Of a stretch of DNA of 59,005 bases, positions 1 through 59,005 are shown one piece after another. The notes under the pieces were generated by a model, which saw nothing but the letters and a program-made list of their open reading frames with translations, searched no databases and was not told the DNA's origin. The translations under genes and the position numbers were made by a program. Source of the stretch: Acidobacteriota bacterium (GTDB lineage: Bacteria; Acidobacteriota; Vicinamibacteria; Vicinamibacterales; CAVVIG01); assembly GCA_003222535.1 (NCBI GenBank), contig QHWJ01000346.1, positions 1 through 59,005 on the forward strand, given 5' to 3'. The stretch's first letter is position 1. Each line of letters begins with the position of its first letter.

Positions 1-2040
1 GCAGGCCACTACGGTCATCGGACCGATCTGGCCACGCTGCGCGGCCGCCACTCGATGTCGCTCAAGGGCACCACTCTGGCCGGCCTGATCAAGATCGCCG
101 CGGCGCTGAACTTGAGCTCCCGTCCGTTGCGGCTGGAGCTCGAAGCGTTGGGCCGCCTCCGGCTTCCCGCCATCCTGCATTGGGACCTGAACCACTTCGT
201 CGTGCTCATCGAGGTCAAGCGGCAGGCCGCCATCATCCTGGACCCGAGTCTGGGACGCCGAACAGTCAGTCTGCAGGAGCTCTCCACGCACTTCACGGGC
301 GTGGCCCTGGAGCTCCTGCCGAACGAGCAGTTTCGTCCTCGCACGGAGCGGCGCGAAATGACGCTCCGGCAGCTCGTCGGACGGGTACCCGGCATGGGTG
401 GGGCGTTGACGCGCCTGTTCCTGCTCGGCGGGGTCCTCCAGGTGTTTGCCATCCTGAGCCCGCTGTTCATGCAGCTGGTTCTCGACCACGCAGTCGTGGC
501 GGGGGATCGAAACCTGCTCACGCTACTGGCTCTTGGCTTCATGCTCCTGTCGTCTATCCAGGTCGGCGTGTCCCTTCTGCGCGCGTGGGCGGGGTTGCAC
601 CTGGACACGAACCTCAACCTGCACCTGCTGACGCGGCTGTTCGGCCACCTCGTGCAGCTTCCGATGTCCTACTTCTCCCGCCGGCACGTGGGTGACGTCG
701 TCTCCCGGTTCGAGTCGCTGAATGCGATTCGCCGTACGGTGACGACGACGTTCCTCGATGTCCTCGTGGACGGGCTGATGGCGATGGCCACGGCCGCGAT
801 GATGTACATCTACAGCGCAAAGCTGGCGCTCATTGTGTGCGGCGCGACGGCGCTCTACGCGGTGCTGCGCGTGGCGCGCTACCGGCCGCTGAGGGAAGCC
901 TCTGAAGATCAGATCGTCTGTGCGGCCAAACAGCAGACCAATTTCCTGGAGACCGTCCGGGGCATGCAGAGCGTGAAGCTCTTCAACCGGGAGCTCCAGC
1001 GCGGGCTGCTCTACCAGAACCTGGCGGTCGACTCGTTCAATGCCGGCATCCGCGTTCAGCGGCTGCTCATGCTGTTCACGGCCTTGAATGGGCTCCTGAT
1101 CGGTGCGGAGAACATCGCGGTGATCTGGCTCGGCGCGGGTCTCGTGCTCGACCAGGCGTTCTCGGTCGGCATGCTGTTCGCGTTCATCTCGTACCAGCTT
1201 CAATTCACGAGCCGGATGTCGAGCCTGATCGACGCCGCGATCGATTTCAAGATGCTGGAGCTGTTCACGAAGCGGGTTGCTGATATTGCGCTCACTCCAC
1301 CGGAGGTCGAGTTGGCGGGCGTGGATGCGCCGCTTGCGCCCATGCGCTGGGACATCGAAGTCCGCCACCTTGGTGTGCGGTATGCCGAGTCGGAACCCTT
1401 CGTGCTGCGAGACATCAGCCTCCAGGTGCGGGAAGGCGAGTCGGTGGCCGTGGTCGGGCCCTCGGGTTGCGGGAAGACGAGCTTGCTGAGAGCGATACTG
1501 GGGCTGGTGCCTGTCGCTGAGGGCGAGATCCTCATCGGTGGCGTCAGCCTCGCTCGGCTTGGCACGGCCCGTTGTCGCGGCCTGATCGGCACGGTGATGC
1601 AGGAGGACACGCTGTTTTCCGGCTCGATCGCCGAAAACATCACGTTTTTCGATCCGGCTCCTGAAACGGCGCGCGTGGAGGCATGCGCCAGGATGGCCGC
1701 GATCGACGAGGACATCGAGGCCATGCCGATGGGCTACCATACCCTCGTCGGCGACCTCGGGTCGGTGCTTTCAGGAGGGCAGAAACAGCGTGTGCTGCTC
1801 GCGCGCGCGCTCTACAAGCAGCCGAAGATCCTGTTGCTCGACGAGGCCACCAGTCACCTGGATCTCGCCCGCGAAAAACAGGTCAGCGGCGCCATCAGCC
1901 GGCTCGCGCTGACGCGCGTCATCGTCGCCCACCGGCCCGAGACAATCGCGTCGGCCGACCGCGTCATCCATCTGGCCGCCGCGACACCTCAGACGAACGT
2001 CGCGCACGACGTGCCGCGCGTCAGCGGCCGCTCGCGCTGA
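1..2040 (+). CDS. C39-peptidase-containing ABC exporter (5' truncated by window edge)
   Basis: The reading frame is open from base 1, so the start lies outside the window. Visible product: about 679 residues. The first ~90 residues are the end of a C39 bacteriocin-processing peptidase domain, including the HWDLNHFVVL strand with the catalytic His; the catalytic Cys would be upstream. A type-1 exporter membrane domain follows (roughly residues 125-410, starting RLFLLGGVLQVFAILSPLF). Then comes a nucleotide-binding domain with Walker A GPSGCGKTS (~residue 486), signature LSGGQKQRVLLARAL, Walker B ILLLDEATSHLD and switch His in VAHRPE. The family cleaves double-glycine leaders and exports the peptide across the inner membrane. 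No leader-peptide gene is visible downstream, so the substrate is probably encoded outside the window. The next gene converges on it after about 30 bp. Confidence 0.93.
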   Translation, partial: AGHYGHRTDLATLRGRHSMSLKGTTLAGLIKIAAALNLSSRPLRLELEALGRLRLPAILHWDLNHFVVLIEVKRQAAIILDPSLGRRTVSLQELSTHFTGVALELLPNEQFRPRTERREMTLRQLVGRVPGMGGALTRLFLLGGVLQVFAILSPLFMQLVLDHAVVAGDRNLLTLLALGFMLLSSIQVGVSLLRAWAGLHLDTNLNLHLLTRLFGHLVQLPMSYFSRRHVGDVVSRFESLNAIRRTVTTTFLDVLVDGLMAMATAAMMYIYSAKLALIVCGATALYAVLRVARYRPLREASEDQIVCAAKQQTNFLETVRGMQSVKLFNRELQRGLLYQNLAVDSFNAGIRVQRLLMLFTALNGLLIGAENIAVIWLGAGLVLDQAFSVGMLFAFISYQLQFTSRMSSLIDAAIDFKMLELFTKRVADIALTPPEVELAGVDAPLAPMRWDIEVRHLGVRYAESEPFVLRDISLQVREGESVAVVGPSGCGKTSLLRAILGLVPVAEGEILIGGVSLARLGTARCRGLIGTVMQEDTLFSGSIAENITFFDPAPETARVEACARMAAIDEDIEAMPMGYHTLVGDLGSVLSGGQKQRVLLARALYKQPKILLLDEATSHLDLAREKQVSGAISRLALTRVIVAHRPETIASADRVIHLAAATPQTNVAHDVPRVSGRSR

Positions 2041-2072
2041 ACGCAGGCGGGGATCGAGATATATGGCGCGAG

Positions 2073-2657
2073 TCACAGGCGTTCTCCTCGCGCCCGGAGG
2101 CGCCGCGTCGCCCTGACGAGCTTGCGCCTGGCGCTCACGATGTACGCCTTCGCGCCGCTCGCGTTGTCCAGCTTCAAGAGGCGGGTAATCGCGTCGAGCG
2201 GCATGTCGTCCCCGTAGTGCAGCGTGAAGACCGTCCGCTCGACCGGATCGAGCGTGGTGGACAGGAAGTCCCGCAGCCGTTGTCCCTGCCAGCCGCGTTC
2301 GGCGAGCTCCTCGGGGCCGGCCTCGAGCGCCGCCACCTCCTCCAGCACCTCCTCCCTGTCCATCGGCGGCCCGCGACGCTTGATCCGGTTCAGCGATTCG
2401 TTCCGAGCGATTGCGTACAGCCAGGTGGAAAAGCGCGACGTCCCTCTGAACGAGCCGAGGTGCCGGTGGGCCTGGAGAAAGACGTCCTGCGCGAGGTCCG
2501 CCGCGGCGTCCCGGTCGCCCACGAACCGGAGGCACCAACGCGCCACACGCTCGTAGTGTCTCTCGAACAACTCGTTCACGATGACATCCCGTGAGCCGCC
2601 GGACTGTCTGGCATGCTCCGCGATCAGCTCCTCGTCCGACAGTGGCCGGGGGATCAT
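2073..2657 (-). CDS. ECF-type RNA polymerase sigma factor (copy 1)
   Basis: 194 residues, the usual ECF length. Region 2 is clear (ELFERHYERVARW, DLAQDVFLQAHRHL, RFSTWLYAIARNESLNRIK), and region 4 ends in DAITRLLKLDNASGAKAYIVSARRKLVRATRR. The frame is open further upstream, but the ATG at 2657 (MIPRPLSDEEL) is chosen because homology begins there and the paralogue at 5918 starts at the same point with the same length. From about residue 22 to the end it is nearly identical to that paralogue. No anti-sigma gene follows this copy: it converges on the ABC exporter. The small HTH gene 37 bp upstream is co-oriented and probably co-transcribed. Confidence 0.9.
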   Translation of the reverse strand: MIPRPLSDEELIAEHARQSGGSRDVIVNELFERHYERVARWCLRFVGDRDAAADLAQDVFLQAHRHLGSFRGTSRFSTWLYAIARNESLNRIKRRGPPMDREEVLEEVAALEAGPEELAERGWQGQRLRDFLSTTLDPVERTVFTLHYGDDMPLDAITRLLKLDNASGAKAYIVSARRKLVRATRRLRARGERL

Positions 2658-2694
2658 GGTCGTGTTTTCAGATGGTGGCCGGCTCGTGAGGGAA

Positions 2695-2895
2695 TCACGA
2701 CCGCGGCGCTGTCGTCGACCCAAGTTGCCGAGCAATCCACGACTCGAGATCGCTCCGCCTGAAGCGCCATTCATCCCGGTACCGCACCGCAGACAAGACG
2801 CACGTCAACGCGACACGCCGCAAGCGCGGATCGGCCAGGAGGCGATCCATGACCTCCTTACTGGTAATCAGATCGCTTTCTTCAGACACAGTCAT
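2695..2895 (-). CDS. Small helix-turn-helix (excisionase/MerR-like) DNA-binding protein
   Basis: 66 residues. The pattern SKEVMDRLLADPRL...YRDEWRFRRSDLESWIARQ is that of the winged-helix excisionase/MerR-type DNA-binding fold (helix-turn-helix, then a wing ending in a xFRxxDLxxWI helix). The ATG at 2895 is preceded by AGGGG at a suitable distance. The open frame continues upstream, but through a repeat element, so a longer start is unlikely. It sits 37 bp upstream of the ECF sigma gene on the same strand and may control it. No integrase or other phage gene lies nearby, so a regulatory rather than recombination role is inferred. Confidence 0.62.
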   Translation of the reverse strand: MTVSEESDLITSKEVMDRLLADPRLRRVALTCVLSAVRYRDEWRFRRSDLESWIARQLGSTTAPRS

Positions 2896-2965
2896 GAACG
2901 TCGACCCCTGGAATGTCGTTGAGATTGCTGCGACAGGCGCGGAAGTGAAAACGAGTAAAAGGGCA

Positions 2966-3124
2966 GCCTGGCTTAGCAGCCCGTGGTGAAAGTCTGGCTG
3001 CATTCGACGGGCGATGCATCCCCGCCCCACCCCAACGCGGCTGCCGCGTTGGGGACCCCGGGGCGCCTCGCCCGTCTCGGTGCGACGCCAGACTTTCACC
3101 ACGGGCTGCTCGGCGACGCCAGGC
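2966..3124. repeat. Nested inverted-repeat element (hairpin family, copy 1)
   Basis: Perfect 23-nt arms at 2975-2997 (begins AGCAGCCCGTGGTGAAAG) and 3088-3110. They are flanked by a looser outer pair, GCCTGGC 2966-2972 and GCCAGGC 3118-3124. The 90-nt centre holds a second perfect hairpin, CCCCAACGCGG (3030-3040) / CCGCGTTGGGG (3044-3054). The element fills most of the 473-bp gene-free stretch between the small HTH gene and the response regulator, which are divergent. Shorter members of the family lie at 5689-5750 and 9108-9148. No transposase is associated. Confidence 0.85.
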
Positions 3125-3368
3125 GCCGAACGAACGCACGATCACAATGTCAGGTTGAACGGCCGGACTGAGAGGGTTGACCGCAAGGCGGAAACAGTAT
3201 CTGTTTCTCTCGATCCCTTCGTCTAGGAGCGGACTTCATTCTATCGGATCACCAAGGTGGCGAGAATATTCGGATAGTTCAGATCTCTATGTCCTTCGAT
3301 ATAGCTTCACGCGGTGAGCCGGACAATCCGCGACTACAATGTCAGGGCCGGCCGGCGCGGGAGGAGCG

Positions 3369-4007
3369 GTGCCTATCAAGATTGTCGTCGCCGACGACCA
3401 TCCGATTGTTCTGCAGGGGCTTCGACACCTGTTCGAGCGACAGCCGGACTTTCTCGTCGCTGCCTGTTGCGTTGATGCGGACGCTGCGATCGATGCCGTC
3501 CGGGCCCATCAGCCTGACGTCGTCATCCTGGACCTGCGAATGCCAGGACGGAGCGGTCTGGACGCTCTGCGGTGTCTCGCGGATCAAAAGCTCACGTGTC
3601 GACCGGTGTTGTTGACCGCCGCAATCACACAAGACCAGGTGCTGGAAGCGGTCAAGCTGGGCGCGAGGGGTCTCGTGCTCAAGGAATCGTCGCCGGAAAC
3701 GCTCGTCGCGTGCGTGAGACGCGTGTACCAAGGCGAGCAATGGATCGACCAGGACACGGTCACACGGGCGTTCCGGACCGTCCTGGACCGGGAAGCGGCC
3801 ACACGTGAAGCGGCCGAAACGCTCACGACACGGGAGATCGAGATCGTCGGGATGATCGGGCAGGGTGTGCGCAACCGCGTGATCGCCGACCGGCTGTCGA
3901 TCTCCGAAGGCACCGTCAAAGTTCATCTGCACAATATCTACGAGAAGCTTGGCGTGGATGGGCGCCTGGAGCTTGTCCTGTTCGCCCAGCAAAAGGGTTT
4001 GATCTAA
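3369..4007 (+). CDS. NarL/FixJ-family response regulator
   Basis: 212 residues from a GTG at 3369, chosen because GGGAGGAG sits 3 bp before it and the receiver fold starts right there (PIKIVVADDHPIVLQGL); an in-frame ATG 30 bp upstream is the alternative. Receiver: acidic pair DD, phospho-acceptor D55 in VVILDLRMPG, T in PVLLTA, K in VLKESS. The output domain is a LuxR-type HTH near residues 148-205 (LTTREIEIVGMIGQGVRNRVIADRL, then SEGTVKVHLHNIYEKL). It converges with the histidine kinase gene, its likely partner. It should bind DNA as a dimer when phosphorylated; the targets are not visible. Confidence 0.92.
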   Translation: MPIKIVVADDHPIVLQGLRHLFERQPDFLVAACCVDADAAIDAVRAHQPDVVILDLRMPGRSGLDALRCLADQKLTCRPVLLTAAITQDQVLEAVKLGARGLVLKESSPETLVACVRRVYQGEQWIDQDTVTRAFRTVLDREAATREAAETLTTREIEIVGMIGQGVRNRVIADRLSISEGTVKVHLHNIYEKLGVDGRLELVLFAQQKGLI

Positions 4008-4069
4008 GTACTCGATTTCACAATGAAGCAATGCGTCGGCGTAATTACGAAATGCTGTACTCTAAGCGA

Positions 4070-5647
4070 CTACCCCTGTCGAGTCGCCACGGGTATCGCG
4101 AACTCGACACGAGAGCCGGCCGAATTGGATTCGACCGCCATCCGTCCTTCGAGCGCCGTCACCCGATCTCGAAGACTCGCGGGCCCCGCATTGCGCTTCA
4201 CCAGCGCTTCGTGCTCGACCCGCCCGCGAAATGGAAATCCCCTGCCGTCGTCGGACACCACGATCCGCAGCTCGGTGTCGTCTGAATCGATCGATACGGC
4301 GACGCGGCTGGGGTGCGCGTGCTTGAGGGCGTTGACGACAGCTTCGTGCACCATCAGGCGAAGGTTCTGTTCGCATGCCTCGGTGAGGGAGAGACCCGGT
4401 GGATTGACCTGGACGGCGATCGGGGCTCTCCATTCGACGGCGAGTCGCGAGCACATTTCTTGGAGCCGCTCGGTAATCGGTCCTGATTCGATCGGGGCTC
4501 CGGCCTTTGGCTTCAGCTCGTCGATGAAGAGGCGTAACTCCCGCTGTTCAATCGCCAGTGCCCGCTCGATCGCCAATAACCGGGCGTGCGTGTCGGGCTG
4601 GGCATCACAGTCATCCGCGATGGCTTGTAATTCCAGGCGGATGCCGGTGAGCGCCTGCAGCACACCGTCGTGAAGATCCCGCGACACCCGGATGCGGTCT
4701 TCCCGGACCGCCAGCTCGCGGGCGCGCTCGGCCAGGCACATCTGATCGAGCGAGTTTCCGATCTCGTGTGCCGCGACGTCGACGGCAGGGATGATCTCGG
4801 GGATCGCGTTCTCGATACCGGAAAAAAAGACCCGCCCGGCCAGGTGCTCGGTCCGGAACGGCGCCGACGCGAGAGGGCGCGCCGGGAGCCGCGCCACCAG
4901 ATGGGGATGCAGGGGCTGCCCGCGCCACTCGCTGACCACGCCGCGCTGACTGACGAGAACTCGACCGTTGTCCCGCACCTCAGAGCACAGGAAGGTTGCG
5001 CTTTCGAGCTGCTCCGCAACGAGAGGCGTCAGATCGGTCGGCGAATGGCGCGTGATGGGGTCTGTGCTGTTTTCAGTCGCCGCCAGGTAGATCCACGGTT
5101 CGTCCTCAGACTCCCACGTGACGACGACGTCGTCGGCTGCGACGACGCTGGCGGCGTGAGCGAGCATCTTTCGGACGCCCGCCGCCAGGTCTGGACCGAT
5201 CAGGACTGGCCAGCCGCTGACCTTTCGCAACGTTGCGATTGCTGCACGAAGCTCACCAACCGACTTGCGCTCGGCGTCCGCCGCACGCCTGCGAGCCGAG
5301 CTCAGCCATGCGGTGGCGAAAGCGACCAGAACAAAAACACCCAGGCGGACCGCGTCGTCGATGCCGATATTGAACGAGTAGCGCGGAGGCACAAAGAAGT
5401 AGGCCAACGCAACGGTCGACAGAATGGTCGCAGCCAGAGCAGGTCCGTAGCCGCCATACATGGCTGGAATGACGACCGCGGGGAAGAACAGAATGGAGAT
5501 GCTCGGTGCTATCCAGTCGTAGATGGCGTAGGTACCGGCGGCGGCAAACATCACGGCGAGCACGGCGCCGAGATAACCGACGAGTCTGGAGGGGGACTGA
5601 GACACCATCGGTTTCTGGCCTGGGCGTTCGCGAGTGTTCGGAATCAT
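4070..5647 (-). CDS. DUF4118 membrane sensor histidine kinase (NarX/LiaS-type HisKA_3)
   Basis: 525 residues from the ATG at 5647; the ATG at 5608 (MVSQSPSRLVGYL) is an equally good start. Three to four membrane segments form a DUF4118 (KdpD-like) domain (GYLGAVLAVMFAAAGTYAIY to VRLGVFVLVAFATAWL), followed by a GAF-like region. The dimerisation domain VSRDLHDGVLQALTGIRLEL carries phospho-His about residue 326. The HATPase_c domain ends with SDDGRGFPF and NAGPASLRDRVTALEGRM. It should autophosphorylate and pass phosphate to the response regulator encoded convergently at 3369. The inducing signal is not apparent. The frame extends further upstream through a hairpin repeat, which is not thought to be coding. 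Confidence 0.88.
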   Translation of the reverse strand: MIPNTRERPGQKPMVSQSPSRLVGYLGAVLAVMFAAAGTYAIYDWIAPSISILFFPAVVIPAMYGGYGPALAATILSTVALAYFFVPPRYSFNIGIDDAVRLGVFVLVAFATAWLSSARRRAADAERKSVGELRAAIATLRKVSGWPVLIGPDLAAGVRKMLAHAASVVAADDVVVTWESEDEPWIYLAATENSTDPITRHSPTDLTPLVAEQLESATFLCSEVRDNGRVLVSQRGVVSEWRGQPLHPHLVARLPARPLASAPFRTEHLAGRVFFSGIENAIPEIIPAVDVAAHEIGNSLDQMCLAERARELAVREDRIRVSRDLHDGVLQALTGIRLELQAIADDCDAQPDTHARLLAIERALAIEQRELRLFIDELKPKAGAPIESGPITERLQEMCSRLAVEWRAPIAVQVNPPGLSLTEACEQNLRLMVHEAVVNALKHAHPSRVAVSIDSDDTELRIVVSDDGRGFPFRGRVEHEALVKRNAGPASLRDRVTALEGRMAVESNSAGSRVEFAIPVATRQG

Positions 5648-5688
5648 ATCAACATGCCTGCGACGCACGCCACCCGGCGGGTTCGGCA

Positions 5689-5750
5689 AGCAGTCCGTGG
5701 TGCAAGTCCATCGTCGCTCGAATGCAGATGGAGTTGCACCACGGGCTGCT
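5689..5750. repeat. Inverted-repeat hairpin (family copy 2)
   Basis: Arms at 5689-5710 and 5729-5750, 22 nt each with two mismatches, around an 18-nt loop. The sequence is of the same family as 2975-3110 (AGCAGYCCGTGGTGCAA...) but carries GTGCAA where the other copies have GTGAAA. The change is made on both arms, so base pairing is preserved. It lies in the divergent spacer between the kinase gene and the second sigma-factor gene. Confidence 0.78.
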
Positions 5751-5917
5751 AGCCTTTTCGTGTTCCGCCGATGAGAAGACTGGTGTCTCATCCCAACAGA
5801 AAAGACACAATGGTGCCCCCTTGCAGCCTGCACGTTCCTCGGTTAGCCCAGCTTCAGGAAGGGCCATTCGACAGACAGGACCCTGAGAGCCCCGTAGCGG
5901 CCGCTATACTCCCATTG

Positions 5918-6502
5918 ATGCGTCTCGGGGACCTGTCGGACCAGGAGTTGCTCGCGGAGTATGCCAAACGGTCCGGCAGCTTACGGGACGCCGTCGTGAA
6001 CGAGTTGTTCGAGAGACACTACGCGCGTGTGGCGCGTTGGTGCCTCCGGTTCGCGGGCGACCGGGACGCCGCGGCGGACCTCGCACAGGACGTCTTCCTC
6101 AAGGCCCATCGGCACCTCGGCTCGTTCAAAGGGGCGTCGCGCTTCTCCACCTGGCTGTACACGATCGTTCGAAACGAATCGCTGAACCGGATCAAAGGTG
6201 GCCAGCCGCCAACCGACAGCGAGGATGTGCTGGGGCAGATGGCGGCGCTCGGGGCCGGCCCCGAGGAGCTCGCCGCACGCGGCAGGCAGGGGCAACGGCT
6301 GCGCGACTTCCTGTCCACGACCCTCGATCGAGTCGAGCGCACGGTCTTCACGCTGCACTACGGGGACGACATGCCGCTCGATGCGATTACCCGGCTTTTG
6401 AAGCTTGACAACGCGAGCGGCGCGAAGGCGTACATCGTGAGCGCCAGGCGCAAGCTCGTCAGGGCGACGCGGCGCCTCAGGGCGCGAGGAGAAGAACTGT
6501 GA
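5918..6502 (+). CDS. ECF-type RNA polymerase sigma factor (copy 2)
   Basis: 194 residues, paralogue of the gene at 2073-2657 with the same length. Region 2: ELFERHYARVARWCLRF, DLAQDVFLKAHRHLG, RFSTWLYTIVRNESLNRIK. Region 4: LDAITRLLKLDNASGAKAYI. The ATG at 5918 is chosen by alignment with copy 1; the frame is open upstream to 5771 but without homology. The stop overlaps the start of the next gene by 4 bp (GTGA), the arrangement expected for a sigma/anti-sigma pair. Confidence 0.92.
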   Translation: MRLGDLSDQELLAEYAKRSGSLRDAVVNELFERHYARVARWCLRFAGDRDAAADLAQDVFLKAHRHLGSFKGASRFSTWLYTIVRNESLNRIKGGQPPTDSEDVLGQMAALGAGPEELAARGRQGQRLRDFLSTTLDRVERTVFTLHYGDDMPLDAITRLLKLDNASGAKAYIVSARRKLVRATRRLRARGEEL

Positions 6503-7221
6503 AATCAAAGAGCAGCGACCAGACCGTTCTCAAGCGGATGCTCCAGGCGACCGCCGACTGCATCCCGGTGGAACGATTCGGCGAAACGCGAACTGCCGCC
6601 GAGAACGAGCACGTGAACGGTTGCGCGCGATGCCAGACCGACATCGCGCTGTGGCAGGAGTTCAACGATGCGGCGCCGGTGCCAGACGAAGGCGCTGCCG
6701 TGCAGTGGGTCGTCGCCGAGTTGCGCCGGCGTCGCCAGGCGCCGCTGCCGGCACGCGCATCCGGCGGCATGTGGCGATGGCTGCTGCCGAGCACCGGCCG
6801 ACTGGTGACCGCCGCCGCCGCGCTGGCCGGCGTCGTGACCATCGGCTACGTGATGCGGGATGGTGAGCCGGCCGTTCGGGAACTGCAGAATGCACCGCAG
6901 GTCTACCGGACCGCGCAGGTGCAGGTCGTCGCGCCGGTGGGTGACATCGCCGCGCCGCCGCGTGCGCTCGAATGGGTCGCGGTCAGCGGCGCGGTCGGCT
7001 ACGATGTCGACGTCCTGGAAGTGGACGGGACCATCCTGTGGCGCGGGACGTCAGCGACCTCTCGGATCGACCTCCCCTCCTCCGTGCTCGCCCAGCTCGT
7101 TCCGGGCAAGACGGTGTTATGGGAAGTCCGGGCACGGAGCGCGTCGGGTGCGACCGTCGCCAATTCAGGCACTCAGCGGTTTCGCGTGGAACTGAAGAAG
7201 CTCTCAACGAGTTTCAGATAG
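6499..7221 (+). CDS. Membrane-anchored anti-sigma-factor-like protein
   Basis: 240 residues from a GTG overlapping the sigma stop, so translation is probably coupled. The N-terminal cytoplasmic part has the H-x3-C-x2-C pattern of zinc-binding anti-sigma domains (EHVNGCARC, ~residues 37-45). One membrane segment follows near residues 101-118 (LVTAAAALAGVVTIGYVM), then a periplasmic domain of ~120 residues that looks like a fibronectin-like beta-sandwich (ALEWVAVSGAVGYDVDVLEVDG...LWEVRARS). By position and architecture it should hold the sigma factor at 5918 inactive until a periplasmic signal arrives. The signal is unknown. Confidence 0.78.
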   Translation: MKSKSSDQTVLKRMLQATADCIPVERFGETRTAAENEHVNGCARCQTDIALWQEFNDAAPVPDEGAAVQWVVAELRRRRQAPLPARASGGMWRWLLPSTGRLVTAAAALAGVVTIGYVMRDGEPAVRELQNAPQVYRTAQVQVVAPVGDIAAPPRALEWVAVSGAVGYDVDVLEVDGTILWRGTSATSRIDLPSSVLAQLVPGKTVLWEVRARSASGATVANSGTQRFRVELKKLSTSFR

Positions 7222-7355
7222 AGATGAACAAGATTCCCGTGTTCATCGGTATTTGTCCGGGCTGTCACCACGCTCGGCTGAAGCGTTCGCGCTCCATCTG
7301 GGACCCTGGGATCTCCCTGGCGAGAGAGCCGGCCTCCTCGCCGCGTCGATTGGCA

Positions 7356-7391
7356 GATTTTAGTCTGCCTGACTGGTGACATTAGTCTTCC
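7356..7391. promoter_or_regulatory. Pair of TAGTCTKCC direct repeats
   Basis: ATTTTAGTCTGCC (7357-7369) and CATTAGTCTTCC (7380-7391) are spaced about 22 bp apart, two helical turns. They match the CATTTAGTCTGCC boxes that occur four times at 21840-21987. They lie in the 334-bp gene-free stretch between the anti-sigma gene and the TIG-like protein gene, about 165 bp upstream of the latter. Binding sites for one regulator is an inference. Confidence 0.45.
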
Positions 7392-7431
7392 GTTTTTTGG
7401 ACAACGTTACCTCGGGGGCGAAATAATTCAT

Positions 7432-7481
7432 CCGAGGAGTGACTTAATGCCTTATCGTAAGCGTGACATTAAATTCCTCGG
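7432..7481. promoter_or_regulatory. Imperfect inverted repeat upstream of the TIG-like gene
   Basis: CCGAGGA (7432-7438) and TTAATG (7444-7449) are mirrored by CATTAA (7467-7472) and TCCTCGG (7475-7481), with CTTA/TAAG in the centre. It is 75 bp upstream of the next start codon. It could be an operator or a leader hairpin; no T-run follows, so it is not a standard terminator. Confidence 0.4.
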
Positions 7482-7555
7482 AAGCTCGATGATGCTCTAG
7501 TTGACGGACAACACATCGAGGACCTGGGATCCTTCCCTTACGAATTGAGAGAGAC

Positions 7556-8968
7556 ATGATTAAAACTCCGGCGTTCTTCCGCGTCGCTGCCGCAGCGGCC
7601 CTCGCGGTGGCGCTCGCACCGGTTGCGGTTCGAGCAGCCCTGCCGCTCGCCGCTGCAGCCGTGCCGTTGGTTGCCGGCGTGGAGCTCGGCATTCGCAACG
7701 TGTCGGCGCCCGCAGGCGGCACTGCACAGGTGCAAGTGGCCGTCACCGAGCCGAAGCCGATCTCGACCGGGGACTTCGGGTTCGACTTCGGCGATTTCGC
7801 CGGAATCGCTTTGTTCAGCCCCGGGAGTGACGCGCTGGGCGTGGCGGTGGCGCAGGGCGATTTCCTGACGGTGTCCATCGTCTCGCCGGCGGCGACGTTG
7901 GGGACCGATCTCGACGCGCCGTTTCTCACCGTGTCGAAGCGGATCCCGGCGACTGCGCCGGCCGGCACGACGTTCCCCATTGGGTTTCTCGGTGCTGGCC
8001 TTCGGCTGCTCGATCCGTCGGGAGCAGTATATCTGGCGACCGCGAATCCCGGATCCGTCCAAGTGGCACCCGGCCCCTCGATCGACACAGTCAGGCCCGG
8101 CAGCGCCGACCTGACGGAGGGGAGCGTCGTCAGGCTCACGGGACAGGGCTTCACGCCTCGCACGAAAGTGCGCTTCGATGAAACGCTGTTGGCGGATGTC
8201 CAATACGTCGACTCGCAGCACATCGACGTGGTGCTCGCGAGCCCGGTGCGGATGCATGGTTTGAGGATCAAGGCCGAGAACCCGGACGGCTCGCGGACGA
8301 GGTATTACTCCTACGAACGCACCCAGCGCCAGGGCACCAGCGCGGACCCAATCCTTCGTAACGTCGTACCGCTGTTTTCTTCCCGGCCGGGCACCGACGA
8401 CACGCTCGTCGACATCGCCTCGGTTCCCACGGGGCTCGCACTTCAGAATCTCGAAACCACACCCGCGCTCGTTCACGTGGAGCTGCTCGCGCCCGACGGG
8501 AAAGCCCTCGCCGCGACGAATCTGCTCCTCCAGCGCCAACACTTCGTCGTCAGTGAGATCTCGGAGCTCTTCAACATCCAGTATGCGCCGTCGATGGTGG
8601 TTCGTGTGACCTCTCACAAGCCGATTCAGGTGATGGGTGTCGCGATCGATCCCTCGGGTGACGTCACACCGGTCGTCCCGCGAAACAACGCTGCTGCGCC
8701 AGGTCTGGATCCGAGTGCACTGCCGCCAGGTCTGGATCCGAATGCACTGCCGCCAGGTCTGGATCCGAATGCGCTGCCGCCAGGTCTGGATCCGAATGCA
8801 CTGCCGCCAGGTCTGGATCCGAATGCGCTGCCGCGAGGTCCGGATCCGAGTGCACTGCCGCCGGGTCCGGATGCGAGTGCACTGCCGCCGGGTCCGGATG
8901 CGAGTGCCGTCGCACCAGGTCCGGATCCGAGTGCAGTCGCGCAAAGCCCAGGGCCGATTGCAGGCTGA
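7556..8968 (+). CDS. Secreted protein with cohesin/TIG-like domains and a Pro-rich repeat tail
   Basis: 470 residues. N-terminal signal peptide with the hydrophobic core VAAAAALAVALAPVAVRA. Residues ~40-165 resemble a cohesin-type beta-sandwich (VELGIRNVSAPAGGTAQVQVAV...). Residues ~180-250 resemble an IPT/TIG fold (IDTVRPGSADLTEGSVVRLTGQGFTP). A further beta-rich domain runs to ~residue 378. The last ~90 residues are nine 9-residue units of the type PPGLDPNAL, encoded by a 27-bp minisatellite, with the later units drifting to GPDPSAV. Probably extracellular or envelope-associated; no enzymatic motif is visible. It stands alone on the plus strand and converges on the small outer-membrane-like gene. 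Confidence 0.75.
   Translation: MIKTPAFFRVAAAAALAVALAPVAVRAALPLAAAAVPLVAGVELGIRNVSAPAGGTAQVQVAVTEPKPISTGDFGFDFGDFAGIALFSPGSDALGVAVAQGDFLTVSIVSPAATLGTDLDAPFLTVSKRIPATAPAGTTFPIGFLGAGLRLLDPSGAVYLATANPGSVQVAPGPSIDTVRPGSADLTEGSVVRLTGQGFTPRTKVRFDETLLADVQYVDSQHIDVVLASPVRMHGLRIKAENPDGSRTRYYSYERTQRQGTSADPILRNVVPLFSSRPGTDDTLVDIASVPTGLALQNLETTPALVHVELLAPDGKALAATNLLLQRQHFVVSEISELFNIQYAPSMVVRVTSHKPIQVMGVAIDPSGDVTPVVPRNNAAAPGLDPSALPPGLDPNALPPGLDPNALPPGLDPNALPPGLDPNALPRGPDPSALPPGPDASALPPGPDASAVAPGPDPSAVAQSPGPIAG
8699..8941 (+). repeat. 27-bp coding minisatellite, nine units
   Basis: Nine consecutive 27-nt units (CCAGGTCTGGATCCGAATGC...). The first five are almost identical and the last four are diverged (GGTCCGGATGCGAG). 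The period is a multiple of three, so unit number can change without a frameshift. The tract encodes the flexible C-terminal tail of the 7556-8968 protein. Confidence 0.93.
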
Positions 8969-9101
8969 CCATTCGATGGGAGTGAGCCTGGCGTGCGCGC
9001 CGCTTCACGGCTCGGATTGATTGCAGATCGCGGGTTGGAACCTGCAATCTCGTCACGTCACGCTGACCGCGCGGCGCGATAGGATGGCAACGGTTGGCAT
9101 C

Positions 9102-9148
9102 AGCAGCCGTGGTGAAAGTCTGGCTCAGTCCGCCAGACTTTCACCACG
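9102..9148. repeat. Inverted-repeat hairpin (family copy 3)
   Basis: Perfect 17-nt arms, 9108-9124 and 9132-9148 (CGTGGTGAAAGTCTGGC and its complement), around a 7-nt loop. The left side carries the family prefix AGCAGC. It lies in the 327-bp gene-free stretch between two convergent genes and could also end transcripts from either side, although no T-run follows. Confidence 0.82.
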
Positions 9149-9173
9149 CACACCTTATTCTTCTGCAGCCCTT

Positions 9174-9236
9174 GTAACGAAGCTTCGCCTCAAACCGCCG
9201 AGTGACGACGAGCGGTCATCCGCGAATCTTCGTTAC
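9174..9236. repeat. 63-bp repeat with palindromic ends (copy in spacer)
   Basis: The ends are inverted repeats, GTAACGAAGCTTCGC at 9174-9188 and CGCGAATCTTCGTTAC at 9221-9236. The interior (CTCAAACCGCCGAGTGA...) matches, on the opposite strand, the element at 14711-14774 that lies inside the ActE coding sequence. It sits 60 bp beyond the end of the outer-membrane-like gene. Confidence 0.8.
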
Positions 9237-9295
9237 CAGGCGGCCGTTGCGCGGCCGCTAAAACAGCTTCTAAAGCCTCACCTGAAAAAACTTGC

Positions 9296-9799
9296 TTAGA
9301 AACCGACGCCGAAGTGCACTCCAAACCCGATCGCCGTCTGGCCCTGGCCCCTCGCATCCTGCTGGAATCGGATGGGGACAACGGCTTCAACGAAGTACGA
9401 CACCGGACCGGCGGGGAACGAACGGTTCAGAAGAGGTGTGAAGCCCCACGACGCTTCCCGGGCGTCGAAGGCCATCCGCACTCCTGCGCCAAGCGAGTGC
9501 GCCAGCGAGTGGATGACGCCTGGATGGACGGTGAGCGAGACGAAGCGATCGCTCGTCACGACCGGCACCAGCTCCAGATCGAAGGCCCACTTATCTGCGG
9601 TCTTCACGGTAATACCCATCGGAAACCCGAGCTTGAACTGATCGCTGATCGTCGTCGTCTCGCCGCCCACATGGGTCACGAGCGGGAAGACGACGCCGAA
9701 GTGACCGCCGAGGCGGTCCTCAGCCAGGGATGAGGAAGGCACGCCAAGCGCGAACATAATCAGAAAAAGGGCGACGGCTGTCTTATTCAGTGATGACAT
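9296..9799 (-). CDS. Small outer-membrane beta-barrel-like protein
   Basis: 167 residues with a signal peptide (KTAVALFLIMFALGVPSSSLAED). The mature part consists of alternating beta strands (GGHFGVVFPLVTHVGG, FKLGFPMGITVKTADKWAFDLELVPVV, FVEAVVPIRF) and ends in FGVHFGVGF, the aromatic C-terminus expected for BAM-dependent insertion. The family was not recognised by name. The AGGAGGACC stretch just upstream of the start (reading the minus strand) supports the ATG at 9799. Single gene, with no operon partner. Confidence 0.65.
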   Translation of the reverse strand: MSSLNKTAVALFLIMFALGVPSSSLAEDRLGGHFGVVFPLVTHVGGETTTISDQFKLGFPMGITVKTADKWAFDLELVPVVTSDRFVSLTVHPGVIHSLAHSLGAGVRMAFDAREASWGFTPLLNRSFPAGPVSYFVEAVVPIRFQQDARGQGQTAIGFGVHFGVGF

Positions 9800-9908
9800 C
9801 GAAAGGGTCCTCCTGCGGCTTCGGCCTCCCTGGCCGAAGTCATCGTTGGTTGTTGAGTTGTTCGTTTAGTGAGTGAGAGAGTGAGTTCGCTGGCGGCGCG
9901 CCACGCGT

Positions 9909-12900
9909 TCATTGGTGAAGGTCACCGACTTTCACCCGCGTCGTGATTGCGCGCTCCATGGCCTTGCCCGACAGATCGTAGACGTCGCCCGTCAAAGTCA
10001 GGCAGTAGCCACTGCCAGTGGGGAGCGCCGCCTCCGGCTTGAACGTCCATGCATCCGCCGAGTCATTCGACGAGATGCGGCCCTTCACGGCTGCCCCCTC
10101 CAGGGCGCAGTCGCCCGCCGCATCGGTCACAGTATGCACCGTGAAGGTCCGCGCCGTGACGTTCATCACCGGCTTGGAGAACACAGCGGTAAGTGCATCC
10201 GCTCCACCGGCCCACCGAATGTGTGTGACGACAGGCGCCGTCCGGACAGGAGCGTACCCGGACGGGAAGCCGATGGGTATCGTCGTGTCGCCGGTGCCCT
10301 CGTCGCGCGAGGCGCTGACCGTGAAGCGCCACCGCACGTTGTCTTTCGTGCAGTCGCCGGCGTGATCGCAGAGGCCGGCCGCCAGGCGTGCGGTGTAGGT
10401 CTCGCCAGCGCTCAGAAACACCCGGTCGGCGAAGAGCGCCCAGGTTCCGTCGCCGATCTGATCGACGGAAGCCGGCACCTTGCGACCCTTGGCGTCGACG
10501 AGCGTGAAGGTGCTGCTGTCCACACCCCGCACCGGCCTCGAGAAGAACGCCTTGACCACGGCGTCCTGAAACACGCCGGTGGCTCCTGCCGCCGGATAGG
10601 TTCCTGTCACGCGCGGAGGAACGTGGTCGACGCGTGCCTGGTCGATCTGAATCACCCAGTTTCGAACCTCCATCGGCACGGGCGGTGCGCCTTCGACCAC
10701 GGGCGGCTCGACCGATGGCTTGCGGCCGTCGCACGCGCCACCGAGCACGCACGGCTCGAGCACGAAGTCGCCATCCGTATCGGCCAGGTTGCCGAGGAAC
10801 TTCTTTGCCACGATCGCCTCAATCGACTGGTAGTACACCGCAGCGGTGACGGCCACCGGTCCTGCGGTGCCCGGCGGGATCACGACCGAATAGCGATCGA
10901 GCGACACCGAGGCGCCGGCGTTCGGCAGCGGCCGCAGCCGCGTGTCGCGCAGGAACGAATCGTCGTACAGGTCGCCGTTCCCGTTGAGGTCGCGGAACTG
11001 CGGCAGCGCGCTGGGATTGTCCCTATCGATCACGCGGCCCCGTGCATCGATCGGGAGGCCCTGGCGGTTGGTCACCAGATTCAGCGGCGCGGCGTAGACC
11101 AGATCGAGCGTCGGGCAGCCGTCGCCCTGGCTCGCCACCGCCCTGAACAGGTAGGCGAACGGATCGGGCGAGCCGGCCGGAATCTTCCAGTTGCAGCCCG
11201 GGAAATTGGGATCGATCATATCCTCGCTGGTCAGGCCGCCAACCCCGGGCGAGGTGCGTTTCCAGAACGAATCGTCGATCGCCAGCTGACGGCCGGTCGC
11301 GAGATCGACGGCGCGAACCGACAGCCACGCCACGCGACCCTCCGGGAAGCCGGTTGGAAAATTGTGGCCGGTGCCGCTGTTGGTGACCTTGACCTGCAGC
11401 GGCGCGAGGCTGCCCGGCGCGGTGTGCTGCGGCCCGGTCACCTCGAGGCCAAGAACGTTGCGCAGGCGATCCCAGGCGAGCCGGGCCTGCTGCGTCAGCG
11501 CGCCGCGACGCTCGGTGTGGGTCCAGAAGGCATTCGCATAGACGCTCTTTTCATCCGACGACGAGAAGCTGAATTCCGACAGCTCGGGATACGCCTGCAC
11601 GTTCCCGTACTCGTCGGTGTCGGCGCCAATCATCCGCGGCACGTAGGCGTTGCCGCCGACGAAGTGATGGCTGAAGTAGGTTCGCGACGGGCTGCCGTTC
11701 GCCACCCGATCCACGAGCGGGCCGGCCGGTGTGCCTTGCTTGTACAGCGTGTGCGCAGTTCCCGGCTGGCCGTAGTCCTGCTGCATATGGCACGTCTGAC
11801 AATCGCGTTTGAACGCCGGATCGAAATTCTTGTTCCCCGCCCGGTCGGCATAGCGGCTGCTCGACCACTCGGCGTAGGTGCGCTCGATCGGGAATCCGCC
11901 GACCCATCGGCCGACGCTGTTCTTGATCGTGAGCGGATTGGTCACGTCGTGGCACCCGCTGCAGAACTCCGCGCGGGTCGACAGCACCTGACGGAAGCCC
12001 TGGTGCTTCGAGGTGTCCATCTGCTCGTAGGGCGCAGGTGTCTTGAAGACGCCGCTCAGGTAGCTGTCCGAGGCATCCGCGTGCGGTTTGAGCGTCAGCG
12101 GTCCCGCACGGTCGGCGACGCCGATGGCGTGCGGCGACAAGCGGAACGCGCCTCCGCCGATGCTGTATCCGAGATTGGCCGCCTTCTGATCGGGCACTTC
12201 GAGGATGTCCTGATCGGCGGCGGCGACCAGCTCGGCGCGCGGCTGTGTGCCGAGGGCCGGCACGTACCCGCGACCGCCGGTGGATGCCGAAGAGTTGTGA
12301 AACGGCGTGTCTCGCGTGTCGACCGCGCTGTGGCACACCATGCACGCGACGCCGGTCTTGCCCGAATCGGTGTTGCGCCGCTGCGCCCCGAGCGTGGCGA
12401 ACGCCAGACCCGTCTGGTTGGCCGATGTCGGGTTGAAGTTGGGATCGAGCCGCCCGTGCTCGGCACCCGACGGCACGTCGACGGTCACGTTCTGGAGCGG
12501 CACGTTGTCGACGTAGTTGGTCGGCATATGGCACCGCGCGCACATGCCGTCGACGAGCGATCCGGGGCGCGCCAATCGGTGATGCTTCGAGCCGATGTCG
12601 AACACGCTCGCGCAGGAGCCTGCCATCGCGAACGGATTGTGATGCGCTTTCGGCGTCCCGTCGGGCGGCTCCGGCACCTCGCAGTTCCCCGCCGTCGAGG
12701 TTTCGCGCGACGACAGCAGAAACGCGGCGCGCCACGCCGGATCCCGCCACGCGTTGGCCATCATCGACCCGTTCCACTCGTCGAACACGCGCTGGTGACA
12801 GGTCTGGCATTGCCCCGGGTGATCGAGCTTCTCCCAGTACTCTTCGAACGGCGGCGGCACGAACTGCGCTTCCGCCGTCACGTACGGCGCCGGCTCCGGA

Positions 12901-13007
12901 ATGCGATTCGGCAGCTCGGCATCGGCGGCCGGCGCGCGATACACGAGAGCGGCGACGGTGCAGGCCGTCGCGGCGGAGACGAGGAGGTTCAACGTTCGGC
13001 TTGGCAT
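9909..13007 (-). CDS. Exported pentaheme cytochrome c with C-terminal Ig-like (Big_5) domains
   Basis: 1032 residues from the ATG at 13007, 7 bp after the ActF stop; the frame extends upstream but overlaps ActF. A signal segment (LVSAATACTVAALVY) is followed by five CxxCH heme sites: CQTCH (~residue 67), CARCH, CMVCH, CSGCH and CQTCH. It also has the TGHNFPTGFPEGR motif of c554-type multiheme cytochromes. The distal part has two Big_5/SbsA-like domains (PPRVTGTYPAAGATGVFQ..., APVVTHIRWAGGADALTAVFSKPV) and a DLNGNGDLYDD calcium-type loop. It is the last gene of the ACIII operon, where an oxidase would often be found. It is likely a periplasmic or surface electron carrier or reductase; the acceptor is unknown. 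Confidence 0.85.
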   Translation of the reverse strand: MPSRTLNLLVSAATACTVAALVYRAPAADAELPNRIPEPAPYVTAEAQFVPPPFEEYWEKLDHPGQCQTCHQRVFDEWNGSMMANAWRDPAWRAAFLLSSRETSTAGNCEVPEPPDGTPKAHHNPFAMAGSCASVFDIGSKHHRLARPGSLVDGMCARCHMPTNYVDNVPLQNVTVDVPSGAEHGRLDPNFNPTSANQTGLAFATLGAQRRNTDSGKTGVACMVCHSAVDTRDTPFHNSSASTGGRGYVPALGTQPRAELVAAADQDILEVPDQKAANLGYSIGGGAFRLSPHAIGVADRAGPLTLKPHADASDSYLSGVFKTPAPYEQMDTSKHQGFRQVLSTRAEFCSGCHDVTNPLTIKNSVGRWVGGFPIERTYAEWSSSRYADRAGNKNFDPAFKRDCQTCHMQQDYGQPGTAHTLYKQGTPAGPLVDRVANGSPSRTYFSHHFVGGNAYVPRMIGADTDEYGNVQAYPELSEFSFSSSDEKSVYANAFWTHTERRGALTQQARLAWDRLRNVLGLEVTGPQHTAPGSLAPLQVKVTNSGTGHNFPTGFPEGRVAWLSVRAVDLATGRQLAIDDSFWKRTSPGVGGLTSEDMIDPNFPGCNWKIPAGSPDPFAYLFRAVASQGDGCPTLDLVYAAPLNLVTNRQGLPIDARGRVIDRDNPSALPQFRDLNGNGDLYDDSFLRDTRLRPLPNAGASVSLDRYSVVIPPGTAGPVAVTAAVYYQSIEAIVAKKFLGNLADTDGDFVLEPCVLGGACDGRKPSVEPPVVEGAPPVPMEVRNWVIQIDQARVDHVPPRVTGTYPAAGATGVFQDAVVKAFFSRPVRGVDSSTFTLVDAKGRKVPASVDQIGDGTWALFADRVFLSAGETYTARLAAGLCDHAGDCTKDNVRWRFTVSASRDEGTGDTTIPIGFPSGYAPVRTAPVVTHIRWAGGADALTAVFSKPVMNVTARTFTVHTVTDAAGDCALEGAAVKGRISSNDSADAWTFKPEAALPTGSGYCLTLTGDVYDLSGKAMERAITTRVKVGDLHQ

Positions 13008-13014
13008 GACGTGA

Positions 13015-14175
13015 CTATTGCTGATGCTGAAGACAATCGAACAGATGCGGATCGTGCTCCACGACGAGCGGCCGTCGCTCCAGAGCGCTCGACACGGCGT
13101 GCCAGACGAGCCCGCCATAGGCCACCGCGATGGACAATTCGAGCAAGCCCACCGCCGGCGCCTTCATCGTTTGCGGCGAGACCAGGAGATAGATGTCCAG
13201 CCAGCGGCCGATGAGGACGAGCACGGCGACCCACTTCAACATGGAGGGGCTGCGTTTCGACACACGCGGCAACAGCAGACAGAACGGGACCAGCCAGTTG
13301 ACGAGGAAGTTGACGGCGAACAACGGCAGCCAGCCAGACCCGGTCCGGACGACATAGTGGCCGGCCTCCTCCGGGAGGTTGCTGTACCAGATCAGCAGGT
13401 ACTGCGACAGCCAGATGTAGGCCCAGAAGGTCGTGAACGCCAGGAGCAGCTTCCCCAGATCGTGCAGATGGTTCGCGTTCACCACGTCGGCCAGGTGTCC
13501 GTGCTCGTGCAGCAGGACCACGACGAGGGTGACGGCGGCCACTCCCTCGACCAGCACACCCGAGAACACGTAGACCGCGTACATCGTGCTCGTCCAGCGC
13601 GGATCGAGCGTGAGGAGCCAGTCGATGCTCGCGAGCGAGAACGAACACGCGAAGACCACGACGAAGATCGCCGAATACCGGACCATGCGCCTGTGGTGAA
13701 TCGGATCGGCGCTCGTGTCCTGATGCGAAGAGGCGCGTCGCATCAGCCGCGCGAACACCATCCAGAGCATCAGAAAAAACGCCATTCGCGCAAACACGAA
13801 CGGCACGGCAAAGTACGCCGAGGCGAGGCCCGCGGACTCGTGCGCGGGTGCCGCTGCCGCCCACGCATACAGCGACCCGCGTCCGAAAAACAGCGCGAGC
13901 ATCATCACCGCGGCCACGGGAAGCGTGGCCATCATCGCCTCTGCCACCCGGCGCATGCCGGCAGACCACGCGGCGCCGGACAGGTGCTGCACGGCGATGA
14001 ACAGCATGCCGCCCAGCGCCAACGACAGCACGTAGAACCCGTCGACCAGGAGACTGGTCCAGATCCGCGCCGGGTCGCGGCCAAGCCCCACGGCAATCGC
14101 GACGAGCCCCGCGAAGGACATCGCCAGCGTCAGCGCGATCGGCGCGCGCATCGCCACCCGGCGGACGCCGCTCAT
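13015..14175 (-). CDS. actF: Alternative complex III subunit ActF (quinol:cytochrome c oxidoreductase membrane subunit)
   Basis: 386 residues from an ATG overlapping the ActE stop by 4 bp (ATGA). About ten hydrophobic segments (ALTLAMSFAGLVAIAVGLG, MMATLPVAAVMMLALFFG, YSAIFVVVFACSFSLASIDWLLTLDP, LLAFTTFWAYIWLSQYLLIWYSNLPEE). The motif FWAYIWLSQYLLIWYSNLPEE is typical of ActF, the reduced NrfD-like paralogue of ActC. It should form part of the membrane arm of ACIII. The downstream pentaheme gene begins 7 bp later. Confidence 0.9.
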   Translation of the reverse strand: MSGVRRVAMRAPIALTLAMSFAGLVAIAVGLGRDPARIWTSLLVDGFYVLSLALGGMLFIAVQHLSGAAWSAGMRRVAEAMMATLPVAAVMMLALFFGRGSLYAWAAAAPAHESAGLASAYFAVPFVFARMAFFLMLWMVFARLMRRASSHQDTSADPIHHRRMVRYSAIFVVVFACSFSLASIDWLLTLDPRWTSTMYAVYVFSGVLVEGVAAVTLVVVLLHEHGHLADVVNANHLHDLGKLLLAFTTFWAYIWLSQYLLIWYSNLPEEAGHYVVRTGSGWLPLFAVNFLVNWLVPFCLLLPRVSKRSPSMLKWVAVLVLIGRWLDIYLLVSPQTMKAPAVGLLELSIAVAYGGLVWHAVSSALERRPLVVEHDPHLFDCLQHQQ

Positions 14176-14795
14176 TGCGCAGCCTCCGGCCGGGTCTGCA
14201 GCGTGTGAACGAAGGTCGCGATGAGCCAGCGATCGCTGGCCGGAATCTGTGACGCGTAGGACGGCATCCGTCCCGAGCCATACGTCATCACATGAAAAAG
14301 CCGTCCGGCAGGCATCGCCCGGACGCGCTCGGACGAATAGGCCGGCGGATTCGGAATGAGCGGCACGATGGGACCGTCTCCGTCGCCTCGCGCTCCGTGA
14401 CACACCTGGCAGAACGTCTCGTACTGGCGATGGCCTTGTTCGACCGCCGAGGGCACGTGTGCGTAGGGATTGGACAGCTCGCGTCCGGCACGCTCGGCAT
14501 CGGCGGCCGTGTTGGTGTAGTGCAGCGGGAGGAAGCCGCGCGGAATCGTCCCGCGAACCGGCGTCTGCAACGTCATGCCGTTCCGCGTCGCGGGGTTCGG
14601 CGCAAAGCTGTCGTAGGCCACAGAGTAGGTCATGTCCGGCGTGTACTCGCGGCCGCGCTCGGCCGATTGGCCGCATCCGCCGGCGACGATCGCCAACACG
14701 AGTACGGCTAGTAACGAAGATTCGCAGACCGACCGCCCGGCATCACTCGGCGGTTTGAGGCGGAGGTCCGTTACCCGCATGCCCGGCGTGGTCAT
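14172..14795 (-). CDS. actE: Alternative complex III subunit ActE (monoheme c lipoprotein) with a repeat-encoded N-terminus
   Basis: 207 residues. One heme site, CQVCHG, and a distal Met candidate in MTYGSGRMPSYA. It has a lipoprotein-type signal with core LLAVLVLAIVAGGC. Its start overlaps the ActD stop by 4 bp, so translation from the ATG at 14795 is probably coupled. Residues 8-28 (VTDLRLKPPSDAGRSVCESS and one more), just before the hydrophobic core, are encoded by a 64-bp repeat also found at 9174-9236. The insertion is in frame and lengthens the signal n-region. The domain matches ActE, which passes electrons from ActA/ActB to the terminal acceptor. Confidence 0.88.
   Translation of the reverse strand: MTTPGMRVTDLRLKPPSDAGRSVCESSLLAVLVLAIVAGGCGQSAERGREYTPDMTYSVAYDSFAPNPATRNGMTLQTPVRGTIPRGFLPLHYTNTAADAERAGRELSNPYAHVPSAVEQGHRQYETFCQVCHGARGDGDGPIVPLIPNPPAYSSERVRAMPAGRLFHVMTYGSGRMPSYASQIPASDRWLIATFVHTLQTRPEAAQ
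14711..14774. repeat. 64-bp repeat with palindromic ends, inside the actE coding sequence
   Basis: GTAACGAAGATTCGC at 14711-14725 pairs with the diverged end around 14761-14774 (GGTCCGTTAC). The interior CACTCGGCGGTTTGAG is the reverse complement of the interior of the 9174-9236 copy. Read on the gene strand it adds 21 codons without a stop. Confidence 0.8.
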
Positions 14796-15328
14796 CGCTC
14801 GATCGCTTTCCGGGACACGTCGCGGGCCCCATGTTCATACAACAGGCGCTCGACCTGGGGATCGAAGGCGGTGTGCCGCCACCGGAGCACCAGCGCGAAC
14901 TGATCGTCAGTCACCGACCGACCGACGACGCGCGGGCGGATGGTCGGGAACAGGCGACACCGCAGGAGCAGCGCCGCAACCGTCGCCAGCCCCGCGGACA
15001 GAATCGTGAGCTCGAACGCCACCGGAATGAACGCGAGCATCGAATTGTCCGGTTTCCCGCCGACGTTGAGCGGCCAGTCGTAGACCGACACGTACAGCTC
15101 GAACGCCAGGGCGCTGACCAGGCCGAGCACGCCGCCCGCCAGCGTGGCCAGCGGCAATCGGGAGCGCCTGATGCCCATGGCTTCGTCGAGGCGATGCACC
15201 GGGTATGGCGCGTACACGTCGTGCACGCGCAGGCCGCGCGCGCGCACCGCGTTCACGGCGCCGACCAGCCGCCGCTGGTCGTCGAACATCGCGACGAGAA
15301 ACTCGGGAGCGAACGCGTTCTCACTCAT
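14792..15328 (-). CDS. actD: Alternative complex III subunit ActD (DUF3341)
   Basis: 178 residues, normal for ActD. The N-terminal cytoplasmic domain begins FLVAMFDDQRRLVGAVNAVRARGLRVHDVYAPYPVHRLDEAMG, the characteristic ActD signature. Two membrane helices follow (LPLATLAGGVLGLVSALAFELYV and SMLAFIPVAFELTILSAGLATVAALL), then a C-terminal FALVLRWRHTAFDPQVERLLYEHGA segment. It overlaps ActC by 8 bp and ActE by 4 bp within the operon. Confidence 0.92.
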   Translation of the reverse strand: MSENAFAPEFLVAMFDDQRRLVGAVNAVRARGLRVHDVYAPYPVHRLDEAMGIRRSRLPLATLAGGVLGLVSALAFELYVSVYDWPLNVGGKPDNSMLAFIPVAFELTILSAGLATVAALLLRCRLFPTIRPRVVGRSVTDDQFALVLRWRHTAFDPQVERLLYEHGARDVSRKAIER

Positions 15329-16724
15329 GCGTCGTCTCCGAAGCGTGGCCCGTGACGGCCTTGACTTCCCACATGGCGATCATCGGAAGGACGCGGATGA
15401 ACGCCAGGAAGCAGGTGAAGAACAGCCCGAAGCTGCCGACGAGCGTGCCGACCTCGATGATGGTCGGCCGGTACATCGTCCACGAGGACGGCAGGTAGCT
15501 GCGGTGGAGCGACGTGACGATGATGACGAAGCGCTCGAACCACATGCCGATGTTGACCATGATCGACAGCAGGAACAGCGCGGCCACGCTCCGCCTCACG
15601 CGGCGGATCCAGAGCAGTTGTGGCGCCAGGACGTTGCACAGGACCATGATCCAGAAGCACCAGGCGTACGGGCCGGAGGCGCGATTCACGAATGCGTAGC
15701 GTTCGTACACGTTCCCGCCGTACCACGCGTTGAAGAATTCGAGTGCGTAGGCCAGGCCGACAATCGATCCGGTCAGCAGCATGACCTTGGCCATCACCTC
15801 GAGATGGCGGATGCTGATGTAGTGCTCGAGATGCATCACCGTGCGCGTGATGATGAGCAGCGTCAGCACCATCCCGAAGCCCGAGAAGACCGCGCCGGCG
15901 ACGAAGTACGGCGGAAAGACCGTCGAATGCCAGCCCGGCAGCACCGACGTCGCGAAGTCCATGCTCACGATCGTGTGGACCGAGATCACGAGCGGAGTGG
16001 CCAGCCCGGCGAGGATCGTCGTCGCGGTTTCATACCGCGACCACGTCCGCGCCGAGCCGTTCCACCCAAAGCTCAAGAGGCTGTATACCAACCTTCTGGA
16101 GCCCGCCGCCGTGCGATCCCGCAGCGTCGCGAAGTCCGGAATCATCCCGAGATACCAGAACACGAGCGAGATCGTCAGATACGTGTTGATCGCGAACACA
16201 TCCCACAGGAGCGGCGACCGGAAATTCACCCAGAGCGGACCGCGCGAGTTCGGGTACGGGATGACCCAGAACGCGAGCCACGGCCGGCCCATGTGAATCA
16301 GCGGAAACACCGCCGCGCACAGCACCGCGAAGATCGTCATGGCCTCGGCGGACCGGCTGATCGACGTGCGCCACTGCTGCCGCAACAGCAGCAGAATCGC
16401 CGAGATCAGCGTTCCCGCGTGACCGATGCCGATCCAGAACACGAAGTTCGTGATGTCGAACGCCCATCCCACCGTCTTGTTCAAACCCCAGACGCCGACG
16501 CCCGTCGCGACCTCGTAGGCGACCGAGGCGACGCCGACAGCCAGCGCGAGGACGGCAAGGGCAAACGAGGCAAGCCACGCCGCGCCAGGCCGGCTGATGA
16601 GCGGGTGCATGACCTCGTCGGTGATCCGCCGCGCCGACACGTCGGCGGCGATCCACGGCTGCACGAGCCGCGGCGCGGGGCGCGGCTTCTGCGGGGAGAC
16701 GGGCGCGAGCGCGGATGGTGTCAT
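15321..16724 (-). CDS. actC: Alternative complex III subunit ActC (NrfD/PsrC-family quinol-binding membrane subunit)
   Basis: 467 residues with about ten membrane helices. Recognisable NrfD-family segments are GVWGLNKTVGWAFDITNFVFWIGIGHAGTLISAILLL, PLIHMGRPWLAFWVIPYPNSRGPLWVNFRSPLLWDVFAI and SIVGLAYALEFFNAWYGGN. It supplies the quinol oxidation site facing the periplasm next to ActB. It starts 3 bp after the ActB stop and overlaps ActD. Confidence 0.94.
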   Translation of the reverse strand: MTPSALAPVSPQKPRPAPRLVQPWIAADVSARRITDEVMHPLISRPGAAWLASFALAVLALAVGVASVAYEVATGVGVWGLNKTVGWAFDITNFVFWIGIGHAGTLISAILLLLRQQWRTSISRSAEAMTIFAVLCAAVFPLIHMGRPWLAFWVIPYPNSRGPLWVNFRSPLLWDVFAINTYLTISLVFWYLGMIPDFATLRDRTAAGSRRLVYSLLSFGWNGSARTWSRYETATTILAGLATPLVISVHTIVSMDFATSVLPGWHSTVFPPYFVAGAVFSGFGMVLTLLIITRTVMHLEHYISIRHLEVMAKVMLLTGSIVGLAYALEFFNAWYGGNVYERYAFVNRASGPYAWCFWIMVLCNVLAPQLLWIRRVRRSVAALFLLSIMVNIGMWFERFVIIVTSLHRSYLPSSWTMYRPTIIEVGTLVGSFGLFFTCFLAFIRVLPMIAMWEVKAVTGHASETTHE

Positions 16725-16727
16725 GCC

Positions 16728-19682
16728 CTACGCCTCCGACCGGTTCTTGATTTTCATGAGGTACCCGACGTTCGGCTTCGTGCCGATCTCGTCGAGCACG
16801 AGGTAATGACGCTGGCCCGCACGCATCCTGGCCACGCGGCTTTCGGGATCGTTGAGGTCCCCGAAGACAATGGAGTCGGCCGGGCACACCTGCTGACACG
16901 CCGTCTTGATGTCACCGTCGGCGACCGAGCGGCCTTCTTGTTTGGCGAGCAGCTTGCCGTCCTGGACCCGCTGGATGCACATGCTGCACTTCTCCATCAC
17001 CCCACGCGACCGCACGGTCACGTCCGGGTTGAGCACCATGCGCCCGACCGGGTTGTTCATGTTGAAATCGAACGCCTCGTTCTGCGCGTACCGGAACCAG
17101 TTGAATCGCCGGACCTTGTATGGACAGTTGTTCTCGCAATACCTCGTGCCGATGCAGCGGTTGTACACCTGCTGATTGAGGCCGTCCGAGCTGTGCGTCG
17201 TCGCGGCCACGGGACACACCGTTTCGCAGGGCGCGTTCTGGCAGTGCTGGCACATCATCGGTTGCACCAGCGTTTCGGGATGGTCCTCGGAACCGCCGGT
17301 GTAGGCGTCGATGCGGATCCAGTGCATCTCACGGCCCCGCAGCACTTCGTCCCGGCCGACGACCGGCACGTTGTTCTCGGCCTGACACGCCGTCACGCAC
17401 GCCGAACAGCCCGTGCACGAGTTGAGATCGATGGCGAGGCCCCACCGGTGCGGGCCGCCTTCGCGGTCGGCCCAGAGCGAAGCCGCCTCGGGCCGGGCTT
17501 CAGTCTCTTCGCTCAACAGCGCCGAAAGCGTGGTCGTCCTCACGATCGGGCGACCCTCCATCGAATGATGCGCCTGCGTGGTGGCCAGCGGCTCCGATCG
17601 ACCGGCTTTCTGGAGCACCACGCCGCCGCGGTGGTACTGGCGCTCACCGTCGAAGCTCGTGACGAGCGGAAATGCGTTCGCGCCGACACCGTAGGCGACT
17701 TTCCCCGCGTGCTGCCGCCCGTAGCCGAGCGCGATGGAGACAGTGCCCGGCGACTGTCCCGGCTGGACGTAGGCGGGCAGCTCGATCTGAGCGTCCGGGA
17801 TCCCCATCCGGACCACGTCGCCGGATTCAACGCCGAGGCGCCGGGCCAGCGATGGCGCCAGCACGAGATAGTTGCCCCAGGTGATCTTCGTCACCGGGTC
17901 GGGCAGTTCCTGCAGCCACGGGTTGTTCGCATGACGGCCATCTCGGATGGCCACCGTCTCGTAGAGGTGAAGCTCGTACCGATCCGCAGCGGGCGCGGCG
18001 GACGATCGCTGGCGCCCGCCCACCTCATGCGCGGCCGATTGCCACGCCGCGGTGAATGCACGGCTCGGACGGAACGGCGGCGTCTTCGCCGCCGGCACGT
18101 CCCGGTGATAGACGCCGTCGTGAAGCGCGTGATCCCAGAGCTCGTCGAACGTCCGGCCGCGCGCATCGGTCGGATGGATGTGACTGCGCCAGAACTCGCG
18201 CACGTAGGCGTAGAAATCGGGCTCCTTGCCGAGCCACTTCAACAGGCTGTCCTGAGCCGCGCGCGTGTCGAGCAGGGGCGCGATCGCCGGTTGCGCCAGG
18301 CTGTACGACGCGGTGACCGCCTCGGCGTCATTCCATGCCTCGAGAAAGTGGTGATCCGGGCAGACCGCGTGCGCGAGCGATGCCGTCTCGTCGAGTCGAT
18401 CGGCAAACGAGATCGTCAGCGCCACCGACTCCAGTCCGCGGGCAAACCGCGCCGCGTCCGGGAAGTCGTACGCCGGATTCACGCCGTAGAGCATCAGGCC
18501 GTGAATGTCGCCGCGCTCCATCTCGTCGACCAGTTGCGCCAGCGATCGGTCGTCGCCCTGCTTCTGGAGGGACGGCGACTCGATGTCGACCGTGGTGCCG
18601 ATGTTGCCGAGCAGGGCATTGATCGCATGGACGACGATCTGCGTCGCCGTGTCCTGCGATCCGCTGACCACCAGCGATGCTCCGCGATGGCGCCAGAGAT
18701 CCTCGGCCGCCGAGGCCACGGCGCCCTCGTCGATCGCGCCATCGACTTGCTCTGCGCCGGTCTCGACGCCCGCCTCGATTGCGATTCGACGCAGGATCGC
18801 GAGCGCGACGGCGCCCTGCTGGGATGCCGCGATCGGCACGCGGTGGTCGGCGTTGGTGCCGGTCAGCGAGACGCCGGCCTCGAATTGATAGTGACGCGAC
18901 ATCACCCCGGCGGCGTCGGGCCGCCGCCGCCGCGCGTACTGCCGCGTGAACTCGACGGGCGAGAGCCAGGTGCCGAGGAAGTCGGCCCCGATCCCCACGA
19001 TCGTGGTCGCGCGATCGAAGCGATAGTGCGGCAAGCCGTCGATCGCGAAGCAGGCGCCGGTCGCCCGCCGCAGCGCGCTGAACGACACCGCGTCGTAAAC
19101 GACGTGGCGGAAGGTCGGCACGCGGGCCTTCCACTCGGCGATGAGCGCGCGGGTCGACGGGCTCACGATCGTGCCCGACAGCAGGACGAGATTGTGGCGT
19201 CCGGCCATCGCCGCCCGCAGCCGCTCCTCGATGCGCGCGTCCACGTCCTGCCACGTCACCGGCACGCCGAGCCACGTCGGCCCTTTGAGCCGCTCCGCGT
19301 CGTAGAGCGACAGGACGGTCGCCTGCCCGGACGCGCACGTGCCGCCGCCGGAAAGCGGCGATTCGGTGTTGCCTTCGATCTTGATCGGCCTCCCGTCGCG
19401 CGTTTTCACCAGCAGTCCGCAGCCGGCCGAGCAGGCGCCGCACGTCGACGCGTACCAGGTGGCGACGCCGGGCATCGTTTCCTCGGGCTTGATCAGGAAA
19501 GGAATCGCCTTTTGGACCGCGCCTCGCGAGCAGCCCGCGAGCGCCGAGGCGGCGAGCACGAACCCCATGCGCGTCAGAAAGTCGCGCCGGCTGGTCTCGA
19601 GGTCCGCGCGGTTGGTCTCGAGGTCCTCGCGGCTGGTCTCGACGTGCACGCGGTTCTTCCAGAATGTCAGGTCGTTCGCCAT
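16728..19682 (-). CDS. actB: Alternative complex III subunit ActB (molybdopterin-oxidoreductase-like iron-sulfur protein, Tat-exported)
   Basis: 984 residues, typical for ActB. Tat motif TSRRDFLTRMGF followed by ASALAGC. The N-terminal two thirds are the cofactor-less molybdopterin oxidoreductase fold (CGACSAGCGLLVKTRDG, then TWLGVPVTWQDVDARIEERL). The C-terminal ferredoxin part carries four cysteine clusters: SCTGCSACVTACQAEN, MCQHCQNAPCETVCP, CIGTRYCENNCPYKVRRF and KCSMCIQR...CQQVCP. It relays electrons from the ActC quinol site to ActA hemes. The region before the Tat motif holds a 21-bp tandem duplication. It starts 1 bp after the ActA stop. Confidence 0.94.
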   Translation of the reverse strand: MANDLTFWKNRVHVETSREDLETNRADLETSRRDFLTRMGFVLAASALAGCSRGAVQKAIPFLIKPEETMPGVATWYASTCGACSAGCGLLVKTRDGRPIKIEGNTESPLSGGGTCASGQATVLSLYDAERLKGPTWLGVPVTWQDVDARIEERLRAAMAGRHNLVLLSGTIVSPSTRALIAEWKARVPTFRHVVYDAVSFSALRRATGACFAIDGLPHYRFDRATTIVGIGADFLGTWLSPVEFTRQYARRRRPDAAGVMSRHYQFEAGVSLTGTNADHRVPIAASQQGAVALAILRRIAIEAGVETGAEQVDGAIDEGAVASAAEDLWRHRGASLVVSGSQDTATQIVVHAINALLGNIGTTVDIESPSLQKQGDDRSLAQLVDEMERGDIHGLMLYGVNPAYDFPDAARFARGLESVALTISFADRLDETASLAHAVCPDHHFLEAWNDAEAVTASYSLAQPAIAPLLDTRAAQDSLLKWLGKEPDFYAYVREFWRSHIHPTDARGRTFDELWDHALHDGVYHRDVPAAKTPPFRPSRAFTAAWQSAAHEVGGRQRSSAAPAADRYELHLYETVAIRDGRHANNPWLQELPDPVTKITWGNYLVLAPSLARRLGVESGDVVRMGIPDAQIELPAYVQPGQSPGTVSIALGYGRQHAGKVAYGVGANAFPLVTSFDGERQYHRGGVVLQKAGRSEPLATTQAHHSMEGRPIVRTTTLSALLSEETEARPEAASLWADREGGPHRWGLAIDLNSCTGCSACVTACQAENNVPVVGRDEVLRGREMHWIRIDAYTGGSEDHPETLVQPMMCQHCQNAPCETVCPVAATTHSSDGLNQQVYNRCIGTRYCENNCPYKVRRFNWFRYAQNEAFDFNMNNPVGRMVLNPDVTVRSRGVMEKCSMCIQRVQDGKLLAKQEGRSVADGDIKTACQQVCPADSIVFGDLNDPESRVARMRAGQRHYLVLDEIGTKPNVGYLMKIKNRSEA
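19591..19653 (-). repeat. 21-bp tandem repeat in the actB signal region, three units
   Basis: Units at 19591-19611, 19612-19632 and 19633-19653 (first two CTGGTCTCGAGGTCCGCGCGG-like, third diverged). They encode the heptads (E)TSRRDF, TNRADLE and TSREDLE, so the tract appears to have arisen by duplicating the segment that contains the twin-arginine motif. Only the last protein unit keeps RR. Confidence 0.8.
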
Positions 19683-19683
19683 C

Positions 19684-20223
19684 TCAGTAATGACACTTTC
19701 CGCAATCGAGGTTGGCCGCCGGCGTATGCGGGTCGCTGACCTGCCGGCTGCGATGACACTGGATGCACCATCCCATCGTCAGCGGCGCCTGCTGTCGCAC
19801 TCGCGCCATCGTCTCCACCGGGCCATGGCACGTCTGACACGCGACACCCGAAATGACGTGCTGGCTGTGGTTGAAGTACACGAAGTCGGGAAGGTTGTGC
19901 ACTTTGATCCATTGAGCCGGCTGGCGTCTCTCGACGAGCTCTTTCAGCTTCTCGATGTCCACCGATTGCTTGGTGAGCATCCCGTGGCAGTTCATGCAGA
20001 CGTTGACCGGTGGAATACCGGCATGCCGGCTGGTACGCGCGCCGAAGTGGCAATAGAGGCACTGGATCCTGGAATCGCCGGCGTGCAGCTTGTGCGAGAA
20101 AGCAATCGGCTGCTCGGGCGCGTATCCCTGATGCACGCCGACGCGGGACATCTCGTATGCCACGAGCCCAGCCGAAATCAGGCAGACGATCGCCGTCGCC
20201 AGGAATACGAACCGTCGGAGCAT
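19684..20223 (-). CDS. actA: Alternative complex III subunit ActA (pentaheme cytochrome c)
   Basis: 179 residues with an N-terminal membrane anchor (FVFLATAIVCLISAGLVAYEM) and five heme sites: CLYCH, CMNCH, CQTCH, CIQCH and CGKCH. The F-SHKLHAGDSRIQCLYCHFGA...HAGIPPVNVCMNCHG pattern is the hallmark of ActA. It receives electrons from ActB on the periplasmic side. It starts 5 bp after the NarI-like gene and ends 1 bp before ActB. In many ACIII operons ActA is the first gene; here two extra genes precede it. Confidence 0.94.
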   Translation of the reverse strand: MLRRFVFLATAIVCLISAGLVAYEMSRVGVHQGYAPEQPIAFSHKLHAGDSRIQCLYCHFGARTSRHAGIPPVNVCMNCHGMLTKQSVDIEKLKELVERRQPAQWIKVHNLPDFVYFNHSQHVISGVACQTCHGPVETMARVRQQAPLTMGWCIQCHRSRQVSDPHTPAANLDCGKCHY

Positions 20224-20228
20224 GATCC

Positions 20229-20954
20229 TCAGCTCTCCTCTTCGTACAACGAGCCGGGCACCCGGACGATTCTTCTGATCCTGGCCACAATCGATGCGCG
20301 AGCCGAACAGTACGCGGGCGCCAGAGGCGCCAGCACGGTCCGGGCGACACGCTGCACGGGCACGAACGCCAGCGATGCAACCGTCGTGAACGGGAGCACG
20401 ACGAGAATCGCGCACGTGCAGAAGACGTGCAGCCTCACGAGGAACGGCGTCGCCGCCACGAGCTCGACGCGAGGACCGAGCTTCAGCACCGAGACCGCAT
20501 ACGGCGTGAGCGTCACGACCGACCAGGACGATGCCCAGCGGTAGAGGACGGCGAGCGAGAGGCCGGTGCCGATCTCTATTCCAAGAAGTGTGCACGCGAC
20601 GGTGTCGCCAAGCGGCTGCGGCCGGGTGCTCGAACCGGCCCGGCGACCCCACAGCGATCGAGCCACGGCGACCATGCACAACGAGCCCAGGCAGATGCCG
20701 GCGCCTTCTGCGAGGAGCAGTCGAGCCATGCTGCGATTCCAGCGCAACACGGCGTGGGGTGCGCCAAGCAGCACGAGGTGTCCGGCGGCGAGCGCGATCG
20801 CGCAGACGGCCACGATCCGGCGCCGTCGTGCGGCGTCTTGCCCGGGTGCGACGGCCGCGACCGGCACCGTGGCGGAGATCCTGAGCACCGAGCCCAGGAT
20901 GAACGCCACCATGGCCAGGTACGGAACAACGGCAAACAGCACGTGGTCGCTCAT
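20229..20954 (-). CDS. NarI-like respiratory cytochrome b membrane subunit
   Basis: 241 residues with five hydrophobic segments. The start (LFAVVPYLAMVAFILGSVLRI) matches the first helix of nitrate reductase gamma subunits. Candidate heme b ligands are the His in AGHLVLLGAPH and in RLHVFCTCAILVVLPFTTVASL, both at NarI-like positions. It overlaps the upstream diheme cytochrome by 4 bp (ATGA). No NarG/NarH partner is present, so nitrate reduction is unlikely. A quinol/cytochrome c exchange role next to ACIII is inferred. Confidence 0.8.
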   Translation of the reverse strand: MSDHVLFAVVPYLAMVAFILGSVLRISATVPVAAVAPGQDAARRRRIVAVCAIALAAGHLVLLGAPHAVLRWNRSMARLLLAEGAGICLGSLCMVAVARSLWGRRAGSSTRPQPLGDTVACTLLGIEIGTGLSLAVLYRWASSWSVVTLTPYAVSVLKLGPRVELVAATPFLVRLHVFCTCAILVVLPFTTVASLAFVPVQRVARTVLAPLAPAYCSARASIVARIRRIVRVPGSLYEEES

Positions 20955-21670
20955 CGAGGCACCTTCGTGGCCGGGCGGGCCGCGTCCTGGCCATCGACGT
21001 AGCGGAGGAACGCTTTCACGGCGAACGTCTCTTCCGCGGTCAGCATGGTGCCCACGCGGGGAAAACAAGGACGCCGGATGACCACCGACAGCGCCGCGTC
21101 CTGGAAGCGCGTGTAGGCGTGGGTCAGGTCGCCGCCGAACGTCCCCTGCATGGACGATGCCCCTTCACGGACCATGTGACACGCGGCGCACGAGGCTCCG
21201 CCGGTGCTCGGGGTGACCGTGCCGAAAAAGAGCCCCCTGCCGACCGCGACGTCGGCGGCGGTCGCGGTGCTTGCGTGACGCGGACGCACCCGGTCCACCT
21301 CGACAGGTCCGCCGGCCGCCAGAAAGTCGATCAGCGCCGCAATCTCGGCCGGCGAGAAATTCTGATCGGGCATCCGCTCCTGCTTGTATTTTTTGAAGAG
21401 CGACATCGCGACCGAATCGCCGCTCTTGATCGTCCGCTCGGACGAGCGAATCCACGCCGCCAGCCAGGTGCGGCTGCGTCGATCGGTGACGCCTTTCAGA
21501 TCAGGTCCGACTTTCTCGCCTTTTCCGTACGTATGACAGCTGCCGCACTTCACCGCGAAGATCGTCGCGGGATCGGCGGCGTGCGCGGGCATCGGGACGA
21601 GCACAACGGCAATACAGGCTGCCGCGCGAAGAGGTGTAAAGATACTGGACAATGTAAAGATATGGGACAC
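20951..21670 (-). CDS. Diheme cytochrome c, first gene of the respiratory operon
   Basis: 239 residues from a GTG at 21670, chosen because a signal peptide (RAAACIAVVLVPMPAHAADP) lies at the right distance; an ATG at 21769 would add a charged, unlikely leader. Two class-I cytochrome c domains: CGSCHTYGKGEKVGPDLKGV with a later RMPDQNFSPAEIAALIDFL Met region, and CAACHMVREG with a later LTAEETFAVKAFLRYV. Its 3' end overlaps the NarI-like gene. The b/c pair resembles modules in which a NarI-type subunit gives electrons to a soluble or anchored diheme cytochrome. Confidence 0.82.
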   Translation of the reverse strand: MSHIFTLSSIFTPLRAAACIAVVLVPMPAHAADPATIFAVKCGSCHTYGKGEKVGPDLKGVTDRRSRTWLAAWIRSSERTIKSGDSVAMSLFKKYKQERMPDQNFSPAEIAALIDFLAAGGPVEVDRVRPRHASTATAADVAVGRGLFFGTVTPSTGGASCAACHMVREGASSMQGTFGGDLTHAYTRFQDAALSVVIRRPCFPRVGTMLTAEETFAVKAFLRYVDGQDAARPATKVPR

Positions 21671-21839
21671 ATTCGTCTCTGCGTTGGTCCAGCGCCTCGC
21701 TGTTGGTCTGGTGCCGGCGATCGCCTGAGCGCGAACCGTTTCATGGGTTCGATGGCTGAGCCGAAGCACACGGATTATCCAAGCAATTTCGCTTCTTGTA
21801 ACAAAAACATTTTCCAGACATTAGATAGCCTCGCGGGTG

Positions 21840-21987
21840 CATTTAGTCTGCCTGATGGGCCATTTAGTCTGCCTAATGGGTGACTTTTTCCTTAGCATTT
21901 TCTTTGAAAAGTCACCTTTTTGAATTGGGCCAACATTAGACACGCTCCTAAGTGCATTTAGTCTGCCGAAAGTGCATTTAGTCTGCC
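21840..21987. promoter_or_regulatory. Four CATTTAGTCTGCC boxes in two tandem pairs
   Basis: Identical boxes start at 21840, 21861, 21955 and 21975. The second pair is a perfect 20-bp tandem repeat (AGTGCATTTAGTCTGCCGAA at 21951-21970 and 21971-21990). The first pair is a 21-bp repeat ending TGATGGG/TAATGGG. They occupy the 462-bp divergent spacer between the respiratory operon and the diheme peroxidase gene. Spacing by two helical turns suggests cooperative binding of one regulator, possibly to both promoters. A weaker pair is at 7356-7391. Confidence 0.6.
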
Positions 21988-22132
21988 GAACGATCTCATT
22001 TATCTCCCTCTTTTTTGGAAAGTAGCGTCGAGACCAAACTAGCTGATCCACGGGTCACGCCGCGCGGTATTGTGACGCAGGTTTTTCGTGGGTGAGAAAT
22101 CGGCTGCGGCAACACACGGTTCACTGTGAAGG

Positions 22133-23788
22133 ATGAGAATGGATCGACGAAAGCGATGGACGGCGGTGCGGGTACTGGTCGCGGGCGGAACTTTGTGTTA
22201 CGGCGCGCTGCTCGGCCGCGCCGTTACGGTCAGTGGTGATTCGGGTCCAGGTAAGGGTGGAGTTAATGTAGGAGCCGCGACGCAGTTCTCCCTCGCGGGG
22301 AAGAGACCGACGGATCCGGCGGACCTCGCCAACTATGTCAAAAATCGAGCGGCGGCAATCCGCTTGGGCAAGGCGTTGTTCTGGGACCAGCAGGCCGGCG
22401 GAGACGGCGTACAGGCGTGCGCGAGCTGCCACTTCAACGCCGGAGCGGATACCCGCCTCAAGAACAGCGTGAATCCCCACAACGCGACGTTCACCAAAGG
22501 TCCGAATGCGACGCTTGTCGCCGCCGACTTCCCGTTCCACCTGTTGAGCGATGTGAACAACAGGGCCTCGGCAGTCGTGCGCGACACGGACGATATCAGC
22601 GGGTCGCAGGGCGTTTTCCTTCGCACCTTCGTGCAAATCGGCTTCGGCTCGCCCGCGTCCGATACTTGCACGTCTGTGCCCGACGCCACCTTCAACGTCG
22701 GCGGGACCAACGTGCGCCGGGTGACGGGCCGCAACGCGCCGACGAACATCAACGCCGCGTTCAACTTCCGCAACTTCTGGGATGGTCGCGCGCGTGAGGT
22801 GTTCAACGGCGTGGATCCGCACGGCGCCGATACCGTCGGCGCGGTGATTTTCCGCACCGTCGGAGGAGTCCCCACGCCGGTGTCGGTGCTGATTGCCAAC
22901 TCCAGCGCGGCCTCCCAGGCCGTGGGCCCGCCGAACAACGGGACCGAGATGTCGTGCGACGGCCGCTCGTTCCCGTTGCTCGGGCGCAAGATGATGAACC
23001 TGATCCCGCTCAATGGACAGACGGTCTCCCCGACCGACGGCGTGCTCGGCGGGCTGGCGAATCCGACCGGCACGGGCCTCAACGCGACGTATGTGGGCAT
23101 GATCCAGGACGCGTTCCAGAACGACCTGTGGAACGGCGGCGTCACGCAGATGGAAAACAACTTCTCGCTCTACTGGGGGCTCTCGATCCAGTTGTACGAG
23201 GACACGCTGACTTCCGACAACGCCCCCATCGATCAGTTTGCGGCGGGCAACGCCGCCGCGCTCAGTGCGAGTGCCCAGCGGGGCCTGGGCGTCTTCACCG
23301 GAAAGGGCCGCTGTTCGACTTGCCACTCGGGACCGCTCTTCACTGCGGCGGTCGCCGTCGGTGGGAGATCCTTCAGCAACACCGGCGTCCGTCCCGTCGC
23401 CGACGATGCGGGAGGCATTCTGGAGGGAAATGGCCGCTTCAAGGTGCCGACGCTCCGCAACGTCGAGCTGACGGGGCCCTACTTCCACAACGGCGGACAG
23501 GCTACCCTGGCGCAGGTGGTGGACTTCTACAACCGCGGTGCGGACTTCGCCGGGGGCTTCACGGATGGGAATGTCCGCCCACTCGGTCTGACCTCGGTCG
23601 AGAAGGCGGACCTCGTGAACTTCATGCTGAGCCTCACGGACAACCGCGTTCGGACCCGCCAAGCGCCGTTCGACAGTCCGTCGCTGTGCGTGCCTGACGA
23701 CGGTTTGTCCGACGGTGTGACCAATGCGATTTGCATTCCGGCCGTGGGTGCCGCTGGTGGCGCACCGGCGGCGGCCTTCCAGCCCTAA
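22133..23788 (+). CDS. Diheme cytochrome c peroxidase / MauG-family protein
   Basis: 551 residues. The N-terminus has a basic stretch and a hydrophobic segment (AVRVLVAGGTLCYGALLG), an export signal. Two heme sites, CASCHF (~residue 97) and CSTCHSGPLF (~residue 397). Family blocks are RLGKALFWDQQAGGDGVQACASCH, NAAFNFRNFWDGRA and FKVPTLRNVELTGPYFHNGG. The length and inserted loops are closer to MauG-like or long CcpA-type proteins than to short CcpA (~330 residues). It may remove peroxide using cytochrome c electrons or oxidise a protein substrate. It is divergent from the ACIII operon across the boxed spacer. Confidence 0.88.
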   Translation: MRMDRRKRWTAVRVLVAGGTLCYGALLGRAVTVSGDSGPGKGGVNVGAATQFSLAGKRPTDPADLANYVKNRAAAIRLGKALFWDQQAGGDGVQACASCHFNAGADTRLKNSVNPHNATFTKGPNATLVAADFPFHLLSDVNNRASAVVRDTDDISGSQGVFLRTFVQIGFGSPASDTCTSVPDATFNVGGTNVRRVTGRNAPTNINAAFNFRNFWDGRAREVFNGVDPHGADTVGAVIFRTVGGVPTPVSVLIANSSAASQAVGPPNNGTEMSCDGRSFPLLGRKMMNLIPLNGQTVSPTDGVLGGLANPTGTGLNATYVGMIQDAFQNDLWNGGVTQMENNFSLYWGLSIQLYEDTLTSDNAPIDQFAAGNAAALSASAQRGLGVFTGKGRCSTCHSGPLFTAAVAVGGRSFSNTGVRPVADDAGGILEGNGRFKVPTLRNVELTGPYFHNGGQATLAQVVDFYNRGADFAGGFTDGNVRPLGLTSVEKADLVNFMLSLTDNRVRTRQAPFDSPSLCVPDDGLSDGVTNAICIPAVGAAGGAPAAAFQP

Positions 23789-24101
23789 GTGGGCGGCCGG
23801 GTTACCCGGTCTGCGACGATCGTCTTGACGACACGCATGATCGGGCGCTTCGTTTAGTTATCGCGAGACAGGGCCACGCGCGCCGTCGGGGGCGCGCGTG
23901 GCAAGGTTCCAATAGACCTCAATTAATCAACGCAAATTTTTCGATTGTCACGCGGCCCGCGTCATATCCGTTCGGGTCGCCGTGCGGTGCTGAAGCGCTT
24001 CTCGGAGAGCGTGCCATCAGTGAGGGCCTTGGACCGTCCCTCGACAAGGAAGCCTCGCGCCGGTGCCGCTGCTTCTTCACCATCCTGTTAACGGCGTCAT
24101 C
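23789..24101. other. Gene-free spacer before the exopolysaccharide operon
   Basis: 313 bp. It holds one strong hairpin (23873-23902) and otherwise AT-richer sequence around 23915-23950, which may contain the operon promoter; no clear -35/-10 pair could be fixed. The GTG at 24063 could be an alternative start for the next gene. Confidence 0.4.
23873..23902. terminator. Strong hairpin, possible terminator
   Basis: Perfect 12-bp GC stem, GCCACGCGCGCC (23873-23884) and GGCGCGCGTGGC (23891-23902), with a 6-nt loop. It is 85 bp downstream of the peroxidase stop. No T-run follows, so it could also be an attenuator or leader structure of the next operon. Confidence 0.5.
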
Positions 24102-25520
24102 ATGTACCAGTTCACGGACAGGTCGATTACTCCCGCATACCGGGCGCTCGATACGAGTGTTGCAGTCGCCTCGCTGGTGCTGGCCCTGATCGTGATGAAC
24201 CTGCCCCAGGGCGCATTGCAGCTCGGCTCGTTTTTCAAGATGCGAATCACGCTGGCGAACGTGTTGCTGTTGTTGAGCCTGACGTTCGCGTGGCCTCTTA
24301 TCTTCGGCGCCTTCGGCCTGTATCGGCTCCACGAGCTGCACAGCACCACCATTGAGCTCGGTCGCATTGGAAAGGCGTGCACGCTGGGCAGCGCCTTCGC
24401 GGTCCTGCTGGCACTCACCAGCGAGAGCGGGGCTTTTGGGTTGGCCTCGGTGCTGATCTTCTGGATGACCGCCAGCATGGGCACCGCGGGCGCCCGTGCC
24501 GCGGGGCGACGGTTGCTGAGAGCCACTGCCCGGCTCGCGACAAACGCTCAGTACGTCATCATCGCCGGGACAGGACCCAGAGCGATGCAGCTTTACCGGC
24601 AAATCGTGGTGCAGACCTCGCACGATGTTCTCGGGTTCGTGGACACGGTAGCGGTCGCGCCGCTCGGCCCCTCTGGCCCCCCGTTTCTGGGAACGATCGA
24701 CGAGCTCGAGGGAATCCTGGTCAGTCGCGTCGTGGACGCGGTACACATCGGGTTGCCGGTCAAGTCGTGCTACGCGGCGATCGAGCAGGTCATCAAGACC
24801 TGCGAGAGCGTGGGGGTGGAGTCGAGCTACCAGGCCGACATCTTTCCGAGGCCGCTCGCACGGCCCTGGGCACGTGGCATCGGCCTCGTGGTCGCGAGGA
24901 AGGTTGTCGCCGACGATTATCGCGTCTGGGCGAAGCGGGTCATCGACGTGTGCGGGGCGCTGTTCGGCCTCGCAGTGCTATCACCGGTCATGCTCGCTGC
25001 GGCAGCCGCCATCAAGATGACGAGCGCCGGGCCGATTCTCTTCACGCAGGAACGGTTCGGGTTCAACCGCCGGCGCCTGCGGATGTACAAGTTCCGCACG
25101 ATGGTGATTGATGCCGAAGCGCGGCAGGCGGAGCTCGAGCCGCTGAACCAGGCGAAGGGGCCGGTGTTCAAGATCCGGAACGATCCACGCGTGACCCGCG
25201 TGGGTCGCTTTCTTCGGAAGACCTCGATCGACGAGCTGCCGCAATTGCTGAACGTGCTCAAGGGCGAGATGTCGCTGGTGGGCCCGAGGCCGCTCCCCGT
25301 TCGCGACGTCTCCCGCTTTACAGAAGCCTCGTTGATGCGCCGCTTCAGCGCGAAGCCGGGGCTGACCTGTCTCTGGCAGGTCAGCGGCCGAAGCGATACC
25401 AGCTTCGATCGCTGGATTGAGCAGGACCTTGAATACATCGACCAGTGGTCGCTCGCGCTGGATCTCCAGATTCTTGCCAAGACTGTACCGGTTGTCATGA
25501 AGGGCTCCGGCGCATTCTGA
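24102..25520 (+). CDS. Polyprenyl-phosphate sugar-phosphate transferase (WcaJ/CpsE-like initiating transferase)
   Basis: 472 residues from the ATG at 24102; GTG at 24063, with GGAAG upstream, is an alternative. Four to five N-terminal membrane helices, a Rossmann-like central domain (AQYVIIAGTGPRAMQLYRQI...DVLGFVDTV), then the C-terminal bacterial sugar transferase domain. That domain has KRVIDVCGALFGLAVLSPVM, KMTSAGPILFTQERFGFNRRRLRMYKFRTM, KTSIDELPQLLNVLKGEMSLVGPRP and KPGLTCLWQVSGRS. It transfers a hexose-1-phosphate to undecaprenyl phosphate, starting repeat-unit synthesis. First gene of the exopolysaccharide operon. Confidence 0.92.
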   Translation: MYQFTDRSITPAYRALDTSVAVASLVLALIVMNLPQGALQLGSFFKMRITLANVLLLLSLTFAWPLIFGAFGLYRLHELHSTTIELGRIGKACTLGSAFAVLLALTSESGAFGLASVLIFWMTASMGTAGARAAGRRLLRATARLATNAQYVIIAGTGPRAMQLYRQIVVQTSHDVLGFVDTVAVAPLGPSGPPFLGTIDELEGILVSRVVDAVHIGLPVKSCYAAIEQVIKTCESVGVESSYQADIFPRPLARPWARGIGLVVARKVVADDYRVWAKRVIDVCGALFGLAVLSPVMLAAAAAIKMTSAGPILFTQERFGFNRRRLRMYKFRTMVIDAEARQAELEPLNQAKGPVFKIRNDPRVTRVGRFLRKTSIDELPQLLNVLKGEMSLVGPRPLPVRDVSRFTEASLMRRFSAKPGLTCLWQVSGRSDTSFDRWIEQDLEYIDQWSLALDLQILAKTVPVVMKGSGAF

Positions 25521-25535
25521 GAAGGACGTGCAGCT

Positions 25536-27014
25536 ATGTCTGAAGAAGCCACACAATCCATTCCGGTCTGGACCGAATTCCTGAAGTCCATGGTCGCGGT
25601 CGTTTTCCGGCACAAAATGCCGATGCTCAAAGTCTTTACGGCCGTCGTCGGGATCGTCGCGCTGGTGACGTTCCTCATCCCGCGCCGGTACGAATCGCAT
25701 ATGAAGGTGTTCGTGAAGAACGAGCGCGCGGATCTGGTCGTCAGTCCCGATGCCAGGGACGCGGGACAGGCGCGTGGAGATGTCAACGAAACTCAAGTCA
25801 ATTCCGAGATCGAATTGCTGACCAGTAACGACCTGCTCGTCCGGGTTGTCCGTACGTGTCGCCTGTACGAGCACGCGCCTTCGACGATGCCGGCCGCCGG
25901 CGAGCCGGATCCGAAGGCCATCGAGAGGGCCGTCCACAAGCTGCAGAGCACCCTGAAAATTACGGCGGTGCGAAAAGCCAACATCATTCAGATTAACTAC
26001 ACTGATGCCTCGCCCGAACTCGCCGTCTCGGTGCTGAAAGAATTATCGGCCGCCTACCTCGACGCTCACCTGAGCATGCACGGCACCGCGGGGAGCCAGG
26101 TGTTCTTCCGGAACCAGACACTCCACTACGAAACCGAGCTCCATGACGCCGAGAGCCGCCTCACCGCCTTCCGCAGGCAGCGCAACTTGACGTCCATCGC
26201 GGAACAAAGAGAGCTTCTCCTCCGCAAAACCATGGACTTCGAGAGTGAGGTGCGCCAGGCGGACGCGACAATCGCTGAAACCAGCAGCCGCGTCCACGAG
26301 CTTCGCGGGCAGGTCGCTGCACAGGCGCGCCGCATCGTGACCCAGATTCGGGCTGTTCCCAACCAGTACTCGGTCGAACGCCTGACGACGATGCTGGCTG
26401 AACTGGAGAATCGGCGGAGCCTGGCCTTGCTGAAGTTCCGCTCGGAGGACCCCTTCGTCGCGGAAATCGACGAGGAGGTCTCGAACACTCGCGCCGCCCT
26501 GGATCGAGCCTCCCGGCTCGTGTCAGCGGAAGAGTCCACGGATGTAAACCCGCTTCGTAATGCCCTGGAAAGCGACCTCGCACGCGGCGAGCTGCAGGAA
26601 GCCGGTCTGAACGCACGCCGAAAGAGTCTCGCCGAAGCGCTGACCATGTACCGCTCACGTCTGACACAGGTCGAAGACGCGAGCCTTGGCCACGACGAGC
26701 TTCAGCGCCAGCTGAAGCAAGCCGAAGAAAACTACGTTCTGTACGCGCGCAAACAGGAAGAATCGCGAATTGCTGATTCGCTCGACCAGCAGAAGATCGC
26801 GAACGTCGCCATCGCCGAACTGCCTGCCGCGCCACATCTGCCCGTGGCGCCGAACGTCCCGCTGAACCTGGGCCTGAGCGTGGTTCTGGCCGCCTTCGCG
26901 AGCGTAGGAGTGGCTTTCGGCCTGGACCGGCGTGGTGCGTCCTTCCATATACCGGCCGAGCTCGAAGCTGCGACCGGTTACCCGGTGTTCGCCACCGTTC
27001 CGTTCGAAGCCTGA
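25536..27014 (+). CDS. Wzz/GumC-type polysaccharide co-polymerase
   Basis: 492 residues. First membrane helix near residues 32-52 (MLKVFTAVVGIVALVTFLIP), then the Wzz signature ending RRYESHMKVFV. A long coiled-coil periplasmic region (residues ~170-400) follows, then PVAPNVPLNLGLSVVLAAFASVGVAFGLD as the second helix near residues 438-466. No kinase domain is fused. It should set chain length and bridge to the Wza exporter. It lies 15 bp after the priming transferase and 36 bp before the CpsD-like gene. Confidence 0.88.
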   Translation: MSEEATQSIPVWTEFLKSMVAVVFRHKMPMLKVFTAVVGIVALVTFLIPRRYESHMKVFVKNERADLVVSPDARDAGQARGDVNETQVNSEIELLTSNDLLVRVVRTCRLYEHAPSTMPAAGEPDPKAIERAVHKLQSTLKITAVRKANIIQINYTDASPELAVSVLKELSAAYLDAHLSMHGTAGSQVFFRNQTLHYETELHDAESRLTAFRRQRNLTSIAEQRELLLRKTMDFESEVRQADATIAETSSRVHELRGQVAAQARRIVTQIRAVPNQYSVERLTTMLAELENRRSLALLKFRSEDPFVAEIDEEVSNTRAALDRASRLVSAEESTDVNPLRNALESDLARGELQEAGLNARRKSLAEALTMYRSRLTQVEDASLGHDELQRQLKQAEENYVLYARKQEESRIADSLDQQKIANVAIAELPAAPHLPVAPNVPLNLGLSVVLAAFASVGVAFGLDRRGASFHIPAELEAATGYPVFATVPFEA

Positions 27015-27050
27015 TCGGTTCCTCTTGCCCTCAAACCCGAGCCAACAACA

Positions 27051-27665
27051 ATGTCGATGAGAACACAGTCGATGGGGATATCCACCTCAGTTCTTGATGA
27101 AGCCGCACCGGAGATGGACCTGCTCGCGGCACGGCCCGCCACTGTCGTGCCCACCGTACCGTCGAACGGCCGCCGGCCATACGCCGAGCTCGCCTTGAGA
27201 CTGTTCGGTCGAGCGCCATTGCCCAAGGTCGTTGCGTTCGCAGCCGCGAATCGCGCCGAAGGGGTCACTCGGACGGTTCGGAGACTCGCCGCGGAACTTG
27301 CTCGAAGCGGCAAGACCGTAGCCTGTTTCGATGGCACGCTAGGACGTCCGCAACTCCCCGGCCTCAGGCTGCCGGAAGCGGAGATGGAGACCGAGCAACA
27401 GGATGTCGCCGAGGTCTTCGCCGCCTTGCGGGACCGATATGACTGCGTCCTTCTCGACTGCGGCGGCCTGGATTCGTCGGTGGATCTGCTCCGACTCGCG
27501 CCTGCCGCAGACGGCATCGTTCTCGTCGTGGAAGCAGGCCGCGCCGGTAAAGAGCAGATCAACCGCGCCGCTCAGATGATCGCCGAGGCGCAGGGCACGT
27601 TACTTGGCTTCGTGCTCAACAAGCGCCGCTATCCCATACCCAACTGGCTCTACCGTTTGCTCTAG
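27051..27665 (+). CDS. CpsD/CapB-like ATPase fold with degenerate P-loop
   Basis: 204 residues, in the place of the BY-kinase or CpsD partner of Wzz. The fold is visible: VVAFAAANRAEGVTRTVRRLAAELA aligns with the Walker A strand-loop-helix, GKTVACFDGTLGRP with the strand carrying Walker A', DRYDCVLLDCGG with Walker B, and PAADGIVLVVEAGRAGKEQI with the later core. The P-loop Lys (normally EGKS/T) is replaced by Val72, and there is no C-terminal Tyr cluster; the protein ends PNWLYRLL. ATP hydrolysis or kinase activity is therefore doubtful. It may act as a structural or regulatory partner of Wzz. Confidence 0.8.
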   Translation: MSMRTQSMGISTSVLDEAAPEMDLLAARPATVVPTVPSNGRRPYAELALRLFGRAPLPKVVAFAAANRAEGVTRTVRRLAAELARSGKTVACFDGTLGRPQLPGLRLPEAEMETEQQDVAEVFAALRDRYDCVLLDCGGLDSSVDLLRLAPAADGIVLVVEAGRAGKEQINRAAQMIAEAQGTLLGFVLNKRRYPIPNWLYRLL

Positions 27666-27679
27666 AGAGAGGTCATCTC

Positions 27680-28327
27680 ATGCGCCCAGCGTTCGCGGCT
27701 CTCCTGTTCGTTCTCTGCGCGGTCCGCCTGGCCGGCCAGTCCGCCGGGACTCTTTCGGATGACGAGGCACGCTACCGTCTTCAGGCGAATGACGTCATCG
27801 ACATCATGTATCGCTACACGCCTGAGTTCAACCAGACGGCGACTGTCGAGCCAGACGGGTTCGTCAGTCTGCAGCTGATAGGTGGTGTCAAGCTGGGGGG
27901 CCTTACGCTTGACCAGGCGCACGCGGTAGTCTTCGAGCGCGCTTCCGCTCACCTCCGAACCCCCCAGGTTTCCGTGCTCTTGAAGGATTACGACAAACCA
28001 CACTTCGTGGTGAGCGGGGAAGTGAAGAGTCCGGGCCGCTTCGACTTGCGGGGACGTACCACGGCTGTCGAAGCCATTGCCATGGCCGGCGGCGTCATCA
28101 GCGCCAGCGCCAAACACTCCCAGGTCATACTCATTCGCCGGATCGCGGCGGCCGAGGGAGAAACCCGGCTCCTCAATCTCAAGCGGATGATGCAGGCCCC
28201 GCAGTCGGCAGAAGACGTGACGCTCAGGCCGGGCGACATGCTCATTGTTCCGCAGAACAAGGTCAGCAAGATCGAGCGCTTCGTGAAATGGGGCAACTTT
28301 GGACTCTACGCCAATCCGATCCGTTAG
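27680..28327 (+). CDS. Wza-type polysaccharide export outer-membrane protein
   Basis: 215 residues with a signal peptide (FAALLFVLCAVRLAGQS). The Poly_export domain starts YRLQANDVIDIMYRYTPEFNQTATVEPDGFVSLQLIGGVKLGGLT, and an SLBB domain follows (PHFVVSGEVKSPGRFDLRGRTTAVEAIAMAGGV). No lipobox Cys is visible and there is only one SLBB domain, so it is shorter than E. coli Wza. AGAGAGGTC lies just upstream. It should form the outer-membrane channel of the system. Confidence 0.9.
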   Translation: MRPAFAALLFVLCAVRLAGQSAGTLSDDEARYRLQANDVIDIMYRYTPEFNQTATVEPDGFVSLQLIGGVKLGGLTLDQAHAVVFERASAHLRTPQVSVLLKDYDKPHFVVSGEVKSPGRFDLRGRTTAVEAIAMAGGVISASAKHSQVILIRRIAAAEGETRLLNLKRMMQAPQSAEDVTLRPGDMLIVPQNKVSKIERFVKWGNFGLYANPIR

Positions 28328-28351
28328 TCAGGTCAGTCAGGGAGATTGATG

Positions 28352-29284
28352 ATGTCACGCGTCACCGTGATAATGCCCGTCCACAACGCAGCCAGCTACC
28401 TGCAGGCCGCGATAGATTCCGTGCTCTTGCAGGATGCGCCAGATTTCAAGCTGCTCATCATCGATGACGGATCCGATGATCGCAGTCGCGAGATTCTCGA
28501 GCTCCAGAGCGATCCAAGAGTCGAGGTTGTCTTCAGGCCGCGGTCAGGTCTCGGGGCCGTCCTCAACTACGGAATCAACCAATGCACCACGCCATACGTG
28601 GCAAGAATGGACGCGGATGATCTCTGCGCGCCAGGCAGACTGAGGCTTCAGCTCGAATTTCTCGAGTCCCACCCCGACGTGGGAGCCGTAGGCACGCAGT
28701 TCATCTATTTCGCCGACAACGGGCGATCGCTGCCCTCTCCCAGGCTCCCCCTCGCGCACGACGAGATCACCAGGCTGCTCTCCAACGGCAATCTCGCTCT
28801 CGTCCACGCGAGCCTCATGTTTCGGACGGAAGCTCTCAGGGCGGTCGGAGGCTACCGCATCTCAGGAATCGGCGAGGACTGGGATCTCTTCTTGCGGCTG
28901 GGTGAAACGACCAGGCTGGCGAACCTGGAATCACGGCTCTACCGATGGCGCATCCATCCAGGGAACATCAACCTGAAGAAGATTGCCACGGAGCAGCTTG
29001 GAATCCGGTACGCCAGATACTGCGCCAGGCGCAGACAGGCGAGGCTTTCCGAGCCGGACTTGCAGTCTTTCTCGATGCGTGCTGAACCCGTTCTGGAGCG
29101 GCTGCAGCAGGTCTGTAAGTCGCTCTCCCTGGTCCACTATCGGCTCGCTCTGCGCAGTTTCGGGCGAGGCAGCGGGTTGCAGGGTGGATTGCACCTGACG
29201 ATCGCCAGCGTGCTGGCGCCGCAGCGCAGCATCCGGAGGATCGCGCAAATGGTTCGGCGTCCGCGGACCCCCGGGCTTGCCTGA
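28352..29284 (+). CDS. Family 2 glycosyltransferase
   Basis: 310 residues from the ATG at 28352, which has AGGGAG 6 bp upstream; the adjacent ATG at 28349 also fits. GT-A fold: VTVIMPVHNAASYLQAAIDSVL, LLIIDDGSDDRS, and the metal-binding VARMDADDLCAPGRL. The acceptor-side block GIGEDWDLFLRLGE follows. Adds one sugar to the lipid-linked repeat on the cytoplasmic face; the donor cannot be read from sequence. Confidence 0.9.
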   Translation: MSRVTVIMPVHNAASYLQAAIDSVLLQDAPDFKLLIIDDGSDDRSREILELQSDPRVEVVFRPRSGLGAVLNYGINQCTTPYVARMDADDLCAPGRLRLQLEFLESHPDVGAVGTQFIYFADNGRSLPSPRLPLAHDEITRLLSNGNLALVHASLMFRTEALRAVGGYRISGIGEDWDLFLRLGETTRLANLESRLYRWRIHPGNINLKKIATEQLGIRYARYCARRRQARLSEPDLQSFSMRAEPVLERLQQVCKSLSLVHYRLALRSFGRGSGLQGGLHLTIASVLAPQRSIRRIAQMVRRPRTPGLA

Positions 29285-29321
29285 GTCCTGCTCCTCGTCG
29301 TCCATCGCCACAAGGAATCAC

Positions 29322-30449
29322 ATGCGTATAGCGTTCGTCGGACTCAGAGGCGTTCCAGCTGCCTACAGCGGCGTCGAGCGCGCCGTCGAGGAAATCGGCT
29401 GCAGGCTGGCATCCCGGGGACATGACATTACCGTGTTTTGCATGTCGCATCACTTCGAGCGAAGACCCGTCACGCATCGGGGCATGCTCCTGAAGTACGT
29501 CCCCTCCATCCGCTCGAACAGCCTGGAGATGATAACCCACGCTTTTCTTGCGACGCTCTCCACGCTTACGGGCCGTTACGATGTCATGCACTTTCACGCG
29601 CTCGGGCCGTCTACGCTGTCATTTCTGCCCAGGCTGTTCGGCAAACAGACCGTTGTGACGGTTCATGGCCTGGATTGGAAGCGTGAGAAATGGGGAGCCC
29701 TCGCCAGGGCCTACCTTCGGTTCGGCGAGGCCGCGTCATGCAGGTTTCCGGACGCGACCATTGTCGTGTCGGAGGTCCTCCGCGATCACTACGCAGCGAA
29801 ATACGAGGCCGACACGGTCTACATCCCCAATGGCGTACCGACATCGGAGCACAAGGTTCTTCGGCGTGCCGGCGAAATCGGCGAGTTGCGAGCACGGGAG
29901 TACATCCTCTTCGTCGGACGGCTGACACCGGAGAAGAACGTGCATCAGCTGATTCGGGCGTTCCGGAGACTCAATACGACGAAGAACCTGGTCATCGTCG
30001 GCGGTGCCGGCCACCTCACAGAGTATGGCCGTCAACTCGACGAGCTTGCAGCACTCGACTCGCGAGTGCTGCTCGCCGGTCAACGGTACGGTGAGGTTGT
30101 ATCCGAGCTGCTATCGAACGCCTACCTCTACGTCTTGCCATCGTCACTGGAGGGTTTACCCATCGCCTTGATCGAGGCGCTGTCGTTCGGTGTCCCGGCT
30201 CTGGTGAGTGACATTCCCGAGAATCTGGAGGTGATTACTCATGGCGGAGCCAAATGCGCATTCGTATTTCAGGCCGGCAGCGAAGATCGGCTCCATGACG
30301 CGCTGGAAACGCTGATCAATCGGCCGGAGTCGATGCTGGAGATCGGCCGACTGGGACAGACGGCGGTTCGGGCGAAGTACGACTGGGATGCGATCACGGA
30401 CGCGACGGAAACGTTGTATTCGAGACTGGCCGCTTCGGCGCCCGCATGA
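29322..30449 (+). CDS. GT-B (family 4) glycosyltransferase
   Basis: 375 residues. The ATG at 29322 is preceded by AAGGAAT. N-terminal domain MRIAFVGLRGVPAAYSGVERAVEEIGCRLASRGHDITVFC, typical of rhamnosyltransferase-like DUF1972 proteins. C-terminal donor domain LFVGRLTPEKNVHQLIRAF, LPSSLEGLPIALIEALSFGVPALVSDIPENLEV with the EX7E pattern. Its stop overlaps the flippase start (ATGA), showing operon structure. Confidence 0.9.
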   Translation: MRIAFVGLRGVPAAYSGVERAVEEIGCRLASRGHDITVFCMSHHFERRPVTHRGMLLKYVPSIRSNSLEMITHAFLATLSTLTGRYDVMHFHALGPSTLSFLPRLFGKQTVVTVHGLDWKREKWGALARAYLRFGEAASCRFPDATIVVSEVLRDHYAAKYEADTVYIPNGVPTSEHKVLRRAGEIGELRAREYILFVGRLTPEKNVHQLIRAFRRLNTTKNLVIVGGAGHLTEYGRQLDELAALDSRVLLAGQRYGEVVSELLSNAYLYVLPSSLEGLPIALIEALSFGVPALVSDIPENLEVITHGGAKCAFVFQAGSEDRLHDALETLINRPESMLEIGRLGQTAVRAKYDWDAITDATETLYSRLAASAPA

Positions 30450-31792
30450 TTTCCCCCACACGGTATCGGAGCCTTCTCGCGCGCATCAAAACGCACGAGA
30501 CGCTCCTCGGCGTGACCGACCAGTTCGTCGTGAGCGGCACGAGCTTTCTGTCTACGATCCTCGTCGGCCGTTTCGGTGGCCCTCCTGAGCTGACATCCTA
30601 CGTCATGGGCATGGCCATCCTCCCTGTGTTGGTGTCGGTCCTGGATGCGATCGTCATCGGTCCGTACATCATCAACCTGAAACGGAATCAACACAGGTCG
30701 GCGGTGTCCGCCGGAAGCACCCTGGTTCACTGCGTGCTGCTGGCGCTGTGCTCGTCGAGTGTCCTCCTGCTCTCCGCGCAGGCCCTCTCTGCCATTTCGC
30801 CACGCAATCCGGGGCGCCAGGCGCTCCGCTGCGTGTCGTTCATCGCAGTCGGGGTCCTGTGCCGGGAATTCTTCCGGCGCCTTGCCCTGGCAGATCGACA
30901 ACCCGCCGCCAGTCTTGTGATCGATTTGCACATCGCCGTCCTGCAGGTCGCTGCGCTCCTGCTCCTGGCGTTCAATGGAAGACTCGATGCGGAAATGGCT
31001 TTTGCCTCCTGGGGCGCGGCGTCGATTGCGGGCACACTGATTTACCTTGCTCGAGAGCCCCGTCCGATGACGTTCTCGCGAATCGACGCCATCGAGGATC
31101 TCAAGACAAACTTCAAGATGGGCAAGTGGCTCCTGGCCGGCCAGGTCGCTTTGATCGCTCAGTTCAGTGCACCCGCCTGGCTCGCGGGGCTCCTGTTCCA
31201 CGTCGATGAGGCGGCCCTGTTCACGGCATCCATGTCAATCGTCATGGTGGGGAACACACTCTTGACTGGTCTCGGAAATGTACTGTTGCCGCGGGCGGCC
31301 GCCGTTTTTCAGGAGAGCGGTCCTCGTGCCCTCCGCAGGGTGCTTGTAAGACGCACTGTGATGAATGCCGCCTGCATGGCCGCCGCGGCTGGGGTCATCG
31401 TCTCGGTTGGACCGCTGTTGCTACGCGTCGTATACGCCGGCCACTATCGCCTGCAGCCGACGATGATCGCCGTGCTGTCGGCGGCGCTTGTGGCAAAGGC
31501 CTTGGGAATGGGGTCGAATATAGGCTACTGGGTGATCGGCAGGCCACAGATGAACCTGGTTACCAATATAGCCGGCTTCACAACGCTCTTACTACTGGCC
31601 TTCCTGTTGAAACCGTCCATGGGTATCGTCGGCATCGTCTGGGCGATGGCCATCACGGATTTGGTGCCGGGCGTCGTTCGATGGGGAACATTGTTGCGCG
31701 TGCTCGCGAGTGAGCCCGCCGGCATAAGACGGGGTGAAGCTGGCGCAAGCAGTCTGCGACTCCCCATGAGTGAAGAAAGACAGCTGGCTTAG
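30446..31792 (+). CDS. Wzx-like polysaccharide flippase (MATE/MOP superfamily)
   Basis: 448 residues with 12-14 predicted membrane helices (FVVSGTSFLSTILVGRFGGPPELTSYVMGMAILPVL, VGNTLLTGLGNVLLPRAAAVF, GVIVSVGPLLLRVVYAGHYR). Wzx/RfbX-like layout, expected to flip the lipid-linked oligosaccharide to the periplasm. It overlaps the preceding glycosyltransferase and abuts the polymerase gene with no gap. Confidence 0.82.
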   Translation: MISPTRYRSLLARIKTHETLLGVTDQFVVSGTSFLSTILVGRFGGPPELTSYVMGMAILPVLVSVLDAIVIGPYIINLKRNQHRSAVSAGSTLVHCVLLALCSSSVLLLSAQALSAISPRNPGRQALRCVSFIAVGVLCREFFRRLALADRQPAASLVIDLHIAVLQVAALLLLAFNGRLDAEMAFASWGAASIAGTLIYLAREPRPMTFSRIDAIEDLKTNFKMGKWLLAGQVALIAQFSAPAWLAGLLFHVDEAALFTASMSIVMVGNTLLTGLGNVLLPRAAAVFQESGPRALRRVLVRRTVMNAACMAAAAGVIVSVGPLLLRVVYAGHYRLQPTMIAVLSAALVAKALGMGSNIGYWVIGRPQMNLVTNIAGFTTLLLLAFLLKPSMGIVGIVWAMAITDLVPGVVRWGTLLRVLASEPAGIRRGEAGASSLRLPMSEERQLA

Positions 31793-33178
31793 ATGGCTTT
31801 AGCAGCATTGGTGCAGGCAGGCAGTGGTCTCGCCGGCCAGTTGTCTCTGAGAACGACGGGCGAACGTACGGTGAGTACCTCTTCGACGAACAGTTGGAAA
31901 CCTTACCTTCTGTGGGCGTGGATGCTGACCACGTTCGCGAACTTCAGAGTACGCTCCGTCGTCGACTTGACGGCGGGCGACATGTTCGACGGCCAGGTCC
32001 TGTTCCAGGTTGCCTCGTGGCTCTGCTTCGGCGTCATCGCGGCATGGGCTGTGCTTCGGGGTCGAGCCAACGGCTCGCTGGTCAGGAGAGGTCCGCTGGC
32101 CTGGTACTCGGGCTTCATCGGCCTCGCATTGATATCGGCGGCGTATTCGCCGCTTCCTGAGCTGACGGCGTTCACTGCCCTGCAACACGCGATCGCATTG
32201 GTCCTGGTGATATCACTGGGCAAGCGCCTCCACGATCTGTGGCCGTTTGTTCTGATGTACATGCTGGTCAACTGGCTCCTCGTCATCCTTGGCGCTCTGC
32301 ATATGGATTTCGGCCTCGCCTGGATCACCCCGCCGGAACTATCCCAGATTTGGACAGATCACGAGGAATGGCGATTCGGTACTGCGTTTGGGCACCCGAG
32401 CCAGCTTGGAATTGTGGCCGCCACTGCGGCCTTCATGCTGACCAGCGGGCCCAAAAAAGCCGTTGGACGCGGGTTTGCGGCGATGTTGACCCTGTTGACG
32501 CTGCTGGCCACCATCAGCCGGACGGCCATCGCCGGGTTCGCTGCCGCACTCCTGTTCTTCGCCGCCAAACAGCGTCTGGTGCTGGTGCTGTGTTTGAGTG
32601 GCTCGCTGTTGACACTGGCGATCCTCATCGAGCCGTCGCGCAACGTCATATTGTCGTACGTGGCTCGAGGACAGAACGCCGACGATATCGCCTCGCTGAC
32701 TGGACGAGTTCCCGTTTTCGAGGATGCGATCTCGAGAGCGCGCGTTCATTGGATGTTCGGGCAGGGGTTCCTGTCAAGCCGGATCCTGCTCCTCAATGAT
32801 CTGGGTGAGGGTAACGGGACGGTCCATCCTCACAACATGTTTCTGGCGGCAATAAATGGCATGGGAATAGGAGGGGCGGTACTTGCACTTGGATCGCTCA
32901 TCAGCCTCTTCGTCGCAGCGGCCAGACTCTTGAGACTGTCGCATCATTACCCAAGTGTGCGGGCGGATGCCGTGTCGTGTGCCTCGGCTCTCCTGCCACT
33001 CGCCGCCTTTTGCATTCTCGATGCGGGGTTTGTCGCGAAGCTCAACCCATTCGTCTTACTCTATTTGACCGCAGCGGCTCGAACTCAGGATATGTTGAAT
33101 TCGATCGAATCGAACCTCCCCGAACGTGTGGCGATTGGACCGCGATTGCCGGGGGGGCACCCGAAATCCCGGCCCTGA
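31793..33178 (+). CDS. Wzy-like O-antigen/exopolysaccharide polymerase
   Basis: 461 residues with about 11 membrane helices and the large periplasmic loop before the last helices (RNVILSYVARGQNADDIASLTGRVPVFEDAI...HPHNMFLAAINGMGIGGAVLALG). TGR and HPHN(M) blocks are shared by Wzy/O-antigen ligase family proteins. The start codon immediately follows the flippase stop TAG. Polymerisation of repeat units is the likely job in this operon; ligase activity cannot be ruled out. Confidence 0.82.
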   Translation: MALAALVQAGSGLAGQLSLRTTGERTVSTSSTNSWKPYLLWAWMLTTFANFRVRSVVDLTAGDMFDGQVLFQVASWLCFGVIAAWAVLRGRANGSLVRRGPLAWYSGFIGLALISAAYSPLPELTAFTALQHAIALVLVISLGKRLHDLWPFVLMYMLVNWLLVILGALHMDFGLAWITPPELSQIWTDHEEWRFGTAFGHPSQLGIVAATAAFMLTSGPKKAVGRGFAAMLTLLTLLATISRTAIAGFAAALLFFAAKQRLVLVLCLSGSLLTLAILIEPSRNVILSYVARGQNADDIASLTGRVPVFEDAISRARVHWMFGQGFLSSRILLLNDLGEGNGTVHPHNMFLAAINGMGIGGAVLALGSLISLFVAAARLLRLSHHYPSVRADAVSCASALLPLAAFCILDAGFVAKLNPFVLLYLTAAARTQDMLNSIESNLPERVAIGPRLPGGHPKSRP

Positions 33179-33179
33179 C

Positions 33180-34328
33180 ATGCTGATCATCTGTACCGGA
33201 AAGCTCGCCAATACGACGGTCGGCCACACCGATCATGCGATGGTCTATGCGGCGGGCTTCCAGAAGCTGGGGCACGAGGTCTATGTCATGGACAGCGTCG
33301 GCTCCGGGCGCTGCATCGATGAGAACGGCCAGAGGGTCCCTTTCGAGCAGTGGCAAGGCGGGCCCCATTTCGAGCAGATCGCCCGGTCGTACGGTCTCTG
33401 GCCACGCTGCTGCCTGATCTACAAGGAGGGCCAGGCTACGCGCGGAATGTCTTTTGGCGAGGCGGTCGGCGTGGCCAGGCGATGTGATCTGCTGTTGACC
33501 CGCAGCGGGGAGATCCACAGGGTGCCCGAAGTATTCGAGAGCGCCCGGCGCCGGGCCTATTGCGATGGCAATCCTGGCGCCACACAGGTCCTTGCCCAGC
33601 AGAACGGGACTTTCGATGCGCTCGATCGCTATGAGGTCCTGTTCACGCTTGGACTCAACATCGGGAGCGAGACCTGCCCCATCCCGACGGACGGCCGCCA
33701 GTGGCACCCCATGCCACGGCCCGTGTTCCTTCCGACGTGGCCGATCGCGATCGACGCCGGATGCCGCCGCTTCACCACGGTGTCCAGTTGGAAGGGAAGA
33801 CGCACGTTCCAGTGGCACGGGACCGACTCGGGCGAGAAATCGGACAATTGGCTCCAATTCCTCGATCTGCCGGCAATGACCGGGCAGGAATTCGAAATCG
33901 CGCTGCGCATCGACTCGGCCCGGCACGATGCCGATCGCAGAGTCTTTCACGACAAGGGCTGGCGGCTGGCCAACCCGGGTACCCTGCGTCAACTCGACGA
34001 CTATCGAGACTTCATCGGGAATTCCCGGGCTGAGTTCAGCGTGGCTCACAATCGCTACGTGCAGTTCCGGACCGGCTGGTTCAGCGACCGGACGGCTCTG
34101 TATCTGGCTGCCGGCAAGCCCGCTCTGGTTCAGTCGACGGGCTTGGAAGCTCATCTGCCGACAGGAAAAGGCTTGCTGACATTCGCAACGGTAGCGGAGG
34201 CCGCCGCGGGCGTCGAGGAGATCAATCGGGACTACCTTGGACATTGCCGTGCCGCAAGAGCAATCGCCGAACGGCACTTCGACTCCGACAAGGTCCTGGG
34301 GAAGATCCTCGAAGTCTCGTGCCGCTGA
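33180..34328 (+). CDS. Putative glycosyltransferase, last gene of the exopolysaccharide operon
   Basis: 382 residues from the ATG at 33180, 1 bp after the polymerase stop; the frame also opens at 33126 inside the polymerase gene. N-terminal MLIICTGKLANTTVGHTDHAMVYAAGFQKLGHEVYVMDSVG is a GT-B-like nucleotide-fold start, and the C-terminal RTGWFSDRTALYLAAGKPALVQSTGLEAHLPTGKGLLTF resembles the donor-binding half of CgeB-type glycosyltransferases. There is no classical EX7E motif. The function is inferred from fold and position. Confidence 0.65.
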   Translation: MLIICTGKLANTTVGHTDHAMVYAAGFQKLGHEVYVMDSVGSGRCIDENGQRVPFEQWQGGPHFEQIARSYGLWPRCCLIYKEGQATRGMSFGEAVGVARRCDLLLTRSGEIHRVPEVFESARRRAYCDGNPGATQVLAQQNGTFDALDRYEVLFTLGLNIGSETCPIPTDGRQWHPMPRPVFLPTWPIAIDAGCRRFTTVSSWKGRRTFQWHGTDSGEKSDNWLQFLDLPAMTGQEFEIALRIDSARHDADRRVFHDKGWRLANPGTLRQLDDYRDFIGNSRAEFSVAHNRYVQFRTGWFSDRTALYLAAGKPALVQSTGLEAHLPTGKGLLTFATVAEAAAGVEEINRDYLGHCRAARAIAERHFDSDKVLGKILEVSCR

Positions 34329-34466
34329 TTCAACGCATGGCAAATCAGTCAAAAAGAGACGAATGATCCGCTGAGGGCCACGCGGGCATTCGACGTATTA
34401 CTGGAGACAGATTCGAATCGATTGGATCAGGCCCGATCTCACACGGCTTGCGAATACGAAATCGGT

Positions 34467-34513
34467 CTCTCAACTCTCGGCCCTCTGCTCCGGTGAGCTC
34501 CGAGAGTTGAGAG
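34467..34513. terminator. Low-complexity inverted repeat between convergent genes
   Basis: Perfect 14-nt arms CTCTCAACTCTCGG (34467-34480) and CCGAGAGTTGAGAG (34500-34513) around a 19-nt loop. It lies between the convergent ends of the exopolysaccharide operon and the metallo-beta-lactamase gene, so it can act on both transcripts. The CTCAACTCT unit also forms the spacer at 45340-45437. Confidence 0.6.
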
Positions 34514-34541
34514 TTGAGAGTTGGGTGCAGCGTCGCCAGTG

Positions 34542-36029
34542 CTAGTGCGTGATGTTGGGCTGGCGGATGAACGCCCGCAGGTCTGCCATGGTCGCGACGC
34601 GCGGTCCGTGCAGCGCCGCAATCTGACCGACGTCCAGCCTGAGCCGCTGAATGTTGTCGTACAAGTTGACCGCGAACGGGTTCGGCGTTGCCGGCGGGGG
34701 CGTACCGGCGGCGGCCGGCGTATACGCGTCCACCTCGATCAGGATCTTTTCCGCCGGGAGATACACCATCGCGAAGGCGTCGTTGTGGCCGCCCCCTGTG
34801 ATCTGATGGATCTCGATCGTCCTGCGGCCGTCGGTCATGACGTGCTTGTCCGTAAATGTCTCGAACGAGGCGCGCTTGGCCGAACGGGCGAGCCGATCGG
34901 GGTTGATCGTCCGGGGCGCCGCCCACGCCTGCTCGTAGTACGGCTTGTTCCCGGCGTGCGTCACGATCGTGGCCCCCTCGTCCACATATGTGCGCAGACC
35001 ACCAGAGTGGTCGAAGTGCGCGTGCGTGTTGATCAAGTAGCGGATCGGCTTGTTGGGGATCGTCTGCTTGACCTTGGCGATGACCGCCGTTGAACGCGCC
35101 TCGTTCTGCGGCGCCTCGACGACGACGATGTGGTCGCGCTGGTCGATGGCGACGCTGTGATGGCTGCCGCCTTTCACGTAGTAGACACCATCGGCGAGCT
35201 TCTCCATCTCGACGTTCACTGCCGGCGGCGTAAAGCTGCGCACCGGGTCCGGGATCGCGATCTCGACCACGGGATTCGCCGTGACCTTCGAGACGGCGAC
35301 GTCCAGCACCGGATACCCGCCCTCGGTCCGCAGAATCCTGGCTGGAAACATCACGCCGCCGAAGTCGCGGTAGTCGGAGTACGTGACCTCGACGGGCGTG
35401 TCGCCGAGGACGGGGTTGTCGATCCAGGTCTGCACGCGCTCCACCTGGTTCTGCGCGTTGATCCGGCCGACATACCGGTGTTTCCCGTCCACGGTGAAGG
35501 AGACGTCAGAGCCGCCGTTGGCCGGCTGTGACGTCGCGTTGTTCGCCGCGGCCGCTTTGAGGAAGCCGTGCGGTGTCGTCCAGATCTCCATCGTCCGCTC
35601 CTCGACGGCCTCCACTTGCGGCTGCGGTGCGGGCGCGGCGTCGGGCGCGGCGCCCGGGGGAGTGGCCATGTTCCACGCGTAGGTGCCGCTGACGACCTGG
35701 ACCGGGTGCTGCTCGACCGGCGCGGGCCGGGCCCGACCCGGCTCGACGACCTGGATGCGCGCCATCTCCACGCGCGCGGCGGGCGTTTCGTAGTTGACGC
35801 TCGCCGTGAAATTGCTGACATCGAACGCCGGCCACGGCAGCGTGGGACCCGGCGCCTGACCGAACTGGAACCACCGGCCGGTCCCCGAATACTCGATCGA
35901 TCGCACCTCGGTTGCACCGAGGGCTTTGGTGGCCGTCTGGAGCGTGCCGGTTTCCTGGGGGGCACACGCCCCGAACGTTGCGGCAGTCGAAAGGGCGAAC
36001 GTCAGAACAGTGAGTGTGCGCATGGTCAT
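34542..36029 (-). CDS. Metallo-beta-lactamase-fold lipoprotein
   Basis: 495 residues. The ATG at 36029 is chosen for AAAGGAG 5 bp upstream; the ATG at 36023 is also possible. Lipoprotein signal TLTVLTFALSTAATFGAC. A ~270-residue N-terminal beta-rich domain has a Pro/Ala linker (AAPDAAPAPQPQ). The MBL domain follows, with the metal site in NTHAHFDHSGGLRTY (HxHxDH, ~residue 334), GGGHNDAFAMVYLPAEKILIEVDAY and a late His (ALHGPRV). Likely a periplasmic hydrolase; the substrate is not evident. Long N-terminal domains of this kind occur in several acidobacterial MBL proteins. Confidence 0.85.
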   Translation of the reverse strand: MTMRTLTVLTFALSTAATFGACAPQETGTLQTATKALGATEVRSIEYSGTGRWFQFGQAPGPTLPWPAFDVSNFTASVNYETPAARVEMARIQVVEPGRARPAPVEQHPVQVVSGTYAWNMATPPGAAPDAAPAPQPQVEAVEERTMEIWTTPHGFLKAAAANNATSQPANGGSDVSFTVDGKHRYVGRINAQNQVERVQTWIDNPVLGDTPVEVTYSDYRDFGGVMFPARILRTEGGYPVLDVAVSKVTANPVVEIAIPDPVRSFTPPAVNVEMEKLADGVYYVKGGSHHSVAIDQRDHIVVVEAPQNEARSTAVIAKVKQTIPNKPIRYLINTHAHFDHSGGLRTYVDEGATIVTHAGNKPYYEQAWAAPRTINPDRLARSAKRASFETFTDKHVMTDGRRTIEIHQITGGGHNDAFAMVYLPAEKILIEVDAYTPAAAGTPPPATPNPFAVNLYDNIQRLRLDVGQIAALHGPRVATMADLRAFIRQPNITH

Positions 36030-36272
36030 CGCTCTCCTTTCACCACGGGCCGTTAGCTCAGCCATGAATCTCGCCCGAGTTGCGACATTCTACAGGTGCG
36101 ATGAGCGTTTGTGGCGATCTGAAATGCGACTGTCCGTTCGCCGTGGCGGACCAACGCACCGTGACCTCATGCAAGGTTCTACGGCAGAGCGCGGAGATCG
36201 CTGGGAATATGCTGGTTTCCCGGCGGTCTCGGCGGTTCGTGTGCGTTTCTTCGGTTGAGGTGCCGGGGCCGC

Positions 36273-36602
36273 TCAGCGATTGAAGCCCATCGCGAAGAGC
36301 AGCGCCGTTCGGACTTCCGTCAGCCGGTGGGCGGGCAGCGTCGCAATCAATTGTCCGAGGCGGGCCGCAGGCACGGTCTGCAGATGATCGAGATTCACGG
36401 CACAGTCGCGTGGGACGCCATCCGCCTCCGTCAGGGCGACTTCTGACGGGATGTCTCGAATCGTCGACGTGACGGGCGCGACGGTCACGTCGCGGAGAAA
36501 CCCGAGCGCAGACTCACGGGTGAGAATCAGGACCGGCCGGTTCTTGTCCGGCTGCCGAAAACGGTACCAGCGAATCTCCCCGCGGCGGATCAATCGGGCC
36601 AT
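36273..36602 (-). CDS. MazF/PemK-type endoribonuclease toxin
   Basis: 109 residues. Start MARLIRRGEIRWYRFRQPDKNRPVLILTR carries the MazF GeIrW and kxRPvlI patterns; the RPVLIL Arg and the later T in APVTSTIRDIPSEV are the expected catalytic positions. The tail LPAHRLTEVRTALLFAMG fits the C-terminal helix. It overlaps the antitoxin gene by 13 bp, with the antitoxin first. It cleaves mRNA when free of its antitoxin. Confidence 0.9.
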   Translation of the reverse strand: MARLIRRGEIRWYRFRQPDKNRPVLILTRESALGFLRDVTVAPVTSTIRDIPSEVALTEADGVPRDCAVNLDHLQTVPAARLGQLIATLPAHRLTEVRTALLFAMGFNR

Positions 36603-36820
36603 GACTGCTCGCGCGTCCAGGCGTCGAACTCGCCGCGTCGCACCGGTTTTCGACGATAGCCCTCATGGTGGCGCCGTTCGAGCTCCTGCACTCGCAGTTG
36701 ATCGACGGCCGCCCGCAGGGCGCGCCGTGTAAAGGCCGACCGCGTGAGGCCGAGCCGTCGCGCGACGCGATCGACCTGGGCCACGAGCTCGGGTTCGAGC
36801 GTCATCTGAACGGTTTTCAT
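36590..36820 (-). CDS. Ribbon-helix-helix antitoxin (MazE-type)
   Basis: 76 residues. N-terminal MKTVQMTLEPELVAQVDRVARRLGLTRSAFTRRALRAAV is a canonical ribbon-helix-helix DNA-binding domain. The charged C-terminal part (RREFDAWTREQSW-like end) should wrap the toxin. A GGGAG site precedes the ATG. It represses the operon through the palindrome at 36851-36870. Confidence 0.9.
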   Translation of the reverse strand: MKTVQMTLEPELVAQVDRVARRLGLTRSAFTRRALRAAVDQLRVQELERRHHEGYRRKPVRRGEFDAWTREQSWPD

Positions 36821-36850
36821 GTCTGCTCTCCCGGCTGCATGTTGATAACT

Positions 36851-36870
36851 CTAGCTATCGTAATAGCTAG
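36851..36870. promoter_or_regulatory. Operator palindrome of the MazEF-type operon
   Basis: CTAGCTAT (36851-36858), CGTA, ATAGCTAG (36863-36870): a perfect 8-bp inverted repeat with a 4-bp centre, 30 bp upstream of the antitoxin start in an AT-rich island. Position and symmetry fit autoregulation by the ribbon-helix-helix antitoxin. Confidence 0.7.
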
Positions 36871-37029
36871 CTGGCGGCGAGTCAACGCTCCGCGTCGAGG
36901 TTTCGTCCCACGTCTCTTTCGTGCCTCGTGCGGGGCGCAACGCGCGGCGGCGTGCCGGCGGCGGTGCCGAACGAGAGGCTCGGGCTCGTGATCGCGGTGC
37001 CCGCCGTCCGTGCGTCGCAGGTCGATCCG

Positions 37030-37902
37030 ATGATAATCTTGCGGCGAGTGACTCCCGACCCGCTCATTCGCGACGTCTCGGATACGGCGAGGTGGATGGC
37101 CGTCTACCGCGCGCGTGAGACCGAGCGCCCTGACGCCGTGTTCCGCGACCCGTTCGCGCGCGCGCTCGCCGGCGAGCGCGGCGAGCGGATCGCGCAGGCG
37201 CTGACGTTCGGCGACCAGGAAGCCTGGCCGTTCCTCGCGCGCACGCACCTGTTCGATCGCTTCGTCGCCAAACAGGTGAAGCAGGGCGCCGACCTGGTCG
37301 TGAATCTCGCCGCGGGCCTCGACACGCGGCCGTATCGCATGGACCTGCCGGCCTCGCTGCGCTGGGTCGAAGTCGATCTCCCGGACATCCTGGATTACAA
37401 GGAAGAGATCCTCGCGGACGCCAGGCCCGTGTGCGCGCTCGAGCGCGTGCGGCTCGACCTGTCGAATGCGGACGCACGCCGGGGCCTCTTCGATCGACTC
37501 GGTCGCAGCGCGAGACACGTGCTCGTGCTGTCGGAGGGCCTGGTCATCTACCTGATGCCGCAGGAAGTCGGCGCGCTCGCGCTCGATCTCGCGACACCGG
37601 CGAGCTTCGACCACTGGGTCGTCGACATCTCATCCCCAGGCCTCGTGGAGATGCTGAAGAAGCGCACGGGCGATGTCATGAACCAGGCCGGGGCGCCGTT
37701 TCTCTTTGCGCCCGCCGAAGGCCCACCGTTCTTCACGGCGTACGGGTGGATCCCGGCTGAGGTCCGCTCGATCATCAAGGCCGCAGCCAGCCTCGAGCGG
37801 CTGCCATTCATGCTGCGGATCTTCTCGATGTTTCCCGAGTCTTCCGGCGCGCAGGGCAGCCGCCCGTGGTCCGCGGTGTGTCTGCTCGGGCGTACCGGCT
37901 AA
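37030..37902 (+). CDS. Class I SAM-dependent methyltransferase (LCMT/TIGR00027-like)
   Basis: 290 residues from the ATG at 37030; the frame is open upstream to 36928 with no recognisable sequence. Family blocks: VSDTARWMAVYRARETERPDAVFRDPFARALAGERG, LVVNLAAGLDTRPYRMDLPASLRWVEVDLPDILDYKEE (SAM-binding GLDTRPYR, acidic E/D after strand 2) and VLVLSEGLVIYLMPQEV. The natural substrate of this leucine carboxyl methyltransferase-like family is usually unknown in bacteria. Single gene, divergent from the toxin-antitoxin operon. Confidence 0.85.
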   Translation: MIILRRVTPDPLIRDVSDTARWMAVYRARETERPDAVFRDPFARALAGERGERIAQALTFGDQEAWPFLARTHLFDRFVAKQVKQGADLVVNLAAGLDTRPYRMDLPASLRWVEVDLPDILDYKEEILADARPVCALERVRLDLSNADARRGLFDRLGRSARHVLVLSEGLVIYLMPQEVGALALDLATPASFDHWVVDISSPGLVEMLKKRTGDVMNQAGAPFLFAPAEGPPFFTAYGWIPAEVRSIIKAAASLERLPFMLRIFSMFPESSGAQGSRPWSAVCLLGRTG

Positions 37903-37927
37903 TGGCTAATGGCCATGACAGGCGGCG

Positions 37928-38440
37928 TCACGGGCGCCGCCCGGCCGGCATCACGCGCTCGAGCCGCGCGTAGAGCGACAGGACGGGATGATGTGAGTCT
38001 TCGAGCGCGTCAGGAATCTCGCGGCGGTAGCCGCCGCGCGCCATCTCGAGCAGCCGGTTCAGGAGCGCGAACCAGAGCGCCCGGCGATCGCGGTCGACGT
38101 CGGCGTGGCGCATGAACTCGATGAAGGCGCGGAGTGCCTTCGCGCGCACCGCGCTCTGCGGCATCAGATCGAGCAGCCAGACGAACAGCACCGACTTCTG
38201 ATATTGCGCCCTTGACGGCTGTCGGGCGGGATCGCCTGCGTCGACGACCGGCGGTACTGTTCCTGCGCGGCGTACGCGCGCATGTACGCCTCGTCGAGCA
38301 GCTCGCGCCTCCACGCCGGGTCGGTGACTCTGGGAGACGAGGCAATGCGGATCAGCGCGTCGGCCGCGAACTCGGGAGCTACGCCGGCCCCATCGGCCGC
38401 CAGCGTTTCGACGACCGGATCGTGCCGCGGCCTGTCCTGG
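37928..38440 (-). pseudogene. Frameshifted fragment of a conserved hypothetical gene
   Basis: Two frames together give one continuous protein-like sequence. VAPEFAADALIRIASSP... to QAIPPDSRQG is read in one frame down to about 38213, and AQYQKSVLFVWLLDLMPQ... to LERVMPAGRR in another to 37928. A one-base loss near 38206-38213 breaks it. Upstream of ~38440 no start or homologous sequence is seen, only a GC hairpin repeat, so the 5' end is missing too. The PEFAADALIRIA...AWRRELLDEA pattern recalls helical-repeat proteins common in this phylum. A sequencing error at the homopolymer GGG is possible. Confidence 0.6.
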
Positions 38441-38543
38441 GCGGGACGCCCGCCTTTGGACCACTCCTTTCCGCCGGCCCGGACACCGCCCTCTGACGTC
38501 ACCTTCGCCGCGCACACCAGGAGCCCGGTGCAGAGTCTGTAGG

Positions 38544-38562
38544 GCGGGGCTTTCAGCCCCGC
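38544..38562. repeat. GC hairpin with GGCTTTCAGCC core
   Basis: GCGGGGCT (38544-38551), TTC, AGCCCCGC (38555-38562). It shares the core with the elements at 45457-45481 and 54148-54172. It lies just upstream of the gene remnant. Confidence 0.65.
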
Positions 38563-38723
38563 GCAAGCCGGCCCTGAAACGACCGCCCTCCGTGGTTTTG
38601 CAGCGCGCTCCAAGTACCGCAACGGTCGCATCCGCGAGGTCCGGAGGTTCAGACGATCCACTTCGCTCATCGGCCTGCCCTGAGCGAGACGAGACGCTCA
38701 TCCTTCGACAGGCTCACGATTGA

Positions 38724-38987
38724 CTAATCCTGGTGCGAGGTGCGGACGTGCGAGGTGCGGTAGGTGCGACGTGCGAAGGTGCGAGGTGCCTTTGCTTCCG
38801 GGACTGCCGCTTCGAGCGCCGCGGGATCGCGAAAACGGAGCTGAGGGACGCTCACGACGAACCCGGGCGGACGGTCGGCGACCGGCTCGTCCGCCGGCCA
38901 GGGCGCGAGGCGGACGCCGAGCACCGCGCTGAAGATCATGAGCGCCAGAATGAAGCGCCCGCTATTTCGCGGGAACCGGCTCCGCAT
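38724..38987 (-). CDS. Possible small membrane protein, overlapping the RND gene end
   Basis: 87 residues. A basic start and one hydrophobic segment (FILALMIFSAVLGVRLAPW) are followed by a Pro-rich stretch. The last ~18 residues are encoded by the GGTGCGAGGTGC-type low-complexity tract at 38731-38790. It overlaps the 3' end of the RND permease gene by 26 bp on the same strand, which would allow coupled translation. No family recognised; may not be real. Confidence 0.3.
   Translation of the reverse strand: MRSRFPRNSGRFILALMIFSAVLGVRLAPWPADEPVADRPPGFVVSVPQLRFRDPAALEAAVPEAKAPRTFARRTYRTSHVRTSHQD
38731..38790. repeat. Low-complexity tract of GTGCGAGGTGCG units
   Basis: About 60 bp of degenerate tandem repeats built from GGTGCGA(C/G)GTGCG. 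One of several spacer tracts in this window, each with its own unit. Confidence 0.7.
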
Positions 38988-41900
38988 GAGGCACGACCGT
39001 TCGATGTTTCAACCAGGTCTGCACCTGCGCCATATAGGTGTAGACCACGGGCGTGAGATAGAGCGTCACGAGCTGGGAGAAGAGAAGCCCGCCGACGACG
39101 ACCAACCCGAGCGGCTGGCGCGCTTCTCCTCCGGCGCCGTACCCGAGCGCGATCGGCAGCGCCCCGAGCAGCGCCGCCATCGTCGTCATCATGATGGGAC
39201 GGAAGCGGATCAGGCAGCCCTGATAGATCGCTTTCTCCGGCGGCGTCCCGCCGCGCTCGGCTTCGAGCGCGAAGTCAATCTGCATGATCGCGTTCTTCTC
39301 GACGATGCCGATGAGCATGATCATGCCGACGAAGGCGTAGATGTTGAGATCCATCCGGAACAGGATGAGCGTGACGAGCGCGCCGAGGCCGGCCGACGGC
39401 AGGCCCGAGAGAATCGTGAGCGGGTGGATGTAGCTCTCGTACAGAATGCCGAGCACGATGTACACGACCATCACCGCGATGACGAGCAGCACCGCGAGGT
39501 TGCCGAGCGAGCTCTCGAACGCCCTCGCCGCGAACTGGCCGTGATGGTTCACCGTCTGCGGGCCGACGACCTGACTGGTGTGCGCGAGCGTGTCGAGCGG
39601 CACCACCGTGCCGGCGTTCCCTCCCGCCTGCCCCGCCGCTCCCACCCCACCTGTCGCACCTGTCGCGGCGGCATTGGGGCCGGCATTGCTCGCACCGCCG
39701 CCCTGGCCGGGCGTGGTCTTGAAATACAGCAGCGAGAGCGCGGAGGGATCGTTCTGGAACTGCGGCGCGAGCTCCAGCAGCACCTTGTATTCGTTCACCG
39801 GCGCGTAGATCGTCGACACCCACCGCGGACCGTACGCGTCGTAGAAGGCGTTCTCGATCTGGTTCGCGGTGACGCCGAGGGCCGCCGCCTTGTCGCGGTC
39901 GATCTCGACGTTGACCTGCGGGCTCGAGATTTCGAGATCGCTCGTCAGATTGTCGAGGCCCGCCACCTGCGCCAGCGCGCTCTTGAGATCCCGCGCCGCG
40001 CGGTACAACTCCTCGCGGTCCGACGACCGCATCGAGTACTGATACAGGCTCTTGCTCACCTGACCGCCGATGCGTACGGTCGGCGGGTTCTGCATGTAGA
40101 CCTCGATGCCGGGCACGCTCGCGATCTCGGGCCGGAGCTTCGCGATGATATCGGTCGCCAGCTCCGTGCGGTCGCCGCGCGGCTTGAGGTGCACGACGAT
40201 CTGCCCGAGGTTCGGCCCGCCGAGTGTCGCCGCGGCGCTGCCGCCGACTGTCGACACGAGCCCCTCGACGTTCGGATCGCGTCTGATGATATCGGCCACG
40301 GCGCTCTGGTACTCCACCAGCTTGGCGTACGCCGTCCCTTGCGCCGCCTCGGTCGTGACGGCGATCTGATCCGTGTCCTGCTCTGGAATGAAGCCTTTCG
40401 GGACCAGCACGAAGAGCAGGGCGGTGAGCGCCAGCACCACGACGAAGGCGGCCATCGTCGCCGGCCGGTGGCGCAGGACCATCTGGAGGGTGCGGTCGTA
40501 CGCGCGCAGCAGGGCGTCGAACCCGCGCTCGGTGACCCGGCCGGCCTTCGACGAGCCGGCGCGCGCGTGCGGCTTTCTGAGGAACAGGCTGCAGAGCATC
40601 GGGGTCAGCGTCACGGACACGACGCCGGAGATGAGGATCGCGACGCAAATGGTGACAGAGAACTCGCGGAACAGCCGTCCGAGCACGCCGCCCATGAACA
40701 GCACGGGGATGAACACGGCCGCCAGCGACAGCGTCATCGAGACGATCGTGAACCCGATCTCCCGCGATCCGTCGAGCGACGCGGTCAGCGGGTCTTCGCC
40801 CATCTCCACGTGCCGGTAGATGTTCTCCAGCATCACGATCGCATCGTCCACGACGAAGCCGACCGAGAGGATGAGGGCCATCATCGACAGGTTGTCGAGG
40901 CTGTAGCCGAGCATGTACATCGCCGCGAACGTGCCGATGATGGAGAACGGGAGCGCGAGGCTCGGGATGACCGTGGCCCAGACGTTTCGCAGGAACACGA
41001 AGATGACCATGATGACGAGCGCGAGCGTCAGCAGCATGGTGAACTGCACGTCCCGGTACGATTCGCGGATCGTGTCGGAGCGGTCGTAGAGGACGTCCAT
41101 GTGGATGCTGGACGGCAGCTCCAGCTTGAACTGCGGCATCAGCGCCTTGACCGCGTCGGCGACCGCGATGGTGTTCGTGCCGGGCTGGCGCTGGATGCCG
41201 AGCGTGATGGCGCGCTGCTCGCCTTCGTGCGTGTAGAACCAGGACGCGGTGCGCTCGTCCTCCACGCCATCCTTGATGGTGCCCAGCTCGCCCAGGCGCA
41301 CCGGCGCCCCGTTGCGGTAGGTCACGATCATGTTCTTGTATTCGCCGGCCGTCATCAGCTGGCCGGTGGCCTGCAGCGTGTACGATTTGTGGGGCCCGAT
41401 GATCGATCCGGTGGGCGTGTTCACGTTCCACGCGCGGAGGGATGCTTCGACCTCGTTGATGCCGATTTGTCGTGCCGCGAGCGCGCGTGGATCGAGCTGT
41501 GCGTGCACCGCGAACTTCTGGCTGCCGAGCACCTGCACCTGGGCCACGCCGCTCACCATCGAGATACGCTGCGCGATGCGCGTCTCCGCATACTCGTCGA
41601 GCGTCCACGGCGGTACCGTCGTCGACGTGATCACCAGGTACAGAATCGGCTGGTCTGCCGGGTTCACCTTCGTGAACGTCGGCGGCGTCGGCATGCCCTG
41701 CGGCAGCAGGCGCGCGGCCTGTGTGATCGCGCCCTGCACGTCGACGGCGGCGCCGTCGAGGCTCCGGTTCAGGTCGAATTCGAGGGTGATCTGCGTCGAC
41801 CCGAGCGAGTTCACCGACGTCATCGACTCCAGGCCGGCGATCATCGAGAACTGGTTCTCGAGCGGCGTCGCCACCGAGGCGCCCATCGTTTCCGGGCTCG

Positions 41901-42060
41901 CGCCCGGCAACTGCGCGGTCACCAACAGAGTCGGGAAGTCGATGTTCGGCAAATCGCTGACCGGCAGCGACCGGTAGGCGACCAGCCCGAACAACGCGAT
42001 CGCCGCCATGAGGAGGCTGGTCGCGATCGGCCGCTTGATGAATCCTTCCGAGATGTTCAC
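38962..42060 (-). CDS. RND multidrug efflux permease (MdtC-like, second of two)
   Basis: 1032 residues with the twelve-helix HAE1-RND layout: start MNISEGFIKRPIATSLLMAAIALFGLVAYRSLPVSDLPN, helix-4 proton relay GFVVDDAIVMLENI, and late VGMIMLIGIVEKNAIMQIDFALEAE. A Gly/Ala-rich linker (about residues 755-790, GQGGGASNAGPNAAATGATGG) interrupts the second porter domain loop. It is the last gene of the pump operon, 129 bp after the first permease. Two different permeases behind one adaptor indicate an MdtABC-like heteromeric pump; no TolC gene is nearby. Confidence 0.92.
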   Translation of the reverse strand: MNISEGFIKRPIATSLLMAAIALFGLVAYRSLPVSDLPNIDFPTLLVTAQLPGASPETMGASVATPLENQFSMIAGLESMTSVNSLGSTQITLEFDLNRSLDGAAVDVQGAITQAARLLPQGMPTPPTFTKVNPADQPILYLVITSTTVPPWTLDEYAETRIAQRISMVSGVAQVQVLGSQKFAVHAQLDPRALAARQIGINEVEASLRAWNVNTPTGSIIGPHKSYTLQATGQLMTAGEYKNMIVTYRNGAPVRLGELGTIKDGVEDERTASWFYTHEGEQRAITLGIQRQPGTNTIAVADAVKALMPQFKLELPSSIHMDVLYDRSDTIRESYRDVQFTMLLTLALVIMVIFVFLRNVWATVIPSLALPFSIIGTFAAMYMLGYSLDNLSMMALILSVGFVVDDAIVMLENIYRHVEMGEDPLTASLDGSREIGFTIVSMTLSLAAVFIPVLFMGGVLGRLFREFSVTICVAILISGVVSVTLTPMLCSLFLRKPHARAGSSKAGRVTERGFDALLRAYDRTLQMVLRHRPATMAAFVVVLALTALLFVLVPKGFIPEQDTDQIAVTTEAAQGTAYAKLVEYQSAVADIIRRDPNVEGLVSTVGGSAAATLGGPNLGQIVVHLKPRGDRTELATDIIAKLRPEIASVPGIEVYMQNPPTVRIGGQVSKSLYQYSMRSSDREELYRAARDLKSALAQVAGLDNLTSDLEISSPQVNVEIDRDKAAALGVTANQIENAFYDAYGPRWVSTIYAPVNEYKVLLELAPQFQNDPSALSLLYFKTTPGQGGGASNAGPNAAATGATGGVGAAGQAGGNAGTVVPLDTLAHTSQVVGPQTVNHHGQFAARAFESSLGNLAVLLVIAVMVVYIVLGILYESYIHPLTILSGLPSAGLGALVTLILFRMDLNIYAFVGMIMLIGIVEKNAIMQIDFALEAERGGTPPEKAIYQGCLIRFRPIMMTTMAALLGALPIALGYGAGGEARQPLGLVVVGGLLFSQLVTLYLTPVVYTYMAQVQTWLKHRTVVPHAEPVPAK

Positions 42061-42189
42061 TTATTCACCATCTGGTCATCTGGTCATCTGGTGATCTGGT
42101 GATCTGGTAATTGGATTGCGCGATGGCGCGACAGCGCGACTGCAGGATTCAATTGACCAATTCAATTACCCGATTACCAGATTATCCAA
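42061..42189. repeat. Low-complexity spacer of ATCTGGT units with inverted end
   Basis: CATCTGGT is repeated about five times at 42067-42108, then roughly mirrored by CAATTACCCGATTACCAGATTATCC-type sequence near 42165-42190. It fills the gap between the two RND permease genes; the halves can pair imperfectly. Confidence 0.7.
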
Positions 42190-45100
42190 TTACCCGATTG
42201 TCTGTGCGGTCACCGGCCTGGTGACCGGAATCTTCCTGGTCTTGAACATGCCGGCCATGTACGTGTAGACGACCGGCGTCAGATACAGCGTGATCAGCTG
42301 CGAGACGACGAGACCGCCGACCACCGCGAGGCCGAGCGGACGCCTCGCCTCGCCGCCGGCGCCGTATCCGAGCGCGATCGGCGCCGACCCGAACAGCGCC
42401 GCCATCGTGGTCATCATGATCGGCCGGAAGCGGATGATGCAGCCCTCGTAGATCGCTTCGGACGGCGTCCTGCCGTGCCGGCGCTCGGCGTCGAGCGCGA
42501 AGTCGATCTGCATGATCGCGTTCTTCTTCACGATCCCAATCAGCATCACGAGCCCGACGAAGGAATAGATGTTCAGCTCGTTGCCGAACAGATAGAGCGT
42601 GACCAGCGCGCCGAGCCCGGCCGAGGGCAATCCCGACAGAATGGTGATCGGGTGGATGTAGCTTTCATACAGCGCGCCGAGGACGATGTAGACCACGCCG
42701 ATGGCGATGAACAGCAGCAGCCCGAGGTTCGTCATCGACTGCTGGAAGACTCGGGCTTGCCCTTCGAAGCTCGTCGAGATCGTCGGCGGCAGCAGGCGAT
42801 CCGCCACCTGCTTGACATGGGCGGTGGCCGTGCCGAGCGACACGCCCGGCTTGAGACCGAACGACACGGACACCGACGGCAGTTGACCGGAGTGGTTGAT
42901 CGATTGCGGGCCGACCGTCTCCTTGAAATTGATCACCGACTGGAGCGGCACGATCGATCCGTTCGGCGCCTTGAATGCGACTTTCTCCAGCGAGTCGACG
43001 TGTCCCTGGTACTTGGGATCGAGCTCGAGCAGCACACGGTACTGCGCCGTGTCGCCGTAGATCGTGGTCGCCCACTTCGGCCCGAGCGCGTCGTACAGCG
43101 CGTTCTGGACGTTCGTCGCGTTCAGGCCCACCATCGCCGCCTTGTCGCGATCGATGACGAGGTTGATGCGTGGGCTCTTCATCTCCATGTCCGTGGAGAG
43201 GTCCTGCACGTCGGTCACCTGGTCGGCGATCGCCTGTTCCAGCTTCGGCGCCCATTGGTAGAGCTCTTCGGTGTTCATGCTCTGCATCATGATGCTGAAG
43301 TTCTGGTTGCCCATGCGTCCGCCGATCTGCAGAGAGGGCGGCAGGCCGACGAACCCGCGGAAGCCGGGGAACCGGAGCAGCGCCGGGCGAAGCTGCTGCG
43401 CGATCTGCTGGGCCGTGAGGTCGCGCTGCGCGCGCGGCACGAGCTGCACCTGGATGCGCCCGTTGTTCGAGCCGCCGCCGCCGCCGGGGCCTCCGCCGCC
43501 GACGCTCGCCAGGAACGAGTCGACGTACGGGTTTCGGATGACGACGTCGGAGGTCTGCTGCGTCCACCTGGCCATGTCGTAGTACGACGTCCCCTGCGCC
43601 GCCTGCAGGTTCACGAACATCGAGTCGTTGTCCTGATCGGGAATGAACCCGGTCGGGATGATGTTGAACATGTGCACGGTCGCCGCGGCGACGGCTGCGA
43701 ACACGGCCAGCATGACGACGCGATGCCGCAGGACGGACGCGAGGCTCCGCTCGTAGCCGTGCAGCAGCCCGTCGAACGCCCGATCCATCAGTCCCGCAAA
43801 GCCCTTCTTGCTGTGGACCACGCGGAGAAAGCGGCTGCACAGCATCGGCGTCAGCGTGATCGACACGACGCCGGAAATCAGAATCGCCGTCGTAATCGTG
43901 ACCGCGAACTCGCGGAAGAGCCGGCCGAGAATCCCGCTCATGAACAGAATCGGGATGAACACCGCCCCGAGCGACGTGGTCATCGTCAGAATGGTGAAGC
44001 CGATCTCCCGCGAGCCCTTGAGCGAGGCCTCGAGCGGCCGTTCGCCGTTCTCCATGTGGCGCACGATGTTCTCGAGCATCACGATCGCGTCGTCGACCAC
44101 GAAGCCGATCGAGAGGATGAGCGCCATCATCGACAGGTTGTTCAGGCTGAAATGCAGAACCTGCATGACGGCGAAGGTGCCGAGGATCGAGAACGGCAGC
44201 GCGAGCGCCGGGATCATCGTGGCCGAGCCGTTGTGCAGGAAGAGGAAGATCACGCCCACGACGAGCACCAGCGTGATCAGCATCGTGACCTGGATGTCCT
44301 TGAACGCCTTGCGAATCGTCCGCGACCGATCCTGGCGCACCGTGAGATGCACCGAAGGCGGAATCTCGGACTCGAAGGACGGCAGCAGCGCGCGCACGGC
44401 GTCGGTGACCGCGATCGTGTTGCTGCCCGGCTGGCGCATGACCTGCAGCGTGATGGCGGTCTGCTTCAGCGGCGGGCCCGTCGGGCCGTTGGGCTTCGAA
44501 TAGAACCACGACCCGTTCATCACGTTCTCGATGCTGTCGACGACGTTCGCGACCTGATCGAGGCGGACCGGCGCGCCGCGCCGATAACTGACGATGATCG
44601 GGCGGAATGCCGCGGCGTTCATCAACTGGCCGGCCGCCTTGATGTTGTAGGTGGAGGCCGCGCCGAACAACTGGCCCGTCGGGAGATTGACGTTCCAGTT
44701 CTGCAGCGCCTGATCCACTTCGTTGAGGCCGATGTGCTGGGCGTGGAGCTTGTCAGGGTCGAGCTGCACGCGCACCGCGTACTTCGAGGCGCCCTGCACC
44801 TGCACCTGCGACACGCCGCTCACCATCGAAATACGCGGTGCGATCACCGTCTCCGCGTAATCGTCGAGCGCCGACAGCGTCAGCGTGTTGGACGTGAGGT
44901 TGAGCATCATGATCGGCTGCTCGTTCGGATTGTTCTTCCGGAACGAGGGCGCCGACGGCATGCCGGCCGGCAGCAGCGGCATGACCGCTGCAATGGCGGT
45001 CTGCACGTCCACGGTGGCGCTGTCGATGTCGCGATTGAGATCGAACTGCAACGTGATGTTGGCGTCGCCCGAGCCGCTCCGCGACGTCATGGAGTCGAGT

Positions 45101-45327
45101 CCCGCAATCGTCGTGAACTGACGTTCCAGGGGGCTCGCGACAGACGAGGCCATCGTGCCGGGATCGCCGCCGGGCAGCCCCGCGCGCACATTCAGCGTCG
45201 GATAGTCCACCAGCGGCAGGTCGCTCACCGGCAGCGCGCGGTACGCGATGACGCCGAACAACCCGATCCCCGCCATCAGCAGGCTGGTGGCAATCGGACG
45301 GCGGATGAAGATTTCCGAGATGTTCAC
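42190..45327 (-). CDS. RND multidrug efflux permease (MdtB-like, first of two)
   Basis: 1045 residues. Start MNISEIFIRRPIATSLLMAGIGLFGVIAYRALPVSDLPLVDYPT. Proton relay block GFVVDDAIVMLENIVRHMENGERPLEASLKGSREIGFTI. A Gly-rich loop (GGGGPGGGGGSNNGR, ~residues 605-620) lies in the porter domain. Late helices ALYESYIHPITILSGLPSAGLGALVTLYLF and VGLVMLIGIVKKNAIMQIDFALDAE. Paralogous to the downstream permease along its whole length; the two probably form a mixed trimer. Confidence 0.93.
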   Translation of the reverse strand: MNISEIFIRRPIATSLLMAGIGLFGVIAYRALPVSDLPLVDYPTLNVRAGLPGGDPGTMASSVASPLERQFTTIAGLDSMTSRSGSGDANITLQFDLNRDIDSATVDVQTAIAAVMPLLPAGMPSAPSFRKNNPNEQPIMMLNLTSNTLTLSALDDYAETVIAPRISMVSGVSQVQVQGASKYAVRVQLDPDKLHAQHIGLNEVDQALQNWNVNLPTGQLFGAASTYNIKAAGQLMNAAAFRPIIVSYRRGAPVRLDQVANVVDSIENVMNGSWFYSKPNGPTGPPLKQTAITLQVMRQPGSNTIAVTDAVRALLPSFESEIPPSVHLTVRQDRSRTIRKAFKDIQVTMLITLVLVVGVIFLFLHNGSATMIPALALPFSILGTFAVMQVLHFSLNNLSMMALILSIGFVVDDAIVMLENIVRHMENGERPLEASLKGSREIGFTILTMTTSLGAVFIPILFMSGILGRLFREFAVTITTAILISGVVSITLTPMLCSRFLRVVHSKKGFAGLMDRAFDGLLHGYERSLASVLRHRVVMLAVFAAVAAATVHMFNIIPTGFIPDQDNDSMFVNLQAAQGTSYYDMARWTQQTSDVVIRNPYVDSFLASVGGGGPGGGGGSNNGRIQVQLVPRAQRDLTAQQIAQQLRPALLRFPGFRGFVGLPPSLQIGGRMGNQNFSIMMQSMNTEELYQWAPKLEQAIADQVTDVQDLSTDMEMKSPRINLVIDRDKAAMVGLNATNVQNALYDALGPKWATTIYGDTAQYRVLLELDPKYQGHVDSLEKVAFKAPNGSIVPLQSVINFKETVGPQSINHSGQLPSVSVSFGLKPGVSLGTATAHVKQVADRLLPPTISTSFEGQARVFQQSMTNLGLLLFIAIGVVYIVLGALYESYIHPITILSGLPSAGLGALVTLYLFGNELNIYSFVGLVMLIGIVKKNAIMQIDFALDAERRHGRTPSEAIYEGCIIRFRPIMMTTMAALFGSAPIALGYGAGGEARRPLGLAVVGGLVVSQLITLYLTPVVYTYMAGMFKTRKIPVTRPVTAQTIG

Positions 45328-45339
45328 GAAACGACCCCA

Positions 45340-45437
45340 ACCATCAAAGACTCAACTCTCAACTCTCAAGGCTCAACTCAAGTCTCAACTCTCAACTCTC
45401 AGGCGCGCATGAGACTTGAGACTCGAGACTTGAGATT
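45340..45437. repeat. Low-complexity spacer of CTCAACTCT / GAGACTTGAG units
   Basis: Tandem CAACTCTCAACTC-type units, followed by the complementary GAGACTTGAGACTCGAGACTTGAG. Perfect 11-bp pairing is possible between 45377-45387 and 45410-45420. Lies between the adaptor and first permease genes of the RND operon. Confidence 0.75.
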
Positions 45438-45456
45438 TTCGAGGAGCGCGAGCATT

Positions 45457-45481
45457 GGAGCGCGAAGGCTTCAGCCGAGCG
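45457..45481. repeat. 25-bp GGAGCGCGA...CAGCCGAGCG repeat
   Basis: GGAGCGCGAAGGCTTCAGCC plus GAGCG, 7 bp beyond the adaptor gene stop. Nearly the same 25-mer occurs at 54148-54172, also just after a stop codon. Confidence 0.65.
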
Positions 45482-45487
45482 GTCAGA

Positions 45488-46828
45488 TTATTGCCCCCGT
45501 CCCTGCCCTCTGTTCCCACCGCGCCCCCCACGTCCGCCCCGTCCGCCGCCGCTTCCTCCTCCGCGGCCCGAAAGATCGGTGGTGACCCGCGCGCCACCCT
45601 CGAGCCGCAGCTGTCCTTCGGTGACCACCGTTTCACCGGGCTTCAGCCCTTTCTCCACCACGACATCGTCGGCGACCCGCTGACCCGGGGTGATCGCGCG
45701 CTGCTCGACCGTCGAATCGTCCTTGACCACGAAGACGTACTGGCCGTCCTGACCGGTCTGCACCGCCTGCGCCGGAACGACGGTGGCGTGCGGCAGCGTC
45801 GCGAGCCGGAGCGAGACGCGTGCGAACTGACCGGGCCACAGCCGCAGGTCGGCATTGCCGAACGTGGCCTTGAGCTTGATCGTGTCCGTCGTCATGTCCA
45901 CGGCGTTGTCGACGAAGGTAAGCGCGCCGGCTGCGGGCTGAGGATCGGCATCCTGCGGAGTGGCGACGACCGGCAGCTGCCCGCCGGCCATGTGCTGTTT
46001 GATGGTCGGCAGGTGCATGGCGGGCACCGAGAAGGTGACGTAGACCGGCTGCACGCGGGCGATCGTCATGAGCTCGGTCGTATTCGCCGCCACGAGGCCG
46101 CCGACTTTCACGCTCAGGCTGCCCGTGCGGCCGTCGATCGGTGACCGAATGATCGTGTACCCGAGCGAGACGCGCGCGTTGTCGACGACGGCCTGCTGCG
46201 CGACCAGCTGCGCGCGCGCGCTGTCAATCGACGCCTTGTCGGCTTTGACGGTTCCCGCGGTCGCATCGGCGGCGGCGCGCGACTGTTCGGCCTGATCCTT
46301 CGAGATGATCCCGCGCTGGCTGAGCTGCCCCTGGCGCTCGGCTGTGAGCTGTTGATATTCGGCGTTGGCCGCGTCGCGGCCGAGCTGCGCCTCGGCCTGC
46401 GCGAGAAGCGCCTTGTCGCGCAACAGGTTTGCTTCCGCCTGTGCCAGCGCCGCCTCAAAAGGACGCCGATCCAGAGCGAAGAGCTGCTGCCCCTGTTTGA
46501 CGGAATCGCCTTCGCGGAACGACAGTTCCGTGAGCTGACCGGTGATCTGCGAACGCACTGAGATGCTGGCGTAGGCTTCGACGTTCCCGATGGCGGCGAT
46601 GTCGACCGGCACATCCTTTTCGGTGACCTTCGTGGTGACGACCGGGGCCGGGCCCCCGTCGCTGCCCCGGCCCCGGCCCCCGCGGCCGCCGCCCCCCGCT
46701 CCAGCCGCCGATGTATTGCTGCTGCAGGCCGATGCAGCGAGACCGGCTCCGGCGAACGCGAGGATCAGAACGAGAAAGAGCGTATAGAGAGACGGGATGA
46801 AGGCGCGTCTGACCACGTTAGACTCCAA
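45488..46828 (-). CDS. RND efflux periplasmic adaptor (MdtA-like membrane fusion protein)
   Basis: 446 residues. Signal/lipoprotein segment YTLFLVLILAFAGAGLAASAC (lipobox-like), then a Gly/Arg-rich linker. Lipoyl and hairpin domains: IAAIGNVEAYASISVRSQITGQLTELSFREGDSVKQGQQLFALD, then a long alpha-hairpin to ~residue 215. Barrel region TIIRSPIDGRTGSLSVKVGGLV. The C-terminus ends in an RGG-rich tail (SGGGRGGRGGRGGNRGQGRG), unusual for this family. First gene of the three-gene pump operon, divergent from the KdoO-like gene. Confidence 0.92.
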   Translation of the reverse strand: MESNVVRRAFIPSLYTLFLVLILAFAGAGLAASACSSNTSAAGAGGGGRGGRGRGSDGGPAPVVTTKVTEKDVPVDIAAIGNVEAYASISVRSQITGQLTELSFREGDSVKQGQQLFALDRRPFEAALAQAEANLLRDKALLAQAEAQLGRDAANAEYQQLTAERQGQLSQRGIISKDQAEQSRAAADATAGTVKADKASIDSARAQLVAQQAVVDNARVSLGYTIIRSPIDGRTGSLSVKVGGLVAANTTELMTIARVQPVYVTFSVPAMHLPTIKQHMAGGQLPVVATPQDADPQPAAGALTFVDNAVDMTTDTIKLKATFGNADLRLWPGQFARVSLRLATLPHATVVPAQAVQTGQDGQYVFVVKDDSTVEQRAITPGQRVADDVVVEKGLKPGETVVTEGQLRLEGGARVTTDLSGRGGGSGGGRGGRGGRGGNRGQGRGQ

Positions 46829-46961
46829 AGTACAACTGGATACCGAGCCGTGATGCGGGCTATTTACCGGGCGAACGTCATTTAATGTCTCTTTGCGAAA
46901 AGATTACGTCTTCCTGACGATTTCAAAACCGGACCTACTAAGGAACTGAGAAAGCGGACAC

Positions 46962-47837
46962 ATGTCGAGCGTCGCGACGATCGATCACACCGACTGGACG
47001 GCTATGCCGGATCGCGAAGCTGCTGTCAAGGCGACCCGGGCATTGGAGGCCGGAGATGTGGTGTTGTTGCCGGAGCTGGGCTTCGCTGTCGAATCGGGTG
47101 AAGCCTCCTTTTTTACGCCCGCGATTCTCGACAATTCCAAAAACGCGAGCTTCGATCCGGCGTCAGGCCGGCTTGGCGGCACGACGGCGAAGGGCCGCGA
47201 CGCCGAGACGTTGCGCCGGTTCATCCAACGGTTCAGCGAGTCGGCTGCCGCGCTGGTCAATCGCGTTCTGCCTCGCTACCGAGATCATCTGACGAGGGGC
47301 CGCGCCAGCTTCCGGCCCGCCGAGATCGCTGGGCGTGCGACGACGTGGCGCAAAGACGATACGCGGCTGCACGTGGACAGCTTCCCGGCGACGCCGTCGG
47401 GCGGCCGCCGCATTCTGCGAGTGTTCAGCAACGTGAACCCCGAGGGCCGCGCGCGCGGGTGGCGGATTGGCGACGAGTTCGAGACGGTCGCGCGGCGCTT
47501 CGCGCCCGAGCTGCGGTTGCCGCTGCCGGGAACTGGTCACCTGCTGTCGCTGTTGCGCGTCACGAAGACGCGCCGCTCGCCGTACGACGCGCTGATGCTG
47601 CAGCTTCACGACCGCATGAAGGCGGACGAAGAATTTCAAACGCGGTCGCCGCAGACGGCCATCGACTTTCCGGCCGGGTCGACGTGGATCGCGTTCACGG
47701 ATCAGGTGAGCCACGCGGCAACGGCGGGGCAGTATCAGCTCGAGCAGACGTTTCTCGTGCCGGTCCAGACGATGCTCGATGAGCAGCGATCGCCGTTACG
47801 CATTCTCGAGAGGCTGAAGGCAAGGCGACTGACCTGA
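46962..47837 (+). CDS. kdoO: Kdo hydroxylase-like Fe(II)/2-oxoglutarate dioxygenase
   Basis: 291 residues, normal for KdoO. The HxD metal site is in RLHVDSFPATPSGGRRILRVF and the distal His in TDQVSHAATAGQYQLEQTF. The N-terminal GDVVLLPELGFAVESGEASFFTPAILDNSKNASFDP region matches the Kdo 3-hydroxylase family. It hydroxylates Kdo of the lipopolysaccharide core to Ko, using 2-oxoglutarate and O2. No LPS gene is adjacent. Divergent from the RND operon across a 133-bp spacer with no clear elements. Confidence 0.85.
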   Translation: MSSVATIDHTDWTAMPDREAAVKATRALEAGDVVLLPELGFAVESGEASFFTPAILDNSKNASFDPASGRLGGTTAKGRDAETLRRFIQRFSESAAALVNRVLPRYRDHLTRGRASFRPAEIAGRATTWRKDDTRLHVDSFPATPSGGRRILRVFSNVNPEGRARGWRIGDEFETVARRFAPELRLPLPGTGHLLSLLRVTKTRRSPYDALMLQLHDRMKADEEFQTRSPQTAIDFPAGSTWIAFTDQVSHAATAGQYQLEQTFLVPVQTMLDEQRSPLRILERLKARRLT

Positions 47838-47917
47838 ATCGGGCGATCGGGCGATCGGGTGATCGGCGATCGGGTGATCGGCGATCGGGTGATCGGCGAT
47901 CGGCGATCGGCGATCGC
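47838..47917. repeat. Low-complexity tract of GATCGGGTGATCGGC units
   Basis: About 80 bp built from GATCGGC/GATCGGGT units immediately after the KdoO-like gene. Complementary units (GATCGCCGATTG) recur at 47990-48025, so the two halves of the 210-bp convergent spacer can pair. It may serve as a bidirectional terminator. Confidence 0.75.
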
Positions 47918-48047
47918 AGTCAGCCAGAACCACACGACGAAAAGCATTAAATATGCGGGCGCGCCCGGAAGGTCAGGTGTGAAGCGTAATCGATCGCCGA
48001 TTGCTATCGCCTGATCGCCGATTGACGACGTCAAGAATGTGAAATCA

Positions 48048-48446
48048 TCAATCTCGAACGGCTCTTATGATTGCTTCCATGTGGACCAGATACTTCTCGA
48101 GCGCGCGGCGGCCGGACGCGGTCAGGCGGTACTCCGTGCGCGGAACGCGTCCCTCGAACATCTTGTCGCACGCGATGTATTGCGCGTCCTCGAGCTTGCG
48201 CGCATGGACGCTGAGATTGCCGTCGGTCGTCTGCAGCAGCCGCTTCAGGTCGTTGAACGTCAGCCGCTCGTTCACCGCCAGCGCACTGATGATGCCGAGA
48301 CGAAGACGCTCGTGAATGAGCCGATCGAGCTCGAGAGGGCTGCGCTCGATTTCAGACTTCAGACTTCTGACTTCAGACTTCTGACTTCTGACTTCCAACT
48401 TCCGCGAAGCGCTGCTCTCCACCTTCCGCGAAGCGGCCTTAACCAC
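48048..48446 (-). CDS. Winged-helix transcriptional regulator with repeat-encoded N-terminus
   Basis: 132 residues from a GTG at 48446 with a strong AGGAG site 6 bp upstream (complementary strand). The DNA-binding fold is HERLRLGIISALAVNERLTFNDLKRLLQTTDGNLSVHARKLEDAQYIACDKMFEGRVPRTEYRLTASGRRALEKYL, a MarR/ArsR-like one-domain regulator family often paired with a membrane protein gene. Residues ~4-32 (SRKVESSASRKLEVRSQKSE and following) come from the GACTTC-type low-complexity tract and are a recent extension. It overlaps the upstream membrane protein stop by 8 bp. Confidence 0.85.
   Translation of the reverse strand: MVKAASRKVESSASRKLEVRSQKSEVRSLKSEIERSPLELDRLIHERLRLGIISALAVNERLTFNDLKRLLQTTDGNLSVHARKLEDAQYIACDKMFEGRVPRTEYRLTASGRRALEKYLVHMEAIIRAVRD
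48351..48435 (-). repeat. Low-complexity GACTTCTGACTTCA tract inside a coding region
   Basis: CAGACTTCTGACTT units at 48353-48397, then two CTTCCGCGAAGCG copies (near 48399 and 48423). The tract stays open in the frame of the winged-helix gene and forms its N-terminal extension. Confidence 0.8.
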
Positions 48447-49029
48447 CGTATCTCCTCGCAATCAGGTATCCGAAGCCGATATGCAGACCGCCGAAACCCG
48501 CGGCCATCAACCAGTGTCCCCACGCGGCCGGCGCCGCGAACGCGACGGCGCCGAGCGTCATGAAGGAGAGTCCCATCAGCGGCACGACGCGGACGGAGAA
48601 CGCGCCGCCGGTTGCGACGGCTGTGCCGTACAACAGCAGCCAGCATCCCGGCAGGCGCGCCGTCAGCCCCATGGTCGCGAACACGGGCGTCAGGACCATG
48701 CCCGCGACGAGCGGCGGCACGTACGCGAGCGCGAACCGGTGCGCCGGCGCTGCCGATGACAACGGCGTCCCCTGCCGGCGCGCCTTGATCGCCATCGTGG
48801 CCAGCGCGATCGCGGCGGCGACCGCCGCGTCGGTGAGCCAGATCATCACCCATCGCCGCGAGCCGTCGGGCGGCCCGGACAGCACGGCGGCGACCATCGC
48901 CGTCGCGCCCATCATGACGCCGCCCCAACCGGGCACCGCCGTGAACTCGGTCGCCCGCGACATGGCGTCGCGGATGAACTGCAGGTTCTCCATCGCGTGC
49001 GCATGGATCGGTTCGGGCCGGTCGGTCAC
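48439..49029 (-). CDS. Membrane protein partner of the winged-helix regulator
   Basis: 196 residues from a GTG at 49029 (GAGG 5 bp upstream); a TTG at 49053 and the ATG at 48993 (MENLQFIRD) are alternatives. Starts with the conserved-looking AMENLQFIRDAMSRATEFTAVPGWGGVMMG. About five membrane helices follow (WVMIWLTDAAVAAAIALATMAI, FALAYVPPLVAGMVLTPVFATMGL, CWLLLYGTAVATGGAF). Proteins of this type usually precede a one-domain winged-helix regulator, as here. Function unknown. Confidence 0.75.
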   Translation of the reverse strand: MTDRPEPIHAHAMENLQFIRDAMSRATEFTAVPGWGGVMMGATAMVAAVLSGPPDGSRRWVMIWLTDAAVAAAIALATMAIKARRQGTPLSSAAPAHRFALAYVPPLVAGMVLTPVFATMGLTARLPGCWLLLYGTAVATGGAFSVRVVPLMGLSFMTLGAVAFAAPAAWGHWLMAAGFGGLHIGFGYLIARRYGG

Positions 49030-49081
49030 TCGGGCCTCGCGCCTCGTCAACAAGGACTTTATAACACAGAGGGCGCTCGGT

Positions 49082-49210
49082 CAGGTGGGTCACGTAGGTC
49101 GGGTAGGTCGGGGTGGGTCACGTAGGTCGGGTGGGTCGGGTGGGTCACGTAGGTCGGGTAGGTCAGGTAGGTCGGGTAGGTCAAGTAGGTCAGGTAGGTC
49201 GGGTGGGTCA
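49082..49210. repeat. Low-complexity tract of GTAGGTCGG units
   Basis: About 130 bp of 9-10-bp units (GGTCGGGTAG, GTGGGTCACG) in the divergent spacer between the membrane protein and the 49311 gene. It leaves little room for a normal promoter except at 49211-49300. Confidence 0.8.
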
Positions 49211-49310
49211 GGGGGCGGGACGGCAGTGGGGCGGTGAGCCACTCCTCCGCTCGCTTTCACATTACCGGGTAGCAGCCTATTCCAGGCGGCCTGTTCTCCG
49301 GAGGTTACCG

Positions 49311-49835
49311 ATGAAGGTTTCACAACGATTGATGGGCGCGGCCTTCCTCATCTTTGCCGTCTCCACCCCGGCGCTGAGTCAGCCGATGGTGCCCCCCGTC
49401 GCCGAGACGGTCAGCCTCTCGGGGCCTCGTGTCGGCGTCACGTTTCTGAGCCCCGAAATCGTCCGGAAACTCCAGACCGAGGGCGGGATCCGCGTCGGGC
49501 CCGCCGTCACGCAATTCGGCTGGCAATTCGAGAAGCAGTTCTACAGTACCCAGACCGGACCGACGGCCGTGACCGAATGCGTGCTGCTGCTCGGCGGGCT
49601 CGATCAGGGTGTCGCGCTCCCCAGCCTCAGCTGGCTGGCGGGGATCCGCACGAAAGACGGCGCTGAATTCGGCGTTGGCCCCAACGTCACGCCCGTCGGC
49701 GTTGCGCTGGCGATCGCCGCGGGGATCACGTTCCGCGCGGGTGTCTTGAACATTCCTGTCAATCTCGCCGTGGTGCCCTCGAAGGCCGGGATGCGAGTGA
49801 GCCTGCTCACCGGCTTCAGCTTACGGGGGAGGTGA
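49311..49835 (+). CDS. Secreted hypothetical protein
   Basis: 174 residues with GGAGG 8 bp before the ATG. Signal peptide LMGAAFLIFAVSTPALSQ. The mature part has short beta strands and glycine turns (VGVTFLSPEIVRKLQ, QFGWQFEKQFYSTQTGPTAVTECVLLLGGLDQG, FGVGPNVTPVGVALAIAAGITFRAGVLNIPVNLAVVPSKAG). No known family. The strand pattern suggests a beta-rich, perhaps outer-membrane, protein. Confidence 0.65.
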   Translation: MKVSQRLMGAAFLIFAVSTPALSQPMVPPVAETVSLSGPRVGVTFLSPEIVRKLQTEGGIRVGPAVTQFGWQFEKQFYSTQTGPTAVTECVLLLGGLDQGVALPSLSWLAGIRTKDGAEFGVGPNVTPVGVALAIAAGITFRAGVLNIPVNLAVVPSKAGMRVSLLTGFSLRGR

Positions 49836-49866
49836 GGTGCGAATGTGCGGAAGCGCGCGACGTGCG

Positions 49867-50289
49867 TTACTGTGCGCGGAGCAGGAGGACCGGCACCTTG
49901 ACGAGGTGCCGGACGCGGTCGGCGGTGGCGCCGTGGAGGATATCGCCGAGCAGCCGGTGCCCGTGCGTGGACATGGCGATGAGATCGACCCCCTGTTCCT
50001 GGGACACTCTCACGAGCTCGGAGGCGGGGTCGCCCATCGCGAGCCGGGTTTCGACGATGAAGCCGCGGCCCACGAGGTCGGCCTGCAGATGCTCGAGATA
50101 CGTGCGATCCGACTTCATCTCTTCCGATTCGCGGAGCTGGAGTTGATCGAAGTTGCGCGCGGCCCAGCCGTCCGCCACGTGGACCAGCAGCAGCTCCGCA
50201 CCCGTCAGGCGTGCCAGGTCGGAGACGTGCGTCAGGATCGTGCGATCCGCGGGGGAGTTCTCGACCGCCACGAGGATGCGTCGGTACAT
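49867..50289 (-). CDS. Universal stress protein (UspA family)
   Basis: 140 residues, single Usp domain. Start MYRRILVAVENSPADRTILTHVSDLA; middle AELLLVHVADGW; end DLIAMSTHGHRLLGDILHGATADRVRHLVKVPVLLLR. The nucleotide motif reads GHRLLGDILHGAT where GxxGxxxxxxxxxGS/T is usual, so ATP binding may be weakened. The start codon directly follows the Nramp stop TAG, so both are co-transcribed. Confidence 0.9.
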   Translation of the reverse strand: MYRRILVAVENSPADRTILTHVSDLARLTGAELLLVHVADGWAARNFDQLQLRESEEMKSDRTYLEHLQADLVGRGFIVETRLAMGDPASELVRVSQEQGVDLIAMSTHGHRLLGDILHGATADRVRHLVKVPVLLLRAQ

Positions 50290-51642
50290 CTATACGCTCG
50301 CGAACGTCTGGTAGAGCAGCCACACGTTGAGCAGGGCGATGATAACCGCAACCGTCCAGGCGAGCACCTTCACCCAGGGCGGGTTCACGAAGGAGCCCAT
50401 CTTGTGCACATCGCCCGTGAACATGACGAGCGGAAACACGGCGAACGGCAACTGAAGGCTCAGAATGACCTGGCTGAGGATCAACAGCGGGCCCGTGCCG
50501 CGTTCGCCGTACACCATCACGACGAGGATCGCTGGGATGATGGCGATGAGCCGCGTGACGAGACGCCGGAGCCACGGGCGGAGCCTGAGGTTGATGAAGC
50601 CTTCCATCACGATCTGGCCCGCCAGCGTACCGGTGAGCGTCGCGTTCTGGCCCGAGCAGAGCAGCGCCACGGCGAACAGCACGCTCGCCATCGTCGTGCC
50701 CAGGAGCGGCGACAGGAGCTTGTAGGCGTCGCCGATGTCGGCGACGTCCTCGTGGCCGGAGCCGTGGAACACGGCCGCGGACATCACCAGAATCGCGGCG
50801 TTGATGAACAGCGCGAACATCAGCGCGACGGCCGAGTCGATCGACGCAAAGCGGATGGCCTCACGGCGGTCTTCGACCGCGTCGCCGTACTTGCGTGTCT
50901 GGACGATCGACGAGTGCAGATACAGGTTGTGCGGCATCACCGTGGCGCCGAGGATGCCGATCGCGATGTAGAGCATGCTTGGATTGCGCAGCACTTCGGC
51001 CTGGGGAATGAACCCGACGGCGATCGCCGTGAAATCGGGCCGCGACAGCCAGATCTCGATGGCGAACGACCCCGCGATGAGAAAGATCAGCGCGATGACG
51101 AGCGCTTCCACGTAGCGGAAGCCGCGACCCTGCAGGAACAGGACGATCAGGACGTCGAACGCGGTGAGAATGACGCCCCAGACGAGCGGAAGATGGAAGA
51201 GCAGGTTCAGTGCGATCGCGGCGCCGACGACTTCGGCCAGGTCGCAGGCGGCGATCGCGATCTCGCAGAACACCCAGAGGACGATCGTGACCGGGCGCGA
51301 GAAGCTGTCGCGGCACGCCTGCGCCAGGTCGCGGCCGCTGGCGATGCCGAGGCGCGCGGCGAGCGCCTGCAGCAGGATGGCCATGAAGTTGGACACCATG
51401 ATCACGCTCAGCAGCGTGTAGCCATAGCGCGCGCCGCCGGCGAGGTCGGTCGCCCAATTTCCCGGGTCCATGTACCCCACCGCGACGAGGTACCCCGGAC
51501 CGGCGAAGGCGAACATTTTGCGCCAGAAGCCGGCCCCTGTGGGTATGCCCACCGAGCCGTGCACTTCGGGGAGGCTCCTGCTGTTCGCAGGCAGCCGCCA
51601 GCCGCGCGCTGGAACCGACGGGATTTCTGGCGATGTAGACAT
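50290..51642 (-). CDS. Nramp-family divalent metal (Mn2+/Fe2+) transporter
   Basis: 450 residues, eleven helices. Metal-binding motifs are [15 protein letters not shown] in helix 1 (DPGN) and [19 protein letters not shown] in helix 6 (MPH). Other family blocks: [20 protein letters not shown] and [35 protein letters not shown]. It imports Mn2+ or Fe2+ with protons through the inner membrane. A palindrome just before the start codon suggests repression by a metal-sensing regulator. Confidence 0.94.
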
Positions 51643-51646
51643 TAAG

Positions 51647-51660
51647 TTTGATTAATCAAA
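51647..51660. promoter_or_regulatory. Palindrome TTTGATTAATCAAA before the Nramp gene
   Basis: A perfect 14-bp palindrome 4 bp upstream of the Nramp start codon, extended by an A-run. It would cover the ribosome-binding/early transcribed region. Similar AT-rich palindromes are the operators of MntR/DtxR-type repressors in front of mntH; no regulator gene is present here. Confidence 0.5.
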
Positions 51661-51717
51661 AAGACCACCATAGCATACGGCCGAGCCGCGTCGCGGTCAA
51701 TGGCTTTTTAAGGTTGA

Positions 51718-52947
51718 CTACGCCCGCGATGCTTCGGGTACTGGCCCCGTATAACGAGCGCGCGGGCGGATCAGCTGACCGGACGCATACTCCTCGATCG
51801 CGTGCGCCATCCAACCTATCGTCCGGCCCAACGCAAACAGCAGCAGTGGCGCCTCGTGGGGCAAGAGGTATGTTCGAGTCACCGCTGCCAACCCGAAATC
51901 GAGGTTCGGAAACTCGTTCAGCAGCTCCGATCCCGCCCTCCACAGATTTCGAATCGGCCGCCATTCCACCTCGTTTCCGGTGGCCTGCGCCAGGCGTAAC
52001 AGCAGGACAGCGCGCGGATCACCCGCTGGGTAGAGGGGATGGCCGAATCCCGGCAGATGCTCTCCGCGGCGCAAACCGTTGGCGACAACAGCTCGTGCCC
52101 TCTTCGGGGTTCCAGACCCCGCGAGAAGCGACAGCACGCGATCCGCTGCTCCCCCGTGTTTGTAACCCTTCAACGTCGCCATGGCGGCCGAGACGACATC
52201 GTAAGGCGAAGCGCCGGCCGAGGCGGCGCACCTGGCGGTGAACGCCGAGACGTTCAGTTCGTGGTCCGCGCAGAGGACCAGCGCCGTTCGAATCACGTCG
52301 CCGACCCCGTCCGTCTTCGGCGCCCACGCGGCTTGCAGCGCCCGGTGAAGGGGCTCCCGCCGCCGGCGCCCGTGCCGCGTGATGACCTTGGTCAACAAGC
52401 GGATGATGCGGGCGGCTGTCTGTCGAACCGCGGCCGGCCGTAGATCGCAGGACGCCGCATCCAGTGCTGCGGCGACACACAGAGCGATCTGAAGCCGGGT
52501 GAACGGATCCTTCGTGCACGTCCGAAGCTGTGCCAGCTGACGAGGAGACAGAGCACAGGGCTGCTCGAACAGCTGCTCCCGTTCCGTGTCGTCCGCCGCC
52601 CACAACAGCGCCGCAACGTGCTCCACACTCGCGGTACCCGCGAGCTGTACCGCATCGCGGCCGCGATAGTAAAACCTGCCGTCGTGAATGAGCGTCAGAC
52701 CCGAATCAAGCACCGGGCCGCCCCAATGGAGTCCGCGCGCGGCGGCGGCGTTCGGATCCCGCCGCGCCTCCTTCCGTTGCTGCAGGCGTTCGAGGTCCTC
52801 CCGGTAGTAGCGACGTTCCCTCGGCCGGCCGGGGATCGCTTCCGACCGCAATTGGCCGCGGCTCGCGTACGCGTACAGCGTCGCCCGCGTGACGCCGAGA
52901 GCGTCCGCCGCCTGCGTTGCGGTCAGGTAATGCGATCCTGCCGGCAT
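51718..52947 (-). CDS. Citrate synthase-like protein with N-terminal MerR-type DNA-binding domain
   Basis: 409 residues. Residues ~6-60 are a MerR/excisionase-like HTH (YLTATQAADALGVTRATLYAYASRGQLRSEAIPGRPRERRYYREDLERL). A citrate synthase fold follows: CADHELNVSAFTARCAAS (first catalytic His), HLPGFGHPLYPAGDPRA (second His) and FPNLDFGLAAVT (Asp). The active-site residues are kept, so it may be both enzyme and regulator, or a citrate/acyl-CoA sensing repressor. Transcribed away from the second citrate synthase gene with a 58-bp shared control region. Confidence 0.88.
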   Translation of the reverse strand: MPAGSHYLTATQAADALGVTRATLYAYASRGQLRSEAIPGRPRERRYYREDLERLQQRKEARRDPNAAAARGLHWGGPVLDSGLTLIHDGRFYYRGRDAVQLAGTASVEHVAALLWAADDTEREQLFEQPCALSPRQLAQLRTCTKDPFTRLQIALCVAAALDAASCDLRPAAVRQTAARIIRLLTKVITRHGRRRREPLHRALQAAWAPKTDGVGDVIRTALVLCADHELNVSAFTARCAASAGASPYDVVSAAMATLKGYKHGGAADRVLSLLAGSGTPKRARAVVANGLRRGEHLPGFGHPLYPAGDPRAVLLLRLAQATGNEVEWRPIRNLWRAGSELLNEFPNLDFGLAAVTRTYLLPHEAPLLLFALGRTIGWMAHAIEEYASGQLIRPRARYTGPVPEASRA

Positions 52948-52950
52948 TTT

Positions 52951-52981
52951 AGATTGATTCTACAATCAATATTGACAATCT
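52951..52981. promoter_or_regulatory. Nested inverted repeats in the divergent citrate synthase promoter
   Basis: ATTGATT (52953-52959), CTAC, AATCAAT (52964-52970) is a perfect 7-bp inverted repeat. An outer pair AGATTG (52951-52956) / CAATCT (52976-52981) and a CAATATTG palindrome (52967-52974) overlap it. This is the natural target for the MerR-type domain encoded next door. Confidence 0.6.
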
Positions 52982-53000
52982 GAGAGGGTGTGTCAACTAT
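52972..53000 (+). promoter_or_regulatory. Candidate sigma-70-type promoter for the second citrate synthase
   Basis: TTGACA (52972-52977), 17-bp spacer, AACTAT (52995-53000). Transcription would begin close to the ATG at 53006, giving a leaderless or nearly leaderless mRNA. The -35 box overlaps the inverted repeats, so a bound regulator would block it. Confidence 0.4.
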
Positions 53001-53005
53001 CAAGG

Positions 53006-54130
53006 ATGGCCGAGGGTTTGGACGGAGTCGTCGCCACCGCGACCCGACTCAGCGATGTCGATGGGGAGGCGGGCCGGCTGACCATCGCGGGGTACGCCGT
53101 CGAAGATCTGGCGCCGTACGCCAGTTTCGAGGAAGTGGCGTACCTCCTTCTGCAGGGCCGCCTGCCCGAACCATCCGAGCACGTTCGGTTCATGCAGGAT
53201 CTGGCCGGACGGCGGGCGCTCTCCCGCGCCGCCCTTGCCATCGTCCACGAGGCCGCCGCGGCGAAGGTGCCGCCGATGGATGCGTTGCGAATGGCGGTAC
53301 CCATTCTCAGCCTCGGCCGCGAGGAGAACCCCGTGGACGACGCGATGACGGCAATCGCGTCCTTTCCGACGATCGTGGGGACGTATTGGCGGGTTCTCAA
53401 CGGTCGAGGGCCGGTCCCGGTCCGTTCCGATCTCCCGCACGCGGCCCATTACCTTCATCAATTGTTCGGCGCCGAGCCGTCAGCCGACCGGGCACGCGCG
53501 CTGGAAACCTACCTCAACACCGTCTGCGATCACGGTCTCAACGCCTCCACATTTGCAGCGCGCGTGATCGTCTCGACGCGATCCGACGTCATCTCGGGGG
53601 TCACGGGCGCAGTCGGCGCGCTCAAGGGTCCCCTGCATGGCGGCGCACCCGGGCCCGCGCTCGACATGGTGTTTGAAATCGGCGCGCCCGAGCGCGCGGA
53701 AGGCTTCATCCGCCTCAAACTGGATCGGGGCGAGCGCCTGATGGGATTCGGCCATCGCATCTACAGGGTCCGTGACCCCCGTGCCGATGTTCTTGGCCAG
53801 GCCGCCGAGCGCTTCTATGCGAGCGGGGGCGATCAGCGCCTCTACGACCTCGCGCGGAAGGTCGAGACCACCGCGCTTGGTCTGCTCCGCGAACGCAAGC
53901 CGGAGCGTCGAATCGATACCAATGTCGAGTTCTACACGGCGCTCCTGCTGCATGGTCTGGGACTGCCGTCCGACTTGTTCACGCCGACGTTCGCCGTCGG
54001 TCGCGTCCTCGGCTGGTCCGCACATTGCCTGGAACAACTTCGCGACGGAAGGTTGATCCGACCGCAGTCGGCCTATATCGGCCCGACAGATCGTCATTTT
54101 GATCGTGGTCACACCCGCGCGTCGATCTGA
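53006..54130 (+). CDS. Citrate synthase / 2-methylcitrate synthase family enzyme
   Basis: 374 residues from the ATG at 53006; GTG at 52988 is an alternative, and neither has a good Shine-Dalgarno. Start LDGVVATATRLSDVDGEAGRLTIAGYAVEDLA is the typical bacterial citrate synthase opening. Catalytic His residues lie in CDHGLNASTFAARVIVSTRSD and LMGFGHRIYRVRDPRAD. At the Asp position the sequence reads DTNVEFYTALLL, Glu instead of Asp, as in some CitA-type homologues. Condenses acetyl-CoA (or propionyl-CoA) with oxaloacetate. Confidence 0.9.
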   Translation: MAEGLDGVVATATRLSDVDGEAGRLTIAGYAVEDLAPYASFEEVAYLLLQGRLPEPSEHVRFMQDLAGRRALSRAALAIVHEAAAAKVPPMDALRMAVPILSLGREENPVDDAMTAIASFPTIVGTYWRVLNGRGPVPVRSDLPHAAHYLHQLFGAEPSADRARALETYLNTVCDHGLNASTFAARVIVSTRSDVISGVTGAVGALKGPLHGGAPGPALDMVFEIGAPERAEGFIRLKLDRGERLMGFGHRIYRVRDPRADVLGQAAERFYASGGDQRLYDLARKVETTALGLLRERKPERRIDTNVEFYTALLLHGLGLPSDLFTPTFAVGRVLGWSAHCLEQLRDGRLIRPQSAYIGPTDRHFDRGHTRASI

Positions 54131-54474
54131 CGGGGCGTTATCCTCCAGGAGCGCGAGGCTTTCAGCCGAGCGAACGACTCAGGGCAGGTCGGTGCGCCGT
54201 GACTGGTTCCCGAGCCGCTCGCGCAGCTCGGTGGTGTCGCAGACTGGTCGAGCGAGCAACATGCAGATCGGTATGTCTGAAATCCCCTACAACCAGAATT
54301 GGTCGTTCGTTATTCCGAAACGCCGAAGACAAGCCCGGAGAGTGCCCATTTTTACATCGTCCCCTTCGTTATGGCATTTGATCGGGTACGGTCGAGTTCT
54401 GCCGGTGATTGGATCGATCTGGACAAACAAAAATCGCTGATCGCTCTTGCTGGCCTGGAGCGATAATCGGCGGC
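54131..54474. other. Gene-free spacer before the ADOP permease
   Basis: 344 bp. It contains the 25-bp repeat at 54148-54172 close to the citrate synthase stop. AT-richer sequence at 54290-54440 may hold the permease promoter; no convincing -35/-10 pair could be fixed. Confidence 0.4.
54148..54172. repeat. 25-bp GGAGCGCGA...CAGCCGAGCG repeat (second copy)
   Basis: Same 25-mer type as 45457-45481 with the GGCTTTCAGCC core of 38544-38562. Begins 17 bp after the citrate synthase stop. Confidence 0.65.
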
Positions 54475-56907
54475 GTGAATGCCCTGACTTGCGCATGCCG
54501 TCAGCTGCGCAGCAGTCCCGCATTCGCGCTCGCCGCCATCGGGTCACTCGCCCTCGGCATCGGCGCGAACACGGCCATTTTCTCGCTGGCGAACGTGCTC
54601 TTCCGGCCCGTAGCCGTGCGCGAGCCATCCACCTTGGTGCGCATTGCGACGGTCGGCGTCGACGGCCGTCCGGGCGGGGTTCTTGGCCCGGCCGTCGACC
54701 TGATTCGGGAGGAGCGTCTCTTCGACCGCGTCTGTGGGCTCTTGGCGCCTGGGGCCACGGTTGACATCAACGGCCATGTGGCACCGGTCAACACACATAC
54801 GTTCACGGGTGACTGTTTCGCGACGCTTGGGGTGAGGGCGGCGCTCGGCCGCCTGCTCACAGCCGACGATGATCGGCCCGGCGCGGCAAACGTCGTCGTG
54901 CTCTCGTACGACGCCTGGAGGCAACATTTCGGCGGCAGTCCACTCGTGCTGGGAACAACGATCAATATCGAAGGCGCCACGTTCACTGTCGTCGGCGTGA
55001 CTGAGTCCAGCTTCACCGGTCTGCAAATCGGTTTTCCGACACAGCTCTTCTGGGCGTTCAGCGATCGCGTCAATCTCGGTGCCGGCATCCCACGCCGATC
55101 GCTCTTGCCGATGGAAGTCTTCGCGCGGCTGAAACCGGGCGGCGCTGTCGAAGCGGCGACGGCCAGGTTGCAGGCCCTGTGGCCGCAAGTCCGCGAAGCA
55201 TCAGTTCCGCCGCAGTACGTGGGAGTGCAGCGAGCACGCTACCTGCAACGTCGAATACTGGTTGCCAGCGGCTCGACTGGGCTCGACTATGTACTTCGGC
55301 CGAGATTTCAGACGCCACTCGTCGTGCTGCTTGCGGTTTGTGGCGTCGTATTGCTGGTCATGTCCGTCAACGTCGCAAGTCTGTTGCTTGCACGCGCCGC
55401 TCGCCGACGCCGCGGAGTTCTGGTCCGCTACGCGCTCGGCGCCTCACGCTGGCGATTGATTCAGGATTCACTCGCGGAAAGCGGGCTGCTACTCGCGGGT
55501 GGGTTTATCGGCGCGATGATGTTGTCGTACTGGGTAGACAAGGTTCTCGTCTCGCTGTACAGCGGCACGATGGTTGGGCGTACGATCGATGTCGCACCAG
55601 ACGGTCGCGTGCTCGCATTTACCGTGGTGCTGTCCGCGATCGCCTTCGTGGTCTTCGCCGTTGCGCCGGCGTTCAAAGTGAGTGGAGTGGACGGGGCGGC
55701 ACCGAACGCAGCATCAACGCGCCTGATCGGCGATCGTCGTCGGCTCGGGAAGGCGGCGATTGTGGCGCAGGCCACGCTGACGATCGTCCTCGTCTCCCTT
55801 GGCAGCTTGTTCGTTGGCTTGTTGAAGGAGCTCCGAGCGACGCCACTGGGTGTTGCGGTCGATCATGGCATCGGCCTGCAACTGGCTGCTGTTCCAGGCG
55901 GATACCAACGCGGCTTTTCCGGTTCAACCTACTATCGCGCTCTCCTCGAGGGCGTGGCGTCGCTGCCAGGCGTACAGTCGTCCGCGCTGTCACACCCGTT
56001 TCCCCTGGGAGGAGCGCTCAGCGCCGTCCGAACTGGCGTCGTCGGCTCGGATCGAGAGATCGACGTCGAACAGGTTTTGGTGACCGACACCATCTTTGCG
56101 ACGATGCAGATTCCGTTCGTTCTCGGTGCGTCCTTTGATCGTGGCGACGACCCGAACGGAGCTCGCACGGGAGTCGTCAGTGAGTCGGTCGCTCGTGCGT
56201 TGTTCGGGTCTGCGTCCCCGATTGGTCGATCGATTCACGTCGGGGTCAATCCGCTGAATCAGGCGGTGCGCATCGTCGGCGTTGTTCGCGACGCCAGGAT
56301 CAAGGGGGTGCGGCAAGAGAACCCGAGCGTCGTGTACTTGAACTATTGGCAGTCCGATAACGCGGCCCAGGGATATCCGAGCCTCGTCGTGCGAACGGAC
56401 GGCGACCCTGCGCAGTTGGCGTTGGCCCTCGAGGCGGTCGTGCGTAGAGCCGGTCGTGAATACCCGGTCGGAATTCGTACGCTCACCGACATCGTGGACA
56501 TGTCGCTGACCGCCGAACGGCTTTTGGCATTGCTGTCGACAGCCTTCGCACTGCTAGGGCTCACCATTGCCGCGATCGGCGTGTACGGTCTTCTGAGCTT
56601 TTCGGTCGCGCAGCGGACAGGCGAAATCGGTATCCGGATGGCGCTCGGCGCGAACCGACAGCAGATCGTGTGGCTTGTATTGCAGGATATGCTGACGCTC
56701 GTCGCAATTGGGATCGTGGTAGGCGCGCCAGCGGCCTGGGCGGCCCAGAAGACCGCTGCGAGGTTGGTGTATGGCGTCGGATCGTTTGGAATCGCGTCGA
56801 TCGGCATCGCCGTCGCACTCCTGTTTGTCGTGGCCGGCGCGGCCGTCTGGTTTCCTGTGCGCCGCGCGGCGGCGGTGGATCCGATGCAGGCGCTACGGCG
56901 CGAGTAG
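54475..56907 (+). CDS. ADOP-type FtsX/MacB-like ABC transporter permease
   Basis: 810 residues from a GTG at 54475 (VNALTCACRQLRSSPAFALAAIGSLALGIGANTAIFSLANVLFRP, the usual opening of this family); the frame is open from 54409. Two MacB periplasmic-core domains and two FtsX domains alternate. The first FtsX domain starts TPLVVLLAVCGVVLLVMSVNVASLLLARAARRRRGVLVRYALGASRWRL. The second ends VAQRTGEIGIRMALGANRQQIVWLVLQDM... and closes with RRAAAVDPMQALR. Such duplicated orphan permeases are abundant in Acidobacteriota and usually lack a neighbouring ATPase, as here. The substrate is unknown. Confidence 0.9.
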   Translation: MNALTCACRQLRSSPAFALAAIGSLALGIGANTAIFSLANVLFRPVAVREPSTLVRIATVGVDGRPGGVLGPAVDLIREERLFDRVCGLLAPGATVDINGHVAPVNTHTFTGDCFATLGVRAALGRLLTADDDRPGAANVVVLSYDAWRQHFGGSPLVLGTTINIEGATFTVVGVTESSFTGLQIGFPTQLFWAFSDRVNLGAGIPRRSLLPMEVFARLKPGGAVEAATARLQALWPQVREASVPPQYVGVQRARYLQRRILVASGSTGLDYVLRPRFQTPLVVLLAVCGVVLLVMSVNVASLLLARAARRRRGVLVRYALGASRWRLIQDSLAESGLLLAGGFIGAMMLSYWVDKVLVSLYSGTMVGRTIDVAPDGRVLAFTVVLSAIAFVVFAVAPAFKVSGVDGAAPNAASTRLIGDRRRLGKAAIVAQATLTIVLVSLGSLFVGLLKELRATPLGVAVDHGIGLQLAAVPGGYQRGFSGSTYYRALLEGVASLPGVQSSALSHPFPLGGALSAVRTGVVGSDREIDVEQVLVTDTIFATMQIPFVLGASFDRGDDPNGARTGVVSESVARALFGSASPIGRSIHVGVNPLNQAVRIVGVVRDARIKGVRQENPSVVYLNYWQSDNAAQGYPSLVVRTDGDPAQLALALEAVVRRAGREYPVGIRTLTDIVDMSLTAERLLALLSTAFALLGLTIAAIGVYGLLSFSVAQRTGEIGIRMALGANRQQIVWLVLQDMLTLVAIGIVVGAPAAWAAQKTAARLVYGVGSFGIASIGIAVALLFVVAGAAVWFPVRRAAAVDPMQALRRE

Positions 56908-57066
56908 GCGTTGCGGCGATTTGAATGAGCCGCTCGCGCGACGCCGCCTTTGGATCCACAAATATCCTATTTGGGCGGCACACTTCCGTTCTGGTTCATC
57001 CGATCGATTGGTGCCGACGCCCCAGGCGGTCCTGGATCAAGCATCAGGCACTCTGAAGGGATCACC

Positions 57067-58194
57067 ATGGAAATCCCATCTGAGACTCTCCGCGCTCGAA
57101 TCGTGAACGTGTTTCGTCCACTTCTGATTTGGCTCGTGATTGTGCTACCTGTTGCCGTCGGCTCCGCCCAACGAGCCGTCGCGCCGAAGCCGGCCGCGTT
57201 TGCGGCGCAAGGCGCCGTCACGGCCAGGGTGGTCGCGGCCGCCAATCGGTTCCTCGCGACGCTCGGCGACGCGGAGCGGGCCAGGTGCACGTTCGGCTTC
57301 ACCAGCAGTCAGCGGACTGGCTGGTCCAACCTTCCCACCGGGATTTTTCAGCGGAATGGCTTGCGGCTCGGCGACATGACGTCGCGGCAGCGCGACGCGG
57401 CCCTCGCGCTGGTGGCCGCGGCGTTGAGCCGGGAGGGGTACCAGAAAGTCACCGACATCATGAACGGTGATGAGGTGCTGAGGAGCGCCGGAGGCGGGCG
57501 GACTGGCGGTCGCCAGGGGGCCACCGCGCCTGGCGGGGCTGGCGCACGCGGCGGCGGCGTTCGCTTTGGCCTCGACGAATACTACATCGCGCTCCTCGGC
57601 CCGCCGTCAGCAACCGCCCCGTGGATGATTCAATTCGGCGGGCATCATCTCGCCATCAACGTCACCGTTGTCGGCCCGAACAACGTGATGACGCCGAGCC
57701 TGCCGGCAGCCCAGCCGGCGAAGTACACCTTGAACGGCCAGACGATACGGCCCCTCGGCCACGAAAACGACAAGGGCTTTGCGCTCATCAACGCGTTGAA
57801 TCCCGCGCAACAGAAGCAAGCCATCCTGAACTATGAGGTGAGAGACCTGGTGCTCGGGCCTGGCGCCGACGGGAAAGTGATCCAGCCTGAAGGCATCCTG
57901 GCATCCGCGCTGGACGCTGTCCAGCAGGGTCTGCTGCTCGACGTCGTGCACGAGTGGGTCGGCATCCTCAACGACGAGGCGGCCGCGGCGAAGATGGCGG
58001 AAATCAAAGCCAACCTGCCGCGAACCTGGTTCGCCTGGAGCGGAGCCACGAAGAACGGCGGTCTGGCGTACTACCGCATTCAGGGTCCGACGGTCGTCAT
58101 CGAATACGCCCCGCAGCAGGGCGACCTCGACCACATCCACACCATCTACCGCGACCCGACCAACGATTACGGCGCGAGACTGGTCGTCCCATGA
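57067..58194 (+). CDS. Exported DUF3500 protein
   Basis: 375 residues. The ATG at 57067 has GAAGGG 6-11 bp upstream. Signal segment VFRPLLIWLVIVLPVAVGSAQ. The DUF3500 region includes RCTFGFTSSQRTGWSNLPTGIFQRNGLRLGDMTSRQRDAALAL, YYIALLGPPSATAPWMIQFGGHHLAINVTVVG and the C-terminal IEYAPQQGDLDHIHTIYRDPTNDYG. A Gly-rich linker lies near residues 138-165. Conserved His residues (GGHHLAIN, DHIHTIYRD) suggest metal binding, but no activity is known. Its stop overlaps the next gene by 3 bp. Confidence 0.88.
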   Translation: MEIPSETLRARIVNVFRPLLIWLVIVLPVAVGSAQRAVAPKPAAFAAQGAVTARVVAAANRFLATLGDAERARCTFGFTSSQRTGWSNLPTGIFQRNGLRLGDMTSRQRDAALALVAAALSREGYQKVTDIMNGDEVLRSAGGGRTGGRQGATAPGGAGARGGGVRFGLDEYYIALLGPPSATAPWMIQFGGHHLAINVTVVGPNNVMTPSLPAAQPAKYTLNGQTIRPLGHENDKGFALINALNPAQQKQAILNYEVRDLVLGPGADGKVIQPEGILASALDAVQQGLLLDVVHEWVGILNDEAAAAKMAEIKANLPRTWFAWSGATKNGGLAYYRIQGPTVVIEYAPQQGDLDHIHTIYRDPTNDYGARLVVP

Positions 58195-58841
58195 ATGTGC
58201 GCAGACCGTTGGTGTGGTTCGCAGTCCTGGGCGTCTGGCTGGCGACTCCCGCGCCGGCCGGCGCGCATCGGCTCGACGAGTACCTCCAGGCGACGCGGCT
58301 CTCCATAGACGACGAGCGTGTGCGTCTGGAGATCGATCTCACGGCCGGCGTAGCCGTGGCACGGGAGGTATTTGCCTGGATTGATACGAACCGCGACGGT
58401 CAGATCTCGAACGCTGAAGGCGACGCCTATGCGCGGCAGGTGCTGCGCTCTGTCCTGCTGTCAGTTGACGGTCAGCCCGCGTCCATCACCTTGACGGAGA
58501 TCCGCTACCCACAATTCCGCGAGATGAGCCTCGGCGCGGGGACCATCCAGATGCGCGCAACCGCCAACGTTTCGGCCACAGGTGCCGGGCGTCATCAACT
58601 CTCTTATTTCAACACTCACCGGTCGGAGTGGAGCGTCTACCTCGTGAACGCGCTGGTCCCGACCGATCCCCGCATTCGGATCGCAGGTCAGCAGCGCGAT
58701 CGTGCGCAGCATGGACTGACGCTGGATTACACCGTGAGAGGCCGGGCACCGTGGGCTCGGACCTGGTCGCTGCTCACTCTGTTGGCGATGGCGGGAGCTC
58801 TGAGCATTACGAGGTGGCCACGCGCAGGCGCACGGGCGTAG
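58191..58841 (+). CDS. Secreted protein with an EF-hand-like loop
   Basis: 216 residues, start overlapping the DUF3500 stop (ATGA). Signal peptide PLVWFAVLGVWLATPAPAGAH, then HRLDEYLQATRLSIDDERVRLEIDLTAGVAVAREVFAWIDTNRDGQISNAEGDAYA with one calcium-binding-type loop (DTNRDGQISNAE). A C-terminal hydrophobic segment (TWSLLTLLAMAGALSIT) may anchor it. Such proteins are often encoded with DUF3500 and HupE-like genes. Function unknown. Confidence 0.8.
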   Translation: MNVRRPLVWFAVLGVWLATPAPAGAHRLDEYLQATRLSIDDERVRLEIDLTAGVAVAREVFAWIDTNRDGQISNAEGDAYARQVLRSVLLSVDGQPASITLTEIRYPQFREMSLGAGTIQMRATANVSATGAGRHQLSYFNTHRSEWSVYLVNALVPTDPRIRIAGQQRDRAQHGLTLDYTVRGRAPWARTWSLLTLLAMAGALSITRWPRAGARA

Positions 58842-59005
58842 CGTACGGAGAACGTCCTGCCGGCCGGGGCCATTCGCTGCCATGCGGAAATGACCGTCGG
58901 CGCGTCGCTCGGCGCCCGGCGCCGCGAGCCTCGCACGCAGGTTGTCACAGAAACGCCGTTGATGACGCGGGTGCGGCGGCGGTGCAAGTGGCGCTGGCGT
59001 TCTCA
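58842..59005. other. Unassigned end of window
   Basis: 164 bp with short open frames on both strands, none with recognisable sequence or a convincing start. A further gene may begin past the edge. Confidence 0.4.

Follow-up and report, generated by a model that had tools for sequence, protein, structure and literature searches.

A folded core shared by gene-less transposable elements with different terminal repeats in Acidobacteriota and other phyla

What places several related, strongly folded hairpins in the spacers of a single stretch of bacterial DNA, and what keeps their arms paired? The question is raised by a 59,005-nt stretch of an Acidobacteriota draft genome (the stretch is called the window below, and the genome, an 8.06-Mb draft in 450 contigs, G000:C64, the home genome), in which an earlier note had described a nested long-stem hairpin, two shorter relatives and a half-site. 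Our analysis shows that the hairpin family consists of high-copy non-autonomous transposable elements (MITEs), and that the elements of the window are ordinary degenerate MITEs.

Hairpin elements of the window

The following features were assigned in the window.

2977-3108, plus strand: copy 1, an A-family MITE of 132 bp, an internal derivative with its apical core swapped for a nested hairpin
2977-2998, plus strand: copy 1 left terminal inverted repeat, 22 nt, perfect
2999-3024, plus strand: copy 1, conserved core, left side, stems and internal loops, TGCATTCGACGGGCGATGCATCCCCG (by alignment to full-length copies)
3030-3054, no strand assigned: nested 11-bp perfect hairpin, a repeat with 89 copies in the home genome, almost always within core elements
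3059-3086, plus strand: copy 1, conserved core, right side, GGGGCGCCTCGCCCGTCTCGGTGCGACG... (by alignment to full-length copies)
3087-3108, minus strand: copy 1 right terminal inverted repeat, 22 nt, perfect
5691-5748, plus strand: copy 2, a 58-bp derivative with terminal repeats only, A2 subfamily, GTGCAACTCCATC (full-length A2 relatives L394, L373 and L035)
9104-9148, plus strand: copy 3, a derivative with terminal repeats only, outer right end lost
36038-36054, plus strand: solo right-end remnant, TTTCACCACGGGCCG then TT(AG), in the leader immediately upstream of a minus-strand ORF

The nested hairpin of copy 1 is real: its perfect arms (CAGCCCGTGGTGAAAGTCTGGC) measure 22 nt, or the 23 nt reported earlier if the next pair is counted, and they flank the inner hairpin CCCCAACGCGG-CTG-CCGCGTTGGGG. 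The predicted fold has an energy of -111.1 kcal/mol (z -12.8), which no shuffle equals. Where full-length copies have the tip of the core, copy 1 has the nested hairpin instead, and the identical arrangement occurs at locus L017 (C252). When 30 loci of the nested hairpin were inspected in the home genome, 28 lay within core elements. At two other home-genome loci (L018 and L030), a second nested module (GGCGAGGTCTCGCCGACGTTCGCGG...GAACGAAGGCGGACGA) replaces part of the core.

The arms of copy 2 are 28 nt long and 89% complementary, and those of copy 3 are perfect over 17 nt, the right arm breaking off after CACCACG into CACACC. The pattern AGCAGCC-CGTGGTG-AA had been reported on both arms of the shorter copies; its AGCAGCC part does not hold for copy 3, which has lost its outer right end. 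Judged by sequence, copies 1-3 read as internal-deletion derivatives, copies 2 and 3 retaining the ends alone. The half-site is also genuine but starts one base earlier than had been given (36038-36050, not 36039-36051), and it is followed by CG-TTAG, as in a true right end. All three copies lie between the main predicted ORFs of a simple ORF caller, in agreement with their earlier placement in spacers. Altogether the window contains 9 matches to TTTCACCACGGGC at up to two mismatches against 1.5 expected, a number reached in none of 100 shuffles.

Most of the differences between copy 2 and copy 1 affect both arms (GTGCAA.TCCATC in place of GTGAAAGTCTGGC), although mismatches remain, and the earlier note read these differences as compensated changes that reveal selection for pairing. 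The arms are those of an entire subfamily of terminal repeats (L035, L394 and L377 are examples), so the changes amount to one subfamily difference; recognition of both ends by a transposase could also yield them. Pairing is indeed maintained in this family, but the evidence for this lies in the interiors of full-length copies, not in copy 2.

Several other features of the window were observed. Two paralogous genes for ECF-type sigma factors (2073-2774, minus strand, and 5771-6502, plus strand) are 90% identical over 570 bp, and each has an A-family element upstream, namely copies 1 and 2, which belong to differing subfamilies. A 19-nt inverted repeat (CCTTGTAACGAAGCTTCGC / GCGAATCTTCGTTACCAGG, 9170-9188 / 9222-9240) adjoins copy 3; the sequence CCCTTGTAACG, which resembles it, lies beside the L001 element, so the inverted repeat may represent another repeat family. 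Inverted or tandem-like repeats, with CTCAACTCTCAAC and ATCTGGTGATCTGGT abundant, occur at 45377-45434, 34467-34513 and 42086-42198, and similar runs of the CTTCAGACTTCAGA type border some MITEs (L007).

Copy number, insertion and a partner insertion sequence

The family is dispersed, as had been proposed, and has many further copies: the terminal 17-mer, with up to two mismatches allowed, matches the home genome at 160 places (82+78), compared with 10 (5+5) for its reversed control. Complete copies run from CAGCCCGTGGTGAAAGTC to GACTTTCACCACGGGCTG and carry no transposase gene; most are 158 bp end to end, with an overall range of 45-373 bp. The 17-mer is present in 26 of 60 sampled relatives, and a scan of public genomes found the repeat in Acidobacteriota, Myxococcota, Planctomycetota, Syntrophobacter, Rokubacteria and others, the named records being for the most part Acidobacteriota, including many Vicinamibacteria.

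Insertion has left its trace in the flanks. Identical flanking 4-mers were found at 45 of 117 complete copies, compared with a mean of 21 (maximum 31 in 2000 shuffles) when right flanks were shuffled. A second count without CTAG, which is its own reverse complement, gave 18 versus 2.8 shuffled (maximum 9 of 2000). For family A, duplications of 3 or 5 bp showed no excess over shuffles. The 4-bp duplications include CTAG, CTAA, CTAT and CTGG; they are imperfect in most copies, including those of the window, where none is visible at any of the three. Two empty sites, paralogous rather than orthologous, confirm precise insertion: a copy within a family-D MITE (L094, duplication CTAT) and a copy within repeated sequence in a closed genome (L247, duplication CTGG). 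In both, removal of the element and one 4-mer leaves a gapless alignment over the junction. The family thus combines the properties of MITEs, being short and gene-less, with ends shared with an insertion sequence (IS), a target duplication of fixed length and many dispersed copies.

The partner IS was recognized by A ends that lie 1.46-1.53 kb apart and enclose a transposase of ~460 aa, in Nannocystis (L124, L152), in a Vicinamibacterales chromosome (L060) and elsewhere; the ends around the transposase ORFs are identical at L060, L124, L152, L156 and L132. Three such ISs occur in the closed genome G228, and clear CTAT/CTAT or CTAC/CTAC duplications flank two of them; L319 and L323 are further loci at which the ends are shared with an IS. 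G228 also carries core MITEs, so that IS and MITEs occur together in one closed relative genome. The transposase scores above the cut-off for DUF772 (64.8 bits) and DDE_Tnp_1 (31.1 bits), and in this domain pair, the length of ~1.5 kb and the short inverted repeats, the IS resembles the IS1182 and IS5 families. Its transposase comes nearest to the models of these two families but falls below the NCBIfam cut-offs for IS1182 (174.8 bits, cut-off 270) and IS5_4 (103.8 bits, cut-off 140), and the label IS1182/IS5-like is therefore approximate. IS1272, a member of the IS1182 family, reportedly replaces target inverted repeats without duplication (PMC5678879), whereas precise 4-bp duplications belong to the IS described here.

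In the home draft genome, the search for an intact IS yielded only a 45-aa relic of a related transposase. The home genome presumably once held the IS, and its transposase would have mobilized the MITEs in trans. A search with DUF772 and DDE_Tnp_1 in MITE-carrying genomes gave no ISs with matching ends for the C, D and F ends; these were possibly lost from the draft assemblies.

The earlier note had suggested a search for a TnpA-REP gene, and an origin as REP or REPIN sequences moved by a Y1 transposase (TnpA-REP, or RAYT) would fit dispersed palindromes in intergenic spacers. A single Y1 transposase was found in the home genome (C216), but its 3.3-kb locus has no matching end. The elements are much longer than REPs (158 bp, not 20-40 bp), and they have terminal repeats of the DDE type, 4-bp target duplications and a DDE-transposase IS as partner, so we consider a REP origin extremely improbable.

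We also considered that the hairpins are terminators or mRNA-stability structures that evolved gene by gene, as their strong GC-rich stems in spacers might indicate. However, sites with a stem and T-tract in the region are at chance level (4 versus 4.3), the target duplications point to insertion, and by a simple ORF caller the 30 home-genome copies inspected lie between tandem (17), divergent (6) and convergent (3) genes or within apparent ORFs (4), with no clear bias in this small sample. These results contradict an origin as terminators, which we consider very improbable. Gene context and chance-level terminators do not point to a regulatory role in the host, though one is possible; a secondary effect of the hairpins on transcription is possible.

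A conserved core inside different ends

The interior of full-length copies forms a hairpin of ~120 nt with asymmetric internal loops of conserved sequence; near the tip, an invariant CGTTGC stands opposite CGCCT-G. In an alignment of 41 full-length copies made by sequence, RNAalifold returned a continuous hairpin. Of the 25 pairs interior to the terminal repeats, 17 changed on both sides, and 93.8% of alignment cells pair. The covariation score of the core in this first set was 0.370, versus 0.132 when shuffled and 0.04-0.12 with slid partners (maximum 0.123), and there were 129 double-change cells versus 38 shuffled.

A second set comprised 23 cores from the two phyla to which the Kofleriaceae and Rariloculus records belong, which we take to be Myxococcota and Pseudomonadota, respectively. 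None had been used in model building, and all were aligned by sequence only. Double changes appeared in 20 of 24 pairs, and the covariation score reached 0.555 versus 0.06-0.12 with slid partners (maximum 0.120). These cores were retrieved with a structure-containing model, which favours paired sequences; this bias is unlikely to account for the covariation, because the effect is large and, for most of the first set, retrieval relied on the ends alone. Column entropy showed no overall difference between paired and unpaired core positions, and the loop argument therefore rests on specific invariant loop segments.

Among the genomes screened with a core-only model (R1), the core was present in 37 of 199 from Acidobacteriota, 29 of 140 from the Kofleriaceae phylum and 12 of 249 from the Rariloculus phylum. 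A plasmid search with two core versions gave no match. Family C, aligned alone, shows the same fold as the family A core. Across Acidobacteriota, Myxococcota and Pseudomonadota, the core is enclosed by terminal repeats of at least ten kinds, with duplications of 4 or 3 bp; they include the following non-A ends.

TTAG, then TGGCCCGCCGCGTAATTACG: home genome
CTAG, then TCCYCTGGAAMCGTGAT: G031 and G059
TTA, then GGGCCCTGGCCGGAATAAGG: G059, with 3-bp duplications of TNA type in several copies
CTAG, then TGTCGCGTCTCNGAAATC: G145 and G186
CTAG, then GAGCCTGACCCAAGACTC; CTAG, then TGTCCTGTCCCAGGAGTTCG; CTAG, then CAGCCCGACCCAAGACTC; and others: other phyla

The ends of G254 were read by eye; several automatic terminal-repeat alignments chose flanking palindromes. 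The presence of a deeply conserved and folded core in MITEs with many different ends is well supported. Since some of the ends look intermediate, it seems that ends diverged along with their transposases and were not swapped wholesale.

Arm-templated correction of quasi-palindromes could give paired changes without selection, and the covariation might then be a by-product of template switching or conversion between the arms, with no function of the core needed. This reading agrees with the fact that almost all changes go from one Watson-Crick pair to another with few intermediates. Correction should, however, erase the unmatched segments CGTTGC and CGCCT-G, which are invariant in the 23 sequences from other phyla, and the entire core persists within different ends. 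We consider arm correction a fairly unlikely explanation, and the core may have a role in transposition.

DNA-level structure and known systems

The same covariation and invariant loop segments would also be expected if the core were a transcribed structured RNA (a small RNA or an RNA-level regulator) spread by riding in MITEs. MITE-encoded small RNAs have been reported from Coxiella (PMC5896051).

An RNA acting from one strand normally tolerates many more G-U wobbles than we observed. The first set has 16 and 29 wobbles in about 900 cells, and the second set has 10 plus-only and 15 minus-only wobbles among 529 cells, with one invariant T-G pair left out. G-U pairs thus make up ~2-3% of cells and are no commoner on either strand, and their asymmetry is not decisive as a strand indicator. 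The rarity of G-T wobbles on both strands suggests that the core acts as a DNA-level rather than an RNA structure, an argument to be read with the GC-rich sequences in mind and with the fact that arm-templated correction also leaves Watson-Crick-only changes.

The core resembles Rfam structured RNAs in its covarying stem and conserved loops and differs in its wobble pattern, which speaks for DNA. No Rfam family matched the window at the gathering threshold; among ten loci searched at E<=1, the only match was a weak one to MIR840 in L054, off the element and far below threshold. The 30 copies of the small gene-context sample also show no clear bias of the kind a transcribed regulator might have. 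We therefore hold a transcribed RNA to be unlikely.

The reading that we favour with good confidence is that an IS1182/IS5-like DDE transposase acts in trans on the ends of these MITEs, which keep their core as a recognized folded DNA. The transposase would bind the terminal inverted repeats and insert the MITEs at YTAR-like sites, duplicating 4 bp. The core would adopt a cruciform or a single-stranded hairpin, to be recognized in a step of transposition or replication or by a DNA-binding protein of the host, and it would be retained while the terminal repeats diverge to track their transposases.

Bacterial MITEs such as QMITE1 and QMITE2 of Coxiella are likewise short and gene-less, with terminal inverted repeats, target duplications, a strong hairpin and high copy number (prokaryotic MITE review PMC10969869). 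Within the text available, this review and the Coxiella study (PMC5896051) report structured MITEs, and small RNAs made from MITEs, in families confined to few hosts, and they do not describe a core common to MITE families with different ends. The difference from those families is that the interior here is a covarying structure common to many ends in several phyla. We found no paper or Rfam family on a shared structured MITE core in a literature search whose coverage of subscription journals was thin.

The interiors of MITEs are usually regarded as leftovers. In the elements described here, the interior is kept as a covarying structure while the transposase-binding ends vary between families and phyla, which makes it testable whether gene-less transposons have any functional part beyond their ends. 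As a tentative proposal, somewhat short of an even bet, the core may be an undescribed folded DNA module used by MITEs of many transposase systems in at least three phyla, a general structural aid to copying or moving gene-less transposons. A covariance model of the core could label many unannotated repeats in soil bacteria.

Two minor observations concern the wider set of elements. A ends also occur around core-unlike interiors, which may or may not be diverged cores, in Polyangia (L101, L107, L063), Myxococcales (L064, L139) and Planctomycetales (L085), and some of these MITEs have nearly the same length (157-160 bp). In the closed genome G254, core matches seem to lie mostly on the plus strand at ~0.3-1.2 Mb and mostly on the minus strand at ~1.5-5.4 Mb.
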